In this document: one piece after another, positions 1-64,000 of the stretch
Layout: every line of letters starts with the position of its first letter
How positions within the stretch are numbered: position 1 is the stretch's first letter
Assembly (NCBI GenBank): GCA_019750915.1
Contig: JAIENY010000005.1
Location: 78,952-142,951, forward strand
Reading direction: 5' to 3'
DNA length: 64,000 nt
Origin: Xanthobacteraceae bacterium
Lineage (GTDB): Bacteria; Pseudomonadota; Alphaproteobacteria; Rhizobiales; Xanthobacteraceae
The notes under the pieces: model-generated
What the model was told of the DNA's origin: nothing
The model's input: only the letters and a program-made list of their open reading frames with translations
Database searches by the model: none
Made by a program: the position numbers and the translations under genes

Positions 1-262
1 GCGCCAGCCAAAAGCTGACGCCATTCGTCATCAGGACTGCAGAAACATAGGCGCCAATCGCATAGAACCCGATGTGGCCAAGCGACACCTGCCCGCTAAG
101 TCCAAGCAGCACGTTCAACCCGACGCCGACGATCGTGGTCAAGGCTACCAGTGCCAGTACAAAATGAGTGTAGCTCTCGGAGGCCAGCGCGATAGCAATA
201 GCGACCGCCGCCGCGGCGATGATCGCAGGCGTGTCGATAGAGGACAGTCGCAGGCCCCTCAC
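1..262 (-). CDS. Branched-chain amino acid-type ABC transporter permease LivM, 5' part only (runs off the left edge)
   Basis: This reading frame is absent from the ORF track because it has no stop in the window. Translating the minus strand from a GTG at 262 gives an N-terminus with hydrophobic segments and the family-typical stretch GLNVLLGLSGQVSLGHIGFYAIGAY, which marks LivM-type inner-membrane permeases. The GTG lies one base after the livH stop, so the two are translationally coupled. About 87 codons are visible; the rest, and probably the two ATPase genes, lie left of the window. Family assignment is firm; the transported substrate is unknown. Confidence 0.85.
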   Translation of the reverse strand, partial: MRGLRLSSIDTPAIIAAAAVAIAIALASESYTHFVLALVALTTIVGVGLNVLLGLSGQVSLGHIGFYAIGAYVSAVLMTNGVSFWLA

Positions 263-263
263 A

Positions 264-1136
264 CTACACCTTCCTTGTTACGGCGCGGCCCAGCAGACCA
301 TTCGGACAAATCGCAAGCGCTGCGATGACCACGGCAAAGGCAACGATTTGGGTGTAACCGGATCCTGCGAATGACGTGACCATGGCCTCGATCAGGCCGT
401 AGAGGATACCGGCAAGCATCACGCCCCAAGCGGATCCGATGCCGCCCAGGATCGCCACCGCAAATCCCTTGATGCCGAACAGCGTTCCCATGTCCGAGTG
501 CACGCTCACCAGTGGCGCGATCATGATTCCAGCCAAGCCAGCCAGCGCGGCCGACAGCGCAAAGGACATTGCGATAGCACTGCGCACGTTGATTCCCATC
601 AGCTGCGCGGCCCGCTTGTTCTGCACAACGGCAAGCAGCGCTTTTCCTCTTGCCGTCTTTCGAAATGCGTACTGCAAAGCAAATGCGATGCCGAGGCCGA
701 CCAGCGGGATTATCACTTGCAGTGGCAAAATCCCGGTGCCGAAGATCGCGACCGGCTTCTGCGCAAGAGTGGACGGAAAACCGCGTGGTTCTTTTCCGAA
801 GGTAAAGAGAACAAGATTGTCGACAACGATTCCGCCGGCGACCGTGGCCATGAGCCAGGCGCTTGATCCACGCTCGGCGAACGGCCGCACCAAAATTCGT
901 TCGACCACCAGACCAAACAGCGCGCATAGCGAAAGCGCTAATACAACAGCCAGCGGCATCGGCAGGCCCAGCCGGATCGCCAGGACGTAACCGAACACCG
1001 CTCCCAGCATGACCGAGGAGCCCTGCGCAAAATTGACCGTGTTCGAAATGGCGTAAGTGACGTGATAGCCGAGCGCAATCATGCCGTACATACTGCCGAC
1101 GGCCACGCCACTGACGATCGCGGAAAACAACAGCAT
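264..1136 (-). CDS. Branched-chain amino acid-type ABC transporter permease LivH
   Basis: A 290-residue integral membrane protein, the normal LivH size, made of repeated hydrophobic helices. The N-terminus MYGMIALGYHVTYAISNTVN followed by FAQGSS is the family signature (usually NFAHG), and a GGIGSAWG loop near residue 230 matches the cytoplasmic coupling region that contacts the ATPases. It would form the membrane channel with the LivM encoded one base downstream. The upstream binding-protein gene is separated from it by a strong stem-loop. The overlapping 301-residue minus frame in the ORF track is a shadow. Substrate class cannot be read from the permease. Confidence 0.9.
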   Translation of the reverse strand: MLLFSAIVSGVAVGSMYGMIALGYHVTYAISNTVNFAQGSSVMLGAVFGYVLAIRLGLPMPLAVVLALSLCALFGLVVERILVRPFAERGSSAWLMATVAGGIVVDNLVLFTFGKEPRGFPSTLAQKPVAIFGTGILPLQVIIPLVGLGIAFALQYAFRKTARGKALLAVVQNKRAAQLMGINVRSAIAMSFALSAALAGLAGIMIAPLVSVHSDMGTLFGIKGFAVAILGGIGSAWGVMLAGILYGLIEAMVTSFAGSGYTQIVAFAVVIAALAICPNGLLGRAVTRKV

Positions 1137-1153
1137 TCAAACCACTCTGGTGA

Positions 1154-1181
1154 CGACGGGGCACAAGAGCGTGCCCCGTCG
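1154..1181 (-). promoter_or_regulatory. Intercistronic stem-loop between the binding-protein gene and livH
   Basis: A perfect 11-base-pair inverted repeat, CGACGGGGCAC / GTGCCCCGTCG with a six-base loop, lies just after the binding-protein stop codon. No T-run follows on the minus strand, so full termination is less likely than mRNA stabilisation or attenuation that keeps the binding protein in excess over the permeases. The same arrangement occurs in the other two Liv-type operons of this window. Confidence 0.75.
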
Positions 1182-1188
1182 CGTTCTA

Positions 1189-2364
1189 TTAGTTGGTGAC
1201 GGGCACGATCGCTCCATCGACGAAATGCGTGAACAGATAATCACTTGACGTCAGCGCGTCGTGATTTTGTTCGCTGAAAGGCTTGTCGTAGGTTTTGATC
1301 AGACCATCGTAATGATCGATGGCATAAAATCCGTCGCGGATCTTCGTGCCGTCGGTCGAGCCGGCTTTTGCGACCGCCATCGCCGTGAGATGCATTGCGT
1401 CATAAGCGTTGGCGATGCCGACCGCCGGTGTCGCGTCAGCGAACGTTTTCACTTCCGGGTATTTTTTCTTGAGCGCCATGAAGACGGCTTCCGCTTTCGG
1501 CGAGGTTTTTCCGGCGAAACTGAAGGTCTGGATGAAGTGGACTTTTTCCGCAGCCGGACCGGCAAGCTCGGTGAAGCGGCCGCCTGCGGGGCCCCAATGC
1601 GAGATCACCGGCACGCTCCAGCCCATGCGCTCAAGCGATTTGACGACCTGCGAAGACGGCGCAACGTTGGCCACCATGAACAGCGTGTCGGCACCGGCGT
1701 CTTTCAGTCGCGTGAGTTGCGGCACCACATCCACATCGGCGTCCTGGAATTTTTCGATCCCGGCAAAAGGCAGGCCTTTGGCGGCGAGCGCTGCCTTCAG
1801 GCCACCCTCGTTCGATTCACCCCATGGATTGTTGATGAGGATCATTCCGGGTTTCTTGGCGCCGTATGTCTTGACGGCGTAGTTGACCAGCGCCTCATCC
1901 ACCAGCTTATCAACCGCAGAAACGCGGAACACATAGTTGTCTGCCGCCCCGTTGCTGGTGATCGCCGTCCCTGCCGCCCATACACCTATGAACGGCACCT
2001 TGCTCTGGTTGGCGAAAGGAACGATCGCCATCGAAACCGGCGTATCAAGGCCACCAAACATGACGGCGACTTTCTCGCGCTGAACCAGTTCGCGCGCGGC
2101 AACCACGCCCTTTGCCGGGTTGCTTTCGTCGTCGCGGACGACCAGCTCGAGTTTTTTGCCGAGCACACCGCCCGCGGCGTTGATCTCATCCATCGCCAGC
2201 GACAGGCCGCGGACGATCGCCTCGCCCGATTTCGCCGATTGGCCTGACATCGCAGCGACCAGACCGAACTTGATGGTGTCGTCCGCCAGCGCGGGCGACG
2301 CGAGCAGAAGGGTGGCGCCGACCAATAGCGCCCGACGCGACAAGGAATGCGAGATTGCGAGCAT
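1189..2364 (-). CDS. Periplasmic substrate-binding protein of a Liv-type ABC transporter
   Basis: A 391-residue Peripla_BP_6-type binding protein. I start it at the ATG at 2364, not at the track start (2406), because GGAGG lies seven bases upstream and because this start places a clean export signal at the N-terminus: SLSRRALLVGATLLLASPALA, with a twin-arginine-like RR. The mature part begins DDTIKFGLVAAMSGQSAKSG, and the INAAGGVLGKKLELVVRDDES segment is typical of LivJ-like proteins. It is the first gene of the operon that continues with LivH and LivM. The ligand is unknown; branched-chain amino acids, amides or aromatic acids are all possible for this family. Confidence 0.88.
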   Translation of the reverse strand: MLAISHSLSRRALLVGATLLLASPALADDTIKFGLVAAMSGQSAKSGEAIVRGLSLAMDEINAAGGVLGKKLELVVRDDESNPAKGVVAARELVQREKVAVMFGGLDTPVSMAIVPFANQSKVPFIGVWAAGTAITSNGAADNYVFRVSAVDKLVDEALVNYAVKTYGAKKPGMILINNPWGESNEGGLKAALAAKGLPFAGIEKFQDADVDVVPQLTRLKDAGADTLFMVANVAPSSQVVKSLERMGWSVPVISHWGPAGGRFTELAGPAAEKVHFIQTFSFAGKTSPKAEAVFMALKKKYPEVKTFADATPAVGIANAYDAMHLTAMAVAKAGSTDGTKIRDGFYAIDHYDGLIKTYDKPFSEQNHDALTSSDYLFTHFVDGAIVPVTN

Positions 2365-2387
2365 GTGTTGATCCTCCGTTGACACGA

Positions 2388-2433
2388 GACTATTGGCAAG
2401 CTCCATGCCAGACTATTGGCAAGCCCCATGCCA
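2388..2433. repeat. Tandem 23-bp direct repeat in the leader of the binding-protein gene
   Basis: Two head-to-tail copies of GACTATTGGCAAGCYCCATGCCA differ at one base (CTCC versus CCCC). Each copy carries a small inverted repeat, TGGCA-N7-TGCCA. The array ends about 24 bases before the start codon of the minus-strand gene, so it lies in the leader or at the promoter. It could be a duplicated operator or a simple slippage duplication. Confidence 0.8.
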
Positions 2434-2523
2434 GTGCACGACAAATAAAATAACGTGTTTTCAGTGCCTTAGATCATTGATCGTCGGCCGCCTGAAATTT
2501 CGCACACGAAAACTGTCCAAATT

Positions 2524-2541
2524 GTATGCAATTGTGCATAC
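2524..2541. promoter_or_regulatory. Candidate GntR/FCD operator
   Basis: A perfect inverted repeat, GTATGCA-ATTG-TGCATAC, sits between the divergent binding-protein and NTF2-like genes, about 70 bases before the NTF2-like start. FCD-type GntR repressors commonly bind short AT-centred palindromes with GTAT/ATAC half-sites, and such a regulator is encoded 500 bases away. The link to that regulator is inference. Confidence 0.55.
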
Positions 2542-2609
2542 CATTTTTGCTTTCCTTGCTTCGTGTTGCCCCGCATCTTTCCGGTCCTCGCGCCCAGCAG
2601 GAGACCGCC

Positions 2610-3032
2610 ATGCCGACCACCGCCCCCGCCCTGCCGCCCCACGCCTCCGATGACGTTGAAATTGTCCGCGCCTTCCTCGAAGCCTCGATGAAGCCGGACG
2701 TCGAACGCGCGGCGAGCTATGTCGCCAGCAATTTCAAGCTGACGTTCACCGGCGGACGCACCTACGATCATCCCGGCGGAAGCATCGGTTTCAATGCGAA
2801 GCGCTATCGCTGGGTGAAGAAATCAATGGATCGTTTTGACGTCGTGCCCGGCGTCGATGAAACCATCGTCTACAGCATCGGCACGCTCTACGGCGAATGG
2901 CCCGACGGCACAGCATTCGAGGATAATCGCTATATCGACCGTTTCGTCGTTCGCGACGGCAGAATTACGCATATGGACGTGTGGAACGACAGCGCAGAAC
3001 GGATATTGGTCAGAAACGGTATCGAGGCCTGA
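2610..3032 (+). CDS. NTF2-like / SnoaL-like domain protein
   Basis: A 140-residue protein with the general look of the cystatin-like NTF2 fold. It has an N-terminal helix (DDVEIVRAFLEASMKPD), then a strand-rich C-terminal half in which FVVRDGRITHMDVWND is characteristic of SnoaL-like isomerase/hydrolase-type domains. The start is the ATG at 2610, preceded by AGGAG; the track start at 2526 adds an unrelated stretch. It converges on the GntR gene with a 4-base gap. Its position beside a catabolic operon and behind the candidate operator suggests a role in the same pathway, but this fold serves many functions and no catalytic residues can be assigned. Confidence 0.75.
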   Translation: MPTTAPALPPHASDDVEIVRAFLEASMKPDVERAASYVASNFKLTFTGGRTYDHPGGSIGFNAKRYRWVKKSMDRFDVVPGVDETIVYSIGTLYGEWPDGTAFEDNRYIDRFVVRDGRITHMDVWNDSAERILVRNGIEA

Positions 3033-3041
3033 CCCGTCAGG
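3028..3041. terminator. Palindrome over convergent stop codons
   Basis: CCTGAC-CC-GTCAGG is a perfect inverted repeat. It contains the TGA of the NTF2-like gene and the TGA (read as TCA) of the GntR gene, four bases apart. It may be a small bidirectional terminator, although no T-run is present. Confidence 0.45.
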
Positions 3042-3783
3042 AACGGTTGCTGTTGGTTGTGCCGGTCCTGCTCCGTGCAGACGGCGCCTCGCCGGCGTAA
3101 CTGTCGAGGACGTCGGCAAGTTCGCGATTTTTGCGGGTCAAAGGCGTAATGAGTGCACGGTCAGCCACCGCCTTGAGATGACCTTCCATCACACCCATTG
3201 CAGCTCCCGCATCACCCGCCACGAGCGCATCGATGATTTCGCGATGCTCGCTGACCGCGCATTCGGATGAATGCGGCCGGCTGTAAAGTGCCAGGATCAG
3301 GCCGAAGCGGGACGAGACCTCACTCACATAGCGAGTAACCGTGGCGCTTCCCGTCATATTCGCAAGCACGATGTGGAATTGGGTCGCCAGACGGATCGAT
3401 AGCGGCTCGTTGGCGCCGCGCGACCGCTCTTCATCTTCGACATGCGCACGCAATTGCTCGATCTGCGCACTGCTCAGGCGGCCGGCGAGCCGCGACATCA
3501 CCAGCCGCTCAAGACCCAGACGAATGTCGAAAATATCCCGGGCCTCCTCCCAAGAGGGAGTCGCAACCACAGCACCGCGGTTACGCCGCAGCTCTACCAG
3601 TCCCTCCGCCGCCAGTTGACCGAGGGCGTGGCGCACAATGGTGCGACTCGCACCGAAGCGCTCGCCAATGGAGTCTTCCGGGAGCTTTGCCCCAGGTGAC
3701 AGGGCCTGCTCCATGATGGCATGGCGCAGTGCCTTGTAGATCTGCCCGGTGCGATCTGTCGTTGGCTTCGTGGTTTTCGCCAT
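3037..3783 (-). CDS. GntR-family transcriptional regulator, FCD subfamily
   Basis: A 248-residue regulator. The N-terminal winged helix covers roughly residues 12-80 and includes GERFGASRTIVRHALGQLA and the wing GLVELRRNRGAVV. The C-terminal all-helical FCD effector domain follows, with spaced residues typical of the metal/ligand pocket (TQFHIVLA, EHREIIDALVAGD, GHL). I prefer the ATG at 3783 over the adjacent GTG at 3786. It lies downstream of the second amidase in the same orientation, 134 bases away, so it could be the last gene of the amide operon or have its own promoter. FCD regulators usually bind a small organic acid or amide-derived metabolite; the ligand here is unknown. Confidence 0.9.
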   Translation of the reverse strand: MAKTTKPTTDRTGQIYKALRHAIMEQALSPGAKLPEDSIGERFGASRTIVRHALGQLAAEGLVELRRNRGAVVATPSWEEARDIFDIRLGLERLVMSRLAGRLSSAQIEQLRAHVEDEERSRGANEPLSIRLATQFHIVLANMTGSATVTRYVSEVSSRFGLILALYSRPHSSECAVSEHREIIDALVAGDAGAAMGVMEGHLKAVADRALITPLTRKNRELADVLDSYAGEAPSARSRTGTTNSNRS

Positions 3784-3917
3784 CACCGCTACTTGATCGG
3801 TTTCACGGTCAAAGCAAAAGCAAAACCCTCAAGCCGTCAAGAGCGCCATCGACGCCGCGTTTGGCCAACGACCTGCCGGCATGCTCGGACGTGGCTAACC
3901 ACCTCGCACACTGCGCA

Positions 3918-5423
3918 TCAGCGGTAGCACGCTTCCAGCGCCGCCGCGGCTCGATAAAGCGTCATCTCATCGAGATGTCGCGCAATCAGCATCGCACCGA
4001 TCGGACGGCCATCCGACGTTTTACCGACGGGAACGGATATCGCCGGATGCCCAGTGATACATGTCGGAGCCGTGTTGCCGACCATCTCGAATGCACGGCC
4101 GATGATCTCTTCCCGCGATGCGTCGATATCCGGCAACCGCGTGGTGGCCATAGGCGTGGTCGGCATCAACAGAAGATCGACCTCGCCCAACGCCCTGTTG
4201 TAGTCAGCGGTCAATAGTCGGTTGAGGTTTTGCGCCTTGCCGTAATACCGACCCCGATTGCGCGATGACATATAATGTCCGGTCAAGATTCCGAGCTTCA
4301 ATGTCTCGGAAAGCTCGTCGGCGCGATCGCGCCAGCGCGCATGAGCATCCATCAGGCTCTCGAGAAATACACCTTTCATGTTCGTTCCATACGCGTTGCC
4401 GCGCATCATCAGATCAGTTGCGCCTTCGAGAAAGATCGGCGTCCAGATCGCGGCGCCAGCCGTATGGAGCGGCACCGAGATATCACGAACATGAGCACCG
4501 GTATGCGCGAGGCGTTCACCCGCCTCACGCACCCGCGAATCGACTTCGGCTTCAGCGCCGGCCGAACCGAAGCCTTCGGGCACGATACCGATACGCAAAC
4601 CGGCCACGCCCTTTGCAAGAGCCTGCGTATAGGGCTGTGCCGGCGCACCGGACTGGCGCGGGTCAAGACCGTCCGGGCCGGCCATGACCTCGAGCATAAG
4701 AGCGTTGTCGGCGACCGTCCGGGTAATCGGCCCGGCATGATCCACGGTCAATTCGACCGCAAATACTCCGGTGTAGGGCACAAGACCGTGCGTCGGTTTC
4801 AATCCGACAGCACCGCAATATGACGCCGGAATCCGGATCGAACCGCCCTGATCGCCACCGGTAGCCATGTCGACGATATTGGCCATCACCAGCGCGGTCG
4901 AACCTGAGGATGATCCGCCAGCGTTGTGGCCAGGCACCAACGGATTTTCAACGACGCCATTGGCCGATGTATGGCTTCCGCCCGATGCGCAGTAATACTC
5001 GCAAACCGATTTCCCGAGTATCTCCGCTCCTTCGTCGAGCATCCGAGTGACGATGGTGGCATCCATTTCCGGCACATAGCCTTCTAGAATGGACGCGCCG
5101 TTCATCATCGGAACGCCGGCAACGCAAACGTTGTCCTTGATCGCGACCCTCTTGCCACTGAGTTTGCCGCGACGGGCGCCTTCAATGCGCGTCTTAACGG
5201 CCCAGGCGCCATAAGGATTATCCTCCGGCTGCGGGCGAACACCAGGCGTCCGGGGGTATTTGACCTCGGGCAGCGGAGCGACCATGTCCTCGACGAGATC
5301 ATAGGCGTCGAGTTGCCCCTGCATCAGACCGTGAAACGAGACCGCGTCGGCATCGCTCAGATGGAGGCCGAGTTCGAGCGCAGCCTGCTGCAATTCAACA
5401 ACATTTGGACGACGGACGGGCAT
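3918..5423 (-). CDS. Amidase-signature family hydrolase (stand-alone amidase)
   Basis: A 501-residue amidase of the Ser-cisSer-Lys class, which hydrolyses carboxamides to acid and ammonia. The catalytic Lys is at about residue 96 (VAIKDNV). The cis-Ser is at about 171 (AGGSSSGS) and the nucleophilic Ser at about 195 (GGDQGGSIRIPAS). VPMMNG and the ENP/DNP..AW segment recall rhodococcal aliphatic amidases that work with nitrile hydratase. The start is the ATG at 5423, four bases after the preceding stop; the track start at 5534 reads into the upstream gene. It aligns without gaps around the active site to the amidase domain fused to the LivF ATPase next door, so the two are paralogues from an old duplication. 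Likely cytoplasmic; no signal peptide. Confidence 0.93.
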   Translation of the reverse strand: MPVRRPNVVELQQAALELGLHLSDADAVSFHGLMQGQLDAYDLVEDMVAPLPEVKYPRTPGVRPQPEDNPYGAWAVKTRIEGARRGKLSGKRVAIKDNVCVAGVPMMNGASILEGYVPEMDATIVTRMLDEGAEILGKSVCEYYCASGGSHTSANGVVENPLVPGHNAGGSSSGSTALVMANIVDMATGGDQGGSIRIPASYCGAVGLKPTHGLVPYTGVFAVELTVDHAGPITRTVADNALMLEVMAGPDGLDPRQSGAPAQPYTQALAKGVAGLRIGIVPEGFGSAGAEAEVDSRVREAGERLAHTGAHVRDISVPLHTAGAAIWTPIFLEGATDLMMRGNAYGTNMKGVFLESLMDAHARWRDRADELSETLKLGILTGHYMSSRNRGRYYGKAQNLNRLLTADYNRALGEVDLLLMPTTPMATTRLPDIDASREEIIGRAFEMVGNTAPTCITGHPAISVPVGKTSDGRPIGAMLIARHLDEMTLYRAAAALEACYR

Positions 5424-5427
5424 CGAG

Positions 5428-7896
5428 TTACATCGCTTTCCAATCGCCGGCCGCTTCGAATGCGGCAGCGGCCTGATAAATAGTCGATTCGGCCCAGTAT
5501 TTCCCGACCAGCATGCAACCCACAGGCAGACCATCGGACATACCGCAGGGAATTGACATGGCCGGGTGCCCCGTCACATTAAAGGGCGCGGTGTTCTCCA
5601 GCATTTCGAACGCTCTCTTCAGAACCATCGCCAGCGGCGCATCAGGCGACGGCATCGGCTGCGCTTTCATCGCTGTTGTCGGCATCATGAGCAGATCATA
5701 CGCGCCGAGCATCTGGTCATAAGCCGCACGCAGCTTCCTCGCGAGATTTTGCGCCTTGGAATAGTAGTGGCCTCGATAGTGGCGTTGAAAGTATTCGCCG
5801 GTGAACATCGTGATTTTGAGGCTTTCGGACAGCTCATCACTCCGACTTGGCCAACTCGCGTGGTGATCGAGCAGCGAAGTGGTATAGAGCCCTTTCCAGC
5901 CCGTGCCCATTCCGTTGCCCTTCATCATCTGGTTGGTCGACCCCTCCGCAGCAATGGCAAGCCAGATCGGCATGGCCTTGTTGTGCATCGGGATGGAGAC
6001 TTCATCGACAGTCGCGCCCAATTTGCGGAACAGATCGCCCGCACGACGCACGCACGCGTCCACATCCGGCTCCGATTCAGGGCGACCGAACCCTTCCCGC
6101 ACAATCGCAATGCGCAAACCGCGCACGCCGCGCGCAAGCGCCGAGGTGTAACGATCGGTCTGAGGGGCATATTGCCGCGGATCGAGTGCGTCCTCACCCG
6201 CCAGCACCTCAAGGAAAAGAGCATTATCGGCCACGGTCATCGTCATTGGACCGGTATGATCAATCGTGTTTTCAATCGGCATCACGCCCGTATAAGGCAC
6301 AAGACCGTGTGTCGCCTTCATGCCATAGCAACCGCTGAATGATGCGGGCATCCGGATCGAGCCACCCTGATCGCCGCCGATGGCCATATCCACTTCGCCA
6401 GCAACCAGCACCGCAGCGGATCCCGACGACGATCCTCCAGCTGAATATCCATGCCGGTGAGGATTATGAACCAGCCCCGTTGAATTGGTGTGGCTCCCAC
6501 CCGACAGGCAGAAGTGTTCGCAATGGGTTTTACCGACAATGGTGCCGCCGGCATCGAGAATGCGGGTCACGATAGTCGCATCGACGTCAGGCGTGTAGCC
6601 CTTCAGAGTCGATGAGCCGTTCATCATCGGCACACCAGCCACGCAGACATTATCCTTGATCGCGATCGTCTTGCCAGCGAGCGGCCCGCGCGGCGCGCCC
6701 CTGATCTCTGACTTCACATACCAGGCGTTGAACGGATTTTCCTCCGCTGATGGACGATAACCCGCAGTGCGCGGATAACTGACGCTCGGCACGTTGTCCG
6801 GCATCGCGTCCAGCTCGTCGTAGCGCCGCATCGATCCTTCCATCTGAACCAGAAATTCCGCGAGACGCTCGTCCGACAGGCTCATCCCAAAATCCTGGGC
6901 GATCGCCTTGAGCTGGCGAAGTGTGGGACGTTTAACGGACATACGGACAGGTCTTTCCGAATCGACTGGAGGGACGAGAGTTGAGCGCGAATGAATTGTC
7001 GCAGGCCGGACTCCGGACGGCGCCATTTTCTCCTGCGCAACCGGTCTTGCTACGGGCGCCGATGGTTGGGTGGCAGAATTCGGTGGCGGCTGTATCGATC
7101 CGCTGCCGGCGACACTCGCGCCTTTGCCATTCCCCTGATGGGGACCGGTCTTGTTCGGACCCGCGGTTCCGTCACTCTTGAATCCAGTGAAATCATCGAT
7201 CAGCGCCGAGTTGTCCAGCGAAGGATCGTCAATCACGCCCGCTATCTGGCCCTTTTTCATGATCAGAACACGATCCGCGAGGCCAGTGATGAATTCCAGG
7301 TTCTGTTCGATCAGAAGGACGGAAAGTCCGCGCTCGCGACTCAGCTCGCGCAGCTTCTCCTCGATCGTATCCACGATCGACGGCTGAATGCCTTCAGTCG
7401 GCTCATCGAGCAACACGATCTGTGGATCGCTGATCAGACAGCGAGCAAGCGCCAGTAGCTGCTGCTCACCACCGGAGAGAGCACCGCCTTGCCGATCCAG
7501 AAGGCGTTCCAACTGAGGAAATTCACGCAGGATCGCAGCCATCGCATCATTCTCGTCGTCCGAGCCGTGCGAAGCGATACCCATGCGCAGATTGTCGCGC
7601 ACGGAAAGTGTGGGAAATATTCCTCGTCCTTGCGGCACATACCCGATGCCGAGGCGAGATCGGCCATGGCTGGACTCCCGAGTGACATCGAGACCGTCGA
7701 ATGTAATCGATCCGCCGGTTACAGGAATGAGTCCCATCACTGTCTTGAGCAAAGTCGATTTGCCCATTCCGTTATGGCCGAGAATTCCGACAATCTCGCC
7801 CTCATGAATTGCGAAATCGAGGCCATGCAGGATTGGCACCCGACCGTAACCGGATCGCAGTCCCTTAACCTCCAGAATAACCGGCGCGTCGCTCAA
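5428..7896 (-). CDS. LivF-type ABC ATPase fused to a complete amidase
   Basis: One uninterrupted 822-residue frame. Residues 1-240 are a full LivF/UrtE-type ATPase: Walker A GHNGMGKST (40-48), Q-loop VPQGRGIF, signature LSGGE (140-144), Walker B VLLDEP (161-166), H-loop replaced by the LivF-typical IEQN. Residues 241-318 form a linker rich in Pro, Gly, Ser and Ala. Residues 319-822 are a full amidase with Lys414, Ser489 and Ser513 as the Ser-cisSer-Lys triad. The spacing is identical to the 501-residue amidase that follows. An ATG exists at the junction (6942), but no convincing ribosome binding site precedes it, so a separate amidase is possible but less likely. The frame overlaps the LivG stop by four bases. 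The fusion suggests that imported amide is hydrolysed at the transporter. Confidence 0.9.
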   Translation of the reverse strand: MSDAPVILEVKGLRSGYGRVPILHGLDFAIHEGEIVGILGHNGMGKSTLLKTVMGLIPVTGGSITFDGLDVTRESSHGRSRLGIGYVPQGRGIFPTLSVRDNLRMGIASHGSDDENDAMAAILREFPQLERLLDRQGGALSGGEQQLLALARCLISDPQIVLLDEPTEGIQPSIVDTIEEKLRELSRERGLSVLLIEQNLEFITGLADRVLIMKKGQIAGVIDDPSLDNSALIDDFTGFKSDGTAGPNKTGPHQGNGKGASVAGSGSIQPPPNSATQPSAPVARPVAQEKMAPSGVRPATIHSRSTLVPPVDSERPVRMSVKRPTLRQLKAIAQDFGMSLSDERLAEFLVQMEGSMRRYDELDAMPDNVPSVSYPRTAGYRPSAEENPFNAWYVKSEIRGAPRGPLAGKTIAIKDNVCVAGVPMMNGSSTLKGYTPDVDATIVTRILDAGGTIVGKTHCEHFCLSGGSHTNSTGLVHNPHRHGYSAGGSSSGSAAVLVAGEVDMAIGGDQGGSIRMPASFSGCYGMKATHGLVPYTGVMPIENTIDHTGPMTMTVADNALFLEVLAGEDALDPRQYAPQTDRYTSALARGVRGLRIAIVREGFGRPESEPDVDACVRRAGDLFRKLGATVDEVSIPMHNKAMPIWLAIAAEGSTNQMMKGNGMGTGWKGLYTTSLLDHHASWPSRSDELSESLKITMFTGEYFQRHYRGHYYSKAQNLARKLRAAYDQMLGAYDLLMMPTTAMKAQPMPSPDAPLAMVLKRAFEMLENTAPFNVTGHPAMSIPCGMSDGLPVGCMLVGKYWAESTIYQAAAAFEAAGDWKAM

Positions 7897-8612
7897 TGCT
7901 TGTGTCCCAGATAAACGTCGCGAACGACGGGATCGGCCGACACCACATCCATGGTATCCTCGATCAGGATTGTGCCGCGGTGAAAAACGGTGACCTTCTG
8001 CGCAATCGCGCGGATGAAGTTCATATCGTGTTCGACGATGACCAGGCTAGCGGTCTTGTTGATCTCGCGGATCAGTTCGGCGGTGAAAAAGGTTTCTTCA
8101 TCGGTCATGCCGGCGGCCGGCTCGTCCAGCAGCACAAGCCATGGCTCTGCGGCAATCACCATAGCCAGCTCGACCCATTGTCGCTGTCCGTGCGCCAGCG
8201 CACCGACGGTCCGTCCGCGAAGATCGCCAAGTCTGACCCGTTCCAGCGTCTCCGCCGTCACGACCTGCGCTCGGCGCGCATCGTGCCAGCGGCGGCAGGC
8301 GAGCCAGACATTTTCCTCAACTGTCAGACCGTCGAACACATTCGGAATCTGCGTCTTGATTCCCACGCCAAGCTGCGAAACCTGATGAGGATCGAAGCCC
8401 GTGGTGTCGGTGTCGCGGATCATAACGGTGCCGCCGGACGGCTTGAGTTGACCGGTTAGACATTTGAAAAAAGTGCTTTTCCCGGCGCCGTTGGGGCCGA
8501 TCAGGCAGCGCAACTCGCCTGCGTAAAGCCTAAAGTTGACCTGATCGTTGGCAACGACGCCACCGAAACGCATTGACAGATCACTGGTTTGAACGACCAC
8601 CTCGCGTCGCAT
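7893..8612 (-). CDS. LivG/UrtD-type ABC transporter ATPase
   Basis: A 239-residue ATPase. Walker A is GPNGAGKST, and the signature is LAHGQ in place of LSGGQ. Walker B is VLLDEP and the H-loop is VEHDM. The LAHGQ variant and the following AAGMTDEET are features of UrtD, the urea-importer ATPase, rather than of classical LivG. The start at 8612 lies four bases after the LivM stop; the track start at 8753 reads through the end of LivM. Its stop overlaps the start of the LivF-amidase fusion by four bases, so the two ATPases are co-translated and presumably form the heterodimeric motor of the importer. Confidence 0.92.
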   Translation of the reverse strand: MRREVVVQTSDLSMRFGGVVANDQVNFRLYAGELRCLIGPNGAGKSTFFKCLTGQLKPSGGTVMIRDTDTTGFDPHQVSQLGVGIKTQIPNVFDGLTVEENVWLACRRWHDARRAQVVTAETLERVRLGDLRGRTVGALAHGQRQWVELAMVIAAEPWLVLLDEPAAGMTDEETFFTAELIREINKTASLVIVEHDMNFIRAIAQKVTVFHRGTILIEDTMDVVSADPVVRDVYLGHKH

Positions 8613-8616
8613 CGAT

Positions 8617-9669
8617 TTACTCCGCCGGCTGCATCGTTTGGCGTCCGCGCCGCCGGTTACGCATTCGATGACGGCGCCCTCCCTTGCGACGCCCCAACCG
8701 AGATGCGATGTCCGCAACAGCGGGCACAACCCCGCGGGGCAATAACAGCACAAACAGGATCAAGACCAATCCCAGCACCATGTTACTGTTGAAATAGGAT
8801 TGCGTGCCGAGCCACGAAGTGAGCCAGAACACCCCGAACGCACCAAGGATCGGACCCAGCAGAGTGCCGCGCCCGCCGACAATCACCCATATGATGGCTT
8901 GCGCGGCATAAGTCAGGTTGAATAGATCCGGTGTCACACGCCCAATTCCGTTGGCGACCAGCACACCACCGACGGCGGCGATCCCTCCACCAACCGAGAA
9001 CAGACCAAGCTTGTACAGCCGGGCATCATAACCGAGCAGTTCCGCACGCGTTTCATTTTCCCGAATTGCGCTGCAGACACGACCGAAATGGCTTCGCGTC
9101 AGCCAGACACAACCGAAATAACACAGCAACAGAGTCCCCATGGATACGTAGAAAACCTGCTGCGGAAACAGCATCATTTTCGCATCCCACGGAATCTGCA
9201 ACGGCGGCACCGAGGTTCCGTTGAAACCGCCGAGCAGTGCCTTTCCAATCTTGTATTCTGGGCCGGATGTCCGACGCAGCAGATTGAAAATGATGAGCGT
9301 CACCGTCAACGTTATCACGCCGAGGTAGACGTCGCTGATACGGCCAAAGAACATAAAGTAACCGAGAACCGCGGCCAATATCGCGCCAGCGGCGATCGCG
9401 ATGACGATGGCGCTCGCAGTATCACCGAAATTCTGCGCGGCAATTGCATAGGCATACGCTCCGATACCGAAGAACGCCGTCTGACCGAAGCAAAGGATGC
9501 CGCCATAACCCCACACCAACCCCAGACTCAGCGCCAGCAGGGCAAGACCGATCGCAGTCGTGAGATTGATGATAGTGAACAACTGCAATACGTGCGGCGC
9601 ACCGAACATCACGATGAGTCCGATGACTGCGATCGCAATTAATCCGCCGTTGGATTGTCTATGCTTCAT
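8617..9669 (-). CDS. LivM/UrtC-type ABC transporter permease
   Basis: A 350-residue polytopic membrane protein. GLVWGYGGILCFGQTAFFGIG near residue 50 is the UrtC/LivM hallmark. A hydrophilic loop (RISDVYLGVITLTVT) and the EAA-like coupling segment (IRENETRAELLGYD) lie further in. The C-terminus ends in a basic tail (RKGGRRHRMRNRRRGR), longer and more basic than usual. It overlaps the upstream LivH by four bases and is followed after four bases by the LivG-type ATPase. It should form the translocation channel with that LivH. Confidence 0.92.
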   Translation of the reverse strand: MKHRQSNGGLIAIAVIGLIVMFGAPHVLQLFTIINLTTAIGLALLALSLGLVWGYGGILCFGQTAFFGIGAYAYAIAAQNFGDTASAIVIAIAAGAILAAVLGYFMFFGRISDVYLGVITLTVTLIIFNLLRRTSGPEYKIGKALLGGFNGTSVPPLQIPWDAKMMLFPQQVFYVSMGTLLLCYFGCVWLTRSHFGRVCSAIRENETRAELLGYDARLYKLGLFSVGGGIAAVGGVLVANGIGRVTPDLFNLTYAAQAIIWVIVGGRGTLLGPILGAFGVFWLTSWLGTQSYFNSNMVLGLVLILFVLLLPRGVVPAVADIASRLGRRKGGRRHRMRNRRRGRQTMQPAE

Positions 9670-10535
9670 AGGCTCTTTCGGAAGAAGCGACCGGTAATGC
9701 CATTGGGCATCAGCCGCAACAGCACGATCGCGGCACCCAGCAGGGCAACCTCGCCAACTGTGGGACCAGTAAGAAACGTAACGATGCCGTTCATTGCGCC
9801 GAGCAACACAGCAGCCGTTGCCGTGCCAGCAAGAATAGCCGTGCCGCCGCTAATGACGGTGATAAAGGCCTTTGCGATGTAAGTCGCGCCGATCGTCGGC
9901 ACCACTCCGGTGATAGGCGCGAGGACGCCGCCAGCCAGACCCGCCACGGCAGAGCCAAGACCGAACGTAATCATATAGATCTGGCTGGTGGATACGCCGA
10001 GCGCGGCAGCCATTTCCGCGCGCTGCATCGTGCCGCGTGCCAACAAGCCGAGCTTGCTATAACGCAGCACAGCAAAGACACCCCCAAACAGCGCCAGCGT
10101 CAACAGGATCAGAAACAGCTCATATCCGCTGGACGCATAGTCTCCAATTGTCACCGCGCCGATTGGCGGTGAAATCGTCGTGGCGGTTTGCGGGCCGAAG
10201 ATTGCGGTGACGGCTCCGATCAGGAACAGGCTCAGCCCCCACGTCGCCAGCAACGTGTCCACCGTCCGTCCGTAAAGGAAGCGGATCAACACCCGCTCGA
10301 CGATCACCCCGATAATGCCGACAACGAGTGGCGCCAGCACCAGCATGGCAATCCAGATATTCACACCAAGGTTAGTCGAAACGACGACCGTGTAGCCACC
10401 AAGCATCAAGAACTCGCCGTGAGCGAGATTGATCACACGCATCATGCCGAAAATGATCGCCAACCCGAGCCCGATCAGGGCAAGGTTGGCGATTCCGTAG
10501 GCTATCTGCAAAACGAAGGCGAAGAAGAAGTCCAA
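9666..10535 (-). CDS. LivH/UrtB-type ABC transporter permease
   Basis: A 289-residue membrane protein of standard LivH length. ANLALIGLGLAIIFGMMRVI and NLAHGEFLMLGGY near the N-terminus are diagnostic of the family, and GTATAAVLLGAMNGIVTFL forms a late helix. It overlaps LivM by four bases and follows the binding-protein gene after a 54-base gap that holds a strong stem-loop. Together with the UrtD-like ATPase and UrtC-like permease it fits the urea/short-chain amide branch of Liv-type importers, although sequence reading alone cannot fix the substrate. Confidence 0.92.
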   Translation of the reverse strand: MDFFFAFVLQIAYGIANLALIGLGLAIIFGMMRVINLAHGEFLMLGGYTVVVSTNLGVNIWIAMLVLAPLVVGIIGVIVERVLIRFLYGRTVDTLLATWGLSLFLIGAVTAIFGPQTATTISPPIGAVTIGDYASSGYELFLILLTLALFGGVFAVLRYSKLGLLARGTMQRAEMAAALGVSTSQIYMITFGLGSAVAGLAGGVLAPITGVVPTIGATYIAKAFITVISGGTAILAGTATAAVLLGAMNGIVTFLTGPTVGEVALLGAAIVLLRLMPNGITGRFFRKSL

Positions 10536-10560
10536 GAGAGGCTGATCCTTTCAGCGAAGG

Positions 10561-10584
10561 CGGGCCCGCAATATCGCGGGCCCG
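10561..10584 (-). promoter_or_regulatory. Intercistronic stem-loop after the amide binding-protein gene
   Basis: A perfect nine-base-pair, all-GC inverted repeat, CGGGCCCGC-AATATC-GCGGGCCCG, begins six bases after the binding-protein stop on the minus strand. No T-run follows. It probably protects the upstream message or partly terminates, giving more binding protein than permease. Confidence 0.75.
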
Positions 10585-10589
10585 TAAAT

Positions 10590-11861
10590 TCACTTGATAC
10601 CCGCGGCTTCCAGACCATTCTCAAAATAGAAGGTCGCCTGATCAGGCTTTGCCACCAGATCGCAGACCAGCAGTGTGTCACTTGGCGGCTGCGCCGGGAA
10701 CGACTCCACAATGTGCAGTTTCTGGCTCTTTACCTCCGCCAAATAGATGTTCTGCAGGAGGTGGTTCGTCTTCGGCTCGATCGTGATCTTTCCGCTCGGA
10801 CCGTCAATACTGACAGGGCTATGGAGCGCCTTGATGACTGCCATTCGTTCGGTAGTGCCGGCCTTTCGCACGGCTTCCGCCCACAAATGGACACCCTCAT
10901 ACGACCGCGCGGTCACTTCCGATACATAATTGATCTTCTTGCTGGCGTTGGCACGCAGATCGGTGATGAACTTCTTGTTTGCGGGTGTATCGACTTCCTC
11001 AAAGTAAGCGAACGAGACAAGCATTCCTTCGGATTCTTCCGGCGCGACGAGGGTGTGCTCACCACCGACAGTGAAGACCGTCGAGGCAATGGGGATCGAC
11101 TTGTTGAGCCCGACCGCAGCGTACTGGCGATAAAACGAGATGTGCGCGGCGCCGACCAGCGCCGAGACAATAAAGTCGGGCTTGGCCGCCTCGATCTTCT
11201 TGATGGTTGGACCGAAATTCGTCACATCCAGCGGGAAGAACTCAACGTCAACAGTTGTGCCGCCATTATCCCTGACGTATTTTTTTACCCACTGCGACGT
11301 GATCTGCCCATAGTTGTAGTCGGCCGCCAGAACGTAAACCTTCTTGCCCCACTTCTTCATGGCATAAGGAATAAGCTTCTCGACTGTCTGAGCCGGAGTC
11401 GATCCGGTGCAGAACGTGTTGGCGTCGCATACGCCGCCTTCGTAAAACGTGTTGTAGAAATAAAGCGTCTGGAACCGATCAAGCACGGGCCGGATCGCCT
11501 CTCGCGACGCAGAGGTTATGCCACCCTGCACAACATCAACATGCTCGCCGGCCGCCGCCTGCGTTGCGAACTGGGTATAGAACTGGATCGTGGTTTGCGG
11601 ATCATACGTAATGAGATCGACCTGACGTCCCAGGAGACCCCCGCCGGCGTTGATTTCCTTCACCGCAAGCTTGGTCGCCTCAAGCATCGGCGTTCCAAGC
11701 AGATCGAGCCCGCCCGATTGATCGAGCAGCGCAGCCATCTTGATGGGCGCATCGGCGGCACGTGCTGACCGGATGAGCGCAGGAGCCGACATTCCCAACG
11801 CCGCTGCGCTGACACCCTTCAAAAGGGTTCTGCGATTCAAAATAATCCCACGATTAGGCAT
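10590..11861 (-). CDS. Periplasmic binding protein, probably for short-chain amides or urea
   Basis: A 423-residue type-1 periplasmic binding protein. The signal contains a twin-arginine motif (NRRTLLK) followed by a hydrophobic stretch ending in SARA, which suggests Tat export. GGAG lies seven bases before the ATG. LYFYNTFYEGGVCDANTFCT followed by GSTPAQTVEKLIPY matches the UrtA/FmdD/AmiC-like branch of Peripla_BP_5 proteins, which bind urea and short-chain amides, rather than LivJ. It is the first gene of the operon that encodes two permeases, a UrtD-like ATPase, an ATPase-amidase fusion and a second amidase. That context supports an amide ligand. The 526-residue plus-strand frame opposite it is a shadow. 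Confidence 0.88.
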   Translation of the reverse strand: MPNRGIILNRRTLLKGVSAAALGMSAPALIRSARAADAPIKMAALLDQSGGLDLLGTPMLEATKLAVKEINAGGGLLGRQVDLITYDPQTTIQFYTQFATQAAAGEHVDVVQGGITSASREAIRPVLDRFQTLYFYNTFYEGGVCDANTFCTGSTPAQTVEKLIPYAMKKWGKKVYVLAADYNYGQITSQWVKKYVRDNGGTTVDVEFFPLDVTNFGPTIKKIEAAKPDFIVSALVGAAHISFYRQYAAVGLNKSIPIASTVFTVGGEHTLVAPEESEGMLVSFAYFEEVDTPANKKFITDLRANASKKINYVSEVTARSYEGVHLWAEAVRKAGTTERMAVIKALHSPVSIDGPSGKITIEPKTNHLLQNIYLAEVKSQKLHIVESFPAQPPSDTLLVCDLVAKPDQATFYFENGLEAAGIK

Positions 11862-11914
11862 TACAAATCTCCAGTGTTGATCCAGGGCGTCGTCGCCGCC
11901 GTTCCGTTACGTTG

Positions 11915-13525
11915 CTATTTTCCATCAGTTTTTGATGCAGGAGGCGGATTGCGAGCGCCGCCGTCAAACACATTTCCGGTCGCCTGTGCGATACCCGACC
12001 CGATGTTGATGCCGATTTCCTCGCCAAGCTTTTGTATGGCCGGCAATTGCAACGCCATGGAGAGAATGCCGTCGACGACCTGATTGACGACAGGGCCGCC
12101 TGCACCGTTCGTTCCACCACTGGAAGTCGGACCGAAACCTGTGACGTGATTGATGCGGATCGAATCGATCTTCTCCGCGGGCTTCACCATTTCGCGTACA
12201 ATCTGCGGAAGGGCTTCGATCTTGGCGAGATCCACCTTCATCTGGACAATACCGCTCGACTGAGCGTTTTGCGCAGCGAATATCGCGGCATCTCCTTCGG
12301 CCTTCGCAAGAAGCTCGGACCGCGTCGCGCGCGCCTTCATCTCGCTCGCTTCGGCCTCCGCGGCCGCGATCGCCCGAACCGTCTCGGCTTGCGATTCGAC
12401 CCTGACGTCGTCGACGGCGGCCTCTTCCTGGGCCCGGATGAGCGCCACAGCCTTGACGCGCTCAGCCATCGCCGTCTCGCGTGCGGTCGTGACCGCTTCA
12501 CGTGCGGCAGCTTCCTTCGCCAAGCTCGATTGCGCGGCAGCTTCCGCAACAGCTTCCTCTGCCTTCTTCGCAGCCAGTTGAATGTCGGTATCATGCCGCG
12601 CGACTTTGACGGACAGATCAGATTGCAGTTCGAGTTCCCGGATGGCACGGTCGCGCTCAATCTGCTCAGCGCGTACACTTGAATCCCTGTTGATCCTTGC
12701 CAGCTCCCGCCGACCTTCCGCGGTGGCCTGGGCCTCTGACGTTTCAGCCATCGTTCGTGCGCGATAGGTCTCGACGGCATGCTGTTGCGAAAGCTGGGCT
12801 TCTTCTTCTTCCTGCTCGATCAGTAATCGTCGTTTCGCAGCATCGAGATGGCTCTGCCGCACCGCAATTTCAGCGCTATTCTCAATCTCGGCGCGCTCGC
12901 GCTTGTTGACGGCAATGACCTCAGCAAGCCTGCGCATACCGACGGCATTGAAGGCGTTGTTCTGATCAAGGGCATGAAACGGGGTCTGATCGAGGCGCGT
13001 CAGCGAAACCGCCTCAAGCACCAATCCGTTCTGTTTAAGCCTCTCCTGGAGAGCTGCACCGACCTCCGCGACATATTTACCGCGATTATCCTGGAGGGAG
13101 TCCATCGTGTATTGCGCGGCCACGCTCAGCAGCGCATCCACCAGCTTACCGTCCAGAAGATCGGCGAGATCAGCTGCGCGAAACGCCTTGCTGCCCAAGG
13201 CCTGGGCTGCGGTCGCCACTCCTTGTTCTGTTGGCTCAACCCGAACGTAAAACTCCGCGGTCGCATCGATACGCAAACGATCCTGCGTGATGATCGAGCG
13301 CTCACCGCGACGCTCGACCTCAAGCCGAACAGTACGCATGTTGATCTCAGCCACCTTGTGGACAATCGGAAGACTGAGAACACCACCATCGAGAACTACG
13401 CGCTGTCCACCAAGGCCCGTCCGAACAAGAGCCACTTCGCGGCTTGCTTTGATGTAGAAGCGATTGAGAAACAAAATGGCTACAACAAATGCAGCGACAG
13501 CAACTAGGCCGACAAACCAGATCAA
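11915..13525 (-). CDS. Flotillin-like SPFH/Band 7 membrane protein
   Basis: A 536-residue protein. One N-terminal membrane segment (WFVGLVAVAAFVVAILFL) precedes an SPFH domain (about residues 25-200, with INMRTVRLEVERRGERSIIT). A long Ala/Glu-rich coiled coil with EA repeats (about 220-430) follows, and then a Gly/Pro-rich tail. This is the layout of bacterial flotillins (YqiK/FloT type), which form oligomers in membrane microdomains. The track start is a TTG with only a weak upstream AAAGGGG, so the true start may differ by a few codons. It lies 53 bases upstream of the amide binding-protein gene in the same direction and could be co-transcribed, but a functional link is not shown. Confidence 0.88.
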   Translation of the reverse strand: MIWFVGLVAVAAFVVAILFLNRFYIKASREVALVRTGLGGQRVVLDGGVLSLPIVHKVAEINMRTVRLEVERRGERSIITQDRLRIDATAEFYVRVEPTEQGVATAAQALGSKAFRAADLADLLDGKLVDALLSVAAQYTMDSLQDNRGKYVAEVGAALQERLKQNGLVLEAVSLTRLDQTPFHALDQNNAFNAVGMRRLAEVIAVNKRERAEIENSAEIAVRQSHLDAAKRRLLIEQEEEEAQLSQQHAVETYRARTMAETSEAQATAEGRRELARINRDSSVRAEQIERDRAIRELELQSDLSVKVARHDTDIQLAAKKAEEAVAEAAAQSSLAKEAAAREAVTTARETAMAERVKAVALIRAQEEAAVDDVRVESQAETVRAIAAAEAEASEMKARATRSELLAKAEGDAAIFAAQNAQSSGIVQMKVDLAKIEALPQIVREMVKPAEKIDSIRINHVTGFGPTSSGGTNGAGGPVVNQVVDGILSMALQLPAIQKLGEEIGINIGSGIAQATGNVFDGGARNPPPASKTDGK

Positions 13526-13564
13526 GACAATAAGCGCCCCTTTATCGCATCGGTTTACGGTTGG

Positions 13565-13585
13565 TCGCAGCTCTTATCGCTGCGA
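13565..13585. promoter_or_regulatory. Inverted repeat upstream of the flotillin-like gene
   Basis: TCGCAGC-TCTTATC-GCTGCGA is a perfect seven-base-pair inverted repeat about 40 bases before the flotillin start on the minus strand. It may be an operator or a leader hairpin. The remaining intergenic stretch to 14069 holds a further short palindrome (CATAATGAATTATG near 13637) and one small open frame, described separately. Confidence 0.35.
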
Positions 13586-13896
13586 TCAAACACCAAAAGG
13601 TGATGGGAAACTTATGCTATCGGCCAACGTGATCCATAATGAATTATGCAGATGACAAGTATCGGCTTTGACCATTGGACGTTCAGTAGTTGCTCTCACC
13701 GGAGGCAACGTCGCGTCAAATTTTGTGCACACTGCTTGAAGCTGCGACATTGGGGTGCTCTTGCATAAAAACACCCGCTCGGCTGTGTGGTTGATGAAAA
13801 TTACCTGAAGGATTTTTTAGGCCGACACAGTTACCCGCTGCGCGGTAACGTCGCTATCCAGACACGCCGTTTGCGACGATGGTTTTTGGGAGACCG

Positions 13897-14022
13897 ATGG
13901 CTGATAAGGACGATCGAGCAAAGTCAGGTGACGTTGCATCGCTGTTCGATGACAATCATGCGCTTTTGCGAGTCATCGAAAATCTCATCGTCCAAGCATT
14001 CGCTTGCGCAACCTGTCATTGA
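13897..14022 (+). CDS. Possible 41-residue small protein
   Basis: A short frame not in the ORF track begins MADKDDRAKSGDV and ends CATCH. GGGAG precedes the ATG at short spacing. It is acidic at the N-terminus and has a C-terminal hydrophobic stretch with a CxxC-H ending that could bind a metal or form a disulfide. No gene lies opposite, so it is not a shadow, but length alone gives little support. Function unknown. Confidence 0.35.
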   Translation: MADKDDRAKSGDVASLFDDNHALLRVIENLIVQAFACATCH

Positions 14023-14069
14023 AAAGCCCGTAATAACAATAGCGGGGCACGCCTGATAGCTTCTCTGCC

Positions 14070-15287
14070 TTAGATGTGCCTGATCTTGAAAAGGCTCACG
14101 TCGATCGTTTTTCGAAGAAACCCGATCTCACAATAAGCCAGGTAATATTCCCACATTCGCTTGAAGTGAAGATCGAACCCTAATTCCTCGATCTCGCTCC
14201 AGGATGCCAGAAATCGCGAACGCCAATCGCGCAATGTCTGTGCATAGCTTAGTCCAAAGGACTCCTGCCTTGCGATCTGAAGACCTGCCTTCGTGAGCTC
14301 CCGCTTGATGATATCGACCGTGGGCAACATTCCTCCTGGAAAGATATAGCGCTGAATAAAGTCCGGGCACTCGCGGTATTTCTTAAAACGATCGGGCGCG
14401 ATCGTTATGATTTGCAGGGCACCACTGCCCTGTTCAGCCAGGCACGATTTCAGCTTCTGAAAATAGGTTGTCCAATATTGTTCGCCCACAGCCTCGAACA
14501 TTTCGATTGAAACAACCCGGTCAAAGCGACCGGATATCTCCCGGTAATCCTGAAGGCGAACGTCCGCACGCCCCACAATTATATCCGACAAAAGACGTTC
14601 TCTGGCGTGGCTCAACTGTTCCTCGGATAACGTCACCGCCGTAACGCGAGCATCATGTTTTCGAACGAGATGCTCGGCCAACGCGCCCCATCCACAACCG
14701 ATTTCGAGGATATGCTGGCCACCAGATAATTCCAGGTATTCCGAAACTCGCTCTAGCTTCGATCTCTGCGCCTCTTCGAGAGTCTCTTCTCCGTTGTAGA
14801 TTGCCGAGGAATAAACCAGGTCCTTATCGAGCCAGCATCGGTAGAAGTCATTCCCGAGATCATAGTGCGCGGCGATATTTCTTCTGCTCCCGGCCTTCGT
14901 ATTCCTGTTGGCTCGGTGCTGCAGCCGATCGAGGAATTGCGCGAAATAAGAATCGGTCGCTGAAGAAAATCCCGTCTCGTTGCAAATACAAAAATCGAAA
15001 AGTCCAACGAGATCGGGCGTCGACCAGTCACCCGCGATGTAACCATTCGAAAACCCAGCCTCTCCGGATCTGACAATACGCCATATGCCCCGCCAACGAT
15101 GCACTGTCATCACGGCGCCGGGGCCCGGTTGTTGCCCGCGCAAATCGATATGACCCCCGTCCGGAAGAAAGATCCGCAAATGCCCCACATCCGGCTGAGG
15201 AAGAAACCGGCTGAACAGCCGAGCCAGCAGCCCGGGCTTCGATACGGACGCGCCCGCTGAAATCGACTGCGCTTCTATCTGGTTCAT
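14070..15287 (-). CDS. Cyclopropane-fatty-acyl-phospholipid synthase family methyltransferase
   Basis: A 405-residue SAM-dependent methyltransferase of the CFA type, which modifies double bonds of membrane lipid acyl chains. The SAM site is ILEIGCGWGALAEHL. VTAVTLSEEQLSHAR and VVSIEMFEAVGEQYW follow in the usual order, and the C-terminal helical region includes YIFPGGMLPTVD and a WEYYLAYCEIGF motif near the end. The start is the ATG at 15287, which overlaps the DUF1365 stop as ATGA; the track start at 15389 is inside DUF1365. It is the third gene of a tightly coupled trio read from a predicted RpoE-type promoter. The product could be a cyclopropane or a methylated/furan fatty acid precursor. 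Confidence 0.9.
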   Translation of the reverse strand: MNQIEAQSISAGASVSKPGLLARLFSRFLPQPDVGHLRIFLPDGGHIDLRGQQPGPGAVMTVHRWRGIWRIVRSGEAGFSNGYIAGDWSTPDLVGLFDFCICNETGFSSATDSYFAQFLDRLQHRANRNTKAGSRRNIAAHYDLGNDFYRCWLDKDLVYSSAIYNGEETLEEAQRSKLERVSEYLELSGGQHILEIGCGWGALAEHLVRKHDARVTAVTLSEEQLSHARERLLSDIIVGRADVRLQDYREISGRFDRVVSIEMFEAVGEQYWTTYFQKLKSCLAEQGSGALQIITIAPDRFKKYRECPDFIQRYIFPGGMLPTVDIIKRELTKAGLQIARQESFGLSYAQTLRDWRSRFLASWSEIEELGFDLHFKRMWEYYLAYCEIGFLRKTIDVSLFKIRHI

Positions 15288-16072
15288 CGCGAGGCCCCGC
15301 CGTTCGAAACAATCGTGACAGAATGAACGTCTTTTGGAGCGCGAGGATAGAGACGAAAACCTCGCAACACCATACGCAACGCATGCCAATGAATCGCCGC
15401 CACCACCTTTAAGGTCAGCAGCGGATACATCAAAATGGCTTTTAAAAGCGCGGTGTCCGACAGATCTGCTCGTGTCCCGGACAGAACCGCGGTAATCAGC
15501 GGGCCCTCTTTATCATCGCCGCGGATCGCAATTTTGATTGAACCATCCGGAGGATGAACACGAAATTGATAAGATATGTCCATCCCAAGGAAGGGAGACA
15601 CATAAAATTCCTTGGCGCATTGCTGCTTGATGACATCACGATCCATTGCCTCGCAGGGAACAACGTAGCTGTGTCGCTCACCGAAAGTATTATGAACTTC
15701 GTATATGATCGCCGCTAAAACGCCGTCTCGCCGATAACAAAAGAACACGCTCAGCGGATTGAAGCCGTATCCGAGAATACGCGGCATGCAAAACAGCATG
15801 ATTTTTCCACCGACCGCATCGATACCCGATTTCTCAAGAAGAGCATCGATCTGACCATGGAGCGACAATTTACTCGTTCCGCCATGATCCCCGTCGTGAA
15901 AGCTGACAAGATTGAAACGATTATGCGAAAATAATTTCAGTTTGGCGGACAGCAGGCCGATCTCATCAACGTCCAGCATCATCCAGAATACCCGGTATCG
16001 CAGCCTGTGAATATGTGGCCGCAACCGGTGATGCATCACGCTTCCCGCATAGAGGCACGGCGACCGCGTCAT
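15284..16072 (-). CDS. DUF1365 domain protein
   Basis: A 262-residue DUF1365 protein. CLYAGSVMHHRLRPHIHRLR and YRVFWMMLDVDEI at the N-terminus are typical, as are FNPLSVFFCY and the YEVHNTFGERHSY segment in the middle. The family's biochemical activity is not established, but members are nearly always found between a flavin amine-oxidase-like protein and a CFA-type methyltransferase, as here. Both junctions are four-base ATGA overlaps, which implies fixed stoichiometry and a shared pathway in acyl-chain modification. The start at 16072 removes a 24-residue track extension into the upstream gene. Confidence 0.9.
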   Translation of the reverse strand: MTRSPCLYAGSVMHHRLRPHIHRLRYRVFWMMLDVDEIGLLSAKLKLFSHNRFNLVSFHDGDHGGTSKLSLHGQIDALLEKSGIDAVGGKIMLFCMPRILGYGFNPLSVFFCYRRDGVLAAIIYEVHNTFGERHSYVVPCEAMDRDVIKQQCAKEFYVSPFLGMDISYQFRVHPPDGSIKIAIRGDDKEGPLITAVLSGTRADLSDTALLKAILMYPLLTLKVVAAIHWHALRMVLRGFRLYPRAPKDVHSVTIVSNGGASR

Positions 16073-17409
16073 GCTGCCTGACTTGCCATTGCCGCGATCT
16101 GGCGTTCGATATGGATGCGACCCGATTGGTTCTCGACATGCCATGGACGCTTCACTTCTCCGAGTTGCTCGGCGACGGCAAGTCCCGCCTGTAAGCCGTC
16201 TTCATGAAAGCCCGCCCCGAAATATGCGCCACAAAACCAAATGCGATTTTTACCTTGTAACGACCAAAGTCGTTTTTGCGCAGCCATTGCCCTGACGTCG
16301 AAGACCGGATGCTCGTAGCTCTCTTCGCGCAGGATATTCTGAGGCTCCGTCGACGGATTCAAGGTCACGAAAAGATTTTCTTGTGTTGGCAATTGCTGCA
16401 ATGCATTCAACCAGTAGGTTACCGCAGGACTCCGGCTGATAGCCTCGCGATCCTTTCCTATATAATTCCAGCTGGCCCAGACGGTGCGACGTCGTGGCAT
16501 CAGCCCGGGATCATTGTGGAGCACCGCGCGATTCTGGCTGTATTGAAATGCGCCCAAAATGTCCTCTTCATCCTTCGTCGGATCGCATAACAGGGCGAGC
16601 GCTTGATCAGCATGAGTTGCGACCACGACCTCATCGTACAATTTCGAATGGCCGTCGCTCCCCTGGACTTCAACCTTTGGTCCCGCGCGGCGGATCGCGA
16701 CGGCACCGCAGCCGAGACGAACGTCCAGCTCGCGCATCAACTTCTGTACATAGATCCGGCTTCCGCCAGTCACGGTTCTCCACTGCGGCCGGTTTCGGAT
16801 CCTGAGCAGTCCGTGATTATCGTGAAACCGGATAAAAGAGGCCGCCGGATATTGCAGCATAAGCGAAGGCGACGCCGACCATATCGCAGCCGCCATCGGC
16901 AAAAGATGGTCTTCGCGGAACGCCGAACCGTAGGCTCCGGCGACGAGGTAGTCCTGAAGGGATAACTCTTCATCAAGCAAAGCCAGATCGCGCGGCGCTT
17001 CGCGGTAAAACCGCCACAGATCTGCGAGCATCGACCAGAACCGCGGCCGAAACACATTGGACCGCTGCGCAAAAAGGCCATTCAGGCTGCTTCCGGAGTA
17101 TTCGAAATCTCCATCCGTCAGCGAAACCGCAAATGACATTTCCGACTGCTGCGTGGGTACACCCAAATGATCAAACAGCGCCGTGAGATTGGGATAGGTC
17201 GCCTCGTTGTAGACGATGAATCCGGTATCAACGGAGACCACGCCCTCGGCAGTATCAATCGCCACAGTATTTGAGTGCCCTCCCGGACGTTGGGCTTGCT
17301 CGTAGACCGTCACATCGTGAACCCGGTTCAGGAGCCACGCTGCGGAGAGCCCGGAGACGCCAGTTCCAATGATTGCAATTGCTTTTTTTGGCACACCCGC
17401 CCCTGACAT
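16069..17409 (-). CDS. FAD-dependent amine-oxidase-like oxidoreductase
   Basis: A 446-residue flavoprotein. The Rossmann dinucleotide site is IAIIGTGVSGLSAAWLLNR, followed by the GG doublet region YEQAQRPGGHSNT, both typical of the amino-oxidase/desaturase family. VTGGSRIYVQKL lies mid-protein and a C-terminal FAD-contacting segment reads IWFCGAYFGAGFHEDGLQAG. I start at the ATG at 17409, since the predicted promoter -10 lies only about 20 bases upstream; the track start at 17670 would cross that promoter. With so short a leader no clear Shine-Dalgarno is visible. It heads the trio with DUF1365 and the CFA-type enzyme. In Rhodobacter, related enzymes belong to the RpoE response; a desaturase-like step on fatty acids is my inference. 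Confidence 0.88.
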   Translation of the reverse strand: MSGAGVPKKAIAIIGTGVSGLSAAWLLNRVHDVTVYEQAQRPGGHSNTVAIDTAEGVVSVDTGFIVYNEATYPNLTALFDHLGVPTQQSEMSFAVSLTDGDFEYSGSSLNGLFAQRSNVFRPRFWSMLADLWRFYREAPRDLALLDEELSLQDYLVAGAYGSAFREDHLLPMAAAIWSASPSLMLQYPAASFIRFHDNHGLLRIRNRPQWRTVTGGSRIYVQKLMRELDVRLGCGAVAIRRAGPKVEVQGSDGHSKLYDEVVVATHADQALALLCDPTKDEEDILGAFQYSQNRAVLHNDPGLMPRRRTVWASWNYIGKDREAISRSPAVTYWLNALQQLPTQENLFVTLNPSTEPQNILREESYEHPVFDVRAMAAQKRLWSLQGKNRIWFCGAYFGAGFHEDGLQAGLAVAEQLGEVKRPWHVENQSGRIHIERQIAAMASQAA

Positions 17410-17428
17410 CTTGTTGATGCTTACAGAT

Positions 17429-17458
17429 GAGATACGCACAGAGCTTGGGTTTGGATCA
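17429..17458 (-). promoter_or_regulatory. Predicted RpoE (ECF) promoter for the flavoprotein-DUF1365-CFA operon
   Basis: On the minus strand TGATCC (17458-17453) and TATCTC (17434-17429) are separated by exactly 18 bases. This matches the TGATCC-N18-TA type of promoter known for the RpoE-ChrR group of sigma factors. The predicted transcript starts about 12 bases before the gene. Confidence 0.72.
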
Positions 17459-17468
17459 CCGGCGCAAA

Positions 17469-17498
17469 TGATCCAAAACGGTCGCTCATGCGTATCAA
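17469..17498 (+). promoter_or_regulatory. Predicted RpoE (ECF) autoregulatory promoter for rpoE-chrR
   Basis: TGATCC (17469-17474), an 18-base spacer and TATCAA (17493-17498) lie on the plus strand, back to back with the minus-strand promoter. The -35 elements are only ten bases apart. It would give an rpoE leader of roughly 100 bases. Confidence 0.72.
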
Positions 17499-17602
17499 GC
17501 TGTATGCAAGCTCTGGGAACAGCGATAATATTGGAGTCTGGCAATCCACTGCCGGAATCGCGGGAGAAACGGCGGCAATGGCATCGTCGTTCGGAAGCAA
17601 TC

Positions 17603-18175
17603 ATGCGCAGTGACACTGGAAAACTGATCCCGCCACGCAGCGCGGAATCGCTTGTTTTTCTGATCGCCACCCAACGTGACCGCGATGCCTTCAGGGAGCT
17701 TTTCGAGTTTTACGCGCCCCGCATCAACACCATGCTTGCGAGAAGCGGGGCGCCCGCGGATTTGGCTGAAGACCTTGCCCAGGAAACATTGATCACCGTC
17801 TGGCATAAGGCGAAGGTTTATGATCCCGCCCGCGCAACTGTATCGGCGTGGATCTTCACAATCGCCCGAAATCTCAGGATCGATCGTTTTCGCCGTGATC
17901 GACGCGCGAAGCTGCACGAGGTTTACGAGCTCGTTCAGCCGGAGAATACCCCCTCACCCGAAGAGCCGTTCGAAGCGGCCGAACAGGAGAGTTTGGTCCG
18001 CGAGGCGATGCAGAACCTGTCGGACGAACAAGTCCGCGTTGTCGAGCTGTCCTTTTTCGAAGGCCGCGCACACGGCGATATCGCCAAGATGCTCGGTATA
18101 CCACTTGGTACGGTTAAGTCGCGCTTGCGCCTGGCGATGCAGCGGCTGCGCAATTTTCTTGGTGAAAACAAATGA
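17603..18175 (+). CDS. rpoE: ECF sigma factor RpoE (ChrR-controlled group)
   Basis: A 190-residue ECF sigma factor. Region 2 spans about residues 25-95 (DLAEDLAQETLITVWHKA, then WIFTIARNLRIDRFRR), which melts the -10 element. Region 4 spans about 130-185 (EQVRVVELSFFEGRAHGDIA, then IPLGTVKSRLRLAMQRLR), which reads the -35 element. I start at the ATG at 17603 because the track start at 17369 lies upstream of the predicted promoter. The stop overlaps the next gene by four bases, and that gene encodes a ChrR-type zinc anti-sigma factor, which identifies this as the singlet-oxygen/peroxide-responsive group. Targets probably include its own promoter and three others in this window. Confidence 0.93.
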   Translation: MRSDTGKLIPPRSAESLVFLIATQRDRDAFRELFEFYAPRINTMLARSGAPADLAEDLAQETLITVWHKAKVYDPARATVSAWIFTIARNLRIDRFRRDRRAKLHEVYELVQPENTPSPEEPFEAAEQESLVREAMQNLSDEQVRVVELSFFEGRAHGDIAKMLGIPLGTVKSRLRLAMQRLRNFLGENK

Positions 18176-18804
18176 CCATAACCCACCATCCAAGCGACGA
18201 AACGCTCGCCGCATTTGCTTCGGGCACTCTTGATGAAGCTCGGAGCATCGTTGTTGCAGCGCATGTATCGCTGTGTGCCAGATGCCGCGCGACCGTACAT
18301 GCGCTCGAGCAAATCGGCGGTGCCATGGTCGAGCGCGCAGAGCCGGCGCCCTTGCGGGCCGAAGCTATCGAAGCAGTGATGTCCCGCCTCGATTCAAACA
18401 GCGACGTGTCAGCACGGCCGCACGTACCGAAACAGGATTACCCTCTCGCGCTGAGTCCCTACGACGTAGGGCCGTGGCGACGGATCGGGCGCGGGCTCTA
18501 TTGGAGAAAGGCCGATGTATATTCGCAGGATGGCACACGCGTCTTCATGCTGAAGGCCGCTCCCGGAACATGGCTCCCCCATCACCGCCACGCCGGCACA
18601 GAATGGACCTGCGTTCTCGCGGGCGCTTTTCATCACGACCTCGGCCGATATGGGCCCGGCGATTTCGATGAAGCCGATGAAAGCGTCGAGCACAGACCGT
18701 TTGTGGAACAGGGTGCGACTTGCGTCTGTCTCGTCGCGCTTCAGGGCGGACTTAAACTTCAGGGCTGGATCGGGCGCCTGCTGCAACCCTTTGTGCGGCT
18801 CTAG
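18172..18804 (+). CDS. chrR: ChrR-type zinc-binding cupin anti-sigma factor
   Basis: A 210-residue anti-sigma factor with both ChrR domains. The N-terminal zinc anti-sigma domain has His6, His31, Cys35 and Cys38, the same spacing and numbering as in Rhodobacter sphaeroides ChrR. The C-terminal cupin carries the second metal set: His138, His140 and Glu144 (HHRHAGTEW) and His174. The first domain holds RpoE inactive in the cytoplasm; the cupin is needed for release on singlet oxygen. It overlaps rpoE by four bases, as expected for a sigma/anti-sigma pair. All metal ligands are present, so the switch should be functional. Confidence 0.95.
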   Translation: MTITHHPSDETLAAFASGTLDEARSIVVAAHVSLCARCRATVHALEQIGGAMVERAEPAPLRAEAIEAVMSRLDSNSDVSARPHVPKQDYPLALSPYDVGPWRRIGRGLYWRKADVYSQDGTRVFMLKAAPGTWLPHHRHAGTEWTCVLAGAFHHDLGRYGPGDFDEADESVEHRPFVEQGATCVCLVALQGGLKLQGWIGRLLQPFVRL

Positions 18805-18857
18805 GCCGTCGCGCGGCGAGTGTTCGAATGGTCAATCGTTAGCCTCGGAGTTTCGAG

Positions 18858-19682
18858 ATGACAGCCTCGGTTTTTTTCATGGGTGCAGCGATCATCGCCC
18901 TGGCGCTGTCGATCAACATGACGCTTGCATGGCTGATCTGGCGCGCGACAAGAAATTCCGGATGGATCGATACGGTGTGGACGTTTGGAATCGGCGCGAT
19001 CGGCAGTTGCTCCGCGCTTTTTCTTTTCCGTGAAGAACCGGGATTTCGAGGCTGGCTTATCGTTGCAATGGCGCTTGTATGGTCGCTGCGGCTTGGGTTT
19101 CATATTGCGCGGCGCACCGCTGGAATCACTGATGATCCCCGTTACGCCAGGCTTGTCCGCGAGTGGGGAGCGAGCGCGTCCAGCCGGATGTTCTGGCTAT
19201 TGCAGAACCAGGCTCTCGTCAGCATTCCACTTGGCATGGCCATGTGGCTCGCGGCCCGTCACCCTCAGCCAAACCTTTTGCCCGGTGATATGATTGGCAT
19301 ACTCGTCTTCGCCGTCGCTGTTCTCGGTGAAGCGATTGCCGATGAGCAACTCCGCCGCTTTAGAAGAAAAGCTGAGAATGACGGGCGCATCTGCGACACC
19401 GGTCTCTGGGGCTGGTCGCGTCATCCGAATTATTTTTTTGAATGGCTGGGCTGGCTCGCCTATCCGATGATCGCGACGGACTTCACCGGAGCCTATCCGT
19501 GGGGAATTGCCGCTTTCGCAGCGCCGGCCTGTATGTACTGGTTACTGGTTTACATCTCCGGCGTACCTCCATTGGAGGCGCACATGCTCGAAAAACGTGG
19601 CGATGAATTCCGTAAGTACCAATCGCGCACTAACGTCTTCTTTCCCGGGCCACCGAAAGCCACCATTGGAGCACTCAAATGA
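18858..19682 (+). CDS. DUF1295 (steroid 5-alpha-reductase-like) membrane protein
   Basis: A 274-residue polytopic membrane protein. RNSGWIDTVWTFGIG near residue 35 and DTGLWGWSRHPNYFFEWLGW near 185 are the DUF1295 hallmarks; the latter resembles the NADPH-binding C-terminal motif of steroid reductases and isoprenylcysteine methyltransferases. It is separated from chrR by 53 bases and overlaps the next CFA-type gene by four bases. The likely role is in lipid reduction or modification together with that enzyme. It may be read from the rpoE promoter, since no separate promoter is visible in the short gap. Confidence 0.88.
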   Translation: MTASVFFMGAAIIALALSINMTLAWLIWRATRNSGWIDTVWTFGIGAIGSCSALFLFREEPGFRGWLIVAMALVWSLRLGFHIARRTAGITDDPRYARLVREWGASASSRMFWLLQNQALVSIPLGMAMWLAARHPQPNLLPGDMIGILVFAVAVLGEAIADEQLRRFRRKAENDGRICDTGLWGWSRHPNYFFEWLGWLAYPMIATDFTGAYPWGIAAFAAPACMYWLLVYISGVPPLEAHMLEKRGDEFRKYQSRTNVFFPGPPKATIGALK

Positions 19683-20707
19683 GCCTTGCACGGGCAGCAA
19701 TCCATGTCGGCGAAGCCTTCGCATGGCCCGATGCATTGAGCTCCTTCGTCATCGATCGCCTCGTCGATCGAACCCGGCGTAAGCTGCAAGCGGGCTCACG
19801 CGACGAGGACGAGTCCTTTGCACGGGCCATGAGAGATTTTCCGATTGCCATCAACACCGCCGAGGCAAATACGCAGCATTATGAAATTCCAGCCGAGTTT
19901 TTTGGCCTCGCACTCGGACCGCAACGCAAATATTCTTGCTGTCTCTATGATAAGGGCGTCAATTCACTGGCCGATGCCGAAGAGCACGCACTCGCCGCCA
20001 CCGCGGAAAATGCTCAACTTCAAGACGGCCAGGATATTCTGGAATTGGGCTGCGGATGGGGCTCGTTGTCGCTATGGATGGCGCACCGATTCCCACACTC
20101 CCGCGTCACATCTGTCTCCAACTCGCACTCGCAGCGCCAATATATAATGGGTGCCGCCCGAGAACGGGGCCTTGGCAATCTCGCAGTCGTCACGGCGGAC
20201 ATGAACGAATATGTCCCCTCCTCGGCATTTGATCGCGTGATATCAATCGAGATGTTCGAACACATGATAAACTGGCGCCCGCTTCTGGAACGCATCAATC
20301 GCGCACTCCGGCCGGGCGGCTCATTGTTTCTCCATGTCTTCAGTCATAGGGCGGCATCCTATCGCTTCTGTCCGGATGACCGCGACGACTGGATCGCGCA
20401 GCATTTCTTCACCGGAGGAATCATGCCGAGCCATCAGCTCATCCGGCAGTTCCCCGACATTTTTCGTGTCGATCAGGAATGGCAGTGGAGCGGTCAACAT
20501 TATGCAAGAACAGCCCGTGATTGGCTTGCGAATTACGATCAGAACGATTCCGAAATTTTCGATGTACTAAAGCGAGTCTACGGTAACGACGCGCGCCTAT
20601 GGCAACGCCGATGGCGCCTGTTTTTTCTCGCAACGATCGGGCTATTCGGGCATGCAGATGGCAAGGAGTGGGGTGTCAGTCACTACAGACTTTCTCCATC
20701 GCACTAA
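19679..20707 (+). CDS. CFA-like SAM-dependent methyltransferase, second copy
   Basis: A 342-residue methyltransferase related to CFA synthases. The SAM site is ILELGCGWGSLSLWM, followed by SVSNSHSQRQYI and VISIEMFEHMINW; HFFTGGIMPSHQL and the C-terminal WRLFFLATIGLFG region match the family. It is clearly divergent from the other CFA-type protein of this locus (14070-15287): it lacks the N-terminal lipid-presentation region and differs after the SAM site. The pair is therefore unlikely to be redundant. Four-base overlap with the DUF1295 gene implies a joint step. A role in making an unusual methylated lipid under RpoE control is inference. Confidence 0.88.
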   Translation: MSLARAAIHVGEAFAWPDALSSFVIDRLVDRTRRKLQAGSRDEDESFARAMRDFPIAINTAEANTQHYEIPAEFFGLALGPQRKYSCCLYDKGVNSLADAEEHALAATAENAQLQDGQDILELGCGWGSLSLWMAHRFPHSRVTSVSNSHSQRQYIMGAARERGLGNLAVVTADMNEYVPSSAFDRVISIEMFEHMINWRPLLERINRALRPGGSLFLHVFSHRAASYRFCPDDRDDWIAQHFFTGGIMPSHQLIRQFPDIFRVDQEWQWSGQHYARTARDWLANYDQNDSEIFDVLKRVYGNDARLWQRRWRLFFLATIGLFGHADGKEWGVSHYRLSPSH

Positions 20708-20721
20708 CGCAAGGGCTTGCG
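20708..20721. terminator. Short inverted repeat after the CFA-like gene
   Basis: CGCAAG-GG-CTTGCG begins directly after the TAA stop of the plus-strand gene and precedes the end of the convergent DUF2177 gene. No T-run follows, so it is only a candidate terminator. Confidence 0.4.
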
Positions 20722-20739
20722 GAGTACGGTGCTCGGCAC

Positions 20740-21150
20740 TTACGAAAACCAGCGTGACGTCGCGCGCAAGACAAGAATTCCAGATAACGACGCGATTCCC
20801 GACACCAGCGCTCCGTAGGCAATATCGATCGCGGTGATCTGCAAAGTCCAGTTACGCAATGTCGCAAAATTGGTTAAATCGTAGGTTGCGTACGCAATAG
20901 CGCCGAATAACAACCCATAACCGAAAGCCGATATGGCGGAATTCTCACGCATCGCTGGAAAGACCGCGAACACCAGAAGTCCGACTGGGTAAATCAGATA
21001 GAATGCAAGCGCGGGTGCAAGACGCACGTCCTCGACAAGAATATCTCCCAGAGTAGGACGATATAACAGCCGGCCCATTGCTGATAACCAGGCGGCATCG
21101 ACAGCTCCGAAAATCAACAGGACGCTCACATATCCGACCAAATATTTCAT
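20740..21150 (-). CDS. DUF2177 membrane protein
   Basis: A 136-residue protein with about four hydrophobic helices. FGAVDAAWLSAMG and LAPALAFYLIYPVGLLVFAV near the N-terminus and YATYDLTNFATLRNW in the middle are the conserved DUF2177 blocks. The start is the ATG at 21150, preceded by GGGAGAGAG; the track start at 21216 would cross the promoter. DUF2177 genes recur next to RpoE-ChrR modules and lipid genes. Biochemical function is unknown. A good RpoE-type promoter lies just upstream, which places it in the same regulon. Confidence 0.88.
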   Translation of the reverse strand: MKYLVGYVSVLLIFGAVDAAWLSAMGRLLYRPTLGDILVEDVRLAPALAFYLIYPVGLLVFAVFPAMRENSAISAFGYGLLFGAIAYATYDLTNFATLRNWTLQITAIDIAYGALVSGIASLSGILVLRATSRWFS

Positions 21151-21170
21151 CGCTCTCTCCCACCACCTGT

Positions 21171-21200
21171 CTAATACGATCCGACTGGAACTCTGGATCA
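21171..21200 (-). promoter_or_regulatory. Predicted RpoE (ECF) promoter for the DUF2177 gene
   Basis: On the minus strand TGATCC (21200-21195), 18 bases, then TATTAG (21176-21171). Spacing and elements match the two promoters between the flavoprotein gene and rpoE. The leader would be about 15 bases. Confidence 0.7.
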
Positions 21201-21237
21201 GTCGCAAAAGACCCAAGACAAAAAATACGCCTTCGGG

Positions 21238-21267
21238 TGATCCAGGCGCCCCTGAACTCCGTACTAA
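21238..21267 (+). promoter_or_regulatory. Predicted RpoE (ECF) promoter facing the small CxxC gene and the hydrolase
   Basis: TGATCC (21238-21243), 18 bases, then TACTAA (21262-21267) on the plus strand. It is divergent to the DUF2177 promoter and repeats the back-to-back layout seen at 17.4 kb. The -10 is slightly less typical than the others. Confidence 0.55.
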
Positions 21268-21339
21268 GTGATATTGCCAACCTGTGTAGGCTGGAGGGCT
21301 CGGTTAAAGCCGCTCAACTGACGTCTGGTACTACGCGCC

Positions 21340-21504
21340 ATGTGCAAAAAGTGTTTGGAACTCGATAAGAAAATCGAACGTGGCCGCCGAATGGCGGAAT
21401 CGATTTTGACGGACAGGAAATTGAAACTCGAAATCAAAATCTTCATAGCCGATCTGGAGCAGGAAAAGAGCTTACTTCATCCCAAACCAACGAAAGAAAT
21501 TTGA
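21340..21504 (+). CDS. Small CxxC protein of unknown function
   Basis: A 54-residue frame missing from the ORF track, beginning MCKKCLELDKKIERG and rich in Lys, Glu and Arg. An N-terminal CxxC precedes what looks like one or two charged, possibly coiled, helices (LKLEIKIFIADLEQEKSLL). Codon use looks coding and no gene lies opposite. There is no clear Shine-Dalgarno. It sits about 70 bases after the predicted RpoE promoter and before the hydrolase gene. A redox- or metal-sensitive small protein is conceivable, but no function can be assigned. Confidence 0.5.
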   Translation: MCKKCLELDKKIERGRRMAESILTDRKLKLEIKIFIADLEQEKSLLHPKPTKEI

Positions 21505-21559
21505 GCGCCGAACACCAAATCGATCGAACGAAACCAAGCCTCGTTATCGCCACTTTCGG

Positions 21560-22525
21560 ATGGCCGCATTCATGTGGCCCGCGTCGATGATGCTGGCTGT
21601 ATTAACGCTGACGCTTGCGTTTCTGGCGATCGTGACACAGGTCGGTACCGTCTGGCTTGAGCGGAAATATCCGCCGCAAGGTCGCTTTATTCATGTCAGC
21701 GGGGCCAAACTTCATATTTCGGAAATCGATCCAAATCGCTCATCGGGATTACCAATCGTCCTGATCGCAGGAGCAAGCTCAAGCCTCGAAACGATGCGCT
21801 ATCCACTCGGTGAACACCTCGCTCGCAATCATCGTGTCGTTTTGATTGATCGTCCTGGCCAGGGATGGAGCACGCGCGAGCGACGCACCGACTCCACACC
21901 CGCCATCCATGCCCGCATGATCCATGACGCGCTCGATCAACTCAACATCGACCGGGCGATCTTTGTCGGGCACTCGTGGGGTGGCGCGGTGATCCCGGCG
22001 CTCGCCGTTGCTTATCCGAAACGTGTTGCTGGCCTCGTCATGATTTCGGCAGTTGCCTATCCGTGGAAGGGAGACGTCGATTGGATCTATCGCGCGTCCG
22101 CCACACCCGTCATTGGACCGCTACTGGCCCATACTGTCGTGCTGCCGTATGGCTTGCTGGCCCTCGATACTGCCCTGCGCTCTGTCTTTTATCCACAAAG
22201 ACCACCGGATAATTATTCGGATCAGACGCAAATCCGGCTTGTCCTGCGTCCGGATACGTTTCTGAATAACGCTTGGGATCTTGCGTCACTGCGATCCGCT
22301 CTGGCCAGCCAGTCGCAGGATTACCCTCGGATCACAGCGCCGATTACCTTGATCGCCGGCGACAGCGACACCGTGGTTTCGACCGACATCCATTCGCGGC
22401 AATTTGCCAGATCGCTGACGCAGGCCAAGCTCGTGGTGTTGCCGAACACCGGGCACATGCCTCAGATGACGGCCAGTGATGTGGTCGAACGCGAAATCGA
22501 GGACATGTTGCGGGGTTCGATCTGA
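21560..22525 (+). CDS. Alpha/beta hydrolase with N-terminal membrane anchor
   Basis: A 321-residue hydrolase. A hydrophobic N-terminal segment (MLAVLTLTLAFLAIVTQVG) anchors or exports it. The alpha/beta-hydrolase core follows: oxyanion region VLIAGASSSLETM, the strand-loop VVLIDRPGQGWST, nucleophile elbow GHSWGG (Ser at about residue 144), acid residue in IAGDSDTVV and the catalytic His in PNTGHMPQM. All three catalytic residues are present. It is related to lactonase/haloperoxidase-like hydrolases; the substrate is unknown. It may be expressed from the upstream RpoE-type promoter, which would add an esterase or lipase step to that stress response. Confidence 0.88.
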   Translation: MAAFMWPASMMLAVLTLTLAFLAIVTQVGTVWLERKYPPQGRFIHVSGAKLHISEIDPNRSSGLPIVLIAGASSSLETMRYPLGEHLARNHRVVLIDRPGQGWSTRERRTDSTPAIHARMIHDALDQLNIDRAIFVGHSWGGAVIPALAVAYPKRVAGLVMISAVAYPWKGDVDWIYRASATPVIGPLLAHTVVLPYGLLALDTALRSVFYPQRPPDNYSDQTQIRLVLRPDTFLNNAWDLASLRSALASQSQDYPRITAPITLIAGDSDTVVSTDIHSRQFARSLTQAKLVVLPNTGHMPQMTASDVVEREIEDMLRGSI

Positions 22526-22533
22526 CAGGTCAG
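22522..22533. terminator. Palindrome over convergent stop codons
   Basis: CTGAC-AG-GTCAG includes the TGA of the hydrolase gene and the opposing TGA of the epimerase gene with a four-base gap. It is a candidate small bidirectional terminator with the same layout as at 3.03 kb and 48.44 kb. Confidence 0.4.
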
Positions 22534-23546
22534 GCGTGGTGGTAATCGCGATACCAGGCCACAAATCGCTGAATGCCGTTACCGATGTCGGTATCCGGTC
22601 GAAAATCGACGTCTCGCATCAGATCGTCGACATCGGCGTAAGTCGCCTGCACATCTCCCGGCTGCATCGGCAGAAACTCTTTCCTTGCCTCCCGTCCAAG
22701 CGCACCCTCCAGCAACGACACCACACGCATCAGGTCGGTCGGATGATTGTTACCGATGTTGTAGACTTTCCACGGTGCCTTGCTTGAGCCCGGATCAGGA
22801 GCATCTCCCGACCAATCGGCGTTGCCGTCCGGCACCCGATCGATCAATCGCAATATCGCCTCCGTTACATCGTCAACATAAGTGAAGTCACGTTGCATGG
22901 CGCCGTGGTTGAATAGTTTGATTGGTTGCCCTTCAGCGATCGCTTTGGCAAAGATGAAAAGGGCCATGTCCGGCCGGTACCATGGCCCGTACACGGTGAA
23001 GAAACGCAGGCCGGTCGTCGGTATCTTGTAAAGATGGCTATAGGCATGGGCCATCAGCTCGTTGGCTTTTTTACTCGCTGCATAAAGGCTGATCGGATGG
23101 TCGACATTGTCGTGGACCGAAAACGGCAGCTTGGTGTTGGCGCCATAGACCGACGAGGACGATGCGAACAATAAATGCCTGCAGCCGTGATGCCGGCAGC
23201 CTTCGAGAATATTGATGAATCCTTCAAGATTGGAATCGGCGTAAGCGTGCGGATTCTTCAATGAGTACCGTACGCCAGCCTGAGCGGCCAGATGCACGAC
23301 CGTCGGGAATCTGGATTCCGAAAACAGCGCCGACATGCCGTCCCGGTCCGCAAGATCGAGCTTCACAAACCTGAAGTTGGAATATGGCTCAAGCAGCGCG
23401 AGCCGGGCATTTTTCAGCGACGGGTCATAATAATCGTTGAGGTTGTCGATACCGACAACCGTTTGCCCCTGCTCGATCAGCGCCTGACAAACATGGAAAC
23501 CGATAAAGCCCGCCGCACCTGTGACCAATATGGGTTCTGAGCTCAT
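22530..23546 (-). CDS. NAD-dependent epimerase, probably UDP-glucuronate 4-epimerase
   Basis: A 338-residue extended SDR enzyme. The NAD site is VTGAAGFIGFHV near residue 7, the catalytic Tyr/Lys are in LYAASKKANE, and SSSVYG supplies the catalytic Ser/Thr region. GIDNLNDYYDPSLKNARLA is characteristic of the LpsL/CapI-like UDP-glucuronate 4-epimerases that make UDP-galacturonate. The start at 23546 lies eight bases after the Ugd stop. Directly following UDP-glucose dehydrogenase, it would convert the UDP-glucuronate product, so the polymer may contain galacturonic acid. The substrate call rests on family resemblance plus context. Confidence 0.88.
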   Translation of the reverse strand: MSSEPILVTGAAGFIGFHVCQALIEQGQTVVGIDNLNDYYDPSLKNARLALLEPYSNFRFVKLDLADRDGMSALFSESRFPTVVHLAAQAGVRYSLKNPHAYADSNLEGFINILEGCRHHGCRHLLFASSSSVYGANTKLPFSVHDNVDHPISLYAASKKANELMAHAYSHLYKIPTTGLRFFTVYGPWYRPDMALFIFAKAIAEGQPIKLFNHGAMQRDFTYVDDVTEAILRLIDRVPDGNADWSGDAPDPGSSKAPWKVYNIGNNHPTDLMRVVSLLEGALGREARKEFLPMQPGDVQATYADVDDLMRDVDFRPDTDIGNGIQRFVAWYRDYHHA

Positions 23547-23553
23547 GACAACC

Positions 23554-24873
23554 TCAATAGGCCAACGGCTTGGGACGGCCCACGCCACAGTAAAGAAATC
23601 CGTTGTCTGCAACCTCGTCCGGTGAATAGATGTTTCTGAGATCCACGATGATCGGTGTTGCCATGGTCGCCGACAATGTCCTCAGGTCGAGAGCCCGGAA
23701 CTGCTCCCATTCGGTGACAATCACCAGCGCATGCGATGCCCGTGCACACTCATAGGCGCTGTCGCAAAACGTCACGTTATTGAAGATCTTTCTGGCTTGA
23801 TCCATTCCGACCGGATCAAAAACGCGGATTTCAGCTCCCATGTCCTGCAGCGCAGTGATCAGCGGAATTGAGGGCGCATCGCGCATATCGTCGGTGTTCG
23901 GCTTAAACGTCACTCCGAGAATCGCAACAGATTTACCGCGCAAATTGCCGCCGAATGCGTTGGCGACCTTCCTAGCCATTGCACGCTTGCGCTGATCGTT
24001 GACGGCAACGACCGTCTCGATAATGCGAACGGGCGATTCATTGTCCTGAGCCGTTTTGATCAGCGCCATCGTATCTTTCGGAAAGCAAGAGCCGCCGAAG
24101 CCGGGACCGGCGTGAAGAAATTTCATGCCGATGCGGTTGTCGAGGCCAATTCCACGGGCGACGTCCTGCACGTTTGCGCCCACCTTCTCGGCCAGATCCG
24201 CGATCTCGTTGATGAAGGTGACTTTGGTGGCAAGAAACGAGTTTGCGGCATATTTGGTCAGCTCAGCCGTTCGCCGGTCAGTGTACAGAATCGGAGATGT
24301 ATTGAGATGCAATGGGCGATACACCTCGCCCATCACTTTGCGCGCCCGCTCATCGCTGGTACCAATGACAATGCGGTCCGGATGCTTGAAATCTTGAATC
24401 GCCGCGCCCTCACGCAGGAATTCGGGATTCGAGACCACCGCGAATTCGGCATCCGGCCGTATCTCGCGAATAATGCGTTCAACATCATCGCCGGTCCCCA
24501 CGGGCACAGTGGACTTCGTGACGATCACGGTAAATTTCGAAAGCGATGCTACAATGTCTTTCGCAGCCGCATAGACGTAGCTGAGATCGGCATGACCGTC
24601 GCCACGACGCGACGGCGTGCCCACCGCGATAAAGATGACGTCCGCTTCTCCAGCCGCCTGCTTGATATCCGTCACGAAGCTCAGGCGTCCCTGCGCCCGA
24701 TTGCGAGCGACAAGCTCATCCAGGCCGGGTTCAAAAATCGGAATCTCCCCCCGGTTCAAGGCCTCGACCTTGGCCTCATCATTATCGACGCACGTGACAT
24801 GATGACCAAAATCGGAAAAACACGCCCCTGAAACCAGCCCCACATAGCCGGCTCCGATCATAGCGATACGCAT
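23554..24873 (-). CDS. ugd: UDP-glucose 6-dehydrogenase
   Basis: A 439-residue UDP-glucose/GDP-mannose dehydrogenase-family enzyme that oxidises UDP-glucose to UDP-glucuronate with two NAD. The NAD site is MIGAGYVGLVSGACFSDFG at the N-terminus. EIPIFEPGLDELV and the catalytic Cys in GPGFGGSCFPKDT identify it as Ugd. The C-terminal third carries the UDP-binding domain (VTFKPNTDDMRDAPS). It is co-directional with the epimerase gene eight bases downstream and supplies uronic acid precursor to the exopolysaccharide locus. Confidence 0.95.
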   Translation of the reverse strand: MRIAMIGAGYVGLVSGACFSDFGHHVTCVDNDEAKVEALNRGEIPIFEPGLDELVARNRAQGRLSFVTDIKQAAGEADVIFIAVGTPSRRGDGHADLSYVYAAAKDIVASLSKFTVIVTKSTVPVGTGDDVERIIREIRPDAEFAVVSNPEFLREGAAIQDFKHPDRIVIGTSDERARKVMGEVYRPLHLNTSPILYTDRRTAELTKYAANSFLATKVTFINEIADLAEKVGANVQDVARGIGLDNRIGMKFLHAGPGFGGSCFPKDTMALIKTAQDNESPVRIIETVVAVNDQRKRAMARKVANAFGGNLRGKSVAILGVTFKPNTDDMRDAPSIPLITALQDMGAEIRVFDPVGMDQARKIFNNVTFCDSAYECARASHALVIVTEWEQFRALDLRTLSATMATPIIVDLRNIYSPDEVADNGFLYCGVGRPKPLAY

Positions 24874-24919
24874 GAAGAATTGCCCCTATAAGACGGTGCA
24901 TGAACGCACCCGGAAGATT

Positions 24920-25726
24920 TTACGGCCTTGCGTTCTTGAGAGCGATTTCCCCGTTGATGTGTGGCGGAAAGAAGAAGAAGTTGTTGACGTACGTGCGCCC
25001 CTCTCTGCGCCCGCCATCCGACATTAACGCGCTTGGGTCCTGCATTCGCGCAGTATCGAAGTCTTCAACTGGCCTGGCTCTATCGCCTTCCAGGAAATAG
25101 CCGCAATAGTTCCACTCGCGAAAGAATTCGAATACCGAGCGCGTCGCCGCCTCGCGATGACGATCCTCCGCTTCAACCAGAAAGATCGGTTGCGATCGCT
25201 TGATAAGTTCAATCGCGCCGCGGAGAGCGGCGAGCTCGTGGCCTTCGACGTCGACCTTCACGAAGGTAACGCCGCGATCAATCAAGGAATCAAGGCGCGT
25301 GGTCCTGACCTGGGCCGCACGCAATGAGGCCGCCTGTTTTCCGGAGGCTTGATGAAGTTCGAGCGAGGCAAGGCCGAAGACTGGTCCATTTTCTCCGTCC
25401 GGCACGAAAAGCTCAGCGCTCCCGTTCCGATCTGAGCATGCCACCTCGTGAATTTGAACGTTCGAGGCAGAGGTCCGCCTGAGTAATGTCGCCATCTGCT
25501 GCGAGGGCTCAAACGCGTGAACCTGCTGTGATAGCCTGGCAAGTTCTCGGGTATACAGGCCACAGTTGGCGCCGACATCAATCGTCACCGAGCCGCGAGG
25601 TAAGAGCTTGTTCAAGTAGAGCAGTTCCCGTTCCGCCGATTTGGGACGACGCGACAAATGCCACCGAAGCCAGAGCTCCGGAAATACGTCTTTGACGACT
25701 TGCTTCGTTGCTTGTGTAAGTTGCAT
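24920..25726 (-). CDS. FkbM-family methyltransferase
   Basis: A 268-residue SAM-dependent methyltransferase of the FkbM type. VTIDVGANCGLYTRELARL near residue 48 is the SAM-binding motif, VHAFEPSQQMATLLRR the next strand-loop, and TRLDSLIDRGVTFVKVDVEG with HELAALRGA the conserved FkbM C-terminal block. Such enzymes O-methylate sugars of polysaccharides and natural products. It sits between ugd and the mannose-1-phosphate guanylyltransferase gene in the same direction, so a methylated sugar in the exopolysaccharide is a fair inference. Confidence 0.88.
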   Translation of the reverse strand: MQLTQATKQVVKDVFPELWLRWHLSRRPKSAERELLYLNKLLPRGSVTIDVGANCGLYTRELARLSQQVHAFEPSQQMATLLRRTSASNVQIHEVACSDRNGSAELFVPDGENGPVFGLASLELHQASGKQAASLRAAQVRTTRLDSLIDRGVTFVKVDVEGHELAALRGAIELIKRSQPIFLVEAEDRHREAATRSVFEFFREWNYCGYFLEGDRARPVEDFDTARMQDPSALMSDGGRREGRTYVNNFFFFPPHINGEIALKNARP

Positions 25727-25771
25727 GATCCATCCGCCTCTTGAGTCAGTACTGGCTGTGGGGACGAGACA

Positions 25772-27205
25772 TCAAACTCGCGCATAAATATCCTGCATGC
25801 GCACGATGTCATCCTCACCCAGATAAGCACCCGATTGAACCTCGATCAGATTCAGCGGCACCTTTCCGGGATTTTCCAAGCGGTGCATGCAACCCAATGG
25901 AACGAAGATCGACTCGTTTTCACGAAGCAAAATCTCCTCATCGGCGCGCGTCACAATCGCCGTCCCGTTGACAACCACCCAGTGCTCCGCACGATGATAA
26001 TGCTTTTGCAGAGAGAGCTTGGCACCCGGATTCACCGTGATGCGCTTGACCTGAAACCGCTCGCCGGCGTGAATCGACTGGTAATAGCCCCACGGCCGGT
26101 GGACGTTTTGGGTCTGGGTCGCGGAACGATGACCGTTGGCCTTCAGACGTTGAACCAGCTTTCCGACTTCCTGGTCGCGCCCGCGTGTGGTCACCAGTAC
26201 GACGTCAGGAGTTGCAGTGATAACGAGGTCCTCGACGCCCAGCGCCGCAACCAGCGGACCTTCGCCTCGCAGATAACATCCCTTCGAATCCTCGGAAACA
26301 ACATCCCCGATTTCGACGTTTTCCGATGAGTCTTTCGATGCAACACTCCAGAGCGCCGACCAGCTACCGATGTCATTCCACTCAAAATCGGCTTTAACCA
26401 CCACGCTCCGCTGCGTGCGCTCCATCACCGCATAATCGATCGAGATCGATGGTGCGCTGGCGAATGCCGCATCGTCGAGCCGGAGGAAGTCGAGATCCTT
26501 CGTCGCGCCCGAAATCGCCGCGCGGCAGACTTGGAGTATCTCTGGCGCGTAACACTCCATCTCTGCGATGAGCTCGCGGGCCGGCAAAAGAAAAATGCCG
26601 CTGTTCCAGAGATAGCTTCCGCTCGCAAGATAGCTTTCCGCGGTGGCGAGGTCCGGCTTCTCTACAAAACCCGACACCCGATGAAGTCCGGCCCCGGATG
26701 AAACGTCCTCGTCCGCGCAAATATAGCCGTATCCCGTTGCGGGCGTGGTCGGGGAAATACCAAACAAGACCAGTTTCCCCTCAAGCGCCGCTTTCAGTCC
26801 CCGCTCGATCGTCTCCTGGAAGGCTGCCTGATCGCCGACCCAGTGGTCGACCGGTGTAGCCAGAATAATCGCATCCGGATTTTGCTCGAGTGCAAGCAAC
26901 GCTGCGACCGCAACCGCCGGCGCGGTATTCCGACCCACAGGTTCCAGAATGATCATTGCATCGTCGATACCCGCTTCCCTGAGCTGCTCCCCAATCGCGA
27001 ACCGATGCTCGGCGTTGGCGATCACTATCGGTTTCGCGAATTTTTCGGAATTTCCGGTGCGAAGCGCGGTTTGCTGCAGAAGTGTTTTTTCACCCAAAAG
27101 AGATAGCAATTGCTTGGGATAAGCCTCGCGAGACAATGGCCAAAGACGGGAACCGGCTCCCCCGGACAGAAGAACAGGCACAATTCGATTGTTTGCAGAC
27201 ACCAT
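25772..27205 (-). CDS. manC: Mannose-1-phosphate guanylyltransferase / mannose-6-phosphate isomerase (bifunctional)
   Basis: A 477-residue type II enzyme that makes GDP-mannose. The N-terminal nucleotidyltransferase has LLSGGAGSRLWPLSREAYPK, the pyrophosphorylase signature, and the sugar-binding segment IFLLPARELIAEM. The C-terminal cupin has the isomerase metal site LQKHYHRAEHWVVVNGTA. Both halves look intact. The start at 27205 is preceded by AAGGGGG at correct spacing, better than the track start at 27229. GDP-mannose made here would feed the GT4 mannosyltransferases encoded on the plus arm. Confidence 0.93.
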   Translation of the reverse strand: MVSANNRIVPVLLSGGAGSRLWPLSREAYPKQLLSLLGEKTLLQQTALRTGNSEKFAKPIVIANAEHRFAIGEQLREAGIDDAMIILEPVGRNTAPAVAVAALLALEQNPDAIILATPVDHWVGDQAAFQETIERGLKAALEGKLVLFGISPTTPATGYGYICADEDVSSGAGLHRVSGFVEKPDLATAESYLASGSYLWNSGIFLLPARELIAEMECYAPEILQVCRAAISGATKDLDFLRLDDAAFASAPSISIDYAVMERTQRSVVVKADFEWNDIGSWSALWSVASKDSSENVEIGDVVSEDSKGCYLRGEGPLVAALGVEDLVITATPDVVLVTTRGRDQEVGKLVQRLKANGHRSATQTQNVHRPWGYYQSIHAGERFQVKRITVNPGAKLSLQKHYHRAEHWVVVNGTAIVTRADEEILLRENESIFVPLGCMHRLENPGKVPLNLIEVQSGAYLGEDDIVRMQDIYARV

Positions 27206-27249
27206 CGTCGCCCCCTTGTTGGATAACAAAACTGCCGAAATAGTCGGAG

Positions 27250-28005
27250 TCAGTAGCCGCTACCGGACAGGAATTCCCTGCGGACCGTACGGAGAATGAT
27301 GACGACATCCAGTCGAAGCGACCATTTCTCGATGTAGTCGAGGTCGTAATCGATACGGGAGATCGCATTGTCGGCTTCTGCCGTGCTTCCCCGACATCCG
27401 CTCACCTGCGCAAGGCCGGTGATCCCGGGACGCGCGATATGTCGATGAAAGTAATAAGGCACCAGATCCTCATACAGCCGATCCGCCGCAAGCATGCCCG
27501 GAACATGCGGACGGGGACCGACGAGGGACATGTCGCCCCTGATTACGTTGATCAACTGAGGAATCTCATCGAGACTCGTTTTGCGCAGGATGCGTCCCAC
27601 TTTCGTAACGCGCGAATCGCCCTGCACCGTTTGCCTCACGCCCGTGACATCGCCCTTCTCCACACGCATTGACCGAAACTTATAGATTTTGAAACGCCGG
27701 TTCCGATACCCATACCGATACTGGTGAAAAAGAATTGGCCCGGGCGAACTGACCTTAATCGCCACGGCAACAGCGATCAGGAAGGGTGCGAAGAACAGCA
27801 ATGCCAACCCGGCTGCCGTGATATCAAATAAACGTTTCGACAAAGCCGCTGCCGGTTCTTTTCGGAGCGTGCGCCGCGCGTGTCTGCTGCGATATGCGCC
27901 GTGACCGACATATTCGACAGGCCGCGCTGAAATGAATCGCCTGTCTTTCCAGAGCGGCGCAACATTGCTGCTTTGATCGAAATGGGCGGTGACCGTCGAA
28001 ACCAT
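27250..28005 (-). CDS. ExoY-type undecaprenyl-phosphate sugar-1-phosphate transferase
   Basis: A 251-residue bacterial sugar transferase of the small ExoY kind: it has only the catalytic half and one main membrane segment (AGLALLFFAPFLIAVAVAI), unlike the roughly 470-residue WcaJ/GumD proteins. KRLFDITAAG, KIYKFRSM, LDEIPQLINVIRGDMSLVGP and RPGITGLAQVSG are the conserved blocks, including the catalytic Asp-Glu pair. It loads the first sugar phosphate on the lipid carrier and so starts exopolysaccharide repeat synthesis. GGAAGGA lies eight bases upstream. It is the first gene of the minus-strand precursor arm. Confidence 0.92.
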   Translation of the reverse strand: MVSTVTAHFDQSSNVAPLWKDRRFISARPVEYVGHGAYRSRHARRTLRKEPAAALSKRLFDITAAGLALLFFAPFLIAVAVAIKVSSPGPILFHQYRYGYRNRRFKIYKFRSMRVEKGDVTGVRQTVQGDSRVTKVGRILRKTSLDEIPQLINVIRGDMSLVGPRPHVPGMLAADRLYEDLVPYYFHRHIARPGITGLAQVSGCRGSTAEADNAISRIDYDLDYIEKWSLRLDVVIILRTVRREFLSGSGY

Positions 28006-28032
28006 CGTGCGTGTCCTTCCCGTTTCTCACCA

Positions 28033-28046
28033 TTCGCAGCTGCGAA
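28033..28046. promoter_or_regulatory. Perfect 14-bp palindrome upstream of the ExoY-type gene
   Basis: TTCGCAGCTGCGAA is perfectly self-complementary and lies 28 bases before the start codon of the initiating transferase. It could be a regulator binding site for the precursor arm. Confidence 0.35.
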
Positions 28047-28428
28047 GGCAGCGACAGTTAAATCGGCGAGAGCATCAACTCGTCGATAAAGTTTTCTTAA
28101 CTTTTTGAACAAATTGCGGCGAAGTTTGCAGCGCAATGCATTTTAGTTGCGGCGCAAAATTGAGCAGCGCGGGCCATTCGGAAATTACGAAGAGCTCAGA
28201 AGCTGTTACGGAAAACGGGAATTAGTTTCGTGCGTGAACGTCGGCACTGCCATGCAAATATGGGAGCACTGGCTCACGATTTGATTCCTGTTTGAGCACT
28301 CCGCTTATTTTGGTGGCGTGATGCGCACATCAAACACCGCGCACTTCGAATGGAAATGTTCACTGAATAATAATTGAGAGCTCTTATGAGATTTAGAGCA
28401 CGATTGGCTCCAGCTTTAGGCATTTCAG
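28047..28428. other. AT-rich divergent intergenic region of the exopolysaccharide locus
   Basis: No convincing gene. The region separates the minus-strand precursor arm from the plus-strand export arm and is more AT-rich than its surroundings, so it probably holds the promoters for both. The octamer TTGCGGCG occurs twice, near 28114 and 28147. I could not identify a sigma-specific promoter. Confidence 0.4.
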
Positions 28429-28629
28429 ATGATGGCCGGCCTTCAGAACGTCAAAACGCCGCGCGAATTGCCCTCTATGTCAGCGACGCCGTCAGACAGC
28501 CATCATGACCAAGAGACTGATTCCGCGTTGACCGAAGAGCGTGACCGCAGCCTCCGCAATCGAATCATCCTTGCAAACGCCGCTGCATGGGTCGCGATCG
28601 GCCTGGTCTTCAGCTACTTCTTTCTCTGA
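28429..28629 (+). CDS. Small single-pass membrane protein, hypothetical
   Basis: A 66-residue protein with a charged, His/Asp/Glu-rich N-terminal part (SDSHHDQETDSALTEERDRS) and one C-terminal membrane helix (IILANAAAWVAIGLVFSYFF) that ends the protein. The layout is a tail-anchored small protein. An internal ATG at 28477 is an alternative start. It precedes the phosphatase and export genes. No known family recognised. Confidence 0.55.
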   Translation: MMAGLQNVKTPRELPSMSATPSDSHHDQETDSALTEERDRSLRNRIILANAAAWVAIGLVFSYFFL

Positions 28630-28695
28630 CAAATCCCCGATGTATTCTATGACTGGAACCGGCTTCGAAACCAACGCCGCGAAACATGTCATTCA

Positions 28696-29430
28696 ATGCG
28701 TCCTCGTGAATCCGCAGAACCGCGTTTTACGACTCCCGCGCTACCTCCGGGGACGCGGATTTATGCCGTGGGCGACATCCACGGCCGCTCTGATCTTCTG
28801 ACGGAACTCATTCAACGCATTGATGAAGATCGCCTTCGCAGGCCCATCGCTCATGCTTTCGAGATTTACCTCGGCGACTACATCGACCGGGGTCCTCACT
28901 CCAGCGCGGTCGTTGAAACTCTCGCCTGGCGCATTGTCAGGACCGGAGCGATATGCCTCCGCGGCAATCACGAGGCGCTGCTCGAGGCAGCACTCGACGA
29001 TGCATCCTATCTTCGTCCATGGCTGAGTGTGGGAGGGAATGACACATTAGAGTCATACGGACTTCCCGGCGACGACGACGCAATATCCGACGTCGAACTT
29101 CACCTGCGCCTGAATATCGTGTTTCCCGAAGCGCACCGCTTATTTCTCAGATGCCTACGGAATATGTTTTCCTGTGGCGATTTCTTGTTCGTCCATGCTG
29201 GAATTCGCCCAGGGATTCCGCCGCGCGAGCAATCAACACAGGACCTGCTCTGGATTCGTGATGATTTTCTCCTCTCGAAACAGAATCATGGCCCGATTGT
29301 TGTGCACGGACATACGCCCGTCATGCATCCCGAATTTCTTTTCAACCGCATCAACATTGATACCGGAGCCTGGTTTAGTGGTGTGCTGACGTGCATCGCG
29401 ATCGAGGGAACGGATGTCATCGTTCTGTGA
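28696..29430 (+). CDS. PPP-family metallophosphatase
   Basis: A 244-residue calcineurin-like phosphatase of the PPP kind. The three metal-binding signatures appear in order: GDIHG (about residue 27), GDYIDRG (about 60) and RGNHE (about 90). A later VHAG and the C-terminal VHGHTP complete the dimetal site. It is similar to bacterial PrpA/PrpE-like protein phosphatases and to ApaH-like enzymes. It lies 99 bases upstream of the OPX export gene in a locus that encodes a tyrosine autokinase but no low-molecular-weight or PHP tyrosine phosphatase, so it may reverse kinase phosphorylation. That role is inference. Confidence 0.88.
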   Translation: MRPRESAEPRFTTPALPPGTRIYAVGDIHGRSDLLTELIQRIDEDRLRRPIAHAFEIYLGDYIDRGPHSSAVVETLAWRIVRTGAICLRGNHEALLEAALDDASYLRPWLSVGGNDTLESYGLPGDDDAISDVELHLRLNIVFPEAHRLFLRCLRNMFSCGDFLFVHAGIRPGIPPREQSTQDLLWIRDDFLLSKQNHGPIVVHGHTPVMHPEFLFNRINIDTGAWFSGVLTCIAIEGTDVIVL

Positions 29431-29528
29431 CACCTCTCCCAACTTTCCCGGCAATCGGTCGCATGAATTCGCCGCATTTTCTCTCGTATATTTTTAATTC
29501 GCATGGTGATCACGATACGGGGGAGATA

Positions 29529-30116
29529 ATGATCAAGCACGAGTTTGGTTTTTGCAGAACGATTGCTCTATTTGGCTTGCTCGTTTTGTGCGCTTTATTC
29601 TCCGCCATAGGCACGCCTGCGACCGCTGAGACGACAGCCCCGACATTTTCTCCTTCCGGAGCGTACGTACTCGGCCCGAATGACAAGGTTCGCGTCAAAG
29701 TCTATGGCGAGACTGACATCACTGGCGAATATGAAGTCGACGGGAACGGCAATGTGTCCATTCCTTTGGCAGGCCGCATTCGCGCCGCTGGCTTGACGAC
29801 GAAACAACTTGAAGGAGCCATCAGATCTGCCCTTTCGAAGGGCATCGTTCGCAATCCCAACGTCAATGTCGATGTTGCATCGTATCGCCCCTACTACATT
29901 TTGGGCGAAGTGAAGAATAGCGGTGAGTATCCATACAAGGTCGGACTGACCGTGCTCGATGCTGTCGCGACCGCAGGCGGTTTCACCTATCGCGCGAACG
30001 AACACAAAGTCTATTTGCGGCGCGCGGGCGTCAGCGCGGAGGAAGTATACACGCTCGACGCTCCCGTTCTTGTGTTCCCCGGCGACAACATCAGAATTCC
30101 CGAGCGATATTTCTGA
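29529..30116 (+). CDS. Polysaccharide export protein (OPX family), short form
   Basis: A 195-residue secreted OPX protein. A signal peptide (ALFGLLVLCALFSAIGTPATA) is followed by the poly_export domain with YVLGPNDKVRVKVYGETDIT, then VSIPLAGRIRAAGLTTKQLE, and an SLBB-like domain (ILGEVKNSGEYPYKVGLTVL). It ends shortly after FPGDNIRIPERYF and lacks the C-terminal amphipathic helix by which Wza crosses the outer membrane. GGGGGAG gives the start at 29529. A separate beta-barrel gene follows, which may supply the outer-membrane pore. No lipobox Cys is evident. Confidence 0.92.
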   Translation: MIKHEFGFCRTIALFGLLVLCALFSAIGTPATAETTAPTFSPSGAYVLGPNDKVRVKVYGETDITGEYEVDGNGNVSIPLAGRIRAAGLTTKQLEGAIRSALSKGIVRNPNVNVDVASYRPYYILGEVKNSGEYPYKVGLTVLDAVATAGGFTYRANEHKVYLRRAGVSAEEVYTLDAPVLVFPGDNIRIPERYF

Positions 30117-30207
30117 CGACAAAGAATTCCCGTGTGTCAGCACGGCGGATTCTGTAACTAATCTTCCGCTCGCCACACTCTCGTCCCTTTGCAGTACTTT
30201 TCTTTCT

Positions 30208-30235
30208 GCATCGCGAAAACTTTTTTCGCGAATGC
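30208..30235. terminator. Hairpin between the OPX and beta-barrel genes
   Basis: TCGCGAAAA-CTT-TTTTCGCGA forms a perfect nine-base-pair stem, extended by GCA/TGC with one bulged base. It lies about 90 bases after the OPX stop. It may attenuate read-through or be an operator for the downstream genes. The rest of the roughly 295-base gap holds a possible 20-codon frame (30282-30344) behind a GGGGGG tract and nothing else I recognise. Confidence 0.4.
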
Positions 30236-30412
30236 ACGTTGTTCGTTTGAAGATCGAGTCTGTCGATAAGGGGGGCATCTCATGATTCAATGTGGCGACG
30301 ACCGGTTCTATCAATCATCTGCATCACAGTTAGGCTTTCGGTGACTTCGTAGGCAAACGGTCGCCGCAAGATTTGGCAATCGTCGGCTGGTGTTACCCGT
30401 AAGGGATGCGTG

Positions 30413-31825
30413 ATGAGATGTATCTATCTTGCTTGGCGTCAGCTTTCGTTCCGCGCCGGAGATTTTTCGTCAGTGATCGAAGGCCGCGCGATTTTCGTTG
30501 TGTCGGCGGCAACCGTCTTTGTTTTCATGTTCGCTTCGCCGGCAAAAGCGCAGGCGATCCCACTGAATTTCGATGATGTGTCGCCGCCATGGAATGCTTT
30601 GCAAGTGTTCGAAACGTCTCCGCTTCCGGACTTTCGCGATCCGGATCGCGGCGATGCCATTCCGCCTGAGGATATGCCAGTGAAAAAGCGACAGCAGCCC
30701 GGCTACGAGCCGGTCGGAATCCGATACGGCTCGTGGATGTTTAATCCGGCGCTGATCAGCGGCGGTCTGTTCGACAGCAACGTATTCTCATCCAACACGA
30801 CCAAACAATCGGACTTCGCGGCGATCGTGGAACCGACGTTGCGTGCCCACACCTTGTGGGAGCGCCACGGCATCGACCTCAAGCTCGATGCCCAGTCCAT
30901 GATTTACGACCAGTTCTCGAGTCTTAACCAGAACAATATCAGCCTGAAGGGAAACGGCTGGTACGACGTATCGAGGGACCTGAAGGTGCTCGGCAGCTTC
31001 CAGGTTGCTCACCTGAACGAGGGTGTCGGCACCCTAAGCTCACCCGCCAATGCAATCTCGCCAACACCTTATAATCTGTATTCCGGTGATGTTGCGGTCC
31101 GCAAGGAATTCAATCGCCTTGCGGTATCTACCGGGATAGGCGTCGCCTCATACGATTATCAGTCAACTCGCGCCCAAGATGGCACGACCATCAACCAAGA
31201 TGGCCGCGACGGCCAGATCTACCGAACTTATGGAAGGGTCGATTATGCGATCTCTCCCTTGCTCGGCTGGTTCACGGCGGTCGAAGGCAATCAACGGAAC
31301 CTTCGCGGCACACCCGGGCATACACTTAATTCCGAGGGTTATCGTGCGCTCGCGGGCATCACTCTCGGCGTCCCAAGCCTGTTGAGCGGCGAAATCGGCG
31401 GCGGGTATGTAAGTCAACACTTCGATGATCCGACGATCGGCACCATCGAAGGTCCCTCGTATCACGTCAAAGTCACTTGGAGTCCCACCCGTTTGCTCGA
31501 TGTTCATGCCAAGGCCGAACAGCTGGTGACAGAGACATCGACGACGAGTTCGAGTGGCGTACTGGCCAACGCCTATCAGGTCGGAGCCGACTATGAACTG
31601 CTTCGCAACGTCGTGATCTCAGCAACGGGCGGGTTCGAAAACGACAAGTTCTTCGGTCAAACCCGCAACGACAAAGTCATCTCGACCGATGAACGCATCA
31701 AATACCTGCTCAACCGGTTCGCGGCGATTTCGCTTTATCACCGCTATACCGACCGGGAGAGCGACATTTCGGCATTCAGTTATCAGAAGCATCAGGTGGG
31801 CATCAATGTTACAGCGCAGTTCTGA
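30413..31825 (+). CDS. Outer-membrane beta-barrel protein of the exopolysaccharide locus
   Basis: A 470-residue exported protein. The signal sequence ends in ASPAKAQA. A Pro/Asp-rich periplasmic segment follows, then from about residue 100 an array of alternating strands (GSWMFNPALISGGLFDSNVF, SGEIGGGYVSQHF, YHVKVTWSPT), closing with the terminal aromatic VTAQF typical of barrels. It belongs to the BBP2-type outer membrane proteins found in rhizobial exopolysaccharide loci. A GTG at 30410 is an alternative start. Its 3' end overlaps the tyrosine-kinase start by 20 bases. I suggest it is the outer-membrane exit used with the short OPX protein. Confidence 0.82.
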   Translation: MRCIYLAWRQLSFRAGDFSSVIEGRAIFVVSAATVFVFMFASPAKAQAIPLNFDDVSPPWNALQVFETSPLPDFRDPDRGDAIPPEDMPVKKRQQPGYEPVGIRYGSWMFNPALISGGLFDSNVFSSNTTKQSDFAAIVEPTLRAHTLWERHGIDLKLDAQSMIYDQFSSLNQNNISLKGNGWYDVSRDLKVLGSFQVAHLNEGVGTLSSPANAISPTPYNLYSGDVAVRKEFNRLAVSTGIGVASYDYQSTRAQDGTTINQDGRDGQIYRTYGRVDYAISPLLGWFTAVEGNQRNLRGTPGHTLNSEGYRALAGITLGVPSLLSGEIGGGYVSQHFDDPTIGTIEGPSYHVKVTWSPTRLLDVHAKAEQLVTETSTTSSSGVLANAYQVGADYELLRNVVISATGGFENDKFFGQTRNDKVISTDERIKYLLNRFAAISLYHRYTDRESDISAFSYQKHQVGINVTAQF

Positions 31826-34121
31826 TCAGCCCCCTTTTGCGACTGCCGAACCGATCGGCACAGGCATCGAGGATCCGCGAAATGCCTCCGTCGACTTGCG
31901 TGAGATCGGACGAATTCTCTGGCGCCGTTGGCGAACGATTGCTTACGTCTTGGCGGCAATGGTTGCTGCGGCTTTATCATATGCGTTCCTTGCCACGACA
32001 CGGTATACCGCCACCGCCACCATCCTGGTGGATCCGCGTCACGCCAACGTCGTCGATACAACTCAGCCTGTTCTGTCGAGCTATGGCACCGACGATGCGA
32101 CGATCGAGAGCCAGGTTCTCCTGATCCAGTCCATCGTCATTCTTCAGCGAGTCGTCGACAAACTGAAGCTGACGGAGGACACAGAATTTATGCCGAAAGC
32201 CGGGCTTCTTGACCCGGTCAAACAGATCATTGGCAGCCTTTTAAATGGTCCAGCGGATGCGGAACCAGACGATTCCGCACGCTCCAAATCAGTCGAAATC
32301 CTACAGCGGCAGCTAAAGGTCGTCCGGCAAGGCACAACGTTTCTTGTCGATATCAATATGGCGTCCGAATCTCCTCGGAAAGCTGCAGCCATCGCCAACG
32401 CCATCGCCAACGCGTACCTTGAAGAGCAGATCAAGGCGAAGTTCGATGTCACTCGAACCGCTGCGAGTTGGCTGAACGGACAGCTCGATGCCCTTAAGGC
32501 GAGAGTCGTCAGCTCCGAGAAGGCAGTCGAGGATTTCCGAACGGCAAATAACCTGGCTGTATCTCAGGGTGTCACGCTGAATGACCAGCAGATCACCGAT
32601 CTGAACAACAAGCTCGTTGCAACCCGTGCGGAAACTGCCGAAGCCCGTGCCAAATACGAACAAGTTCAGCAGCTGGCAAAATCCGGCGGCGATCCTGGCG
32701 GCTTCAATGCCGCCATCACCTCGGACGCCGTCACGAAGCTGCGGACGCAATACGCCGATATAGCAAAGAACGAAGCCGATCTGTCGAGCCGGTATGGGCC
32801 GCGCCATCCCCTGGTGGCCAGCGTTCACGCCCAGCTGCTGGATACCCAACGTCTGATCAATCAGGAAATCCAGCGCATTCTGCAGAGCACCGCCCACGAT
32901 TACGACGTGGCGCGATCGCGCGAAAAATCCCTGCAGGACAGCCTGGATCAACTCCAGAACATTTCCAGTGCCTCGGGGCAATCGCAAATCCGGCTACGTG
33001 AATTGCAGCGCGAGGCGGAAGCGAACCGCACGCTGTACGAATCCTATCTTGCACGCGCCAAGGAAACGACCTCTCAGGAGAGCCTTGATCTGCCGGATTC
33101 GCGAATCGTGACCAAGGCTTCCGTTCCGCTTCGCCCTTCTTCGCCAAAAAGCATGCTGGTCTTGGGACTGTCGATCGTGCTCGGGAGTGGCCTCGGGGTG
33201 ATCCTGGCGCTTGTGCTCGACTATCTCGACAGCCGTATCAAGACTCTTGAGCAGGCGGAAGCGATAGCGGGAGTTCCGGCGCTGGCCGCCCTGCCCCGGA
33301 TAGGGGTGCGTGAGCTGGCCGGCCGGGCCAAGCGAGGGCGAAACGAACTCAACGGCTACGACCCGCGAATTACGCGCCTTCTGCCCGCGCCGTTGCAGCC
33401 CCCATTGATGCGGTATGCCATCGAAGAGCCCGGAACGTTTTTTGCGGAAGCCATACGGGCCACCCGGCTTTCAATTCAGAGATCGCTACGCACGCAGTCC
33501 GTAAAGGTCATCCTGGTGACATCGCCACTCGACGGTGAGGGAAAAACAACGCTCGCCTGCAATCTTGCGCTTTCCTTCGCCACGCTCGGCGTCAAAACAC
33601 TCCTGATTGACGGAGATCTTCGCAATCCGGGTTTGACGCGGGCGTTGAGCCCGAACGCCGACGCCGGCTTGATGCAGGTGGCGACCAACCAATGCTCGAT
33701 CGAGCGTGCGATTCTCTTTGATCGCAGCTCCGGCCTTTCGATCCTGCCCTCGCCCGTGGTGGACAATGACGATACCATCACCGAATTGATGTTCTCGGAG
33801 GAGATCGTTTCAGTAATCGACCGGCTGCGTGTCCATTACGAGCTGATCATCATCGACTCGCCGCCGCTCATCCCCCTTGTCGACGGCCGAGCACTCGCCG
33901 AACTTGCTGACCGTATTGTTCTTGCGCTCGCGTGGGACCAGACACCGCGAGAGATTGTCGCTCACACAATGGAATTGCTCGCCCCGGTGTCGGATCGCGT
34001 TCTCGGCACGGTGCTGACCCAGGTCGATCTCAGCCGTTTGCGGTTCTACGATTACTATCGGAGTTCCGCCTACCTGAAACCGTACGGAGCACCTCAGGCT
34101 GCACGCGGAGCCGTTCATTGA
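31806..34121 (+). CDS. Polysaccharide co-polymerase / tyrosine autokinase (Wzc/GumC/ExoP type)
   Basis: A 771-residue inner-membrane protein. The N-terminal Wzz domain starts after a first membrane helix (IAYVLAAMVAAALSYAFLA), a long periplasmic coiled coil runs to about residue 430, and a second helix (LVLGLSIVLGSGLGVILAL) follows. The cytoplasmic BY-kinase has Walker A TSPLDGEGKTTLACN, Walker A' LLIDGDLRN and Walker B LIIIDSPP. The C-terminus carries a tyrosine cluster (FYDYYRSSAYLKPYG) for autophosphorylation. All parts of an active single-chain Wzc are present. It controls chain length and couples polymerisation to export. The start at 31806 corrects the track start inside the barrel gene. 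Confidence 0.94.
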   Translation: MLQRSSDQPPFATAEPIGTGIEDPRNASVDLREIGRILWRRWRTIAYVLAAMVAAALSYAFLATTRYTATATILVDPRHANVVDTTQPVLSSYGTDDATIESQVLLIQSIVILQRVVDKLKLTEDTEFMPKAGLLDPVKQIIGSLLNGPADAEPDDSARSKSVEILQRQLKVVRQGTTFLVDINMASESPRKAAAIANAIANAYLEEQIKAKFDVTRTAASWLNGQLDALKARVVSSEKAVEDFRTANNLAVSQGVTLNDQQITDLNNKLVATRAETAEARAKYEQVQQLAKSGGDPGGFNAAITSDAVTKLRTQYADIAKNEADLSSRYGPRHPLVASVHAQLLDTQRLINQEIQRILQSTAHDYDVARSREKSLQDSLDQLQNISSASGQSQIRLRELQREAEANRTLYESYLARAKETTSQESLDLPDSRIVTKASVPLRPSSPKSMLVLGLSIVLGSGLGVILALVLDYLDSRIKTLEQAEAIAGVPALAALPRIGVRELAGRAKRGRNELNGYDPRITRLLPAPLQPPLMRYAIEEPGTFFAEAIRATRLSIQRSLRTQSVKVILVTSPLDGEGKTTLACNLALSFATLGVKTLLIDGDLRNPGLTRALSPNADAGLMQVATNQCSIERAILFDRSSGLSILPSPVVDNDDTITELMFSEEIVSVIDRLRVHYELIIIDSPPLIPLVDGRALAELADRIVLALAWDQTPREIVAHTMELLAPVSDRVLGTVLTQVDLSRLRFYDYYRSSAYLKPYGAPQAARGAVH

Positions 34122-35542
34122 AGACGAGATTCGCACCGGCCGGCTATCATTATGCCGCATCCGCAGCGGCACGGCGTGCTTTCGCAATTGACGATGACGG
34201 CCATTCCCAGCGTATACGAACGTCTCGACACGGACTGGATGGCGTCCACGGCTTGATGGATCTCACAATTGTCGGCCTCGCCGCACTCGCGGTCCTTCTT
34301 CTTCTCACTGTTTCCTCGTCGTTGCTCACTAATTTTCACATCCACTACGTATCAGCCGGGGGTATGTTTTTCGAAAAACTCCATGCGGCGACGTACCTGG
34401 TCCTTCTCGCCCTCACACTCTGCATGGTCCGTCATGGCGATCCGATTGGCGATTTATTAAAGCTCCTGTCACAGGCGAGGCTGACGCTTGTGTTGGTGCT
34501 GTGCTGGTTCGCGCTGCTCGCCCAATTGATTGTCCTGAAGCGCCCATTCACGCCAATCATCGACACGTTTCTCCTCCCACCGCTGATTTTCTTGATGCTG
34601 CTCCGGCTGTCGCCGCCGCAGAAGCATTTTCTGGCATCTGTCTTTCATGCTGGAATATTCCTGAACGTCGCCTTGGGATATTATGAATATTTTTCGGGCC
34701 ATCGTTTAATCCCGCTGACGGTCGGTAACGTCGTTGTTCTGGGCGAATGGCGATCAGCGGCCTTGCTTGGTCACCCGCTGACCGCCTCCGGCCTGATCGC
34801 TGCCTACCTTATGGCGCTAATCATGCGCCCTGCCATCCTGCCGCCATCGATCCGGTTGACTGCCATCGCATTTTGTTTTCCGTCCCTGATGGTGTTCGGC
34901 GGCCGCACCGCGTTAATCACGACAATCGCGGTTGTCGGAATTCTGGTTTTTGCGGAATCGATCCGGCTGATGCGTGGCAAGCGAACTTCGCTCCTGACAG
35001 TGATCGCCTCGCTGTGTCTGATCTGTGTTGTCACCGCACTGATCGTCGTTGCGCTCGGCACGGGCGTATTCGACAAGATGCTTTTGCGGTTTTCCTCGGA
35101 CAAGGGAAGCGCACTCGCTCGCTTTGCAACGTTACATTTTCTTTCGTATCTGGATTGGCACGAACTGCTCTTCGGTGCGGCTCCTGACCGCATCACATCA
35201 CTTCAATCACAGCTCGGACTGAACTACGGCATCGAGAACTTCTGGGTATCCTGCGTTGCGCAATTCGGAATCGTGCACACCGCTCTCATGACGATTGGGC
35301 TAATGTGTTTTTTCGCCGATCTGGCGCGACGGTCGCATCCAGGAATATGGGCGATATTCCTGTTGCTCCTCATGATCGCCGCGAGTTCTGTGAGCTTCTC
35401 CTCGAAGAACATTCAGCTCGCCCAATTTATCGTCCTGATCGTGCTGCTGCTGCCGAAAGAGCGGCCGGCGAGCCCGGTCAGGAGGACGCAACCATCCTTC
35501 GAGCGACAACGCCGCCTTTCTTCATCGCCATCGATCTGGTGA
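34118..35542 (+). CDS. O-antigen ligase / Wzy-like polysaccharide polymerase
   Basis: A polytopic inner-membrane protein with about ten hydrophobic helices and a large periplasmic loop with conserved Arg and His (GEWRSAALLGHPLTASG, then FGGRTALITT), as in Wzy_C/WaaL proteins. I start at a TTG at 34118 that overlaps the kinase stop and has GGAG seven bases upstream. This adds a 46-residue cytoplasmic N-terminus; the ATG at 34256 is the alternative but lacks a ribosome binding site. In this operon it should join lipid-linked repeat units at the periplasmic face. The C-terminal tail is basic. Confidence 0.8.
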   Translation: MKTRFAPAGYHYAASAAARRAFAIDDDGHSQRIRTSRHGLDGVHGLMDLTIVGLAALAVLLLLTVSSSLLTNFHIHYVSAGGMFFEKLHAATYLVLLALTLCMVRHGDPIGDLLKLLSQARLTLVLVLCWFALLAQLIVLKRPFTPIIDTFLLPPLIFLMLLRLSPPQKHFLASVFHAGIFLNVALGYYEYFSGHRLIPLTVGNVVVLGEWRSAALLGHPLTASGLIAAYLMALIMRPAILPPSIRLTAIAFCFPSLMVFGGRTALITTIAVVGILVFAESIRLMRGKRTSLLTVIASLCLICVVTALIVVALGTGVFDKMLLRFSSDKGSALARFATLHFLSYLDWHELLFGAAPDRITSLQSQLGLNYGIENFWVSCVAQFGIVHTALMTIGLMCFFADLARRSHPGIWAIFLLLLMIAASSVSFSSKNIQLAQFIVLIVLLLPKERPASPVRRTQPSFERQRRLSSSPSIW

Positions 35543-35551
35543 GGTCTCAAT

Positions 35552-36634
35552 ATGACGATCTACGTCGACCATACCCACCTCGGCCGCCATGTCACCGGGC
35601 TGGAGCGAATCACACTCGAGTTGTTTACCGAAAGTGCATTGGCACCGCTGAGTGTCGTCCCGGTCACCGCGCAGGGAACCCGCCGCATGGTGACGGCGCA
35701 GACGATCGGATTACCCCTTCGGCTTGCAGCATCTTCTTCCGTATTGTTGTGTCCCGGATTTCCACCCAGCCCGTTACTTCGGCCGTTTGCGTCGCGGGTC
35801 CTGCCATATTTCCACGACGATTTCTTGATCTCGCGGCGGCAGGATCTCAACATCCGCGCCAAACTCTATATGGCAGCGCCGTTCAGGCTGGCACTCAGGA
35901 CCTTTCCTCGCTTTTTGACGAATTCGGCAACCACACGCGGTCGCCTGATGAAATACAGCCGCTCCGACGCGTCGATCACATTATATAGGCCTCCGGTCCG
36001 GAACGTTTTCTCGGTATCGCACAACGCGCGCGCCGAAAGGCCCCTTTTGACAAAGGCTCCGCGTCTGATCGCGCTGGGTACCGTCGAACCTCGAAAAAAC
36101 CTGATCGCCGCCGGAAAGCTCCTCTGCGAACTTCGCGCAGCCGGCTTCGACGCCGCGACGCTCGACATCGTCGGGCGGCGCGGCTGGGGTAGCGACTGGG
36201 ACATACTTCAAGCCATTCCCGGCGTAAGATTGCATGGCTATCAATCGTCGGATCGCGTAGCGGAGTTGCTGCAGGCGGCGGACATCTTCGTCTGCACTTC
36301 TCACGACGAAGGCCTCGGTCTTCCATTGCTGGAGGCGCAATATGCCGGGCTTCCAATCGTCGCGCCCGATGCCGATGTGTTCAGGGAGGTTCTCGGCCTC
36401 TCCGGTCTCTTTATCGATCCGGCCAATGCGGTGGCGAGCAGCCGAACGCTTTCCGAGCTGATGCGAGGCGACGACTGGCGGCGTCGTTATGCCCAGCTCG
36501 CAAGAGACAACCTGGCGAGATGGAACGCCCTCGCCGCTGCTGACCGCGACAACGTCATCGATATCATTTCGCAAATGGAGACCGAACCGAAATCCCGCGC
36601 GCAGCAATTGCCGCGGCATACAGCGGCGCGTTGA
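35552..36634 (+). CDS. Glycosyltransferase family 4 (probable mannosyltransferase)
   Basis: A 360-residue GT-B fold enzyme. The N-terminal half is short and variable; the C-terminal half has the GT4 nucleotide-sugar site: GTVEPRKNL near residue 171, then LLQAADIFVCTSHDEGLGLP and LLEAQYAGLPIVAPD with the E-x7-E pair. It lacks a signal peptide and should act at the cytoplasmic membrane on the lipid-linked repeat unit. GTVEPRKN is frequent in GDP-mannose-using enzymes, which agrees with manC nearby, but donor and acceptor are not certain. It lies nine bases after the polymerase gene. Confidence 0.88.
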   Translation: MTIYVDHTHLGRHVTGLERITLELFTESALAPLSVVPVTAQGTRRMVTAQTIGLPLRLAASSSVLLCPGFPPSPLLRPFASRVLPYFHDDFLISRRQDLNIRAKLYMAAPFRLALRTFPRFLTNSATTRGRLMKYSRSDASITLYRPPVRNVFSVSHNARAERPLLTKAPRLIALGTVEPRKNLIAAGKLLCELRAAGFDAATLDIVGRRGWGSDWDILQAIPGVRLHGYQSSDRVAELLQAADIFVCTSHDEGLGLPLLEAQYAGLPIVAPDADVFREVLGLSGLFIDPANAVASSRTLSELMRGDDWRRRYAQLARDNLARWNALAAADRDNVIDIISQMETEPKSRAQQLPRHTAAR

Positions 36635-36665
36635 CGATGATGTCTGTTTTAAGCGGGGACCCGGC

Positions 36666-37718
36666 ATGACCATAGCCGCACGGGGTTTGACGAATTGGGC
36701 TACGACGAAAGATGCCGCGAGCACGACTCGAGAGCGAAACATCTCGGTCGATACGATGCGGGGCGCTGCCATTCTGATGGTGATCGGCATTCATTCTCTG
36801 CCACAGCCGCTGTCGGCACCTTGGCAGATCCTCCTCGATTCCGCGCTACGCCCTTGCGTGCCAATCTTTCTGTTTGCCTCGGGTTTTCTCTCGGCGGGAA
36901 AGGACGGCATTCCGATCCCGCGTCGGTTGAAAGCGGCGATGATCCCCTATGCGATCGCGTTCGTTGCGGCGTATCTGTACATGGCGCTCCACAATCCGCA
37001 GATGGATCATCGTCCGGTCGTTGCGTTTGCCCGCTTCTCGCTCGCTTACGTTTTTGTCTATTATTATGTGTTCGTATATGTCGGTTGCACGATCTGCATC
37101 TGGCTCGTGTTGAAGCTTGCAAGGCCTGACGAAAACGGACTCGCGTTTCTTGCAGCCTTATTGATGACGGCGATCGGGCTTGGCCTTTTGGCAGGCGCTT
37201 ATATCGATCCGCTGATGACGAAATATAACCTCTCGCCCTCATTGATCGAGGAAGCACGAATGAGGGATATTCCGTTCTGGTTTTCTTTTTTGGCGCTCGG
37301 ATTCCTGGTCGGAATGTTACCCGATCGCGCCGTCCTCTCGGACATGAAGCCCACTCTCCTCATCATCACCCTTGCGACTTTCGCAGCTTACGGAGCTGTG
37401 CGGCTCGCGCGCATCGGCGACTACGCCGATTATGATTCGATCGCCTTTTTCCTCTATGCGTCGTTCGCCACTCTCTTGCTATTTTCGTCGGGGCTGTCTT
37501 CGACCCTGATCGCCAAGCTCGGCTCCGGCAGCTATTTCATTTATCTGTGGCACATCTTCGTCATCATGCTTTTGCGTGATCATGCCGGACTTGGGCAATT
37601 CAATCCGTTGATCGAGTTCACAGTAACATTTGCGATCACAACAGCTGTGATTGTAACGATATTGATCGCGGTACGCCGGTTCTCCAGCTCCCGCGTTGCC
37701 CATTGGCTGGGAGCCTGA
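36666..37718 (+). CDS. Acyltransferase family 3 membrane protein
   Basis: A 350-residue protein with about ten membrane helices. SVDTMRGAAILMVIGIHSLP at about residue 27 holds the family's Arg and His block; helices with few loops follow and the C-terminus is GSYFIYLWHIFVIMLL. These enzymes O-acetylate or otherwise acylate exported polysaccharides, like GumF/GumG or ExoZ. The start at 36666 is preferred because the track start reads within the glycosyltransferase gene. The flippase start follows two bases after its stop. The polymer is therefore probably acylated. Confidence 0.88.
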   Translation: MTIAARGLTNWATTKDAASTTRERNISVDTMRGAAILMVIGIHSLPQPLSAPWQILLDSALRPCVPIFLFASGFLSAGKDGIPIPRRLKAAMIPYAIAFVAAYLYMALHNPQMDHRPVVAFARFSLAYVFVYYYVFVYVGCTICIWLVLKLARPDENGLAFLAALLMTAIGLGLLAGAYIDPLMTKYNLSPSLIEEARMRDIPFWFSFLALGFLVGMLPDRAVLSDMKPTLLIITLATFAAYGAVRLARIGDYADYDSIAFFLYASFATLLLFSSGLSSTLIAKLGSGSYFIYLWHIFVIMLLRDHAGLGQFNPLIEFTVTFAITTAVIVTILIAVRRFSSSRVAHWLGA

Positions 37719-37720
37719 CA

Positions 37721-39163
37721 ATGCTGCTGCGGCACACGATTCTGTATCTTCCGGCGCAAATCATCGGTCCGCTGTTCCAGCTTCTGGCAATGATCATCTG
37801 GACGCACGTCGTCAATGATCACACGCTCGGCGTCATCACGCTGATCACGGCTTCACACGAGTTACTTCAGATCGCGTTTCTGGCCTGGTGGTCGCAATTC
37901 GCACTTCGATTTTTCGGACGTTATCAAGGCGCGGACGATGAACAGCGCTTTTACAGAACTGAGAGTTTCATCCTGCTGATCTCGATCGCACTGCAGAGCA
38001 TCGCCATCGTCGGGATCATACTGATCGTGATCGCGCCAGACGCCAGCTCCTTCCTGCTGATGGCAGGAGTCGGTTATGTCATAACAAGATCACTCAATCT
38101 CTATATCGCGGAACGCGCGCGCGCCCGGCAACAGATCGCTGTTTACACGATACAGCAGATCGTCGGCCCATCTGCGGGCCTTCTCGTCGGATTGATTCTC
38201 ATTCACCTATTCGGCCAAGCGCCGGAATGGCCGCTGGCCGGATATTCCGTCATGCAGCTTCTGGCGGCCGTCGTGGTGCTCCCATCAATGGGATACAGCA
38301 AACGTATATGGCCGGTCGACCGCGAGATATTTGCACACGCCCTGCACTACGGCGTGCCGATTATCATCGGCGGAGCGCTTGGCTGGGTGGGCCTGAACGC
38401 GTCGCGCTTTGTCATCAACGATATGCTCGGAGTTGCTGCGGCGGGTCTCTTCGCGGTGGGTTATGGTTTGGGCCAGCGTGCCGCGGCCGTTGCGGCCATG
38501 CTGGTCACGGCCGCGGCCTTCCCCCTGGCTGTCAAGCATATGGAACAGGGGGGCAGCAAGGCCGCGATGCGGCAATTGGTGGATAACAGCGCACTTTTGT
38601 TCGCTATCCTGGTTCCGAGTGTCGCGGGGATTTATTCGCTGCGCGCCGAGATAGTGCATCTTCTGATCGCGATGCCGTTTCAGCAGGTCACGCTCGCTAT
38701 TCTCCCGCTGTCGACTCTGGCCGGATCGATCCGCAATTTGCGAGCCCACTTCGGCGATCAGGTCTTTTTACTTCATAACCGCACACGCCTGATGGTCGTG
38801 GTTTCCTCTATTGATGCTGCTGTCACCGTCATCTGCAGTATTGTGTTTATCAGATACTGGGGCCTCGTCGGCGCCGCCGCGGCAACCGTCGTCTCCGCAT
38901 GTGCCGCCGCCTCCGTCAGCTTCGCGATCGGCTTCAGCCGCTTCGGATTGAGCCTCCCCGTCTCTCATCTGACACGATCGGCGCTGGCAACAGCCGTCAT
39001 GATGATCGTGCTGTATAATGTTTCAGAGGCTGGAAATCTCGGCGTTTTCGGTCTTCACATTATACTGGGGGCTGCCGCCTATGGCGCAACGCTTGCGCTG
39101 CTTTACGCCCCTCAGCTCATTAAGTTGAGAGCCATACGAGCCCAGCAGCCGCTTCAGGGTTAA
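37721..39163 (+). CDS. Polysaccharide flippase (Wzx/MATE-like)
   Basis: A 480-residue protein with twelve to fourteen predicted membrane helices, little else than short loops, and the MVF-superfamily look of Wzx/GumJ flippases (RHTILYLPAQIIGPLFQLLA, GVPIIIGGALGWVGLNASRF). GGGAG precedes the ATG at 37721 at correct spacing; the track start at 37703 is earlier. It would turn lipid-linked repeat units to the periplasmic side for the Wzy-like polymerase. Its neighbours supply the polymerase, co-polymerase and decorating enzyme of the same pathway. Confidence 0.88.
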   Translation: MLLRHTILYLPAQIIGPLFQLLAMIIWTHVVNDHTLGVITLITASHELLQIAFLAWWSQFALRFFGRYQGADDEQRFYRTESFILLISIALQSIAIVGIILIVIAPDASSFLLMAGVGYVITRSLNLYIAERARARQQIAVYTIQQIVGPSAGLLVGLILIHLFGQAPEWPLAGYSVMQLLAAVVVLPSMGYSKRIWPVDREIFAHALHYGVPIIIGGALGWVGLNASRFVINDMLGVAAAGLFAVGYGLGQRAAAVAAMLVTAAAFPLAVKHMEQGGSKAAMRQLVDNSALLFAILVPSVAGIYSLRAEIVHLLIAMPFQQVTLAILPLSTLAGSIRNLRAHFGDQVFLLHNRTRLMVVVSSIDAAVTVICSIVFIRYWGLVGAAAATVVSACAAASVSFAIGFSRFGLSLPVSHLTRSALATAVMMIVLYNVSEAGNLGVFGLHIILGAAAYGATLALLYAPQLIKLRAIRAQQPLQG

Positions 39164-39172
39164 GTCGGCGGC

Positions 39173-40273
39173 TCATGCCCTTTTGGCGTTGGCGAATGCT
39201 CGCTGCATGGCGAACCAGAGCGGCTTGCGCTGAAGCTCCGAATCGTAAGGAAGCGGGCGAGGCATTCGTACCGACGTCGGATCCTTCTTTTTGGCAGCGT
39301 CGGTATAAAATGAATACTTATCCGCGAGCTCCCAGGCAATGACGACCTTTACCGCCGGGATACGGAGTACCGTATTGAGAAATTGCTCCGCCGTCTTTGC
39401 GACCATCTCATCGCGCGCCTTGATATCATCCGGAAATGTGTCGTCTCTCACGTCAAACTCGGTAATATAAATGTCGACGCCCAGACCTGCGAGTTCATGG
39501 ACAAATTCTGCGAATCGCTGAGGATCGTGCGGGTATTTTGGCTGAAGATGCCCCTGTAGTCCCACCGCGTTCAGCCGAACGCCGCCATCCTTCAGCTCCC
39601 TGACAAGTTTGAGAATTCCGGCACGAACCGCAAGACCGACATCGTCGTCGCGCTCGGTCTGGGCTTCGTTCAAAACAAATTTGGTGGTCTTGTCGACAGA
39701 GTTCGCACGTTCAAAAGCGCGCCTGATGTAGTCTGTTCCGAATGCATCATACCATGGACCCAACCTGTATCCGCCTGGCGCCTTGTGCCCTGGCCAAAAT
39801 GGCTCGTTGACAATGTCCCATGAATGCAGCTTGCCAATGTACCGGCCAACAACCTCCTCGATATAGCCGTCAAAGAACGTCTGCCGCTCCGATTTCGACA
39901 TGCTGCGAACCCATTGCGGAACCCATTCATTCCAAATCACGCAATGCCCCCGCATCGGAATGCGATTCGTCGCACAGAATTTCAGCAGACGATCGGCGCT
40001 CTCGAAATGTTTGGCGCCCGGCTGTGGAGCAATGCTGCCCATTTTCAACGCGGTGTCTGTTGTGATGATACGCGCTTCGTCGGTGTAAAGATCGCGATAC
40101 CCAACATCCTTGTCGATTTCATAGCCAGCTGCCGCCCCGAACATCAATCCGCTGCCCGCAGCGGCGGCGCCCAACGTGCTTTGAGAACCGGCAGCTGATT
40201 TATTTTGCGACATCATCGTCACTGCGCTGCCCGAAATAATCGCGACTGCATCTCTCCGCGTCACTGTTCTCAT
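39173..40273 (-). CDS. GH10-family endo-beta-1,4-xylanase-like glycoside hydrolase
   Basis: A 366-residue secreted GH10 protein. The N-terminus has VTRRDAVAIISGSAVTM, a twin-arginine-like signal. The TIM barrel then carries MRGHCVIWNEWVPQW (substrate-site His/Trp), the acid/base Glu in SWDIVNEPFW and the nucleophile Glu in YITEFDVRDD, so it should be active. GGAG eight bases before the ATG at 40273 sets the start. It is the only minus-strand gene inside the plus arm of the exopolysaccharide locus. It may trim or depolymerise the exopolysaccharide or a plant beta-1,4-glycan; GH10 enzymes act on xylan, so the backbone or target may be beta-1,4-linked. Confidence 0.92.
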   Translation of the reverse strand: MRTVTRRDAVAIISGSAVTMMSQNKSAAGSQSTLGAAAAGSGLMFGAAAGYEIDKDVGYRDLYTDEARIITTDTALKMGSIAPQPGAKHFESADRLLKFCATNRIPMRGHCVIWNEWVPQWVRSMSKSERQTFFDGYIEEVVGRYIGKLHSWDIVNEPFWPGHKAPGGYRLGPWYDAFGTDYIRRAFERANSVDKTTKFVLNEAQTERDDDVGLAVRAGILKLVRELKDGGVRLNAVGLQGHLQPKYPHDPQRFAEFVHELAGLGVDIYITEFDVRDDTFPDDIKARDEMVAKTAEQFLNTVLRIPAVKVVIAWELADKYSFYTDAAKKKDPTSVRMPRPLPYDSELQRKPLWFAMQRAFANAKRA

Positions 40274-40467
40274 CGCATCATCTCCGTTCAAAATTATTTT
40301 GTTCGTCGCGCTGCACGCATCGCCATCGTTGCGACGCAATGGTTCGATTTCATGACCATGTTCGCCGATGAGGACAATCGGTGAGCACATCATCACAGCA
40401 TGATGTTCGATGAGACGTTTTGTTGCGTGCGTGCGTCACTATCTCATGTCGTCATTGGGGAATGAAC

Positions 40468-41265
40468 ATGTTGGACACGCATTCGTCACGCACCGGCCAC
40501 AGTCTCTCTGTCAACAGCGTTTCGATAAATATCGCATCGATATCGGAAGCGGTGTCCGCAATCGTCGACGCTGCGGAACGAGGCGACAACTTTTCTGTCT
40601 GCACGCTCAACCTTGATCACGTTGTTTTACTGGAGCGGCGCGCTGATTTCAGAAACGCCTACCGACGTGCGCGTTTTGTCACAGCGGACGGCTTCCCGAT
40701 CGTCGCACTGAGCCGCATGATCGGGTCTCAGATTACGCGGACGACTGGCGCTGATCTCGTCGATCCTCTGTGCGAGGCCGCACGGCGTCACAATTTGCCG
40801 ATATTTCTGCTCGGCACCAATTCTCTGGCACTTGCAGCGACGGCAAAACAGCTTTCGCAAAAATATCGCGGCATCAATCTTGCGGGCTACTTCACACCAG
40901 GGCGCAATTTCGATCCCTACTCACGCGAGGCCGATTTCGCCATCGAGGCGATACGACGATCGGGAGCGCGTCTCTGTTTTGTGGCGTTGGGCGCGCCCAA
41001 GCAGGAAATCTTCGCCGCACGCTGTCTCGACCGGCTCGACGGGACAGGCATGCTGTGCATCGGCGCCGCGCTGGACTTCATCGCGGGAACTCAGACTCGA
41101 GCGCCTCTCTTCACTCAGAAGGCCGGTCTGGAATGGGCTTGGCGAATGATGCGAGAACCGCGGCGTCTTGGCCCGAGATATGTTCGTTGCATGGCCGTCG
41201 TCCCTAAACTCGTGGTCAAAACCCTTCCCCAGATCATCAGCGCGCGAATGAGGAGTGCCGTATGA
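40468..41265 (+). CDS. WecB/TagA/CpsF-family glycosyltransferase (GT26, GumM-like)
   Basis: A 265-residue GT26 enzyme. CTLNLDHVVLLERRADFRNA, FVTADGFPIV, GADLVDPLCEAARRHNLPIF and CFVALGAPKQEIF are the conserved family blocks, including the catalytic Asp. Family members include WecG, TagA and GumM; GumM adds a beta-1,4-glucose to the lipid-linked sugar. The ATG at 40468 follows a GGGGA and fits the family length; an ATG six bases upstream is possible. It overlaps the next glycosyltransferase by four bases. Glucosyl transfer here is inferred from GumM. Confidence 0.9.
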   Translation: MLDTHSSRTGHSLSVNSVSINIASISEAVSAIVDAAERGDNFSVCTLNLDHVVLLERRADFRNAYRRARFVTADGFPIVALSRMIGSQITRTTGADLVDPLCEAARRHNLPIFLLGTNSLALAATAKQLSQKYRGINLAGYFTPGRNFDPYSREADFAIEAIRRSGARLCFVALGAPKQEIFAARCLDRLDGTGMLCIGAALDFIAGTQTRAPLFTQKAGLEWAWRMMREPRRLGPRYVRCMAVVPKLVVKTLPQIISARMRSAV

Positions 41266-42536
41266 CGTCGAATTTGACACTTGCCCAACGTGCAAGGAAC
41301 ACCCACGCGCGTTATCAAATCTGCCTCATCCACCCATTCGATCCGCGCGGCCAGAAAGTTGGCGGTCTCGAGACATACATTCGCGATTTCATTACGTTTC
41401 ACCCCGCCGACACCGATCTTTTGTTCATCGGCGTTGATTCGATCGGTGACCTTGAACTTGGCCGAATCCATCGGCTGACATTTCGAGGGCGCGATTTCGA
41501 TTTTCTGCCGATCCTGCATTATTCTGACGAACAGGCGCGCGAGGCCGCGAAAACGATCCGGTCATCGCTGACGGGGCAGTTCTTTGCAGCGTTATTGCGT
41601 CATTTCACGATGATCGCCCGGCAAATTCGCTCCCGGCGGTGCACGATCGACCTGCGGCGGGTGGAATTTTCCTGGCTTCCCGTTATCCTTCGGTTGCCAT
41701 TTGTGCAGATGCTTCATGGTGAAGGCGCACCGAAACTGAAGATGGACTCGCTGCTGCGGAAATACTCTTTCGTGCACAACGCGGGCGAGCGGTTTGCGAT
41801 CGCCACAAGTGAGAAGTTTCTGTGCGTCAATCCGTTCATCACGGAGCGACTGCAAAAGACCTATCCCGGTCGGAAGGACAAGATCGATACACTGTGGACC
41901 TGGGTCAACACGGATATCTTCCAGCCGAAGCCGTTTCCGGCGGACACATCTGCATTTCGGTTGATTTTCGCCGGCCGCCTTGACGAATTCAAGCAGCCTG
42001 CCCTGATGTTCCAAACCATCAACCGGCTCAAGCAAAAGCTTGCTGGAAAGATAAAGATAGAGTTTCACTATGTCGGCACCAGCGATCCTTCGCGTTTTCC
42101 CGAATTTGGTGAAATCGCGGATGTCACCATTCGCCACGGCTTCAAGGATGCTGTTGGATTGGCGAATCTGATTGCCTCCGTCCACGCAGGAATCCTGACG
42201 TCCGAATTTGAAGGTATGCCGCGATGTGTGTTGGAAACTCTGGCTGTTGGGCGGCCCGTGGTTGCGATGCATCTGCCCCAACTTGAGGCGGTCATTCGCG
42301 ACGGCAAGAGCGGGTATCTGGTCGAACGCGATAGCACGCCTGACAAATGGGCCGATGAGCTGGCGAACCGCTTCATCATGATTCAAGAGCGCATCAATGC
42401 GGGGGAAATCTCGCCGCAGACCGTCGCCACGTCCATTGAGACTTTTACACCAGGAACCCAGCTCGCCCGCGTATTTCGCTATCACCAGCAAATCCAGAAC
42501 GCACGCCGATCGGTTGCAATGTCATCGACGTCATGA
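41262..42536 (+). CDS. Glycosyltransferase family 4
   Basis: A 424-residue GT4 enzyme. ICLIHPFDPRGQKVGGLETY near the N-terminus is the glycine-rich acceptor loop. The donor half has FRLIFAGRLDEFKQP near residue 230 and LTSEFEGMPRCVLETLAVGRP with the paired Glu residues. It overlaps the GT26 gene by four bases and precedes another GT4 gene by nine, so the three glycosyltransferases are expressed together. It probably adds one side- or main-chain sugar of the repeat unit; donor unknown. Confidence 0.9.
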   Translation: MTSNLTLAQRARNTHARYQICLIHPFDPRGQKVGGLETYIRDFITFHPADTDLLFIGVDSIGDLELGRIHRLTFRGRDFDFLPILHYSDEQAREAAKTIRSSLTGQFFAALLRHFTMIARQIRSRRCTIDLRRVEFSWLPVILRLPFVQMLHGEGAPKLKMDSLLRKYSFVHNAGERFAIATSEKFLCVNPFITERLQKTYPGRKDKIDTLWTWVNTDIFQPKPFPADTSAFRLIFAGRLDEFKQPALMFQTINRLKQKLAGKIKIEFHYVGTSDPSRFPEFGEIADVTIRHGFKDAVGLANLIASVHAGILTSEFEGMPRCVLETLAVGRPVVAMHLPQLEAVIRDGKSGYLVERDSTPDKWADELANRFIMIQERINAGEISPQTVATSIETFTPGTQLARVFRYHQQIQNARRSVAMSSTS

Positions 42537-42545
42537 GAGGCAGGC

Positions 42546-43766
42546 ATGAAGCTCCTGTTGCTGACAAGTGAATTTTCTCCTGCGAATGGCGGAATCGGTA
42601 CTTATGCGCGCGAGATCGCAACGGCGGCGTGGGAACTCGCGGCCGATGTTACCGTCATCGCGCCGGATTATGGGAAGGATAACGACGATAGCGTTTACCC
42701 TTTTCAGGTATCGCGCTTTCGCGGCGGACTTCATTCCATGCGTGATCTGCCTGCGAAGATCCGGCTGACTCACAGCCTGACCGCGAAACATCATTACGAT
42801 GTCGTCCATGCCGCCGATTGGCCTTTTTTTATTCCGGTCGCGATGGCGCGCCGTCAAATCAACGGACGGATTCTCATGACGGTGCACGGCACCGAGATCA
42901 ACGAGACTCAGACGCCGCTCAAGCGGCTTGCGATTCGCGGTGCCGGCGTATTCGGCCCACGCATGGAAGTTGCCGCCAACAGCCGCTTCACGAGAAACCT
43001 CTTCTGCGAGCGATTTCCGATCGAGCCGGAAAACATCACCTCCATTCCGCTCGGCGTATCGGATTTCTGGTTCGACGGCCCCCCGGCGCACATGAGCTCA
43101 CGTTGGAAGTACGGACTGGAGCCCGACCGAATCGTCATGGTGACGGTCGCCCGGATCACCCGGCGTAAAGGCCATCATTTGACATTGGCGGCGCTTGAAA
43201 TGCTTCCGGAGGAGATACGACAGTCCGTGAGCTGGCTTGTCGTCGGCCCGCCGGGTGAGCGAGATTACTACGAGGAATTCCGCGACATGGTCGAGCGCTC
43301 GCCCTGCGACGTAAGGCTATTGGGTGCGTTCCCGGACGAGAACATCCGTGAACTCTACAGCAACGCCGACGTTTTTTGCCTTACAGGTGTTCCGGATGCA
43401 TCCGGCCGCGTTGAAGGATTCGGACTGGTGTATCTCGAAGCCGCCGCTTGTGGCCTGCCGAGTGTCGCCACCGCAATTGGCGGGGTGGCAGATGCCATCA
43501 TCACGGAAAGGACGGGTGTTTTGGTCGACCCCAATGTTGCGAGCGTGAGCAGCGCGATCGCGCGAATTGTCACCAACGATGATCTGCGCAAAAGAATGGC
43601 AAATGACGCTCATTCGCATGCACGCACAATGTCCTGGCGGCGTTGCGCGAGCAGAACTTACGGCCTGCCTCACACCGCGTCACCTTTACCAGCCGAGGAT
43701 CTTTTGAATAGCGCGATTCCGCTCAGAGTTGCCCCGCAAACGGCTTTGCTTCGGACGTCCGGCTAG
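42546..43766 (+). CDS. Glycosyltransferase family 4
   Basis: A 406-residue GT4 enzyme. The N-terminal SEFSPANGGIGTYAREIATA is the typical glycine-rich loop, VHAADWPFF lies in the acceptor half, and VTVARITRRKGHHLTL followed by EGFGLVYLEAAACGLPSVAT forms the donor site with both Glu residues. It closely follows the other GT4 gene and differs in sequence, so the two should add different sugars. A hypothetical secreted protein gene starts two bases after its stop. Confidence 0.9.
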   Translation: MKLLLLTSEFSPANGGIGTYAREIATAAWELAADVTVIAPDYGKDNDDSVYPFQVSRFRGGLHSMRDLPAKIRLTHSLTAKHHYDVVHAADWPFFIPVAMARRQINGRILMTVHGTEINETQTPLKRLAIRGAGVFGPRMEVAANSRFTRNLFCERFPIEPENITSIPLGVSDFWFDGPPAHMSSRWKYGLEPDRIVMVTVARITRRKGHHLTLAALEMLPEEIRQSVSWLVVGPPGERDYYEEFRDMVERSPCDVRLLGAFPDENIRELYSNADVFCLTGVPDASGRVEGFGLVYLEAAACGLPSVATAIGGVADAIITERTGVLVDPNVASVSSAIARIVTNDDLRKRMANDAHSHARTMSWRRCASRTYGLPHTASPLPAEDLLNSAIPLRVAPQTALLRTSG

Positions 43767-43768
43767 AT

Positions 43769-44182
43769 ATGCGGCGAGCGGCTCTATTCCTCTTCGCTGT
43801 TTTTGCTGGATGTTCGTCCGCGATGGCGACAGACAATTGCATCAAGAGCCGTGAATATCTGTTCGGCGGACTGGCCGGTACTTTGCCGATGCCATCGGCG
43901 GCGTATACGGATCGAATTAAGACCTGCCAGGCAGCGGCAGCGATGCCTAACGTCAAAGATGCCTATATTCTGAGAGATGGCGGCATCGCAGTTGTGCCGA
44001 AGCAGAATACGATCTCAGCAACAGCTGCGACGTTGTCGCAGTTTTGCGACACATACCCGACCTCGACTCTGCGCTTTCTGAGCCAGAAGGACCTGCTTCT
44101 AAACCGATCTCTGCCGGATATCGTACGTATTTCATCGACGTCCGCGACAACTTGCAAGAAAGTCAAGGGACTGGACTATTGA
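43769..44182 (+). CDS. Hypothetical secreted protein, last gene of the exopolysaccharide arm
   Basis: A 137-residue protein with an N-terminal signal (RAALFLFAVFAGCSSAMA); the Cys in FAGCSS could be a lipobox variant. The mature part has four Cys that could form two disulfides, and a mixed helix/strand pattern with no family I recognise. It begins two bases after the GT4 stop, so it is translationally coupled to the exopolysaccharide genes and probably acts in the periplasm on the same pathway. Function unknown. Confidence 0.65.
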   Translation: MRRAALFLFAVFAGCSSAMATDNCIKSREYLFGGLAGTLPMPSAAYTDRIKTCQAAAAMPNVKDAYILRDGGIAVVPKQNTISATAATLSQFCDTYPTSTLRFLSQKDLLLNRSLPDIVRISSTSATTCKKVKGLDY

Positions 44183-44185
44183 ACG

Positions 44186-44204
44186 ACCCGGATCAGGCCC
44201 GGGT
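44186..44204. terminator. Candidate terminator stem between convergent genes
   Basis: ACCCGG-N7-CCGGGT forms a six-base-pair GC-rich stem four bases after the stop of the hypothetical secreted protein and upstream of the end of the debranching-type gene. No T-run. Confidence 0.4.
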
Positions 44205-44238
44205 ACGCCACGTTGTACGGCGGCCCAAATGCGGGGCA

Positions 44239-46416
44239 TCAATCGAGGACGACTTCGACATTCCCATCGTTTCTCAGGACTTCGCCCCTCACCGCCAACC
44301 CATCGCGGTAAAATCCTAGCTCGACACGATGACCGTTGACCTCGAGATTCCTTATCTCCACAGCATCGATAAACGACGGCAGGGCTGGGCCAACGACCGC
44401 GATCCGATTTCGACCGGCGTCGAACTCAAAACCAAGACAAGCCTGTAACAATGCGAGCGGTGTCGCACTTGCCCAGGCTTGCGGTGAACATGCCACCGGG
44501 TAGCTGGTTGGCGCCTGTCCCCGACTCCGTTTGAAGCCGCAGAACAATTCCGGCAGTCTGTTCAACTCCATCTGTGACGCGGCATCGCTAAGTGACTCCA
44601 GCACAGTCGTTGCCGCCTTTTTGAAGCCATAGCGCGCAAAGCCGAGGGCGGCCAGCGCGTTGTCGTGTGGCCAGACCGAGCCATTATGATATGACATCGG
44701 ATTGTAGCGGCTTTCCCCGTCTGCCACCGTACGAAGTCCCCACCCCGACAGAAATCTCGGTGACATCATGGTCTGCACGACGCGTTCTGCGCGTTCGCCG
44801 GACGCCACTCCCGAATACAAGACATGCGCGGCGTTCGAGGTTTTGACCTTGCACAGGTCACCCTTGCCGTCGATCGCAATTCCGTAAATGCCAAGCTCTT
44901 CGCACCAGAACCGATCCTCCAACTTCGCGGCGAGCCGAGTGGCGTCCCGGAGCAACTTCTCTGACTTTTCTCCAAGACCCAGCTGCTTGGCGACGAGGGC
45001 GATCGAACGCTTTGCCGCGACGACATATGCTTGCACCTCAACCAAGGCGATGGTTCCCTCAGCTAAACGACCATCCGCATGGAAGATGGAATCGAAAGAA
45101 TCTTTCCAGCCCTGATTGACGAGACCGTCTTCCGAGTTACGCGCATGCCTCAGAAATCCGCTTGGATCATTTAACGAATGACGATCAATCCAATCAATCG
45201 CTGCCTCGATATTCGGCCAAAGCTCCGCAACCAGTCTCAGATCACCAGTCCGCATTACGTATTCACCGGCCAGGAAAACGAAAAGCGGCGTTGCGTCGAC
45301 ACTGCCATAGTATTGTCCAAAGGGCACTTCGCGGAGCCGGGCCATTTCACCGCGGCGCATCTCGTGAATGATCTTGCCCGGCTCGGCATCGTTGAGTGGG
45401 TCAACGGAAGTCGCCTGGAGCGCCGCGAGTCTTTTAAGAACACCTGCGGCAACCGACGGCATGCACCACAGTAACTGCAGAGCGGTGATGATCCCGTCCC
45501 TGCCGAACGTGGTGGAGTACCATGGCACCCCCGCGTAGGGATAATCACCTTCTGGCGTGCGTGTCATCAGCAGACTCAAATCCGCAAGCGAACGTAAAAT
45601 GATCTTGTTGAAGATGTCGCTCGATGTCTCCACCGCGATTTCGCCGCGGCAGGCCTGAATGCGGGTTCGCGCGGAGTCGCGCAAATTCAAAAAGAAATCT
45701 GGTGTGCGTATCTTCCGGGTCTCTCCCACCGCAATTGCGACAAAAATCGAGCTGCGCCCCTTGGGCGGAAGCCGAAGCCGATAAGTTGCGCGATGCTCCG
45801 AGAGCATATTTGGCGCCGGCTCAAAATGCAGGGTGGTGGCATAGGGCACGCCGTCCAGCGACGTATATTTCAGCTCAATGTCTTTGGCATCGAGAACAGA
45901 CTTGGCTCTTACGCCGCGCTGGTCGCGCCGCATTCCCCGTGCTTCAAAGATGTCGGCAAAATCGTTCTCGAAAAGGACGTCCAGTTGAAGCTCGACGTCT
46001 CTTTCGGCAAAATTACGAATTCCGAAGCGGGTAAAAAGAGTGTCATTCCAGACGAACAGCGTCCGAACGATATGAATTGAATCTTTCGGCAACACGACTT
46101 TGCCATGTTCATCGCAGAAATCAGGATTGGTCAAATCTACCCGGATCAGCTCGTTGTCGTTGCGTACGCTCGATCCGAGAAGAAGGGTCGGGTGGCTGTT
46201 CAAGAGCAGCTCAAGCCGGGACAAAAATCGCGTATCCTGATTGAACATTCCATCGGATTCACCCGAAGCAACACCGATGTCACCGTGACTGTCGATAACA
46301 GCGAAGGTGTCATTATGCTTGAGTGTATATCTGGGCCGTTCCGGCGCACCTTTCGCCGGAATATAGAACGGTGTTTCTCTCGGCGTCTGATCAGGCTTAA
46401 AGACTTCGCGACCCAT
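44239..46416 (-). CDS. Amylo-alpha-1,6-glucosidase / glycogen-debranching-like protein
   Basis: A 725-residue protein. An N-terminal beta-rich domain (SGESDGMFNQDTRFLSRLEL, about residues 50-290) is the glycogen-debranching N-terminal domain; the C-terminal (alpha/alpha)6 barrel has GVPWYSTTFGRDGIITALQL and RYNPMSYHNGSVWPHDN, both typical of MGH1/GH63-like glucosidases of this group. AGGAG six bases before the ATG at 46416 sets the start over the track start. Cytoplasmic by lack of signal. Natural substrates of this rhizobial subgroup are not known to me. A good EcfG-type promoter lies upstream, suggesting general-stress expression. Confidence 0.88.
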   Translation of the reverse strand: MGREVFKPDQTPRETPFYIPAKGAPERPRYTLKHNDTFAVIDSHGDIGVASGESDGMFNQDTRFLSRLELLLNSHPTLLLGSSVRNDNELIRVDLTNPDFCDEHGKVVLPKDSIHIVRTLFVWNDTLFTRFGIRNFAERDVELQLDVLFENDFADIFEARGMRRDQRGVRAKSVLDAKDIELKYTSLDGVPYATTLHFEPAPNMLSEHRATYRLRLPPKGRSSIFVAIAVGETRKIRTPDFFLNLRDSARTRIQACRGEIAVETSSDIFNKIILRSLADLSLLMTRTPEGDYPYAGVPWYSTTFGRDGIITALQLLWCMPSVAAGVLKRLAALQATSVDPLNDAEPGKIIHEMRRGEMARLREVPFGQYYGSVDATPLFVFLAGEYVMRTGDLRLVAELWPNIEAAIDWIDRHSLNDPSGFLRHARNSEDGLVNQGWKDSFDSIFHADGRLAEGTIALVEVQAYVVAAKRSIALVAKQLGLGEKSEKLLRDATRLAAKLEDRFWCEELGIYGIAIDGKGDLCKVKTSNAAHVLYSGVASGERAERVVQTMMSPRFLSGWGLRTVADGESRYNPMSYHNGSVWPHDNALAALGFARYGFKKAATTVLESLSDAASQMELNRLPELFCGFKRSRGQAPTSYPVACSPQAWASATPLALLQACLGFEFDAGRNRIAVVGPALPSFIDAVEIRNLEVNGHRVELGFYRDGLAVRGEVLRNDGNVEVVLD

Positions 46417-46441
46417 TCGAAACTCCTGCTTGTCGCAAGCG

Positions 46442-46466
46442 AACGTCCTCTTCGGCGCACTGTTCC
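46442..46466 (-). promoter_or_regulatory. Predicted EcfG-type general stress promoter
   Basis: On the minus strand GGAAC (46466-46462), 16 bases, then CGTT (46445-46442): an exact match to the alphaproteobacterial EcfG consensus GGAAC-N16/17-CGTT. It would drive the debranching-type gene with a start about 25 bases downstream. Confidence 0.65.
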
Positions 46467-46487
46467 ATAATTGCCCGGAATGGAACA
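46461..46487. promoter_or_regulatory. Inverted repeat joining divergent GGAAC elements
   Basis: TGTTCCAT-N11-ATGGAACA is a perfect eight-base-pair inverted repeat that places a GGAAC -35 element on each strand. The plus-strand copy (46482-46486) is followed after 17 bases by CATT, one mismatch from CGTT, so it is a weaker candidate promoter for the PRC-barrel gene. Confidence 0.45.
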
Positions 46488-46541
46488 ACTCACAGCGCCG
46501 GCGCATTGTGCGAATAGCCAAAATCCGGCCTGAGGTACACC

Positions 46542-47180
46542 ATGCTTCTCAACAATGATGAAAAGTCGGCACTCCAAAAAGGAGCAATTACGCTCTCAAT
46601 ATGGATCTTGTTTTTGTTGGGGCCGACGCAGGTCGCATGGTCCCAGACACCTGACAGTTCCTCCCCGCAACCTTCGCCGAGTCCCGACAGTACCACAAGC
46701 CAGCCGGCACAAAATCCAACTTCTCCACCACTCCCGGCGACTGGCACCGATAAAAATTCGACGCCAAATCCACGTTCCGGCTCGGACGGAATTCCCGCGA
46801 TGGTTATCGATAGTAGCCAGGCCCAGGGAATTCTCGGCACTCAGGTTCGCAGCAGCGCCGGCGAGGATATGGGCCGCATCGTTGATGTGGTGGTGGATAA
46901 GCAAGCGCAGGTTCGCGGCGTTGTCATCGATTTCGGCGGATTCCTTGGCGTCGGAAACAGGCAAATCGCCGTCGCCTGGAGCGCCATACGCTTTTCCCTG
47001 CAAGACAAGAGTGAAACGCTCGTTGTCGATTTCACACGCGATCAACTGAGGGCAGCTCCCGCCTATAAGGCCGGTGAGCAGATCGTCCTGTTAGGGCCGC
47101 CGAAAAATAAGGCGAGCACAACAAATGCCACCAATGGAATGGCGGGTGACGCGCCTGAGAAAAAAGCGCCAGCGCAATAG
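46542..47180 (+). CDS. Secreted PRC-barrel domain protein
   Basis: A 212-residue exported protein. A signal segment (ITLSIWILFLLGPTQVAWSQ) is followed by a Pro/Ser/Thr-rich low-complexity linker to about residue 85. The PRC-barrel beta domain then spans about 90-190 (LGTQVRSSAGEDMGRIVDVV, RGVVIDFGGFLGVGNRQIAV). PRC-barrel proteins of this exported type are frequent general-stress genes in alphaproteobacteria. Divergent from the debranching-type gene across the GGAAC inverted repeat. The MFS gene follows 11 bases later. Confidence 0.88.
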   Translation: MLLNNDEKSALQKGAITLSIWILFLLGPTQVAWSQTPDSSSPQPSPSPDSTTSQPAQNPTSPPLPATGTDKNSTPNPRSGSDGIPAMVIDSSQAQGILGTQVRSSAGEDMGRIVDVVVDKQAQVRGVVIDFGGFLGVGNRQIAVAWSAIRFSLQDKSETLVVDFTRDQLRAAPAYKAGEQIVLLGPPKNKASTTNATNGMAGDAPEKKAPAQ

Positions 47181-47191
47181 GCGATTTTGTC

Positions 47192-48445
47192 ATGGACGCG
47201 CCGCGTCATCCAAAACGAGCCGGTGCAAACCGCGCCAAAACCGCGATGAGTTCGGCCAGAAGCGCATCGGGACTGGATTGGTTCGTTTTCTTCCTCGCCG
47301 ACATACAGACGGGGTTCGGTCCGTTCATCGCAGTTTATCTGACCGCCAGCAAATGGAGCCAGTCCGATATCGGACTTCTCCTGACCGTCGGCTCGTTGAT
47401 CGCCCTATTCGGCCAGATTCCGGCCGGGGCACTTCTGGATGCAATTGCAACGCCTCTTCGCGTGGCCGCAATTGCCGTTGCAGTGATCGGAGTAAGCGCA
47501 CTGATTTTTGCGCTTGCTCCGACCTATCTCGGCGCCTACACCTCACGCGTCATGCAGGCAGGTGCAAGCTGCCTGCTCGGACCCGCGATAGCCGCGATCA
47601 GCCTCGGCCTTGTCGCGCGCAGCAAGGTTGCAGAGCGGCTGGGCCGCAATGCTTCGTTCGCTTCTGTCGGAACGGCCATTGCAGCGGCTGGAATGGGATT
47701 GTGCGGATATTATATCTCCAATCAAGCCGTGTTTTTCGTCACCGCCGCTTTTGCCCTTCCCGCTTTGGCCGCGCTGTTTTTCATTTCCCCGAGCGATATT
47801 GATCCGCAACGGGCGCACGGAGGCAACAAGAAAAGCTTCGTGAGTGTTCGGGACGTTGTGGAATTCGCCCTGCAGCACAAGGCGGTCTTCATCTTTGCGC
47901 TATGCGTTTTTCTTTTTCACCTCGCAAATGCCGCGGTATTGCCGATCGTCGCGGGAAACTTGACACAGCGATCCAGCTCCACCGCAACAATTTTCATTGC
48001 AGCGGCAATGCTAGTCCCGCAATTCATCGTCGCAGTGATTTCTCCGTGGGTCGGGCGCATGTCTCAGCGTCACGGCCGAAAGTCATTCCTGCTGGCGGGG
48101 TTTATCGCGCTCGCGATAAGGATTGTGCTGACCAGCTATGTGACGGATCCGGTCATGATCGTTGTGATTCAATCGATCGACGGGATATCCGCCGCCATTA
48201 TCGGCGTGCTGGTGCCGGTGACTGTTTCCGACCTCACCCAGGGCACAGGCCGTTTCAACACCGTTCAGGGCTTTATTGGGTCTTCAATGGGCATCGGTGC
48301 ATCGATCAGCACGACACTCGGTGGATTTCTGGCAGATCGCTATACAACATCAACGTCACTAATGATGCTGGCCGCCGTAGCTGCCCTTGCAGCCATCGTC
48401 GTGTGGCTCCTGATGCCGGAAACTCTGCAAGATGACAACGCCTGA
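47192..48445 (+). CDS. MFS transporter
   Basis: A 417-residue major facilitator with twelve predicted helices. FFLADIQTGFGPFIAVYLTA marks helix 1; the helix 2-3 loop region and the two halves are joined by a central basic segment near residue 210 (DIDPQRAHGGNKKSF). VGRMSQRHGRKSFLLAGF is the MFS motif-A-like loop of the second half. Substrate unknown. It is co-directional with the PRC-barrel gene and ends convergent to a GT4 gene with a four-base gap. An in-frame ATG at 47247 is an alternative start. Confidence 0.88.
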   Translation: MDAPRHPKRAGANRAKTAMSSARSASGLDWFVFFLADIQTGFGPFIAVYLTASKWSQSDIGLLLTVGSLIALFGQIPAGALLDAIATPLRVAAIAVAVIGVSALIFALAPTYLGAYTSRVMQAGASCLLGPAIAAISLGLVARSKVAERLGRNASFASVGTAIAAAGMGLCGYYISNQAVFFVTAAFALPALAALFFISPSDIDPQRAHGGNKKSFVSVRDVVEFALQHKAVFIFALCVFLFHLANAAVLPIVAGNLTQRSSSTATIFIAAAMLVPQFIVAVISPWVGRMSQRHGRKSFLLAGFIALAIRIVLTSYVTDPVMIVVIQSIDGISAAIIGVLVPVTVSDLTQGTGRFNTVQGFIGSSMGIGASISTTLGGFLADRYTTSTSLMMLAAVAALAAIVVWLLMPETLQDDNA

Positions 48446-48456
48446 CAGCTCAGGCG
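48439..48456. terminator. Palindrome over convergent stop codons
   Basis: CGCCTGA-CAGC-TCAGGCG is a perfect seven-base-pair stem with a four-base loop. It contains both stop codons of the convergent MFS and GT4 genes. It is the strongest of three such structures in the window and a plausible bidirectional terminator. Confidence 0.5.
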
Positions 48457-49517
48457 CGGATCAGTTGAGGACGAAATGCAGTCGCGGCTTTCTTTTCAGC
48501 AATCATGCTCCGGTACAGCGTCAGATAGTCCTGCGCCATCCGCGTCGATGTAAATCGCTCCTCAAATCGCCGGCGCACGTTTTCTCTGGAAATTTGACGC
48601 AAATTATTTACGGCGCCCACTGCGCTGGTCTCGTCCTCGACGACAAATCCCGTTTGACCATCCTCGATGATCTCCTGCACCGATCCGCGGTTGTAAGCAA
48701 TCACCGGCGTGCCGCATGCCATCGCTTCGATCATTACCAGGCCAAACGGCTCTGGCCAGTCAATTGGTACCAGCAGCGCGAGGGCGCCACTGAGAAAATC
48801 CGGCTTCTGTGCGTCCGTGATCTCACCGATGAAATCGACGTGCGGCATACTCATCAGCGGCTCAATCTCATTCTTGTAATAGTCCGCGTCGGCGCGATCG
48901 ACCTTGGCCGCAACCTTCAACGGCAATCCACTTCGCTGGGCGATTCTGATCGCACGATCGACGCGTTTTTCCGGCGAAATTCGCCCGAGAAATGCGAGGT
49001 ACGATGGCTTAGCGGGCTGCGGAACCAAAAGGCTCTGCGGTAATCCATGGTGGATTGTAGCTGCCCAATTTGCCTTATGAACAGGCCGCCGTTGTGCATT
49101 CGAGATCGAAACCACCGGAACGGACGAAAACGTCTCGAACACCGGCTGATGTTCCGGCAAATCCAGACGCCCGTGCAAGGTCGTCACGAAAGGAACATTT
49201 TGGCGCATCATCACTGAAAACGGATAGTAATCGAGATGGAAGTGAAGGATGTCGAACTCTTCCGCGCGGCGCCGGACATGTTCGATCATCATCATATGCA
49301 AGGCGTAAGGATCACGTACGGATCCATCGAGCCTCAATGCCTTGGGCCACATCGGCTCGAGCTTCGCACTCGTGAGCGAGTCGCCGCTCGCAAATAACGT
49401 AACGTCGTGTCCCAGCGTAACAAGTTCCTCCGTCAGCCAGGAGATGACGCGTTCCGTGCCTCCGTAAAGCTTGGGAGGAACGGCTTCCGTGAGTGGCGAA
49501 ACCTGAGCGATGCGCAC
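48450..49517 (-). CDS. Glycosyltransferase family 4
   Basis: A 355-residue GT4 enzyme. The N-terminus RIAQVSPLTEAVPPKLYGGT with ERVISWLTEEL is the glycine-rich loop. The donor half has LAFLGRISPEKRVDRAIRIA and EPFGLVMIEAMACGTPVIAYN with the paired Glu residues. The GTG at 49517 with GAGGT upstream is the start; the track start at 49655 adds a spurious 46 residues. Proteins of this type often neighbour debranching-like glucosidases in rhizobia, as here, which hints at a shared soluble glycan or glycoside pathway. Confidence 0.88.
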   Translation of the reverse strand: MRIAQVSPLTEAVPPKLYGGTERVISWLTEELVTLGHDVTLFASGDSLTSAKLEPMWPKALRLDGSVRDPYALHMMMIEHVRRRAEEFDILHFHLDYYPFSVMMRQNVPFVTTLHGRLDLPEHQPVFETFSSVPVVSISNAQRRPVHKANWAATIHHGLPQSLLVPQPAKPSYLAFLGRISPEKRVDRAIRIAQRSGLPLKVAAKVDRADADYYKNEIEPLMSMPHVDFIGEITDAQKPDFLSGALALLVPIDWPEPFGLVMIEAMACGTPVIAYNRGSVQEIIEDGQTGFVVEDETSAVGAVNNLRQISRENVRRRFEERFTSTRMAQDYLTLYRSMIAEKKAATAFRPQLIRA

Positions 49518-49570
49518 GGCAGACCTCACTTTCTGACTATTATGTGAACGCGCGAGCGTCGTGAAAAAAC

Positions 49571-49595
49571 AACAAGTCCTGGGCTCAATCGTTCC
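49571..49595 (-). promoter_or_regulatory. Weak EcfG-like promoter candidate
   Basis: On the minus strand GGAAC (49595-49591), 16 bases, then TGTT (49574-49571), one mismatch from the EcfG consensus. It lies about 55 bases before the GT4 start. Confidence 0.35.
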
Positions 49596-49653
49596 TGCGA
49601 CGCAACAATTTTGCTGGCTACGTGTTGTCTGTGGGCGCAACGGAAGAAGAGCC

Positions 49654-51405
49654 ATGACTGATCTGACCAGACGCAGCAGAAGCCCAATTGCCTATCTTTG
49701 GCATTACGTTGTTGGACGGCCGGTTGCCCACGCGACGATCCTGTTCGCCGTCTGCGCGGCGGTTGCCTGTTCGGTGAGCACTCAGTACGGAATCAAGATG
49801 CTCGTCGACGCGCTCACGACGCGCAGTTTTTCTCCATGGACGGCCTTCGCCGTACTGGTATCGCTTATTGCCGCAGACAATATGTTCTGGAGGGTCGCGA
49901 GCCTGATCGGAAGCTACACGTTCGTTCAGGTCACTGGCGACGTCAGAAAAGACCTGTTCCGGCATCTGACCCAGCATTCCCATAGCTTTTTTTCCGAGAA
50001 GTTGCCCGGCGTCCTGACCAGCCGTATTACCTCCACGTCGAACGCCACTTTCACGATCGAAAACATGTTCGTCTGGAACGTGCTGCCGCCCTGCCTCGCC
50101 TCGATCGGCGCCATCGGCTTTCTCGCATCGGTGAATCTGGCGATGGCAGGTTTTCTGCTGTTGACTGCGGGCATTATCGTAATGGCTCTGTTTCGCTATG
50201 CCTCTATGGGAAAGCCACTCCACCATGAGTTTGCGGACAAGGCAGCGCTTGTTGATGGTGAAATGATCGACGTCATCGGCAACATGAGCTTGGTCAAGGC
50301 ATTTTGCGGCCTGGGCAGAGAGCATGCCCGCTTCGACCGGACCATCCAACACGAGCTCCGGGCGCGCCGCAAAAGCCTTCTCCATCTTGAACGTCTGCGC
50401 GTCGCTCATGCAGTAACGACTGTCGTTCTGACTCTTGGTCTTCTGGCGTGGGCGATCGATCTATGGCAGCGCGGATCGATCAGCTCCGGTGACGTCGTGA
50501 TGGTTTGCTCGCTCGGTATCTCTGTACTCAGCGCCACCCGCGATCTTGCCGTGGCCCTCGTCGATGTGACGCAGCACTTTGCGCGACTGTCGGAGGCCAT
50601 CGCGACGCTTCTGGTGCCGCACCAGCTTTCCGATCATCCCGAGGCGGTTCCGCTGGTCCATCGCAGTGCGGACATTCATTTTCACAATGTCGGGTTTGCT
50701 TATCCGGGCAAGAATGGGCTGTTTCGCGATTTCGACCTGCACATTCGTCCCGGGCAACGGGTGGGACTTGTGGGCCCATCGGGCGGCGGGAAGTCCTCGT
50801 TGTTCTCTCTGTTGCAACGTTTTTACGAGGTTCAACGCGGTGAAATCCTGATCGACGGCCAATCGGTCAACCGCATCACCCAGGAAAGCCTATGGGCGGC
50901 GATCGCGACCGTTCCTCAGGACACCGCCCTTTTCAACCGCTCCCTGCTTGAAAACATTCGCTACGGACGGCCGGATGCAAACGATGAGGATGTCTGGCGC
51001 GCGGCATTGGACGCACGCTGCGACTTTATCAATTCGCTTCCGGACGGGCTGAGCACCACAGTCGGAGATCGCGGGCTTCTTCTCTCTGGCGGTCAAAGGC
51101 AGCGTATTTCCATTGCCCGGGCTTTCCTGAAGAATTCGCCCATACTTCTGCTTGATGAGGCGACATCTGCTCTCGACCCAGATGCTGAAGAGGCGATCCG
51201 TGACGCATTGAACAGGTTGATGGAAGATCGCACGGTCATTGCGATTGCACACAGGATCTCGACGCTTCGTAATTTTGACCGGATTATCGTAATCGAGAAC
51301 GGCAAAATCATCGAGGACGGGCCGCCGTCTTCCCTGATGAAGCAGGACGGCCACTTCAGTCGGCTCATTCGAAAGGAAGTCTCATTGCTGAGATCGGCAG
51401 CCTGA
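49654..51405 (+). CDS. ABC exporter, fused permease and ATPase (MsbA-like)
   Basis: A 583-residue type IV ABC half-transporter. Six helices occupy about residues 20-320. The ATPase domain from about 350 has Walker A GPSGGGKSS, Q-loop TVPQDTALF, signature LSGGQRQRISIARAF, Walker B LLLDEATSALD and the H-loop IAHRIST, all intact. The start at 49654 follows GGAAGAAGAG; the track start is upstream in the intergenic region. It should act as a homodimer. The cargo is unknown; lipid-linked or glycan-related molecules are plausible given its neighbours. Divergent from the GT4 gene and convergent with the Liv operon. Confidence 0.9.
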   Translation: MTDLTRRSRSPIAYLWHYVVGRPVAHATILFAVCAAVACSVSTQYGIKMLVDALTTRSFSPWTAFAVLVSLIAADNMFWRVASLIGSYTFVQVTGDVRKDLFRHLTQHSHSFFSEKLPGVLTSRITSTSNATFTIENMFVWNVLPPCLASIGAIGFLASVNLAMAGFLLLTAGIIVMALFRYASMGKPLHHEFADKAALVDGEMIDVIGNMSLVKAFCGLGREHARFDRTIQHELRARRKSLLHLERLRVAHAVTTVVLTLGLLAWAIDLWQRGSISSGDVVMVCSLGISVLSATRDLAVALVDVTQHFARLSEAIATLLVPHQLSDHPEAVPLVHRSADIHFHNVGFAYPGKNGLFRDFDLHIRPGQRVGLVGPSGGGKSSLFSLLQRFYEVQRGEILIDGQSVNRITQESLWAAIATVPQDTALFNRSLLENIRYGRPDANDEDVWRAALDARCDFINSLPDGLSTTVGDRGLLLSGGQRQRISIARAFLKNSPILLLDEATSALDPDAEEAIRDALNRLMEDRTVIAIAHRISTLRNFDRIIVIENGKIIEDGPPSSLMKQDGHFSRLIRKEVSLLRSAA

Positions 51406-51465
51406 ACAGATCGATATTCCACCGGACTGTATCTTTAAGCCATCAAACAACCGTTCGTCGAACCG

Positions 51466-52191
51466 CTAAACCTTCTCCCAGCTCTCTGCGCTAGCGCCTG
51501 CCAAGGCGCGAACTCTCTCCTCATCCTTGGCGAACTCAGCCGCGTTACCCGAATAGACGACCTGACCATCGTCCAGAACGTAAGCACGATCGGCAACCTC
51601 GACGGCCGCCCGCACATTCTGCTCGACAAGAAGAACTGAAATGCCTTCGTCGCGGGCGGTCATGATGGTTCGAAACACTTCCTGCACGATAAGCGGCGCC
51701 AATCCCTGCGAAGGTTCATCGAGCAGGATAAGCTCTGGATTGAGGAGAAAGGCGCGCGCGATAGCCAGCATTTCCTGTTCGCCGCCGGAGAGCTGACCGC
51801 CGCGATTGGTCTTGCGTTGGGCCAATCTGGGAAACAGCTCGTAAACGCGATCAATCGTCCACGGACCAGGACGATCAACCGGCACCTTCAAATTTTCCTC
51901 CACTGTAAGGTTGGGGAAAATCTTTCGCCCTTCCGGCACGAACCCGACGCCAAGACCGGCGATGCGATAAGGGCTGAAATTCGTCGTGTCTTTCCCGAAG
52001 ATGTGCACGCTACCCTCACGTGCGCGGGTGAGCCCCATCAAGCTGCGCATGGTGGTGCTTTTTCCTGCACCGTTGCGCCCGAGCAGAGTGACAATCTCTC
52101 CTCGCCGGACTTCCAGACTGACGCCGTGCAGGATGTGGCTCTTGCCATAAAATGTATGCAGCCCTTCCGCCTTAAGAATGACCTCGCTCAT
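51466..52191 (-). CDS. livF: Branched-chain amino acid-type ABC transporter ATPase LivF
   Basis: A 241-residue ATPase, normal LivF length and without fusion. Walker A GRNGAGKST, Q-loop FVPEGRKIF, signature LSGGEQEMLAIARAF, Walker B LILLDEPSQGLAP and the LivF-type VEQN in place of the H-loop are all present. It overlaps LivG by four bases and is the last gene of the LivFGMH operon. It serves as the in-window comparison for the LivF-amidase fusion, whose ATPase half is of the same size. Confidence 0.93.
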   Translation of the reverse strand: MSEVILKAEGLHTFYGKSHILHGVSLEVRRGEIVTLLGRNGAGKSTTMRSLMGLTRAREGSVHIFGKDTTNFSPYRIAGLGVGFVPEGRKIFPNLTVEENLKVPVDRPGPWTIDRVYELFPRLAQRKTNRGGQLSGGEQEMLAIARAFLLNPELILLDEPSQGLAPLIVQEVFRTIMTARDEGISVLLVEQNVRAAVEVADRAYVLDDGQVVYSGNAAEFAKDEERVRALAGASAESWEKV

Positions 52192-52940
52192 GCTGCACCC
52201 TTTCCGAGATATGCCGCCTGGACGACCTCATCGGCAGCAATCTCCGCCGGCGTCCCTTCAGCCAGCAATTTTCCTTCCCCGAGCACGGTGATCTTGTCCG
52301 CCAGATGGAAGACAACCCGCATGTCGTGCTCGATGAGAACAATCGTCAGTTTTTCGTCGTGATGCAATTTCCGGATCAACTGGGTGATGTCATAGGTTTC
52401 CTGATCGCCCATGCCAGCTGTTGGTTCGTCGAGCAACAGCAATTTCGGCTGGAGCGCAATCGCCATCATGATTTCAGTTGAACGCTGATCGCCGTGCGAT
52501 AACTCGCCGACGATCCGATCAGTTTTTCCGGCGAGTCCGCCAAGCCTGACCAGTTCCTCAACCCGGTCGTGCGTCGATCTCGCAACACCAGGGGAGGCCC
52601 AAAGACTTAGCCGTTGCGCCGAAGCAACCTCAACTGGAATACGAAGATTTTCGTAAACCGTCAGTTCGGGAAAGATCTCCGTGATCTGGAATGTCCTCGC
52701 CATGCCGCTCCAGACACGATTAACGGGATCGACATTGGTCACGTCTTTGTCGTTGAAGATGATCGATCCGCTGGTTGGCTGCAGAAATCCGCTGATCATG
52801 TTGAAAAACGTTGTTTTCCCGGCACCATTTGGACCGATCACAGCTCGCAGCTCACCTGCGTTAACGTTGAGCGATACATTGTCGACAGCAACAAGGCTGC
52901 CAAAGCGTTTGGTCACGCCTTCGATTCTCAGAAAGCTCAT
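52188..52940 (-). CDS. livG: Branched-chain amino acid-type ABC transporter ATPase LivG
   Basis: A 250-residue ATPase. Walker A GPNGAGKTT, signature variant LSHGDQRSTEIMMAIA, Walker B LLLDEPTAGMGDQET, H-loop IEHDM. The long LivG-type insertion between Walker A and the signature (VWSGMARTFQITEIFPELTV) is present. Overlaps of four bases with both LivM and LivF imply one coupled message. Cytoplasmic, bound to the permease pair. Confidence 0.93.
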   Translation of the reverse strand: MSFLRIEGVTKRFGSLVAVDNVSLNVNAGELRAVIGPNGAGKTTFFNMISGFLQPTSGSIIFNDKDVTNVDPVNRVWSGMARTFQITEIFPELTVYENLRIPVEVASAQRLSLWASPGVARSTHDRVEELVRLGGLAGKTDRIVGELSHGDQRSTEIMMAIALQPKLLLLDEPTAGMGDQETYDITQLIRKLHHDEKLTIVLIEHDMRVVFHLADKITVLGEGKLLAEGTPAEIAADEVVQAAYLGKGAA

Positions 52941-53893
52941 GACGTAGCCTTTCTCCGGATCGCACCAAGAATGCCGCGCGGGAAGAACAGAACGATCAGG
53001 ATGAAGAATATGCCGACAAACGACATCCAGTTCTCAGTCTGGCTCGAAAGATAATCCTGCAGCACAACGAAAATTGCTGCGCCGATCAGCGGTCCCCAGA
53101 ACGACCGCATACCGCCCAGCACCGCCATGATCACGAAATCGCCGGATTGCGTCCAATAGAGCGCCCGCGGATCGACGAAATTGTTCAGCAGCGCATACAG
53201 CGCACCGGCGAGGCCGACAAACGCACAGGAAATCGTCCATGAAATCCAGATATGCTGGTCGACCGGAATTCCGAGGAAGCGCGCTCGCCTTTCGTTTTCA
53301 CGAATGGCGATGAGGGTTCGCCCGAATGGTGAGCGCAATATCCAGGCCATGATGCTAACGGCAAGAGCGAAGATCACCAGCACGAAGAAATAGAATAATT
53401 TCGAGCTACTCTGGATATCGAGGGTCGTAAATCCGAGATGAATCGGAAGGCGCGTCCATCCGGTCAGACCATCGTCGCCACCGGTCACTGTATTCCAACG
53501 GAATGCAATGAAGTAGAAGACCTGAGCGAAAGCGATTGTCACCATCGCAAAGTAAACTCCGCGCAGCCTGATGATCATCGGCCCAATCAGCGCACCGGCA
53601 ATCAACGCGACCAGCATGCCGACGATCAGGCCAAGGCCGGTGCTTGGCGCGATATAGCGAAGCGTGAGGCCCACGCCGTATGCGCCGAGACCAAAATATG
53701 CAGCGTGGCCGAAAGACAAGACGCCGGTATAGCCGAGCAGGAAATTCAGCGACATCGCCGCGAGCCCGAGGATGACGACACGGGTCCCCAATTCCGTATA
53801 GCCACCGATTGCGGGCAGCCAGTACGGCATAGTGATGAGGAGAATCCAGACCGCGATGTTCGCGAGCTGTTTTTTGAACATTGCCGTTTCCAT
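52937..53893 (-). CDS. livM: Branched-chain amino acid-type ABC transporter permease LivM
   Basis: A 318-residue membrane protein of usual LivM length. SLNFLLGYTGVLSFGHAAYF near residue 48 is the family hallmark; AIRENERRARFLGIPVD is the coupling-helix region and the C-terminus ends in a basic tail. Its ATG shares one base with the LivH stop (TAATG), and its end overlaps LivG by four bases. It forms the channel with LivH. Confidence 0.93.
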   Translation of the reverse strand: METAMFKKQLANIAVWILLITMPYWLPAIGGYTELGTRVVILGLAAMSLNFLLGYTGVLSFGHAAYFGLGAYGVGLTLRYIAPSTGLGLIVGMLVALIAGALIGPMIIRLRGVYFAMVTIAFAQVFYFIAFRWNTVTGGDDGLTGWTRLPIHLGFTTLDIQSSSKLFYFFVLVIFALAVSIMAWILRSPFGRTLIAIRENERRARFLGIPVDQHIWISWTISCAFVGLAGALYALLNNFVDPRALYWTQSGDFVIMAVLGGMRSFWGPLIGAAIFVVLQDYLSSQTENWMSFVGIFFILIVLFFPRGILGAIRRKATS

Positions 53894-54759
53894 TAGAACC
53901 GCCCCTCTTCACCGAACAAGCCACGAGGACGGACCAACAAGATCGCTGCCATCATGACGTAAATCACCGCCTCGGTCGCTGAGGGAAAGAAGACCGTCGT
54001 CAATCCGGATGCGACCCCGATCAGCAGGCCGCCAGCCAGAGTACCCGGCAAGCTCCCTAATCCGCCGACGATGATCGCGACAAAGCTCGGCATGATCAGC
54101 GTGCTGCCGATCGTCGGCTGCAATCCAAGCTGGCCGACTGCCAGAACACCGGCAAGTCCGGCGAGATAAATGCCGAGTCCAAAGTTCAGATTCCGCAACA
54201 CCCTGACGTTGACGCCGAGCACAGAGACAGTCTCCAGATCATGCGTACCCGCGCGGATGCGGATGCCGAGCCGTGTGCGCCCGAGGATCAGAAAGATCGC
54301 CCCGACCGCAAGGGCCACGATCACAACCATGAACAGGCGATAGCCGGTGACGAAGAAGTAACTTGGGCTCAGCGGCGAGACGAGCCAGCCCGGCACCTGA
54401 AAAGGCAAGCTCTGCGCACCCCAGATGAAGCGCGTGGCATCCTCCAGAACAAACGCCAGACCGAAAGTGAGAAGAAGACTATAAAGCGGATCACGACCAT
54501 AGAGACGGCGGATCAAAAACCGCTCCACGATGAGTCCAAGCATCGCGGTGAAGATCGGAGCAAGAATAAGCCCACCCCAAAATCCAACATAAGGCATTAG
54601 CGCATAAGCGATGTAGCCACCGAGAGCCAGGAAGCCGCCATGGGCGAAGTTGATCACCCCTGAGAGGTTCATGATCAGCGAAAGGCCCAAGGCCATCAGA
54701 GCGTAGAATGCGCCGACGATCAGACCATTAAAGACATTAAAGAGGATCAGTTGTGCCAT
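53893..54759 (-). CDS. livH: Branched-chain amino acid-type ABC transporter permease LivH
   Basis: A 288-residue membrane protein. VGAFYALMALGLSLIMNLSG followed by VINFAHGGFLALGGY is the LivH signature and VGGLGSLPGTLAGGLLIG the cytoplasmic coupling segment. I start at the ATG at 54759; the track start at 54792 adds a basic stretch lying next to the upstream hairpin. The gap of 117 bases to the binding-protein gene holds a strong stem-loop. Confidence 0.93.
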   Translation of the reverse strand: MAQLILFNVFNGLIVGAFYALMALGLSLIMNLSGVINFAHGGFLALGGYIAYALMPYVGFWGGLILAPIFTAMLGLIVERFLIRRLYGRDPLYSLLLTFGLAFVLEDATRFIWGAQSLPFQVPGWLVSPLSPSYFFVTGYRLFMVVIVALAVGAIFLILGRTRLGIRIRAGTHDLETVSVLGVNVRVLRNLNFGLGIYLAGLAGVLAVGQLGLQPTIGSTLIMPSFVAIIVGGLGSLPGTLAGGLLIGVASGLTTVFFPSATEAVIYVMMAAILLVRPRGLFGEEGRF

Positions 54760-54778
54760 TTTTTTAAAGGCTCCCCGT

Positions 54779-54805
54779 CGCCTCCGATGCAAACCATCGG
54801 AGGCG
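54779..54805 (-). promoter_or_regulatory. Intercistronic stem-loop before livH
   Basis: CGCCTCCGATG-CAAAC-CATCGGAGGCG is a perfect 11-base-pair stem about 70 bases after the binding-protein stop on the minus strand. A TTTAAAAAAA tract follows 13 bases later, just before livH. As in the other two Liv-type operons it may stabilise the binding-protein message or attenuate transcription into the permeases. Confidence 0.75.
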
Positions 54806-54876
54806 AGAGTTAGATTTGAAAAACGCGCTGAACTTTCATTGCGAAGCGGACTGAACGGACCTCAAAACGTCCCGCC

Positions 54877-56142
54877 TCAGGCGGGCCATGTGAGCTTGCA
54901 ACCGGTTTCCTCGACCGGCAACGCCGCAGTCACGCCTTCAACCTCCTGATCGACCACGAACAAATCCTCGGGATCAGCCTTGCCTTGGGATTGCGCATGA
55001 CCGACAAACAAGGTCGGCATCAACTGGTTGTCGCCTTCGCGGTAGAATGCATCCTTCGGCATCAACGCGATTTCAGGCGGCAGTTTGAACCCCTGCAGGG
55101 CCTTGGCCATCTTCACCGCGTCCAGCGACTTTGCGTTCTGCGCCGCCAAGGCGCAGCTCCATGCCGATGCATAGCCAAACCACGTTCGTGCTGTCGGAAC
55201 ATGACCGCCTGTTTTCTTGCGGATCTCTGCGACGAACTCCTTCACATGAGGCGTGTTCGGCTGATTCCAGTACCACTCGAACACCCAATTTCCAATCCGC
55301 GCCTCCGGCGGAAGGCCAATCAACGCCTCCAGCTCTTGCTGCGCGCCAGCCAGATGGAACCGTTTATCCAACCCGAACTGAACGGCCTGCTTGAGCGCGT
55401 TGATCATGTCGTCACCTGCGTGCAGCAAGATGATGACGTCCGGATTGGCCGCCTGTGCTTTGATCAGGTAAGAAGAAAAATCCGTGGTGCCGAGAGGGGT
55501 GAGATCTGCGCCAACCTCAGTGCCACCAAACTTCTTCAGACTGGCTTCGAAGCCCTGCTGAAGCGTGTGACCGAAGGCATAGTCCGGCGTGATGAAGTAC
55601 CATTTTTTGCCGAACTTATCGAACAGCAACTTCGAAATCGAATTGGTTTCCATGCGCGTCGTATTGCAGACGCGGAAAACATTCCAATGGCAATTCGACC
55701 CGGTGATCGAATCCGTATGTCCACCGGGGACAATATGCAGAACCTTTTTCTCGAAAGCGACGTTCGCAATCGCTTGAGCGAGTGCGGAGTTCACGTTTCC
55801 AAGGATGAAGTTGACGTTATCGCGGTCAATCAGCTTGCGGGCTTTCTGCACGGCTGTACCAGCGTCGCCGCTGGTTGAGTCTTCGATCAGAAGCTCAGCC
55901 TGCCGGCCGAGAACTCCACCCTTGGCGTTAATCTGCTCGATGGCGAGCTGCATGCCGATGAGTTCATTTTTACCCAACGCCGCGTAAGTCCCTGTCAGAC
56001 AATTATCGAAACCGAATTTGACGGTGTCTGCGGCACGTGCAGCAATAACAAAAGGCGACGCCACCTGGGCAACACCGACCAAGGCAGCGGACTTCAGCAG
56101 AGTTCGCCTGCTGAGGTTCAGCGAATCAACACGAGCTTTCAT
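54877..56142 (-). CDS. Periplasmic binding protein of the LivFGMH operon, copy 2
   Basis: A 421-residue type-1 binding protein. The signal LSRRTLLKSAALVGVAQVAS ending in AARA has a twin-arginine motif. The mature part begins DTVKFGFDNCLTGTYAALGK; GGHTDSITGSNCHWNVFRVC is an unusual Cys-containing segment shared with its tandem copy. AGGGAGG before the ATG at 56142 sets the start. It is roughly 80 percent identical by eye to the neighbouring binding protein and the same length. Both probably deliver related ligands to the single LivHMGF complex downstream. The ligand is unknown; the Cys pattern differs from LivJ proteins for branched-chain amino acids. Confidence 0.9.
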   Translation of the reverse strand: MKARVDSLNLSRRTLLKSAALVGVAQVASPFVIAARAADTVKFGFDNCLTGTYAALGKNELIGMQLAIEQINAKGGVLGRQAELLIEDSTSGDAGTAVQKARKLIDRDNVNFILGNVNSALAQAIANVAFEKKVLHIVPGGHTDSITGSNCHWNVFRVCNTTRMETNSISKLLFDKFGKKWYFITPDYAFGHTLQQGFEASLKKFGGTEVGADLTPLGTTDFSSYLIKAQAANPDVIILLHAGDDMINALKQAVQFGLDKRFHLAGAQQELEALIGLPPEARIGNWVFEWYWNQPNTPHVKEFVAEIRKKTGGHVPTARTWFGYASAWSCALAAQNAKSLDAVKMAKALQGFKLPPEIALMPKDAFYREGDNQLMPTLFVGHAQSQGKADPEDLFVVDQEVEGVTAALPVEETGCKLTWPA

Positions 56143-56288
56143 TTTGTCCTCCCTGACTTTGTTTAAATTGCTTTTTTTGTTTTTGGGACGCGGCCATTCT
56201 CGCCGCACCAAGTCACCTGCACGTTCAAGTCTGCCTTTGGGTCTCCTTCATGTTTTCAAAGGATGCTTCCGGTTGAACAAACACCGGC

Positions 56289-57554
56289 TCAAGCAGGCCA
56301 TTCCATTTTGCATCCGGTCTGACCAACCGGAGGCGCGGCTTGGTTGCCATCGACCTCCATATCGACCACGAATAGATCTTCGGGATCGTCCTTGCCCTTG
56401 GACTGGGCATGACCGACATAAAGCGTCGGCATCAACTGATTGTCCCCCTCGCGGTAGACCGTGTCCTTCGGCATCATCGCGATTTCCGGCGGCAACTTGA
56501 AGCCTTGCAACGCCCTCGCCATCTTGACGGTGTCCAGCGACTTCGCATTCTGCGCCGCCAACGCGCACGTCCACGCCGATGCATAGCCGAACCAGGTTCG
56601 CGCCGTCGGCACATGGCCGCCAGTCTTCTTCCTGATCTGTTCAACAAACTCCGCGACATGCGGAACATTGGGTTGCTTCCAATACCACTCGAACACCCAG
56701 CTTCCGATGCGCGCCTCCGGCGGCAAGCCAATCAGAGCTTCAAGTTCCTGCTGGGCGCCAGCGATATGAAAACGCTTGTCCAGGCCAAACTGCACGGCCT
56801 GTTTGAGCGTATTCACCATGTCTTCGCCGGACGTCAGCACGATGATGATATCGGGGTTGGCAGCCTGCGCCTTAATCAGGTAGGACGAGAAATCCGTGGT
56901 CTGCAAAGGAGCGAGATCCGCGCCGACCTCCGTGCCTCCCAGTTCCTTCAAGCTGGCTTCAAAGCCCTGCTGAAGCGTGTGACCAAAGGCATAATCCGGC
57001 GTGATGAAGTACCATTTCTTCCCGTACTTCTCGAACAGCACCTTTGCGATGGAATTGGTCTGCATGCGGGTTGTGTTGCAGACGCGAAAGACATTCCAGT
57101 GGCAGTTTGAACCGGTGATGGAATCGGTATGACCGCCCGGAACAACATGAAGTATCTTCTTTTCGTAAGCGACGTTCGCCATCGCCTGAGCAAGCGCTGA
57201 GTTGACGTTGCCCAGCAGGAAGCTGACCTGATCGCGATCAATCAACTTGCGTGCCTTTTGAACTGCGGTACCGGCATCGCCGCTTGTCGAGTCCTCAACC
57301 AGCAGTTCGACCTGACGACCGAGTATGCCACCCTTGGCGTTGATATGCTCCACCGCAAGCTGGGCGCCGATGACTTCGTTCTTTCCGGTCGCCGCGTACG
57401 TACCTGTCAGACAATCGTCCATACCGATCTTGACAGTGTCGGCCGCCCAAGACGTGACCACGTAGGGCGATGTCACCTGAGCGACAGTTGCCAATGCTGC
57501 TGTCTTGAGCAGCGAACGGCGATTAAGCGTTAGCGGTTGAAATTTGGACGTCAT
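56289..57554 (-). CDS. Periplasmic binding protein of the LivFGMH operon, copy 1
   Basis: A 421-residue type-1 binding protein, tandem duplicate of the next gene. The signal LNRRSLLKTAALATVAQVTS has a twin-arginine motif. The same landmarks follow: DTVKIGMDDCLTGTYAATGK, GGHTDSITGSNCHWNVFRVC and a C-terminal QTGCKMEWPA. Differences from copy 2 cluster in a few stretches, for example VLTSGEDMVNTL against LLHAGDDMINAL, which may alter ligand preference. It is the first gene of the operon. The 146-base gap to copy 2 has no strong hairpin, unlike the gap before livH. Confidence 0.9.
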   Translation of the reverse strand: MTSKFQPLTLNRRSLLKTAALATVAQVTSPYVVTSWAADTVKIGMDDCLTGTYAATGKNEVIGAQLAVEHINAKGGILGRQVELLVEDSTSGDAGTAVQKARKLIDRDQVSFLLGNVNSALAQAMANVAYEKKILHVVPGGHTDSITGSNCHWNVFRVCNTTRMQTNSIAKVLFEKYGKKWYFITPDYAFGHTLQQGFEASLKELGGTEVGADLAPLQTTDFSSYLIKAQAANPDIIIVLTSGEDMVNTLKQAVQFGLDKRFHIAGAQQELEALIGLPPEARIGSWVFEWYWKQPNVPHVAEFVEQIRKKTGGHVPTARTWFGYASAWTCALAAQNAKSLDTVKMARALQGFKLPPEIAMMPKDTVYREGDNQLMPTLYVGHAQSKGKDDPEDLFVVDMEVDGNQAAPPVGQTGCKMEWPA

Positions 57555-57811
57555 AAGCCAACCTCCCCGGACGGCGTGATTTCAATTTTTGCGTTCCTCG
57601 GCCGTGCGGGCATTTGCCGCACTGCGCACGTCTTTTTTATGTGCGGCAGATTGTCCCAAGAAACGCGGAAAGGAAACCGTGTTCGTTCGCGTTGGAGAGA
57701 TCGAGGTGAAAGACTTTCGTCTAATCAGACGACACGTTTCTATTGCAGCGCAACCCAGCGACGTAATTATAAGCGGCAAACGCCGGCCAATGAACGCACT
57801 GCAAAAAACTC

Positions 57812-58300
57812 TCATTGCAGCGGAATCGCATTGCGTGAATGAACTTTGCGGCGCTCGACAATACCGATAATTGCGTTCAGTAGAAGCGCCGCCATTGTCA
57901 ACACGACGATGGCCGCAAAAACGGTGTTAACGTCGAACACACCTTCGGCCTGCAGGATAAGATATCCAAAACCTGCCGACGACCCCAGATACTCGCCTAC
58001 GACAGCGCCGACAAATGCCATGCCCACCGAGGTATGAAGGCTCGAAAAGACCCAGCTTGTCGCCGACGGCAAATATACTGTTCGCAGCAGCTGCCCCCTG
58101 CTCGCGCCAAGCATACGGGCTTTGGCCAGAACAACAGGGCTCACCTCGCGAACGCTGAGCGCAAACCAAAGTCCGCAAACCAACGCCAGCGACGCACCAA
58201 TGACGAAGCCGAGCACCGTTTCGACGGAAGTGATCCAGAGATGATAAAAAATCTCATCACGCGTGGACCAAAGCGATCCAGAAAGCTCCCCGTCGATATG
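57812..58300 (-). pseudogene. Decayed NitT/TauT/SsuC-type ABC permease with 5' truncation and internal deletion
   Basis: The 134-residue frame ends with a good EAA loop and permease C-terminus (VVLAKARMLGASRGQLLRTV, VGAVVGEYLGSSAGFGYLIL). Family resemblance extends upstream of its GTG to WSTRDEIFYHLWITSVETV, until an in-frame TGA at 58303. Two pieces are missing relative to a normal roughly 260-residue SsuC/TauC permease: the N-terminal helix, and about 65-70 residues between FALSVREV and SPVVLAKAR, where the next two helices should be. The joined frame stays open. It is most likely a pseudogene. No partner ATPase or binding protein lies beside it. Confidence 0.75.
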
Positions 58301-58408
58301 TCAATCCGCAACATTTGAAACGCGGCGAAAGCATCAGCCGTTTGTCCAGATTGGGGGCACTTCTTCTGGCGTACGGTATGCCAGAAGCTTTCGATGCGTG
58401 AAGGGATG

Positions 58409-58675
58409 TCAGAGCGCGTGGCTGAAAAAGCCAAGACAGTCGCGCACGGCGATGCCGACCACCCGACCTTGGCGGGAATCCAATTCATAGGCACCGCTCA
58501 ATGACTTGATAAGTATAAGCGCAGCGAGTTCATGTCTATTCAGCGCCCGAGACACGCCATTGGCCGTTACAATCGCCAGACTGAACGGCACGGGTTCTAG
58601 CCGCACCCGATATCCGCAACCATGTCCCAATGCTTCAGAGCGAGGTCGAGAGAGCCAGCCTCGGACGAACAACAT
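58409..58675 (-). CDS. Possible small hypothetical protein
   Basis: An 88-residue frame (MLFVRGWLSRPRSE at its start, CLGFFSHAL at its end) in a stretch that otherwise has no gene. It has protein-like composition (LEPVPFSLAIVTANGVSRAL) and no gene opposite, but no clear ribosome binding site and no family I recognise. It may be a remnant like the neighbouring permease. Low confidence. Confidence 0.3.
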   Translation of the reverse strand: MLFVRGWLSRPRSEALGHGCGYRVRLEPVPFSLAIVTANGVSRALNRHELAALILIKSLSGAYELDSRQGRVVGIAVRDCLGFFSHAL

Positions 58676-58811
58676 GCCCGGCCGGGGTTCCAAATAAATG
58701 CGAGGCTATCCTGTGCTCCCTCCCTCCGGCGTAGCGCTCAGGCTCCGCGACAGATCGCCTAATCCCTTTCCTGCCTTGAATTTGCCGGATCTCGACTGGT
58801 AAGAGGGTGTC

Positions 58812-59174
58812 ATGAACAACGGTTCGGCACGGTTTAATAACGCTCGACTGACGCGGCAGCCGCGAAAGCTGTCGCTTGTTCTGACATTGACGCTCGCTTT
58901 GCTTGTCTCCCTGGCCCATTGCGCCACCTGTGACCTCGCGTTTTCAGGCAATGGATCGGCGGCCCTCACATCTTCGGATGGCAATACGTCACACTCGGCG
59001 CCGGACAAACAGTTGCCAGCCTGTAGCGGCCATTGCCTTTCCCATCTCGCCGGCATCGCGATGGCAACGGTCATCATGCCAGCGGATATCGTGGACGAAC
59101 CGCCGTCCCTCGGCCACGTGCAATCGCCAGCTTCGCTCGCCGGCCTCCCCCTCTTCGAGCCACCCCGCGCCTAA
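58812..59174 (+). CDS. Small exported Cys/His-containing protein preceding czcBA
   Basis: A 120-residue protein. A basic N-terminus and hydrophobic helix (LSLVLTLTLALLVSLAHCAT) form a signal. The mature part has CATC, later CSGHCLSH, and ends in Pro-rich LPLFEPPRA. Similar short Cys/His proteins, some annotated DUF2946-like, precede heavy-metal efflux genes in other proteobacteria. It is 124 bases upstream of czcB in the same direction and GAGGG precedes its ATG. A periplasmic metal-binding or sensing role is inference. Confidence 0.65.
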   Translation: MNNGSARFNNARLTRQPRKLSLVLTLTLALLVSLAHCATCDLAFSGNGSAALTSSDGNTSHSAPDKQLPACSGHCLSHLAGIAMATVIMPADIVDEPPSLGHVQSPASLAGLPLFEPPRA

Positions 59175-59297
59175 GCGTCTACGCGGCTTCCTGAAGTCGC
59201 TTGGTTTGACCGCCGCCTATCCATTAGCGGCGCGAGAGCCTGCACGCGTTTAATCGATCCGGCGAATGCACGGCAATGCTCGTGCGGGATATAGTCA

Positions 59298-60473
59298 ATG
59301 AAACGAATCTGGTGGCTGCCGATTGGCGCACTGAGCCTTTCCCTATGCGCAGCTCCGTTGTTGCGCGCCCATAATGAAAAGCCTGCTGAGAGCAAGCCTG
59401 ATCTTCACGAAGAGACCGGCGTCAGGCTCTCCGAAGATCAGATCAAAGCCGGCGATTTCGGCATTCGTGAAGTCGGTGGCGGTATTCTGACAAGACAATT
59501 ATCCGTTCCGGGCTCCATTGTACCGGCGGGTGACCGCATCGCGAAAGTATCCGTCCGCCTGCTCGGAATAGTTGCCGAGCTGCGCAAGCAGTTGGGAGAT
59601 CAGGTTGAAGTTGGCGATGTTCTTGCCATTATCGAAAGTCGCGAGATCGCCGACGCAAAAAGCGAATATCTGGCGACAAGGCTCACGTTCGATCTTCAAC
59701 AAACGCTGTTCAACCGATCCAGAACACTCTTCGAATCGAAAGTGACCAGCGAGAACGATTTCCTGCGTGCGAGAACCAATTTTCTTGACGTGCAGAATAA
59801 ATTCGAGGTCGCTCGGCAGAAGCTGTTTGCACTTGGTCTCACCGAGGAGCAGCTCGCGGCATTGCCCAACCAGCCGGTCGCAACGCTGCGGCGTCAGGAA
59901 TTGCGCGCTCCCATCGCCGGTCGCATTGCCGAGCGTCGCGTCGATCTCGGTTCTCTGGTCGGCCGCGAGGGCCAGGAAAGCGAACTGTTTGTCATCGTGG
60001 ATGCGAGCGTTGTTTGGGCGGATTTAGCCGTCTCTCCCGTTGATCTGCCTGCGATACATGAAGGACAGGACATCAACATCACGACAGACAGCAGCACGTT
60101 TTTGTCGGCTCGCGTCAAATTCGTCAGCCCGATGTTGGACAAGGACACCCGGTTCGCGCGGGTAATCGCTTCCGTTGAGAACGCAGACGGCTCGTTGCGC
60201 CCCGGCAGCTTTGTGACAGCCGCGATCAGGTACGAGCCGATTTCCGTCCCCCTCGCCGTGCCGAAATCGGCACTCCAGAAGATAAAAAACGAACCGGTGG
60301 TTTTCGCCAGAAATGGCGGTGGATTCGAACCGCGCAGTGTCGTCATCGGCCGCGAGGATCGTTACAACGCCGAGATTCTGAGCGGTCTTGCGCGCGGTGA
60401 CAAAATCGCAACCACGAACACTTTCATCCTCAAGGCCGACCTTGGCAAAGGCGAAGCCGAGCATGCCGATTAG
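59298..60473 (+). CDS. czcB: CzcB-type periplasmic adaptor of a heavy-metal RND efflux system
   Basis: A 391-residue membrane fusion protein. The signal is MKRIWWLPIGALSLSLCAAP. A lipoyl-like half-motif pair (VSVRLLGIVAELRKQLGDQV and LRAPIAGRIAERRVDLGSLV) flanks an alpha-helical hairpin (about residues 125-180), then beta-barrel and membrane-proximal domains. This is the HlyD/CzcB layout. It links the inner-membrane CzcA pump to an outer-membrane channel. CzcA starts nine bases after its stop. No CzcC-type outer-membrane gene lies in the window, so that part must come from elsewhere or be shared. Confidence 0.92.
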   Translation: MKRIWWLPIGALSLSLCAAPLLRAHNEKPAESKPDLHEETGVRLSEDQIKAGDFGIREVGGGILTRQLSVPGSIVPAGDRIAKVSVRLLGIVAELRKQLGDQVEVGDVLAIIESREIADAKSEYLATRLTFDLQQTLFNRSRTLFESKVTSENDFLRARTNFLDVQNKFEVARQKLFALGLTEEQLAALPNQPVATLRRQELRAPIAGRIAERRVDLGSLVGREGQESELFVIVDASVVWADLAVSPVDLPAIHEGQDINITTDSSTFLSARVKFVSPMLDKDTRFARVIASVENADGSLRPGSFVTAAIRYEPISVPLAVPKSALQKIKNEPVVFARNGGGFEPRSVVIGREDRYNAEILSGLARGDKIATTNTFILKADLGKGEAEHAD

Positions 60474-60482
60474 GGACGCAAC

Positions 60483-63400
60483 ATGATTAGCCGTATTCTT
60501 GAGGTCGCTATTCGTCAACGCGCGCCGGTTGTCCTACTCGGCATTGGCCTGGTCTTGTTGGGAACGTGGTCTCTGGTTCATCTGCCCATCGACGCCGTCC
60601 CTGACATCACCAACAAACAGGTCCAGATCAACACCACGGCGCCCGCGCTCTCACCGCCCGAGATCGAAAAGCAGGTAACGCTTCGAGTTGAATCCGCATT
60701 GGCTGGCATCGCCGGATTGGAAAGCACGCGCTCGATCTCACGCAACGGTTTCTCGCAAGTAACCGCCGTCTTTGCAGAGCAGACGGATATCTATTTCGCA
60801 CGGCAACAGGTCAACGAACGCCTGATCGAACTGCGGTCAACTCTTCCTCCAGGAGCCGAGCCCAAGCTTGGACCGATTTCCACCGGTCTTGGCGAGGTTT
60901 ACATGTGGTCAATCCGCTATGCGGATAAAGGGGCCGAAGCTGGCAAGCCAGGGCTTCAACCGGATGGTTCGTATCTCACCGACGCTGGCGAGATGCTAAA
61001 GGCAGATGTTGAACGCGACGCCTATCTTCGAACAGTGCAAGACTGGATCGTCCGACCGCAAATCAAGAGTGTGCCGGGCGTGGCGGGCGTCGATACAATC
61101 GGCGGATACGTCAAGCAGTACCAGGTTCAGCCTAACCCGCAGAAGCTGACAGCACTTGGGCTGTCTTTCGGCGACCTCGTTAAGGCCATTGAATCCAACA
61201 ATGCAAGCCGCGGCGCAAGCGTCATTGAACGCAATGGCGAAGGCCTCGTCGTGCGAACCGGTGGACGCCTGGAGACAATGATCGACATTGGCAACGTGAC
61301 CGTCAACACACGCAGCGGCGTTCCGGTCCGGGTCCGGGATGTCGCCGACGTTATGATCGGCGGCGAGATCCGGACCGGCAGCGCGAGCGAAAACGGCCGC
61401 GAGGTCGTGATAGGCACGGCCCTGATGCTTTTTGGTGGAAATAGTCGCGCGGTTGCTTCAGCCGTCGATGCCAAGATCAGTGAGTTGCGGAAGATACTGC
61501 CGCGAAGTATCGAACTCCAAACCGTTCTGAACCGCACACAACTAGTTGATGCCACCGTGACAACGGTCGCCAAAAACCTTGCCGAGGGAGCACTGCTGGT
61601 CATCGCGATCTTATTTGTTATGTTGGGTAACGGGCGAGCAGCGTTCGTCTCGGCCATGGTGATTCCGCTCGCTATGTTGATGACCGCCACGGGCATGCTT
61701 CAAGGGCACATTAGCGCAAATCTGATGAGCCTCGGCGCGCTGGATTTCGGATTGATCGTCGATGGCGCTGTGATCATTACTGAAAATGCCCTACGGCACC
61801 TCGCCGAAAAGCAGAGGGAAATGGGCCGCGTCCTGACGACCGACGAGCGTCTCTCCGTGGTCAAACGCTCAACCGAAGAAATGATTGCACCGAGCGTCTA
61901 CGGTCAAGCCATCATCATTTTGGTTTACGTGCCGCTGCTTACCTTCACGGGGGTCGAGGGAAAGATGTTCCAGCCGATGGCTGTGACCGCTATTCTCGCC
62001 CTTATTTCAGCCCTCGTTCTCTCACTCACATTCGTACCGGCATTGATCGCCGTTCTCATCAGCGGCAGGGTTAAGGAAGGCGATAGCCGCATCGTTGCCA
62101 AACTTAAAGCCACATACGAACCACTACTAAAGCGAGTAATTGCGCAACCTAAACCGGTCGTGTTCTTTGCGGCTGGGTTGTTTGTCGCCGCGCTGTTCGT
62201 ATTTCCACGGCTCGGCCAGGAATTCGTTCCGACGCTGGATGAGAAGAACCTGGCCATGCACGCCCTTCGCATTCCAAGCACCAGCCTTGCGCAGTCGCAG
62301 GCCATGCAGTTGACGATCGAAAATGCCGTGAGCGCCTTGCCTCAAGTTGCCTACGTCTTTTCCAAAACAGGCACAGCCGAGATCGGTTCAGACCCGATGC
62401 CGGCGAATGCCTCGGACACGTTCATTATACTGAAGCCACAAAGCGAATGGCCCGATCCCGGCTTGACCAAGGAAGCGTTGCTCGCACAGATCGAAACGGC
62501 AGTTCGCGAACTTCCCGGCAACAACTATGAGTTCACCCAACCTATCCAAATGCGCTTCAACGAGTTGCTCGCGGGGGTGCGCGGCGATCTCGCCATTAAA
62601 GTATTCGGGGACGACTTCGACACTCTTCTCTCCAGAGCCAACCGGGTCGCGGCCGTCCTCCAAAAGACCCGAGGCGCAACTGACGTAAAAGTCGAACAAA
62701 GTGCTGGACTATCGATTCTGGATATCACGGTGGATAAAGCCGAAATCGCCCGACGTGGCCTGAGTCTTGCATCAGTGCAGGACGTGATCGGGATTGCAAT
62801 CGGCGGGCGCGGCGCTGGCGTGATTTTCGAGGGGGACCGGCACTACGACGTCGTGATCAGGCTTCCTGATGCCACAAGAAACGATCTGGATGTTTTGAAG
62901 AACCTGCCGGTATCTCTGCCCTCGGCCGGCAACGTCGCACTGACTGTGCCATTGGGTCGGCTGGCATCGTTCACACTCAACGAAGGACCGAACCAGATCA
63001 GCCGCGAAAATGGGAAACGCCGGGTGGTCGTCACAGCCAACATACGGGACCGCGACATCGCTTCGGTCGTCAATGAAGCGCGAGATCGTATCGATGCTCA
63101 GGTTAAACTCCCTCCGGGATACTGGATGGTGTGGGGCGGACCATTCGAAAATCTGGCGGCGGCGCGGAAACGGTTGATGCTGATTGTGCCGGTCTGCTTT
63201 GTCCTGATTTTCATTCTGCTCGCAAACGCATTGGGATCCGCGCGTGACGCGCTGATGGTATTCAGCGCCGTCCCCCTGGCTCTCACGGGCGGCGTCTTTG
63301 CACTCTGGCTACGCGGAATCCCGTTTTCGGTTTCAGCAGCGGTCGGATTTATTGCGCTGTCGGGAGTCGCGGTACTCAATGGATTAGTGATGCTGACCTA

Positions 63401-63725
63401 CATCAAGCAACTCATGGCAAATGGACAACACCGTCTCGTGGCGATTTTCGAGGGAGCGATAACTCGCTTGCGACCTGTCGCAATGACAGCGTTGGTCGCG
63501 TCGCTGGGTTTTGTGCCCATGGCCTTGGCCACCGGAACCGGGGCCGAGGTCCAACGCCCCATCGCAACAGTCGTTATCGGTGGCCTGATCTCGGCAACTC
63601 TTCTTACGTTGTTTGTACTGCCGGCGCTCTACGCATGGTTTGGCGCTGAGATCAGAAGCGCTGACTTACCGGCCGCAGTCAGTGAATCGCTTGATGACCT
63701 TCGAGCCATCTCGCGCGTCGGTTGA
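60483..63725 (+). CDS. czcA: CzcA-type heavy-metal RND efflux pump
   Basis: A 1080-residue RND pump with the standard twelve helices and two large periplasmic loops. APVVLLGIGLVLLGTWSLVH is helix 1, LPIDAVPDITNKQVQINTTA the start of the first porter domain. LGALDFGLIVDGAVIITENA in helix 4 matches the proton-relay/metal signature of the HME-RND group for Co, Zn and Cd (DFGxIVDGAV) rather than Cu/Ag. RLGQEFVPTLDEKNLAMHAL and GPFENLAAARKRL are further landmarks. Full length and intact. It should export divalent cations with CzcB; the exact metal is not provable by eye. Confidence 0.94.
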   Translation: MISRILEVAIRQRAPVVLLGIGLVLLGTWSLVHLPIDAVPDITNKQVQINTTAPALSPPEIEKQVTLRVESALAGIAGLESTRSISRNGFSQVTAVFAEQTDIYFARQQVNERLIELRSTLPPGAEPKLGPISTGLGEVYMWSIRYADKGAEAGKPGLQPDGSYLTDAGEMLKADVERDAYLRTVQDWIVRPQIKSVPGVAGVDTIGGYVKQYQVQPNPQKLTALGLSFGDLVKAIESNNASRGASVIERNGEGLVVRTGGRLETMIDIGNVTVNTRSGVPVRVRDVADVMIGGEIRTGSASENGREVVIGTALMLFGGNSRAVASAVDAKISELRKILPRSIELQTVLNRTQLVDATVTTVAKNLAEGALLVIAILFVMLGNGRAAFVSAMVIPLAMLMTATGMLQGHISANLMSLGALDFGLIVDGAVIITENALRHLAEKQREMGRVLTTDERLSVVKRSTEEMIAPSVYGQAIIILVYVPLLTFTGVEGKMFQPMAVTAILALISALVLSLTFVPALIAVLISGRVKEGDSRIVAKLKATYEPLLKRVIAQPKPVVFFAAGLFVAALFVFPRLGQEFVPTLDEKNLAMHALRIPSTSLAQSQAMQLTIENAVSALPQVAYVFSKTGTAEIGSDPMPANASDTFIILKPQSEWPDPGLTKEALLAQIETAVRELPGNNYEFTQPIQMRFNELLAGVRGDLAIKVFGDDFDTLLSRANRVAAVLQKTRGATDVKVEQSAGLSILDITVDKAEIARRGLSLASVQDVIGIAIGGRGAGVIFEGDRHYDVVIRLPDATRNDLDVLKNLPVSLPSAGNVALTVPLGRLASFTLNEGPNQISRENGKRRVVVTANIRDRDIASVVNEARDRIDAQVKLPPGYWMVWGGPFENLAAARKRLMLIVPVCFVLIFILLANALGSARDALMVFSAVPLALTGGVFALWLRGIPFSVSAAVGFIALSGVAVLNGLVMLTYIKQLMANGQHRLVAIFEGAITRLRPVAMTALVASLGFVPMALATGTGAEVQRPIATVVIGGLISATLLTLFVLPALYAWFGAEIRSADLPAAVSESLDDLRAISRVG

Positions 63726-63923
63726 CCACTGCGTCCGACTTCTCTCTCTGGCGCGGCCATGGCGGGCTCACTGCGAAATTAACTCGGCGTGTGGGCACTC
63801 CGAGTGATCGTGCCTGATTTCCCCCTTTTGCAACCCTCTCGCCAGGCGTCACTCCCACTTCTACCGGACTGCTCAGCGCGGATCGTCAACCGTGGAAGCG
63901 CGTCAGCACGCGGCGGATCTTTT

Positions 63924-64000
63924 TTAACCGATCAATCCTGCCCCGCGCGCCCATTTATATTTGGCGCCGAGCACCTCGACGGGCAGTTCGGTCGAATAGG
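63924..64000 (-). CDS. C-terminal end of an unidentified minus-strand gene
   Basis: The minus frame is open from the right edge to a TAA at 63924-63926 and reads ELPVEVLGAKYKWARGAGLI near its end. It looks protein-like but only 25 codons are visible, too few to name a family. The 198 bases between it and czcA hold nothing I recognise. Confidence 0.35.
   Translation of the reverse strand, partial: YSTELPVEVLGAKYKWARGAGLIG

Follow-up and report, generated by a model that had tools for sequence, protein, structure and literature searches.

The window, the whole 64,000-nucleotide stretch of Xanthobacteraceae DNA that was analyzed, contains an ECF sigma factor gene of the ECF11 (RpoE) type adjoining a gene for the anti-sigma factor ChrR, surrounded by furan-fatty-acid-type genes. 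A divergent pair of predicted promoters lies 2-4 kb away at 21171-21267, between a DUF2177 gene and a 54-codon open reading frame (ORF). The features, in window positions, are:

14070-15389, minus: CFA-synthase-family gene, last of the flavoenzyme-DUF1365 operon (PF02353, E 1.3e-82; start codon uncertain)
15284-16144, minus: DUF1365, UfaO-like (PF07103, E 1.7e-78; start codon uncertain)
16069-17412, minus: FAD-dependent amine-oxidase-family enzyme, UfaD-like (PF01593, E 1.1e-19)
17429-17458, minus: predicted ECF11 promoter for the operon of the UfaD-like flavoenzyme, UfaO-like DUF1365 and a CFA synthase, at the same position in about ten relatives
17469-17498, plus: predicted ECF11 promoter of the sigma-chrR-DUF1295-CFA synthase (UfaM-like) operon, at the same position in about ten relatives
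17603-18175, plus: ECF sigma factor, ECF11, RpoE type (PF04542, PF04545)
18172-18804, plus: ChrR anti-sigma factor (TIGR02451, 184 bits, above the 124.5 cut-off)
18858-19682, plus: DUF1295 membrane protein (PF06966, E 1e-59)
19679-20707, plus: CFA-synthase-family methyltransferase, UfaM-like (PF02353, E 3.9e-37)
20740-21150, minus: DUF2177, four-helix membrane protein, 136 aa (PF09945, E 2.6e-39)
21171-21200, minus: predicted ECF11 promoter for DUF2177 (-35 TGATCC at 21200-21195, N16, -10 CGTATTAG at 21178-21171)
21238-21267, plus: predicted ECF11 promoter facing the CxxC-hydrolase unit (-35 TGATCC at 21238-21243, N16, -10 CGTACTAA at 21260-21267)
21340-21504, plus: 54-codon gene for a small MCxxC protein
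21529-21535, plus: CGAAACC, possible relic of an ancestral -35 box of the hydrolase
21560-22525, plus: membrane-anchored alpha/beta hydrolase, 321 aa (PF00561, E 4.9e-29; a later ATG may be the true start)

The first-pass annotation had described the pair as TGATCC-N18-TATTAG on the minus strand and TGATCC-N18-TACTAA on the plus strand, and both are present, ending at 21171 and 21267, respectively. Their layout is indeed shared with a pair at 17.4 kb, in the gap separating the ECF sigma and flavoenzyme genes, where TGATCC-N16-CGTA also occurs at 17458 (minus) and 17469 (plus). The motif can be drawn more sharply than before: the CG preceding TA, which had been missed, is common to all four sites and part of the element, giving TGATCC-N16-CGTA with CGTA boxes at 21178-21175 (minus site) and 21260-21263 (plus site). 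This is the ECF11 consensus determined by ChIP-seq in P. syringae (PMC5507510), and it matches the R. sphaeroides RpoE promoter TGATCC-N15-GCGTA (PMC5036791) in both boxes and in the 16 bases between them; Shewanella RpoE2 promoters with mapped starts agree with the same consensus (PMC4336711).

The cognate sigma factor encoded nearby has ECF regions 2 and 4, and ChrR retains all eight zinc ligands of its anti-sigma and cupin domains (H6, H31, C35 and C38; H138, H140, E144 and H174), the counterparts of those listed for R. sphaeroides ChrR (PMC6852236). "RpoE" at this locus is the R. sphaeroides-type sigma factor, not E. coli RpoE. Site 17469 precedes the sigma operon and is the same promoter, as autoregulation would predict from sequence. 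Since the sites at 21171-21267 are identical to the measured consensus and a sigma factor with a complete ChrR lies close by, we assign them to the local ECF11 sigma; both passed every available sequence test and are predicted to be ECF11 (RpoE-ChrR) promoters.

The clustering of the four sites is far from random expectation. The 3.35-Mb genome contains 8 exact matches to TGATCC-N16-CGTA, four of them within 3.8 kb at this locus, and spacers of 14, 15, 17 and 18 bases gave 4, 3, 1 and 4 matches. With the background taken as ~3 per genome, the Poisson probability of such a cluster is ~6e-12, in line with the earlier judgment that four sites so close together are unlikely by chance. A looser pattern was found twice in the 64-kb window versus 0.10 expected from shuffles. 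Three further exact matches in the genome lie inside genes (a parB pair and lon) and were rejected as promoters. The remaining exact match is intergenic and aimed at hemA (5-aminolevulinate synthase), ~125-150 bases before its start (L097 1526; contig C69:33201-33226, minus).

On the minus side, the promoter ends ~20 bases before the DUF2177 ATG, with a GGGAG ribosome-binding site in between. An AlphaFold2 model of the protein shows four helices (pLDDT 95.5), and a fold search of this model against the PDB returned no match at E <= 0.001. We compared 69 DUF2177 genes out of 151 related genomes, in which ChrR was scored in a separate search. TGATCN-N16-CGTA was present upstream of 25/48 DUF2177 genes in ChrR-positive genomes versus 0/21 in ChrR-negative genomes (Fisher p 8e-6, with related genomes not being independent), and the same motif with spacers of 14, 15, 17 or 18 bases had zero matches across all 69 upstream regions. 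The exact site was missing for 23 of the 48; in some of these cases DUF2177 lies downstream within the sigma operon or carries a one-base motif variant, and others are unexplained. Alignment of the upstream regions showed that the two boxes are kept while the spacer drifts, and in 12-16 kb loci from about ten named relatives exact sites occurred only at the sigma/flavoenzyme pair and at DUF2177. Together these comparisons strongly support DUF2177 as an old, conserved target of the RpoE-ChrR sigma factor. The consensus of EcfG, the general stress sigma, is of the GGAAC type, unlike TGATCC. Several other ECF sigmas are encoded in this genome, and one of them, EcfG for example, could in principle use the TGATCC-N16-CGTA sites, but the ECF16 consensus also differs (GTAACC-N16-CGAA; PMC3420878) and the motif before DUF2177 is confined to ChrR-positive genomes, so we consider use by another ECF sigma very unlikely.

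A role for DUF2177 as an ECF11 target fits with observations in Chlamydomonas, where a DUF2177 gene is induced by singlet oxygen together with DUF1295, DUF1365, CFA1 and CFA2 in a response that needs SAK1 (PMC4067076); that system resembles this one in the co-induced families and differs in being eukaryotic, with an unrelated regulator. The R. sphaeroides RpoE-ChrR regulon shares the sigma/anti-sigma pair, the promoter consensus and relatives of ufaD, ufaO and ufaM, whereas its named targets in the literature searched include neither DUF2177 nor the CxxC gene or the hydrolase. That search found no paper placing DUF2177 in an ECF11 regulon, although Dufour et al. (2008), on the core regulon, could already list it.

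What stands across from DUF2177 varies, and the divergent slot beside it appears to take different genes in different relatives. Two loci (L162 and L163) have a divergent ECF11 site ~150 bases upstream of DUF2177 that faces a small secreted-looking protein, which may resemble DUF2147. Bradyrhizobium diazoefficiens SZCCT0138 (L070) keeps all three ECF11 sites even though sigma and ChrR are absent from the block, and a ChrR of 46% identity is located elsewhere in its genome.

In our window, the 54-codon ORF and the hydrolase gene lie downstream of the plus site, as the first-pass annotation had proposed. Homologues that match the ORF over its full length, at 36-47% identity, occur in the genomes of two relatives and on plasmids of Bradyrhizobium (one is annotated as WP_283040386.1), so it represents a real small family; these homologues are too few for a comparison of the motif upstream of them to carry weight. 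The ORF is GC-poor (42%) and lacks a clear ribosome-binding site. On the same strand, 55 bases after it, begins the hydrolase, whose translation contains a GHSWGG nucleophile motif. In its layout the site recalls Pos19 of R. sphaeroides, an RpoE-dependent RNA of 219 nt in which a small ORF is translated (PMC5036791), and the plus promoter might likewise yield a small RNA, regulatory or dual-function, that spans the CxxC ORF, with the hydrolase merely read through. We think this quite improbable: a hydrolase gene follows closely here, and the CxxC homologues share an aligned MCxxC start, which favors a protein function.

The earlier extension of the regulon to DUF2177 and the CxxC-hydrolase pair is thus strongly supported for DUF2177; the rightward promoter matches the consensus perfectly, but the genes it faces are not conserved. 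In no relative examined does the CxxC-hydrolase pair stand behind an ECF11 promoter, and TGATCC was found upstream of 0/28 hydrolase homologues, which does not fit a conserved regulon member. Most of these homologues instead have a different element: YGAAAC-N16-CGTA is conserved in 21 of the 28 with upstream sequence (loci L165-L188), where it precedes the hydrolase match by ~50-80 bases, with one more at N17. In the window, CGAAACC directly before the hydrolase lines up with the GAAAC box in 12 homologues but has no CGTA 16 bases after it; it is possibly a relic of the ancestral hydrolase promoter, and could be a chance match. Conceivably, only the DUF2177 promoter works, with a plus site that matches by chance or is non-productive and a hydrolase read from another start. 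The unshared gene content and the CGAAACC box would fit such an arrangement. We nevertheless consider it unlikely, given that the plus site is a perfect ten-base match with the right spacer in non-coding DNA, 38 bases from a conserved site, against a background of only ~3 such matches in 3.35 Mb, and that CGAAACC has no -10 partner. We interpret the CxxC-hydrolase unit as a lineage-specific recruit to the ECF11 regulon. A hydrolase is a plausible target because the P. syringae ECF11 sigma PSPTO_1043, which shares the TGATCC-N16-CGTA promoter, also drives an esterase/lipase-family gene (PSPTO_4843, 10-fold induced; PMC5507510); the hydrolase locus there is a different one and DUF2177 is not listed.

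The second promoter type also occurs before DUF2177. Among the same 69 genes, YGAAAC-N16-CGTA was upstream of 7/21 in ChrR-negative genomes versus 0/48 in ChrR-positive genomes, and the 32 genes with either motif split completely by ChrR (probability 3e-7 under an independence of genomes that does not hold). As many ChrR-negative DUF2177 genes are distant homologues (31-39% identity), the cleanest cases of a switch are two Afipia loci, one from Afipia clevelandensis (L072) and one from a second member of the genus (L073). Both keep DUF2177, CFA synthase, DUF1295, the flavoenzyme and DUF1365 but lack the sigma, neither genome (the second of which is incomplete) has a ChrR match, and both carry YGAAAC-N16-CGTA at all three module promoters (L072 7945, 10411 and 10491; L073 2668, 5129 and 5208). 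A. clevelandensis also has TGAAAC-N16-CGTA before two fasciclin-domain genes (L258 2573 and 3391); downstream of the second lie genes resembling cytochrome b561 and sulfite oxidase. These families were assigned by reading translations.

A possible reader of the YGAAAC promoters is a SigK-like ECF sigma paired with an anti-sigma of the RskA type (genome G013, 2309486-2310028). Orthologues (at least 69% identity) were present in 19/21 genomes with a YGAAAC hydrolase promoter versus 3/8 without (p 0.008, ignoring kinship and the choice of one sigma among several), and none was found in the window's own genome, whose assembly is 83% complete. A search upstream of the A. clevelandensis ECF sigmas and of the SigK-like sigma gave no YGAAAC self-promoter, so the connection is one of co-occurrence and this sigma is a candidate. 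The GAAAC boxes of the B. japonicum EcfQ class (PMC3420878) offer only a lead to its identity. On balance we lean toward a model in which singlet-oxygen genes swap between two ECF regulons through a rewritten -35 box (TGATCC versus YGAAAC) with the spacer and the -10 CGTA unchanged: DUF2177 and the furan-fatty-acid operons would be on YGAAAC in Afipia lacking ECF11-ChrR, the hydrolase would have moved the opposite way here, and the second sigma may be the SigK-like one.

For the pair at 21171-21267, the sites and their spacing, their conservation, their link to sigma and ChrR and the mutual exclusion of the two promoter types are all read from sequence, and it is highly probable that the local ECF11 sigma uses them as a divergent promoter pair, the left serving DUF2177 as a conserved target and the right serving the CxxC-hydrolase unit as a lineage-specific recruit. 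Singlet oxygen or organic hydroperoxides would inactivate ChrR, and the freed sigma would bring RNA polymerase to TGATCC-N16-CGTA. Leftward transcription would produce a DUF2177 mRNA with a short leader, encoding the small membrane protein whose gene travels with furan-fatty-acid genes, and rightward transcription an mRNA for the small MCxxC protein and the membrane-anchored hydrolase. The furan-fatty-acid pathway includes ufaD, ufaO (DUF1365) and ufaM (PMC7380195), and by family the neighboring genes would perform this chemistry; DUF2177 may act in membrane lipid defense and the hydrolase on damaged acyl esters.

The promoter pair is thus best seen as a well-made part of an already known singlet-oxygen regulon, and what is less ordinary is the apparent movement of genes from one ECF promoter type to another. 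Our results connect DUF2177, an uncharacterized membrane family, with the singlet-oxygen response of bacteria, in agreement with its induction in a green alga, and open its role to direct tests. The clean separation of the two promoter types would provide a natural experiment in how a stress regulon survives losing its sigma factor.
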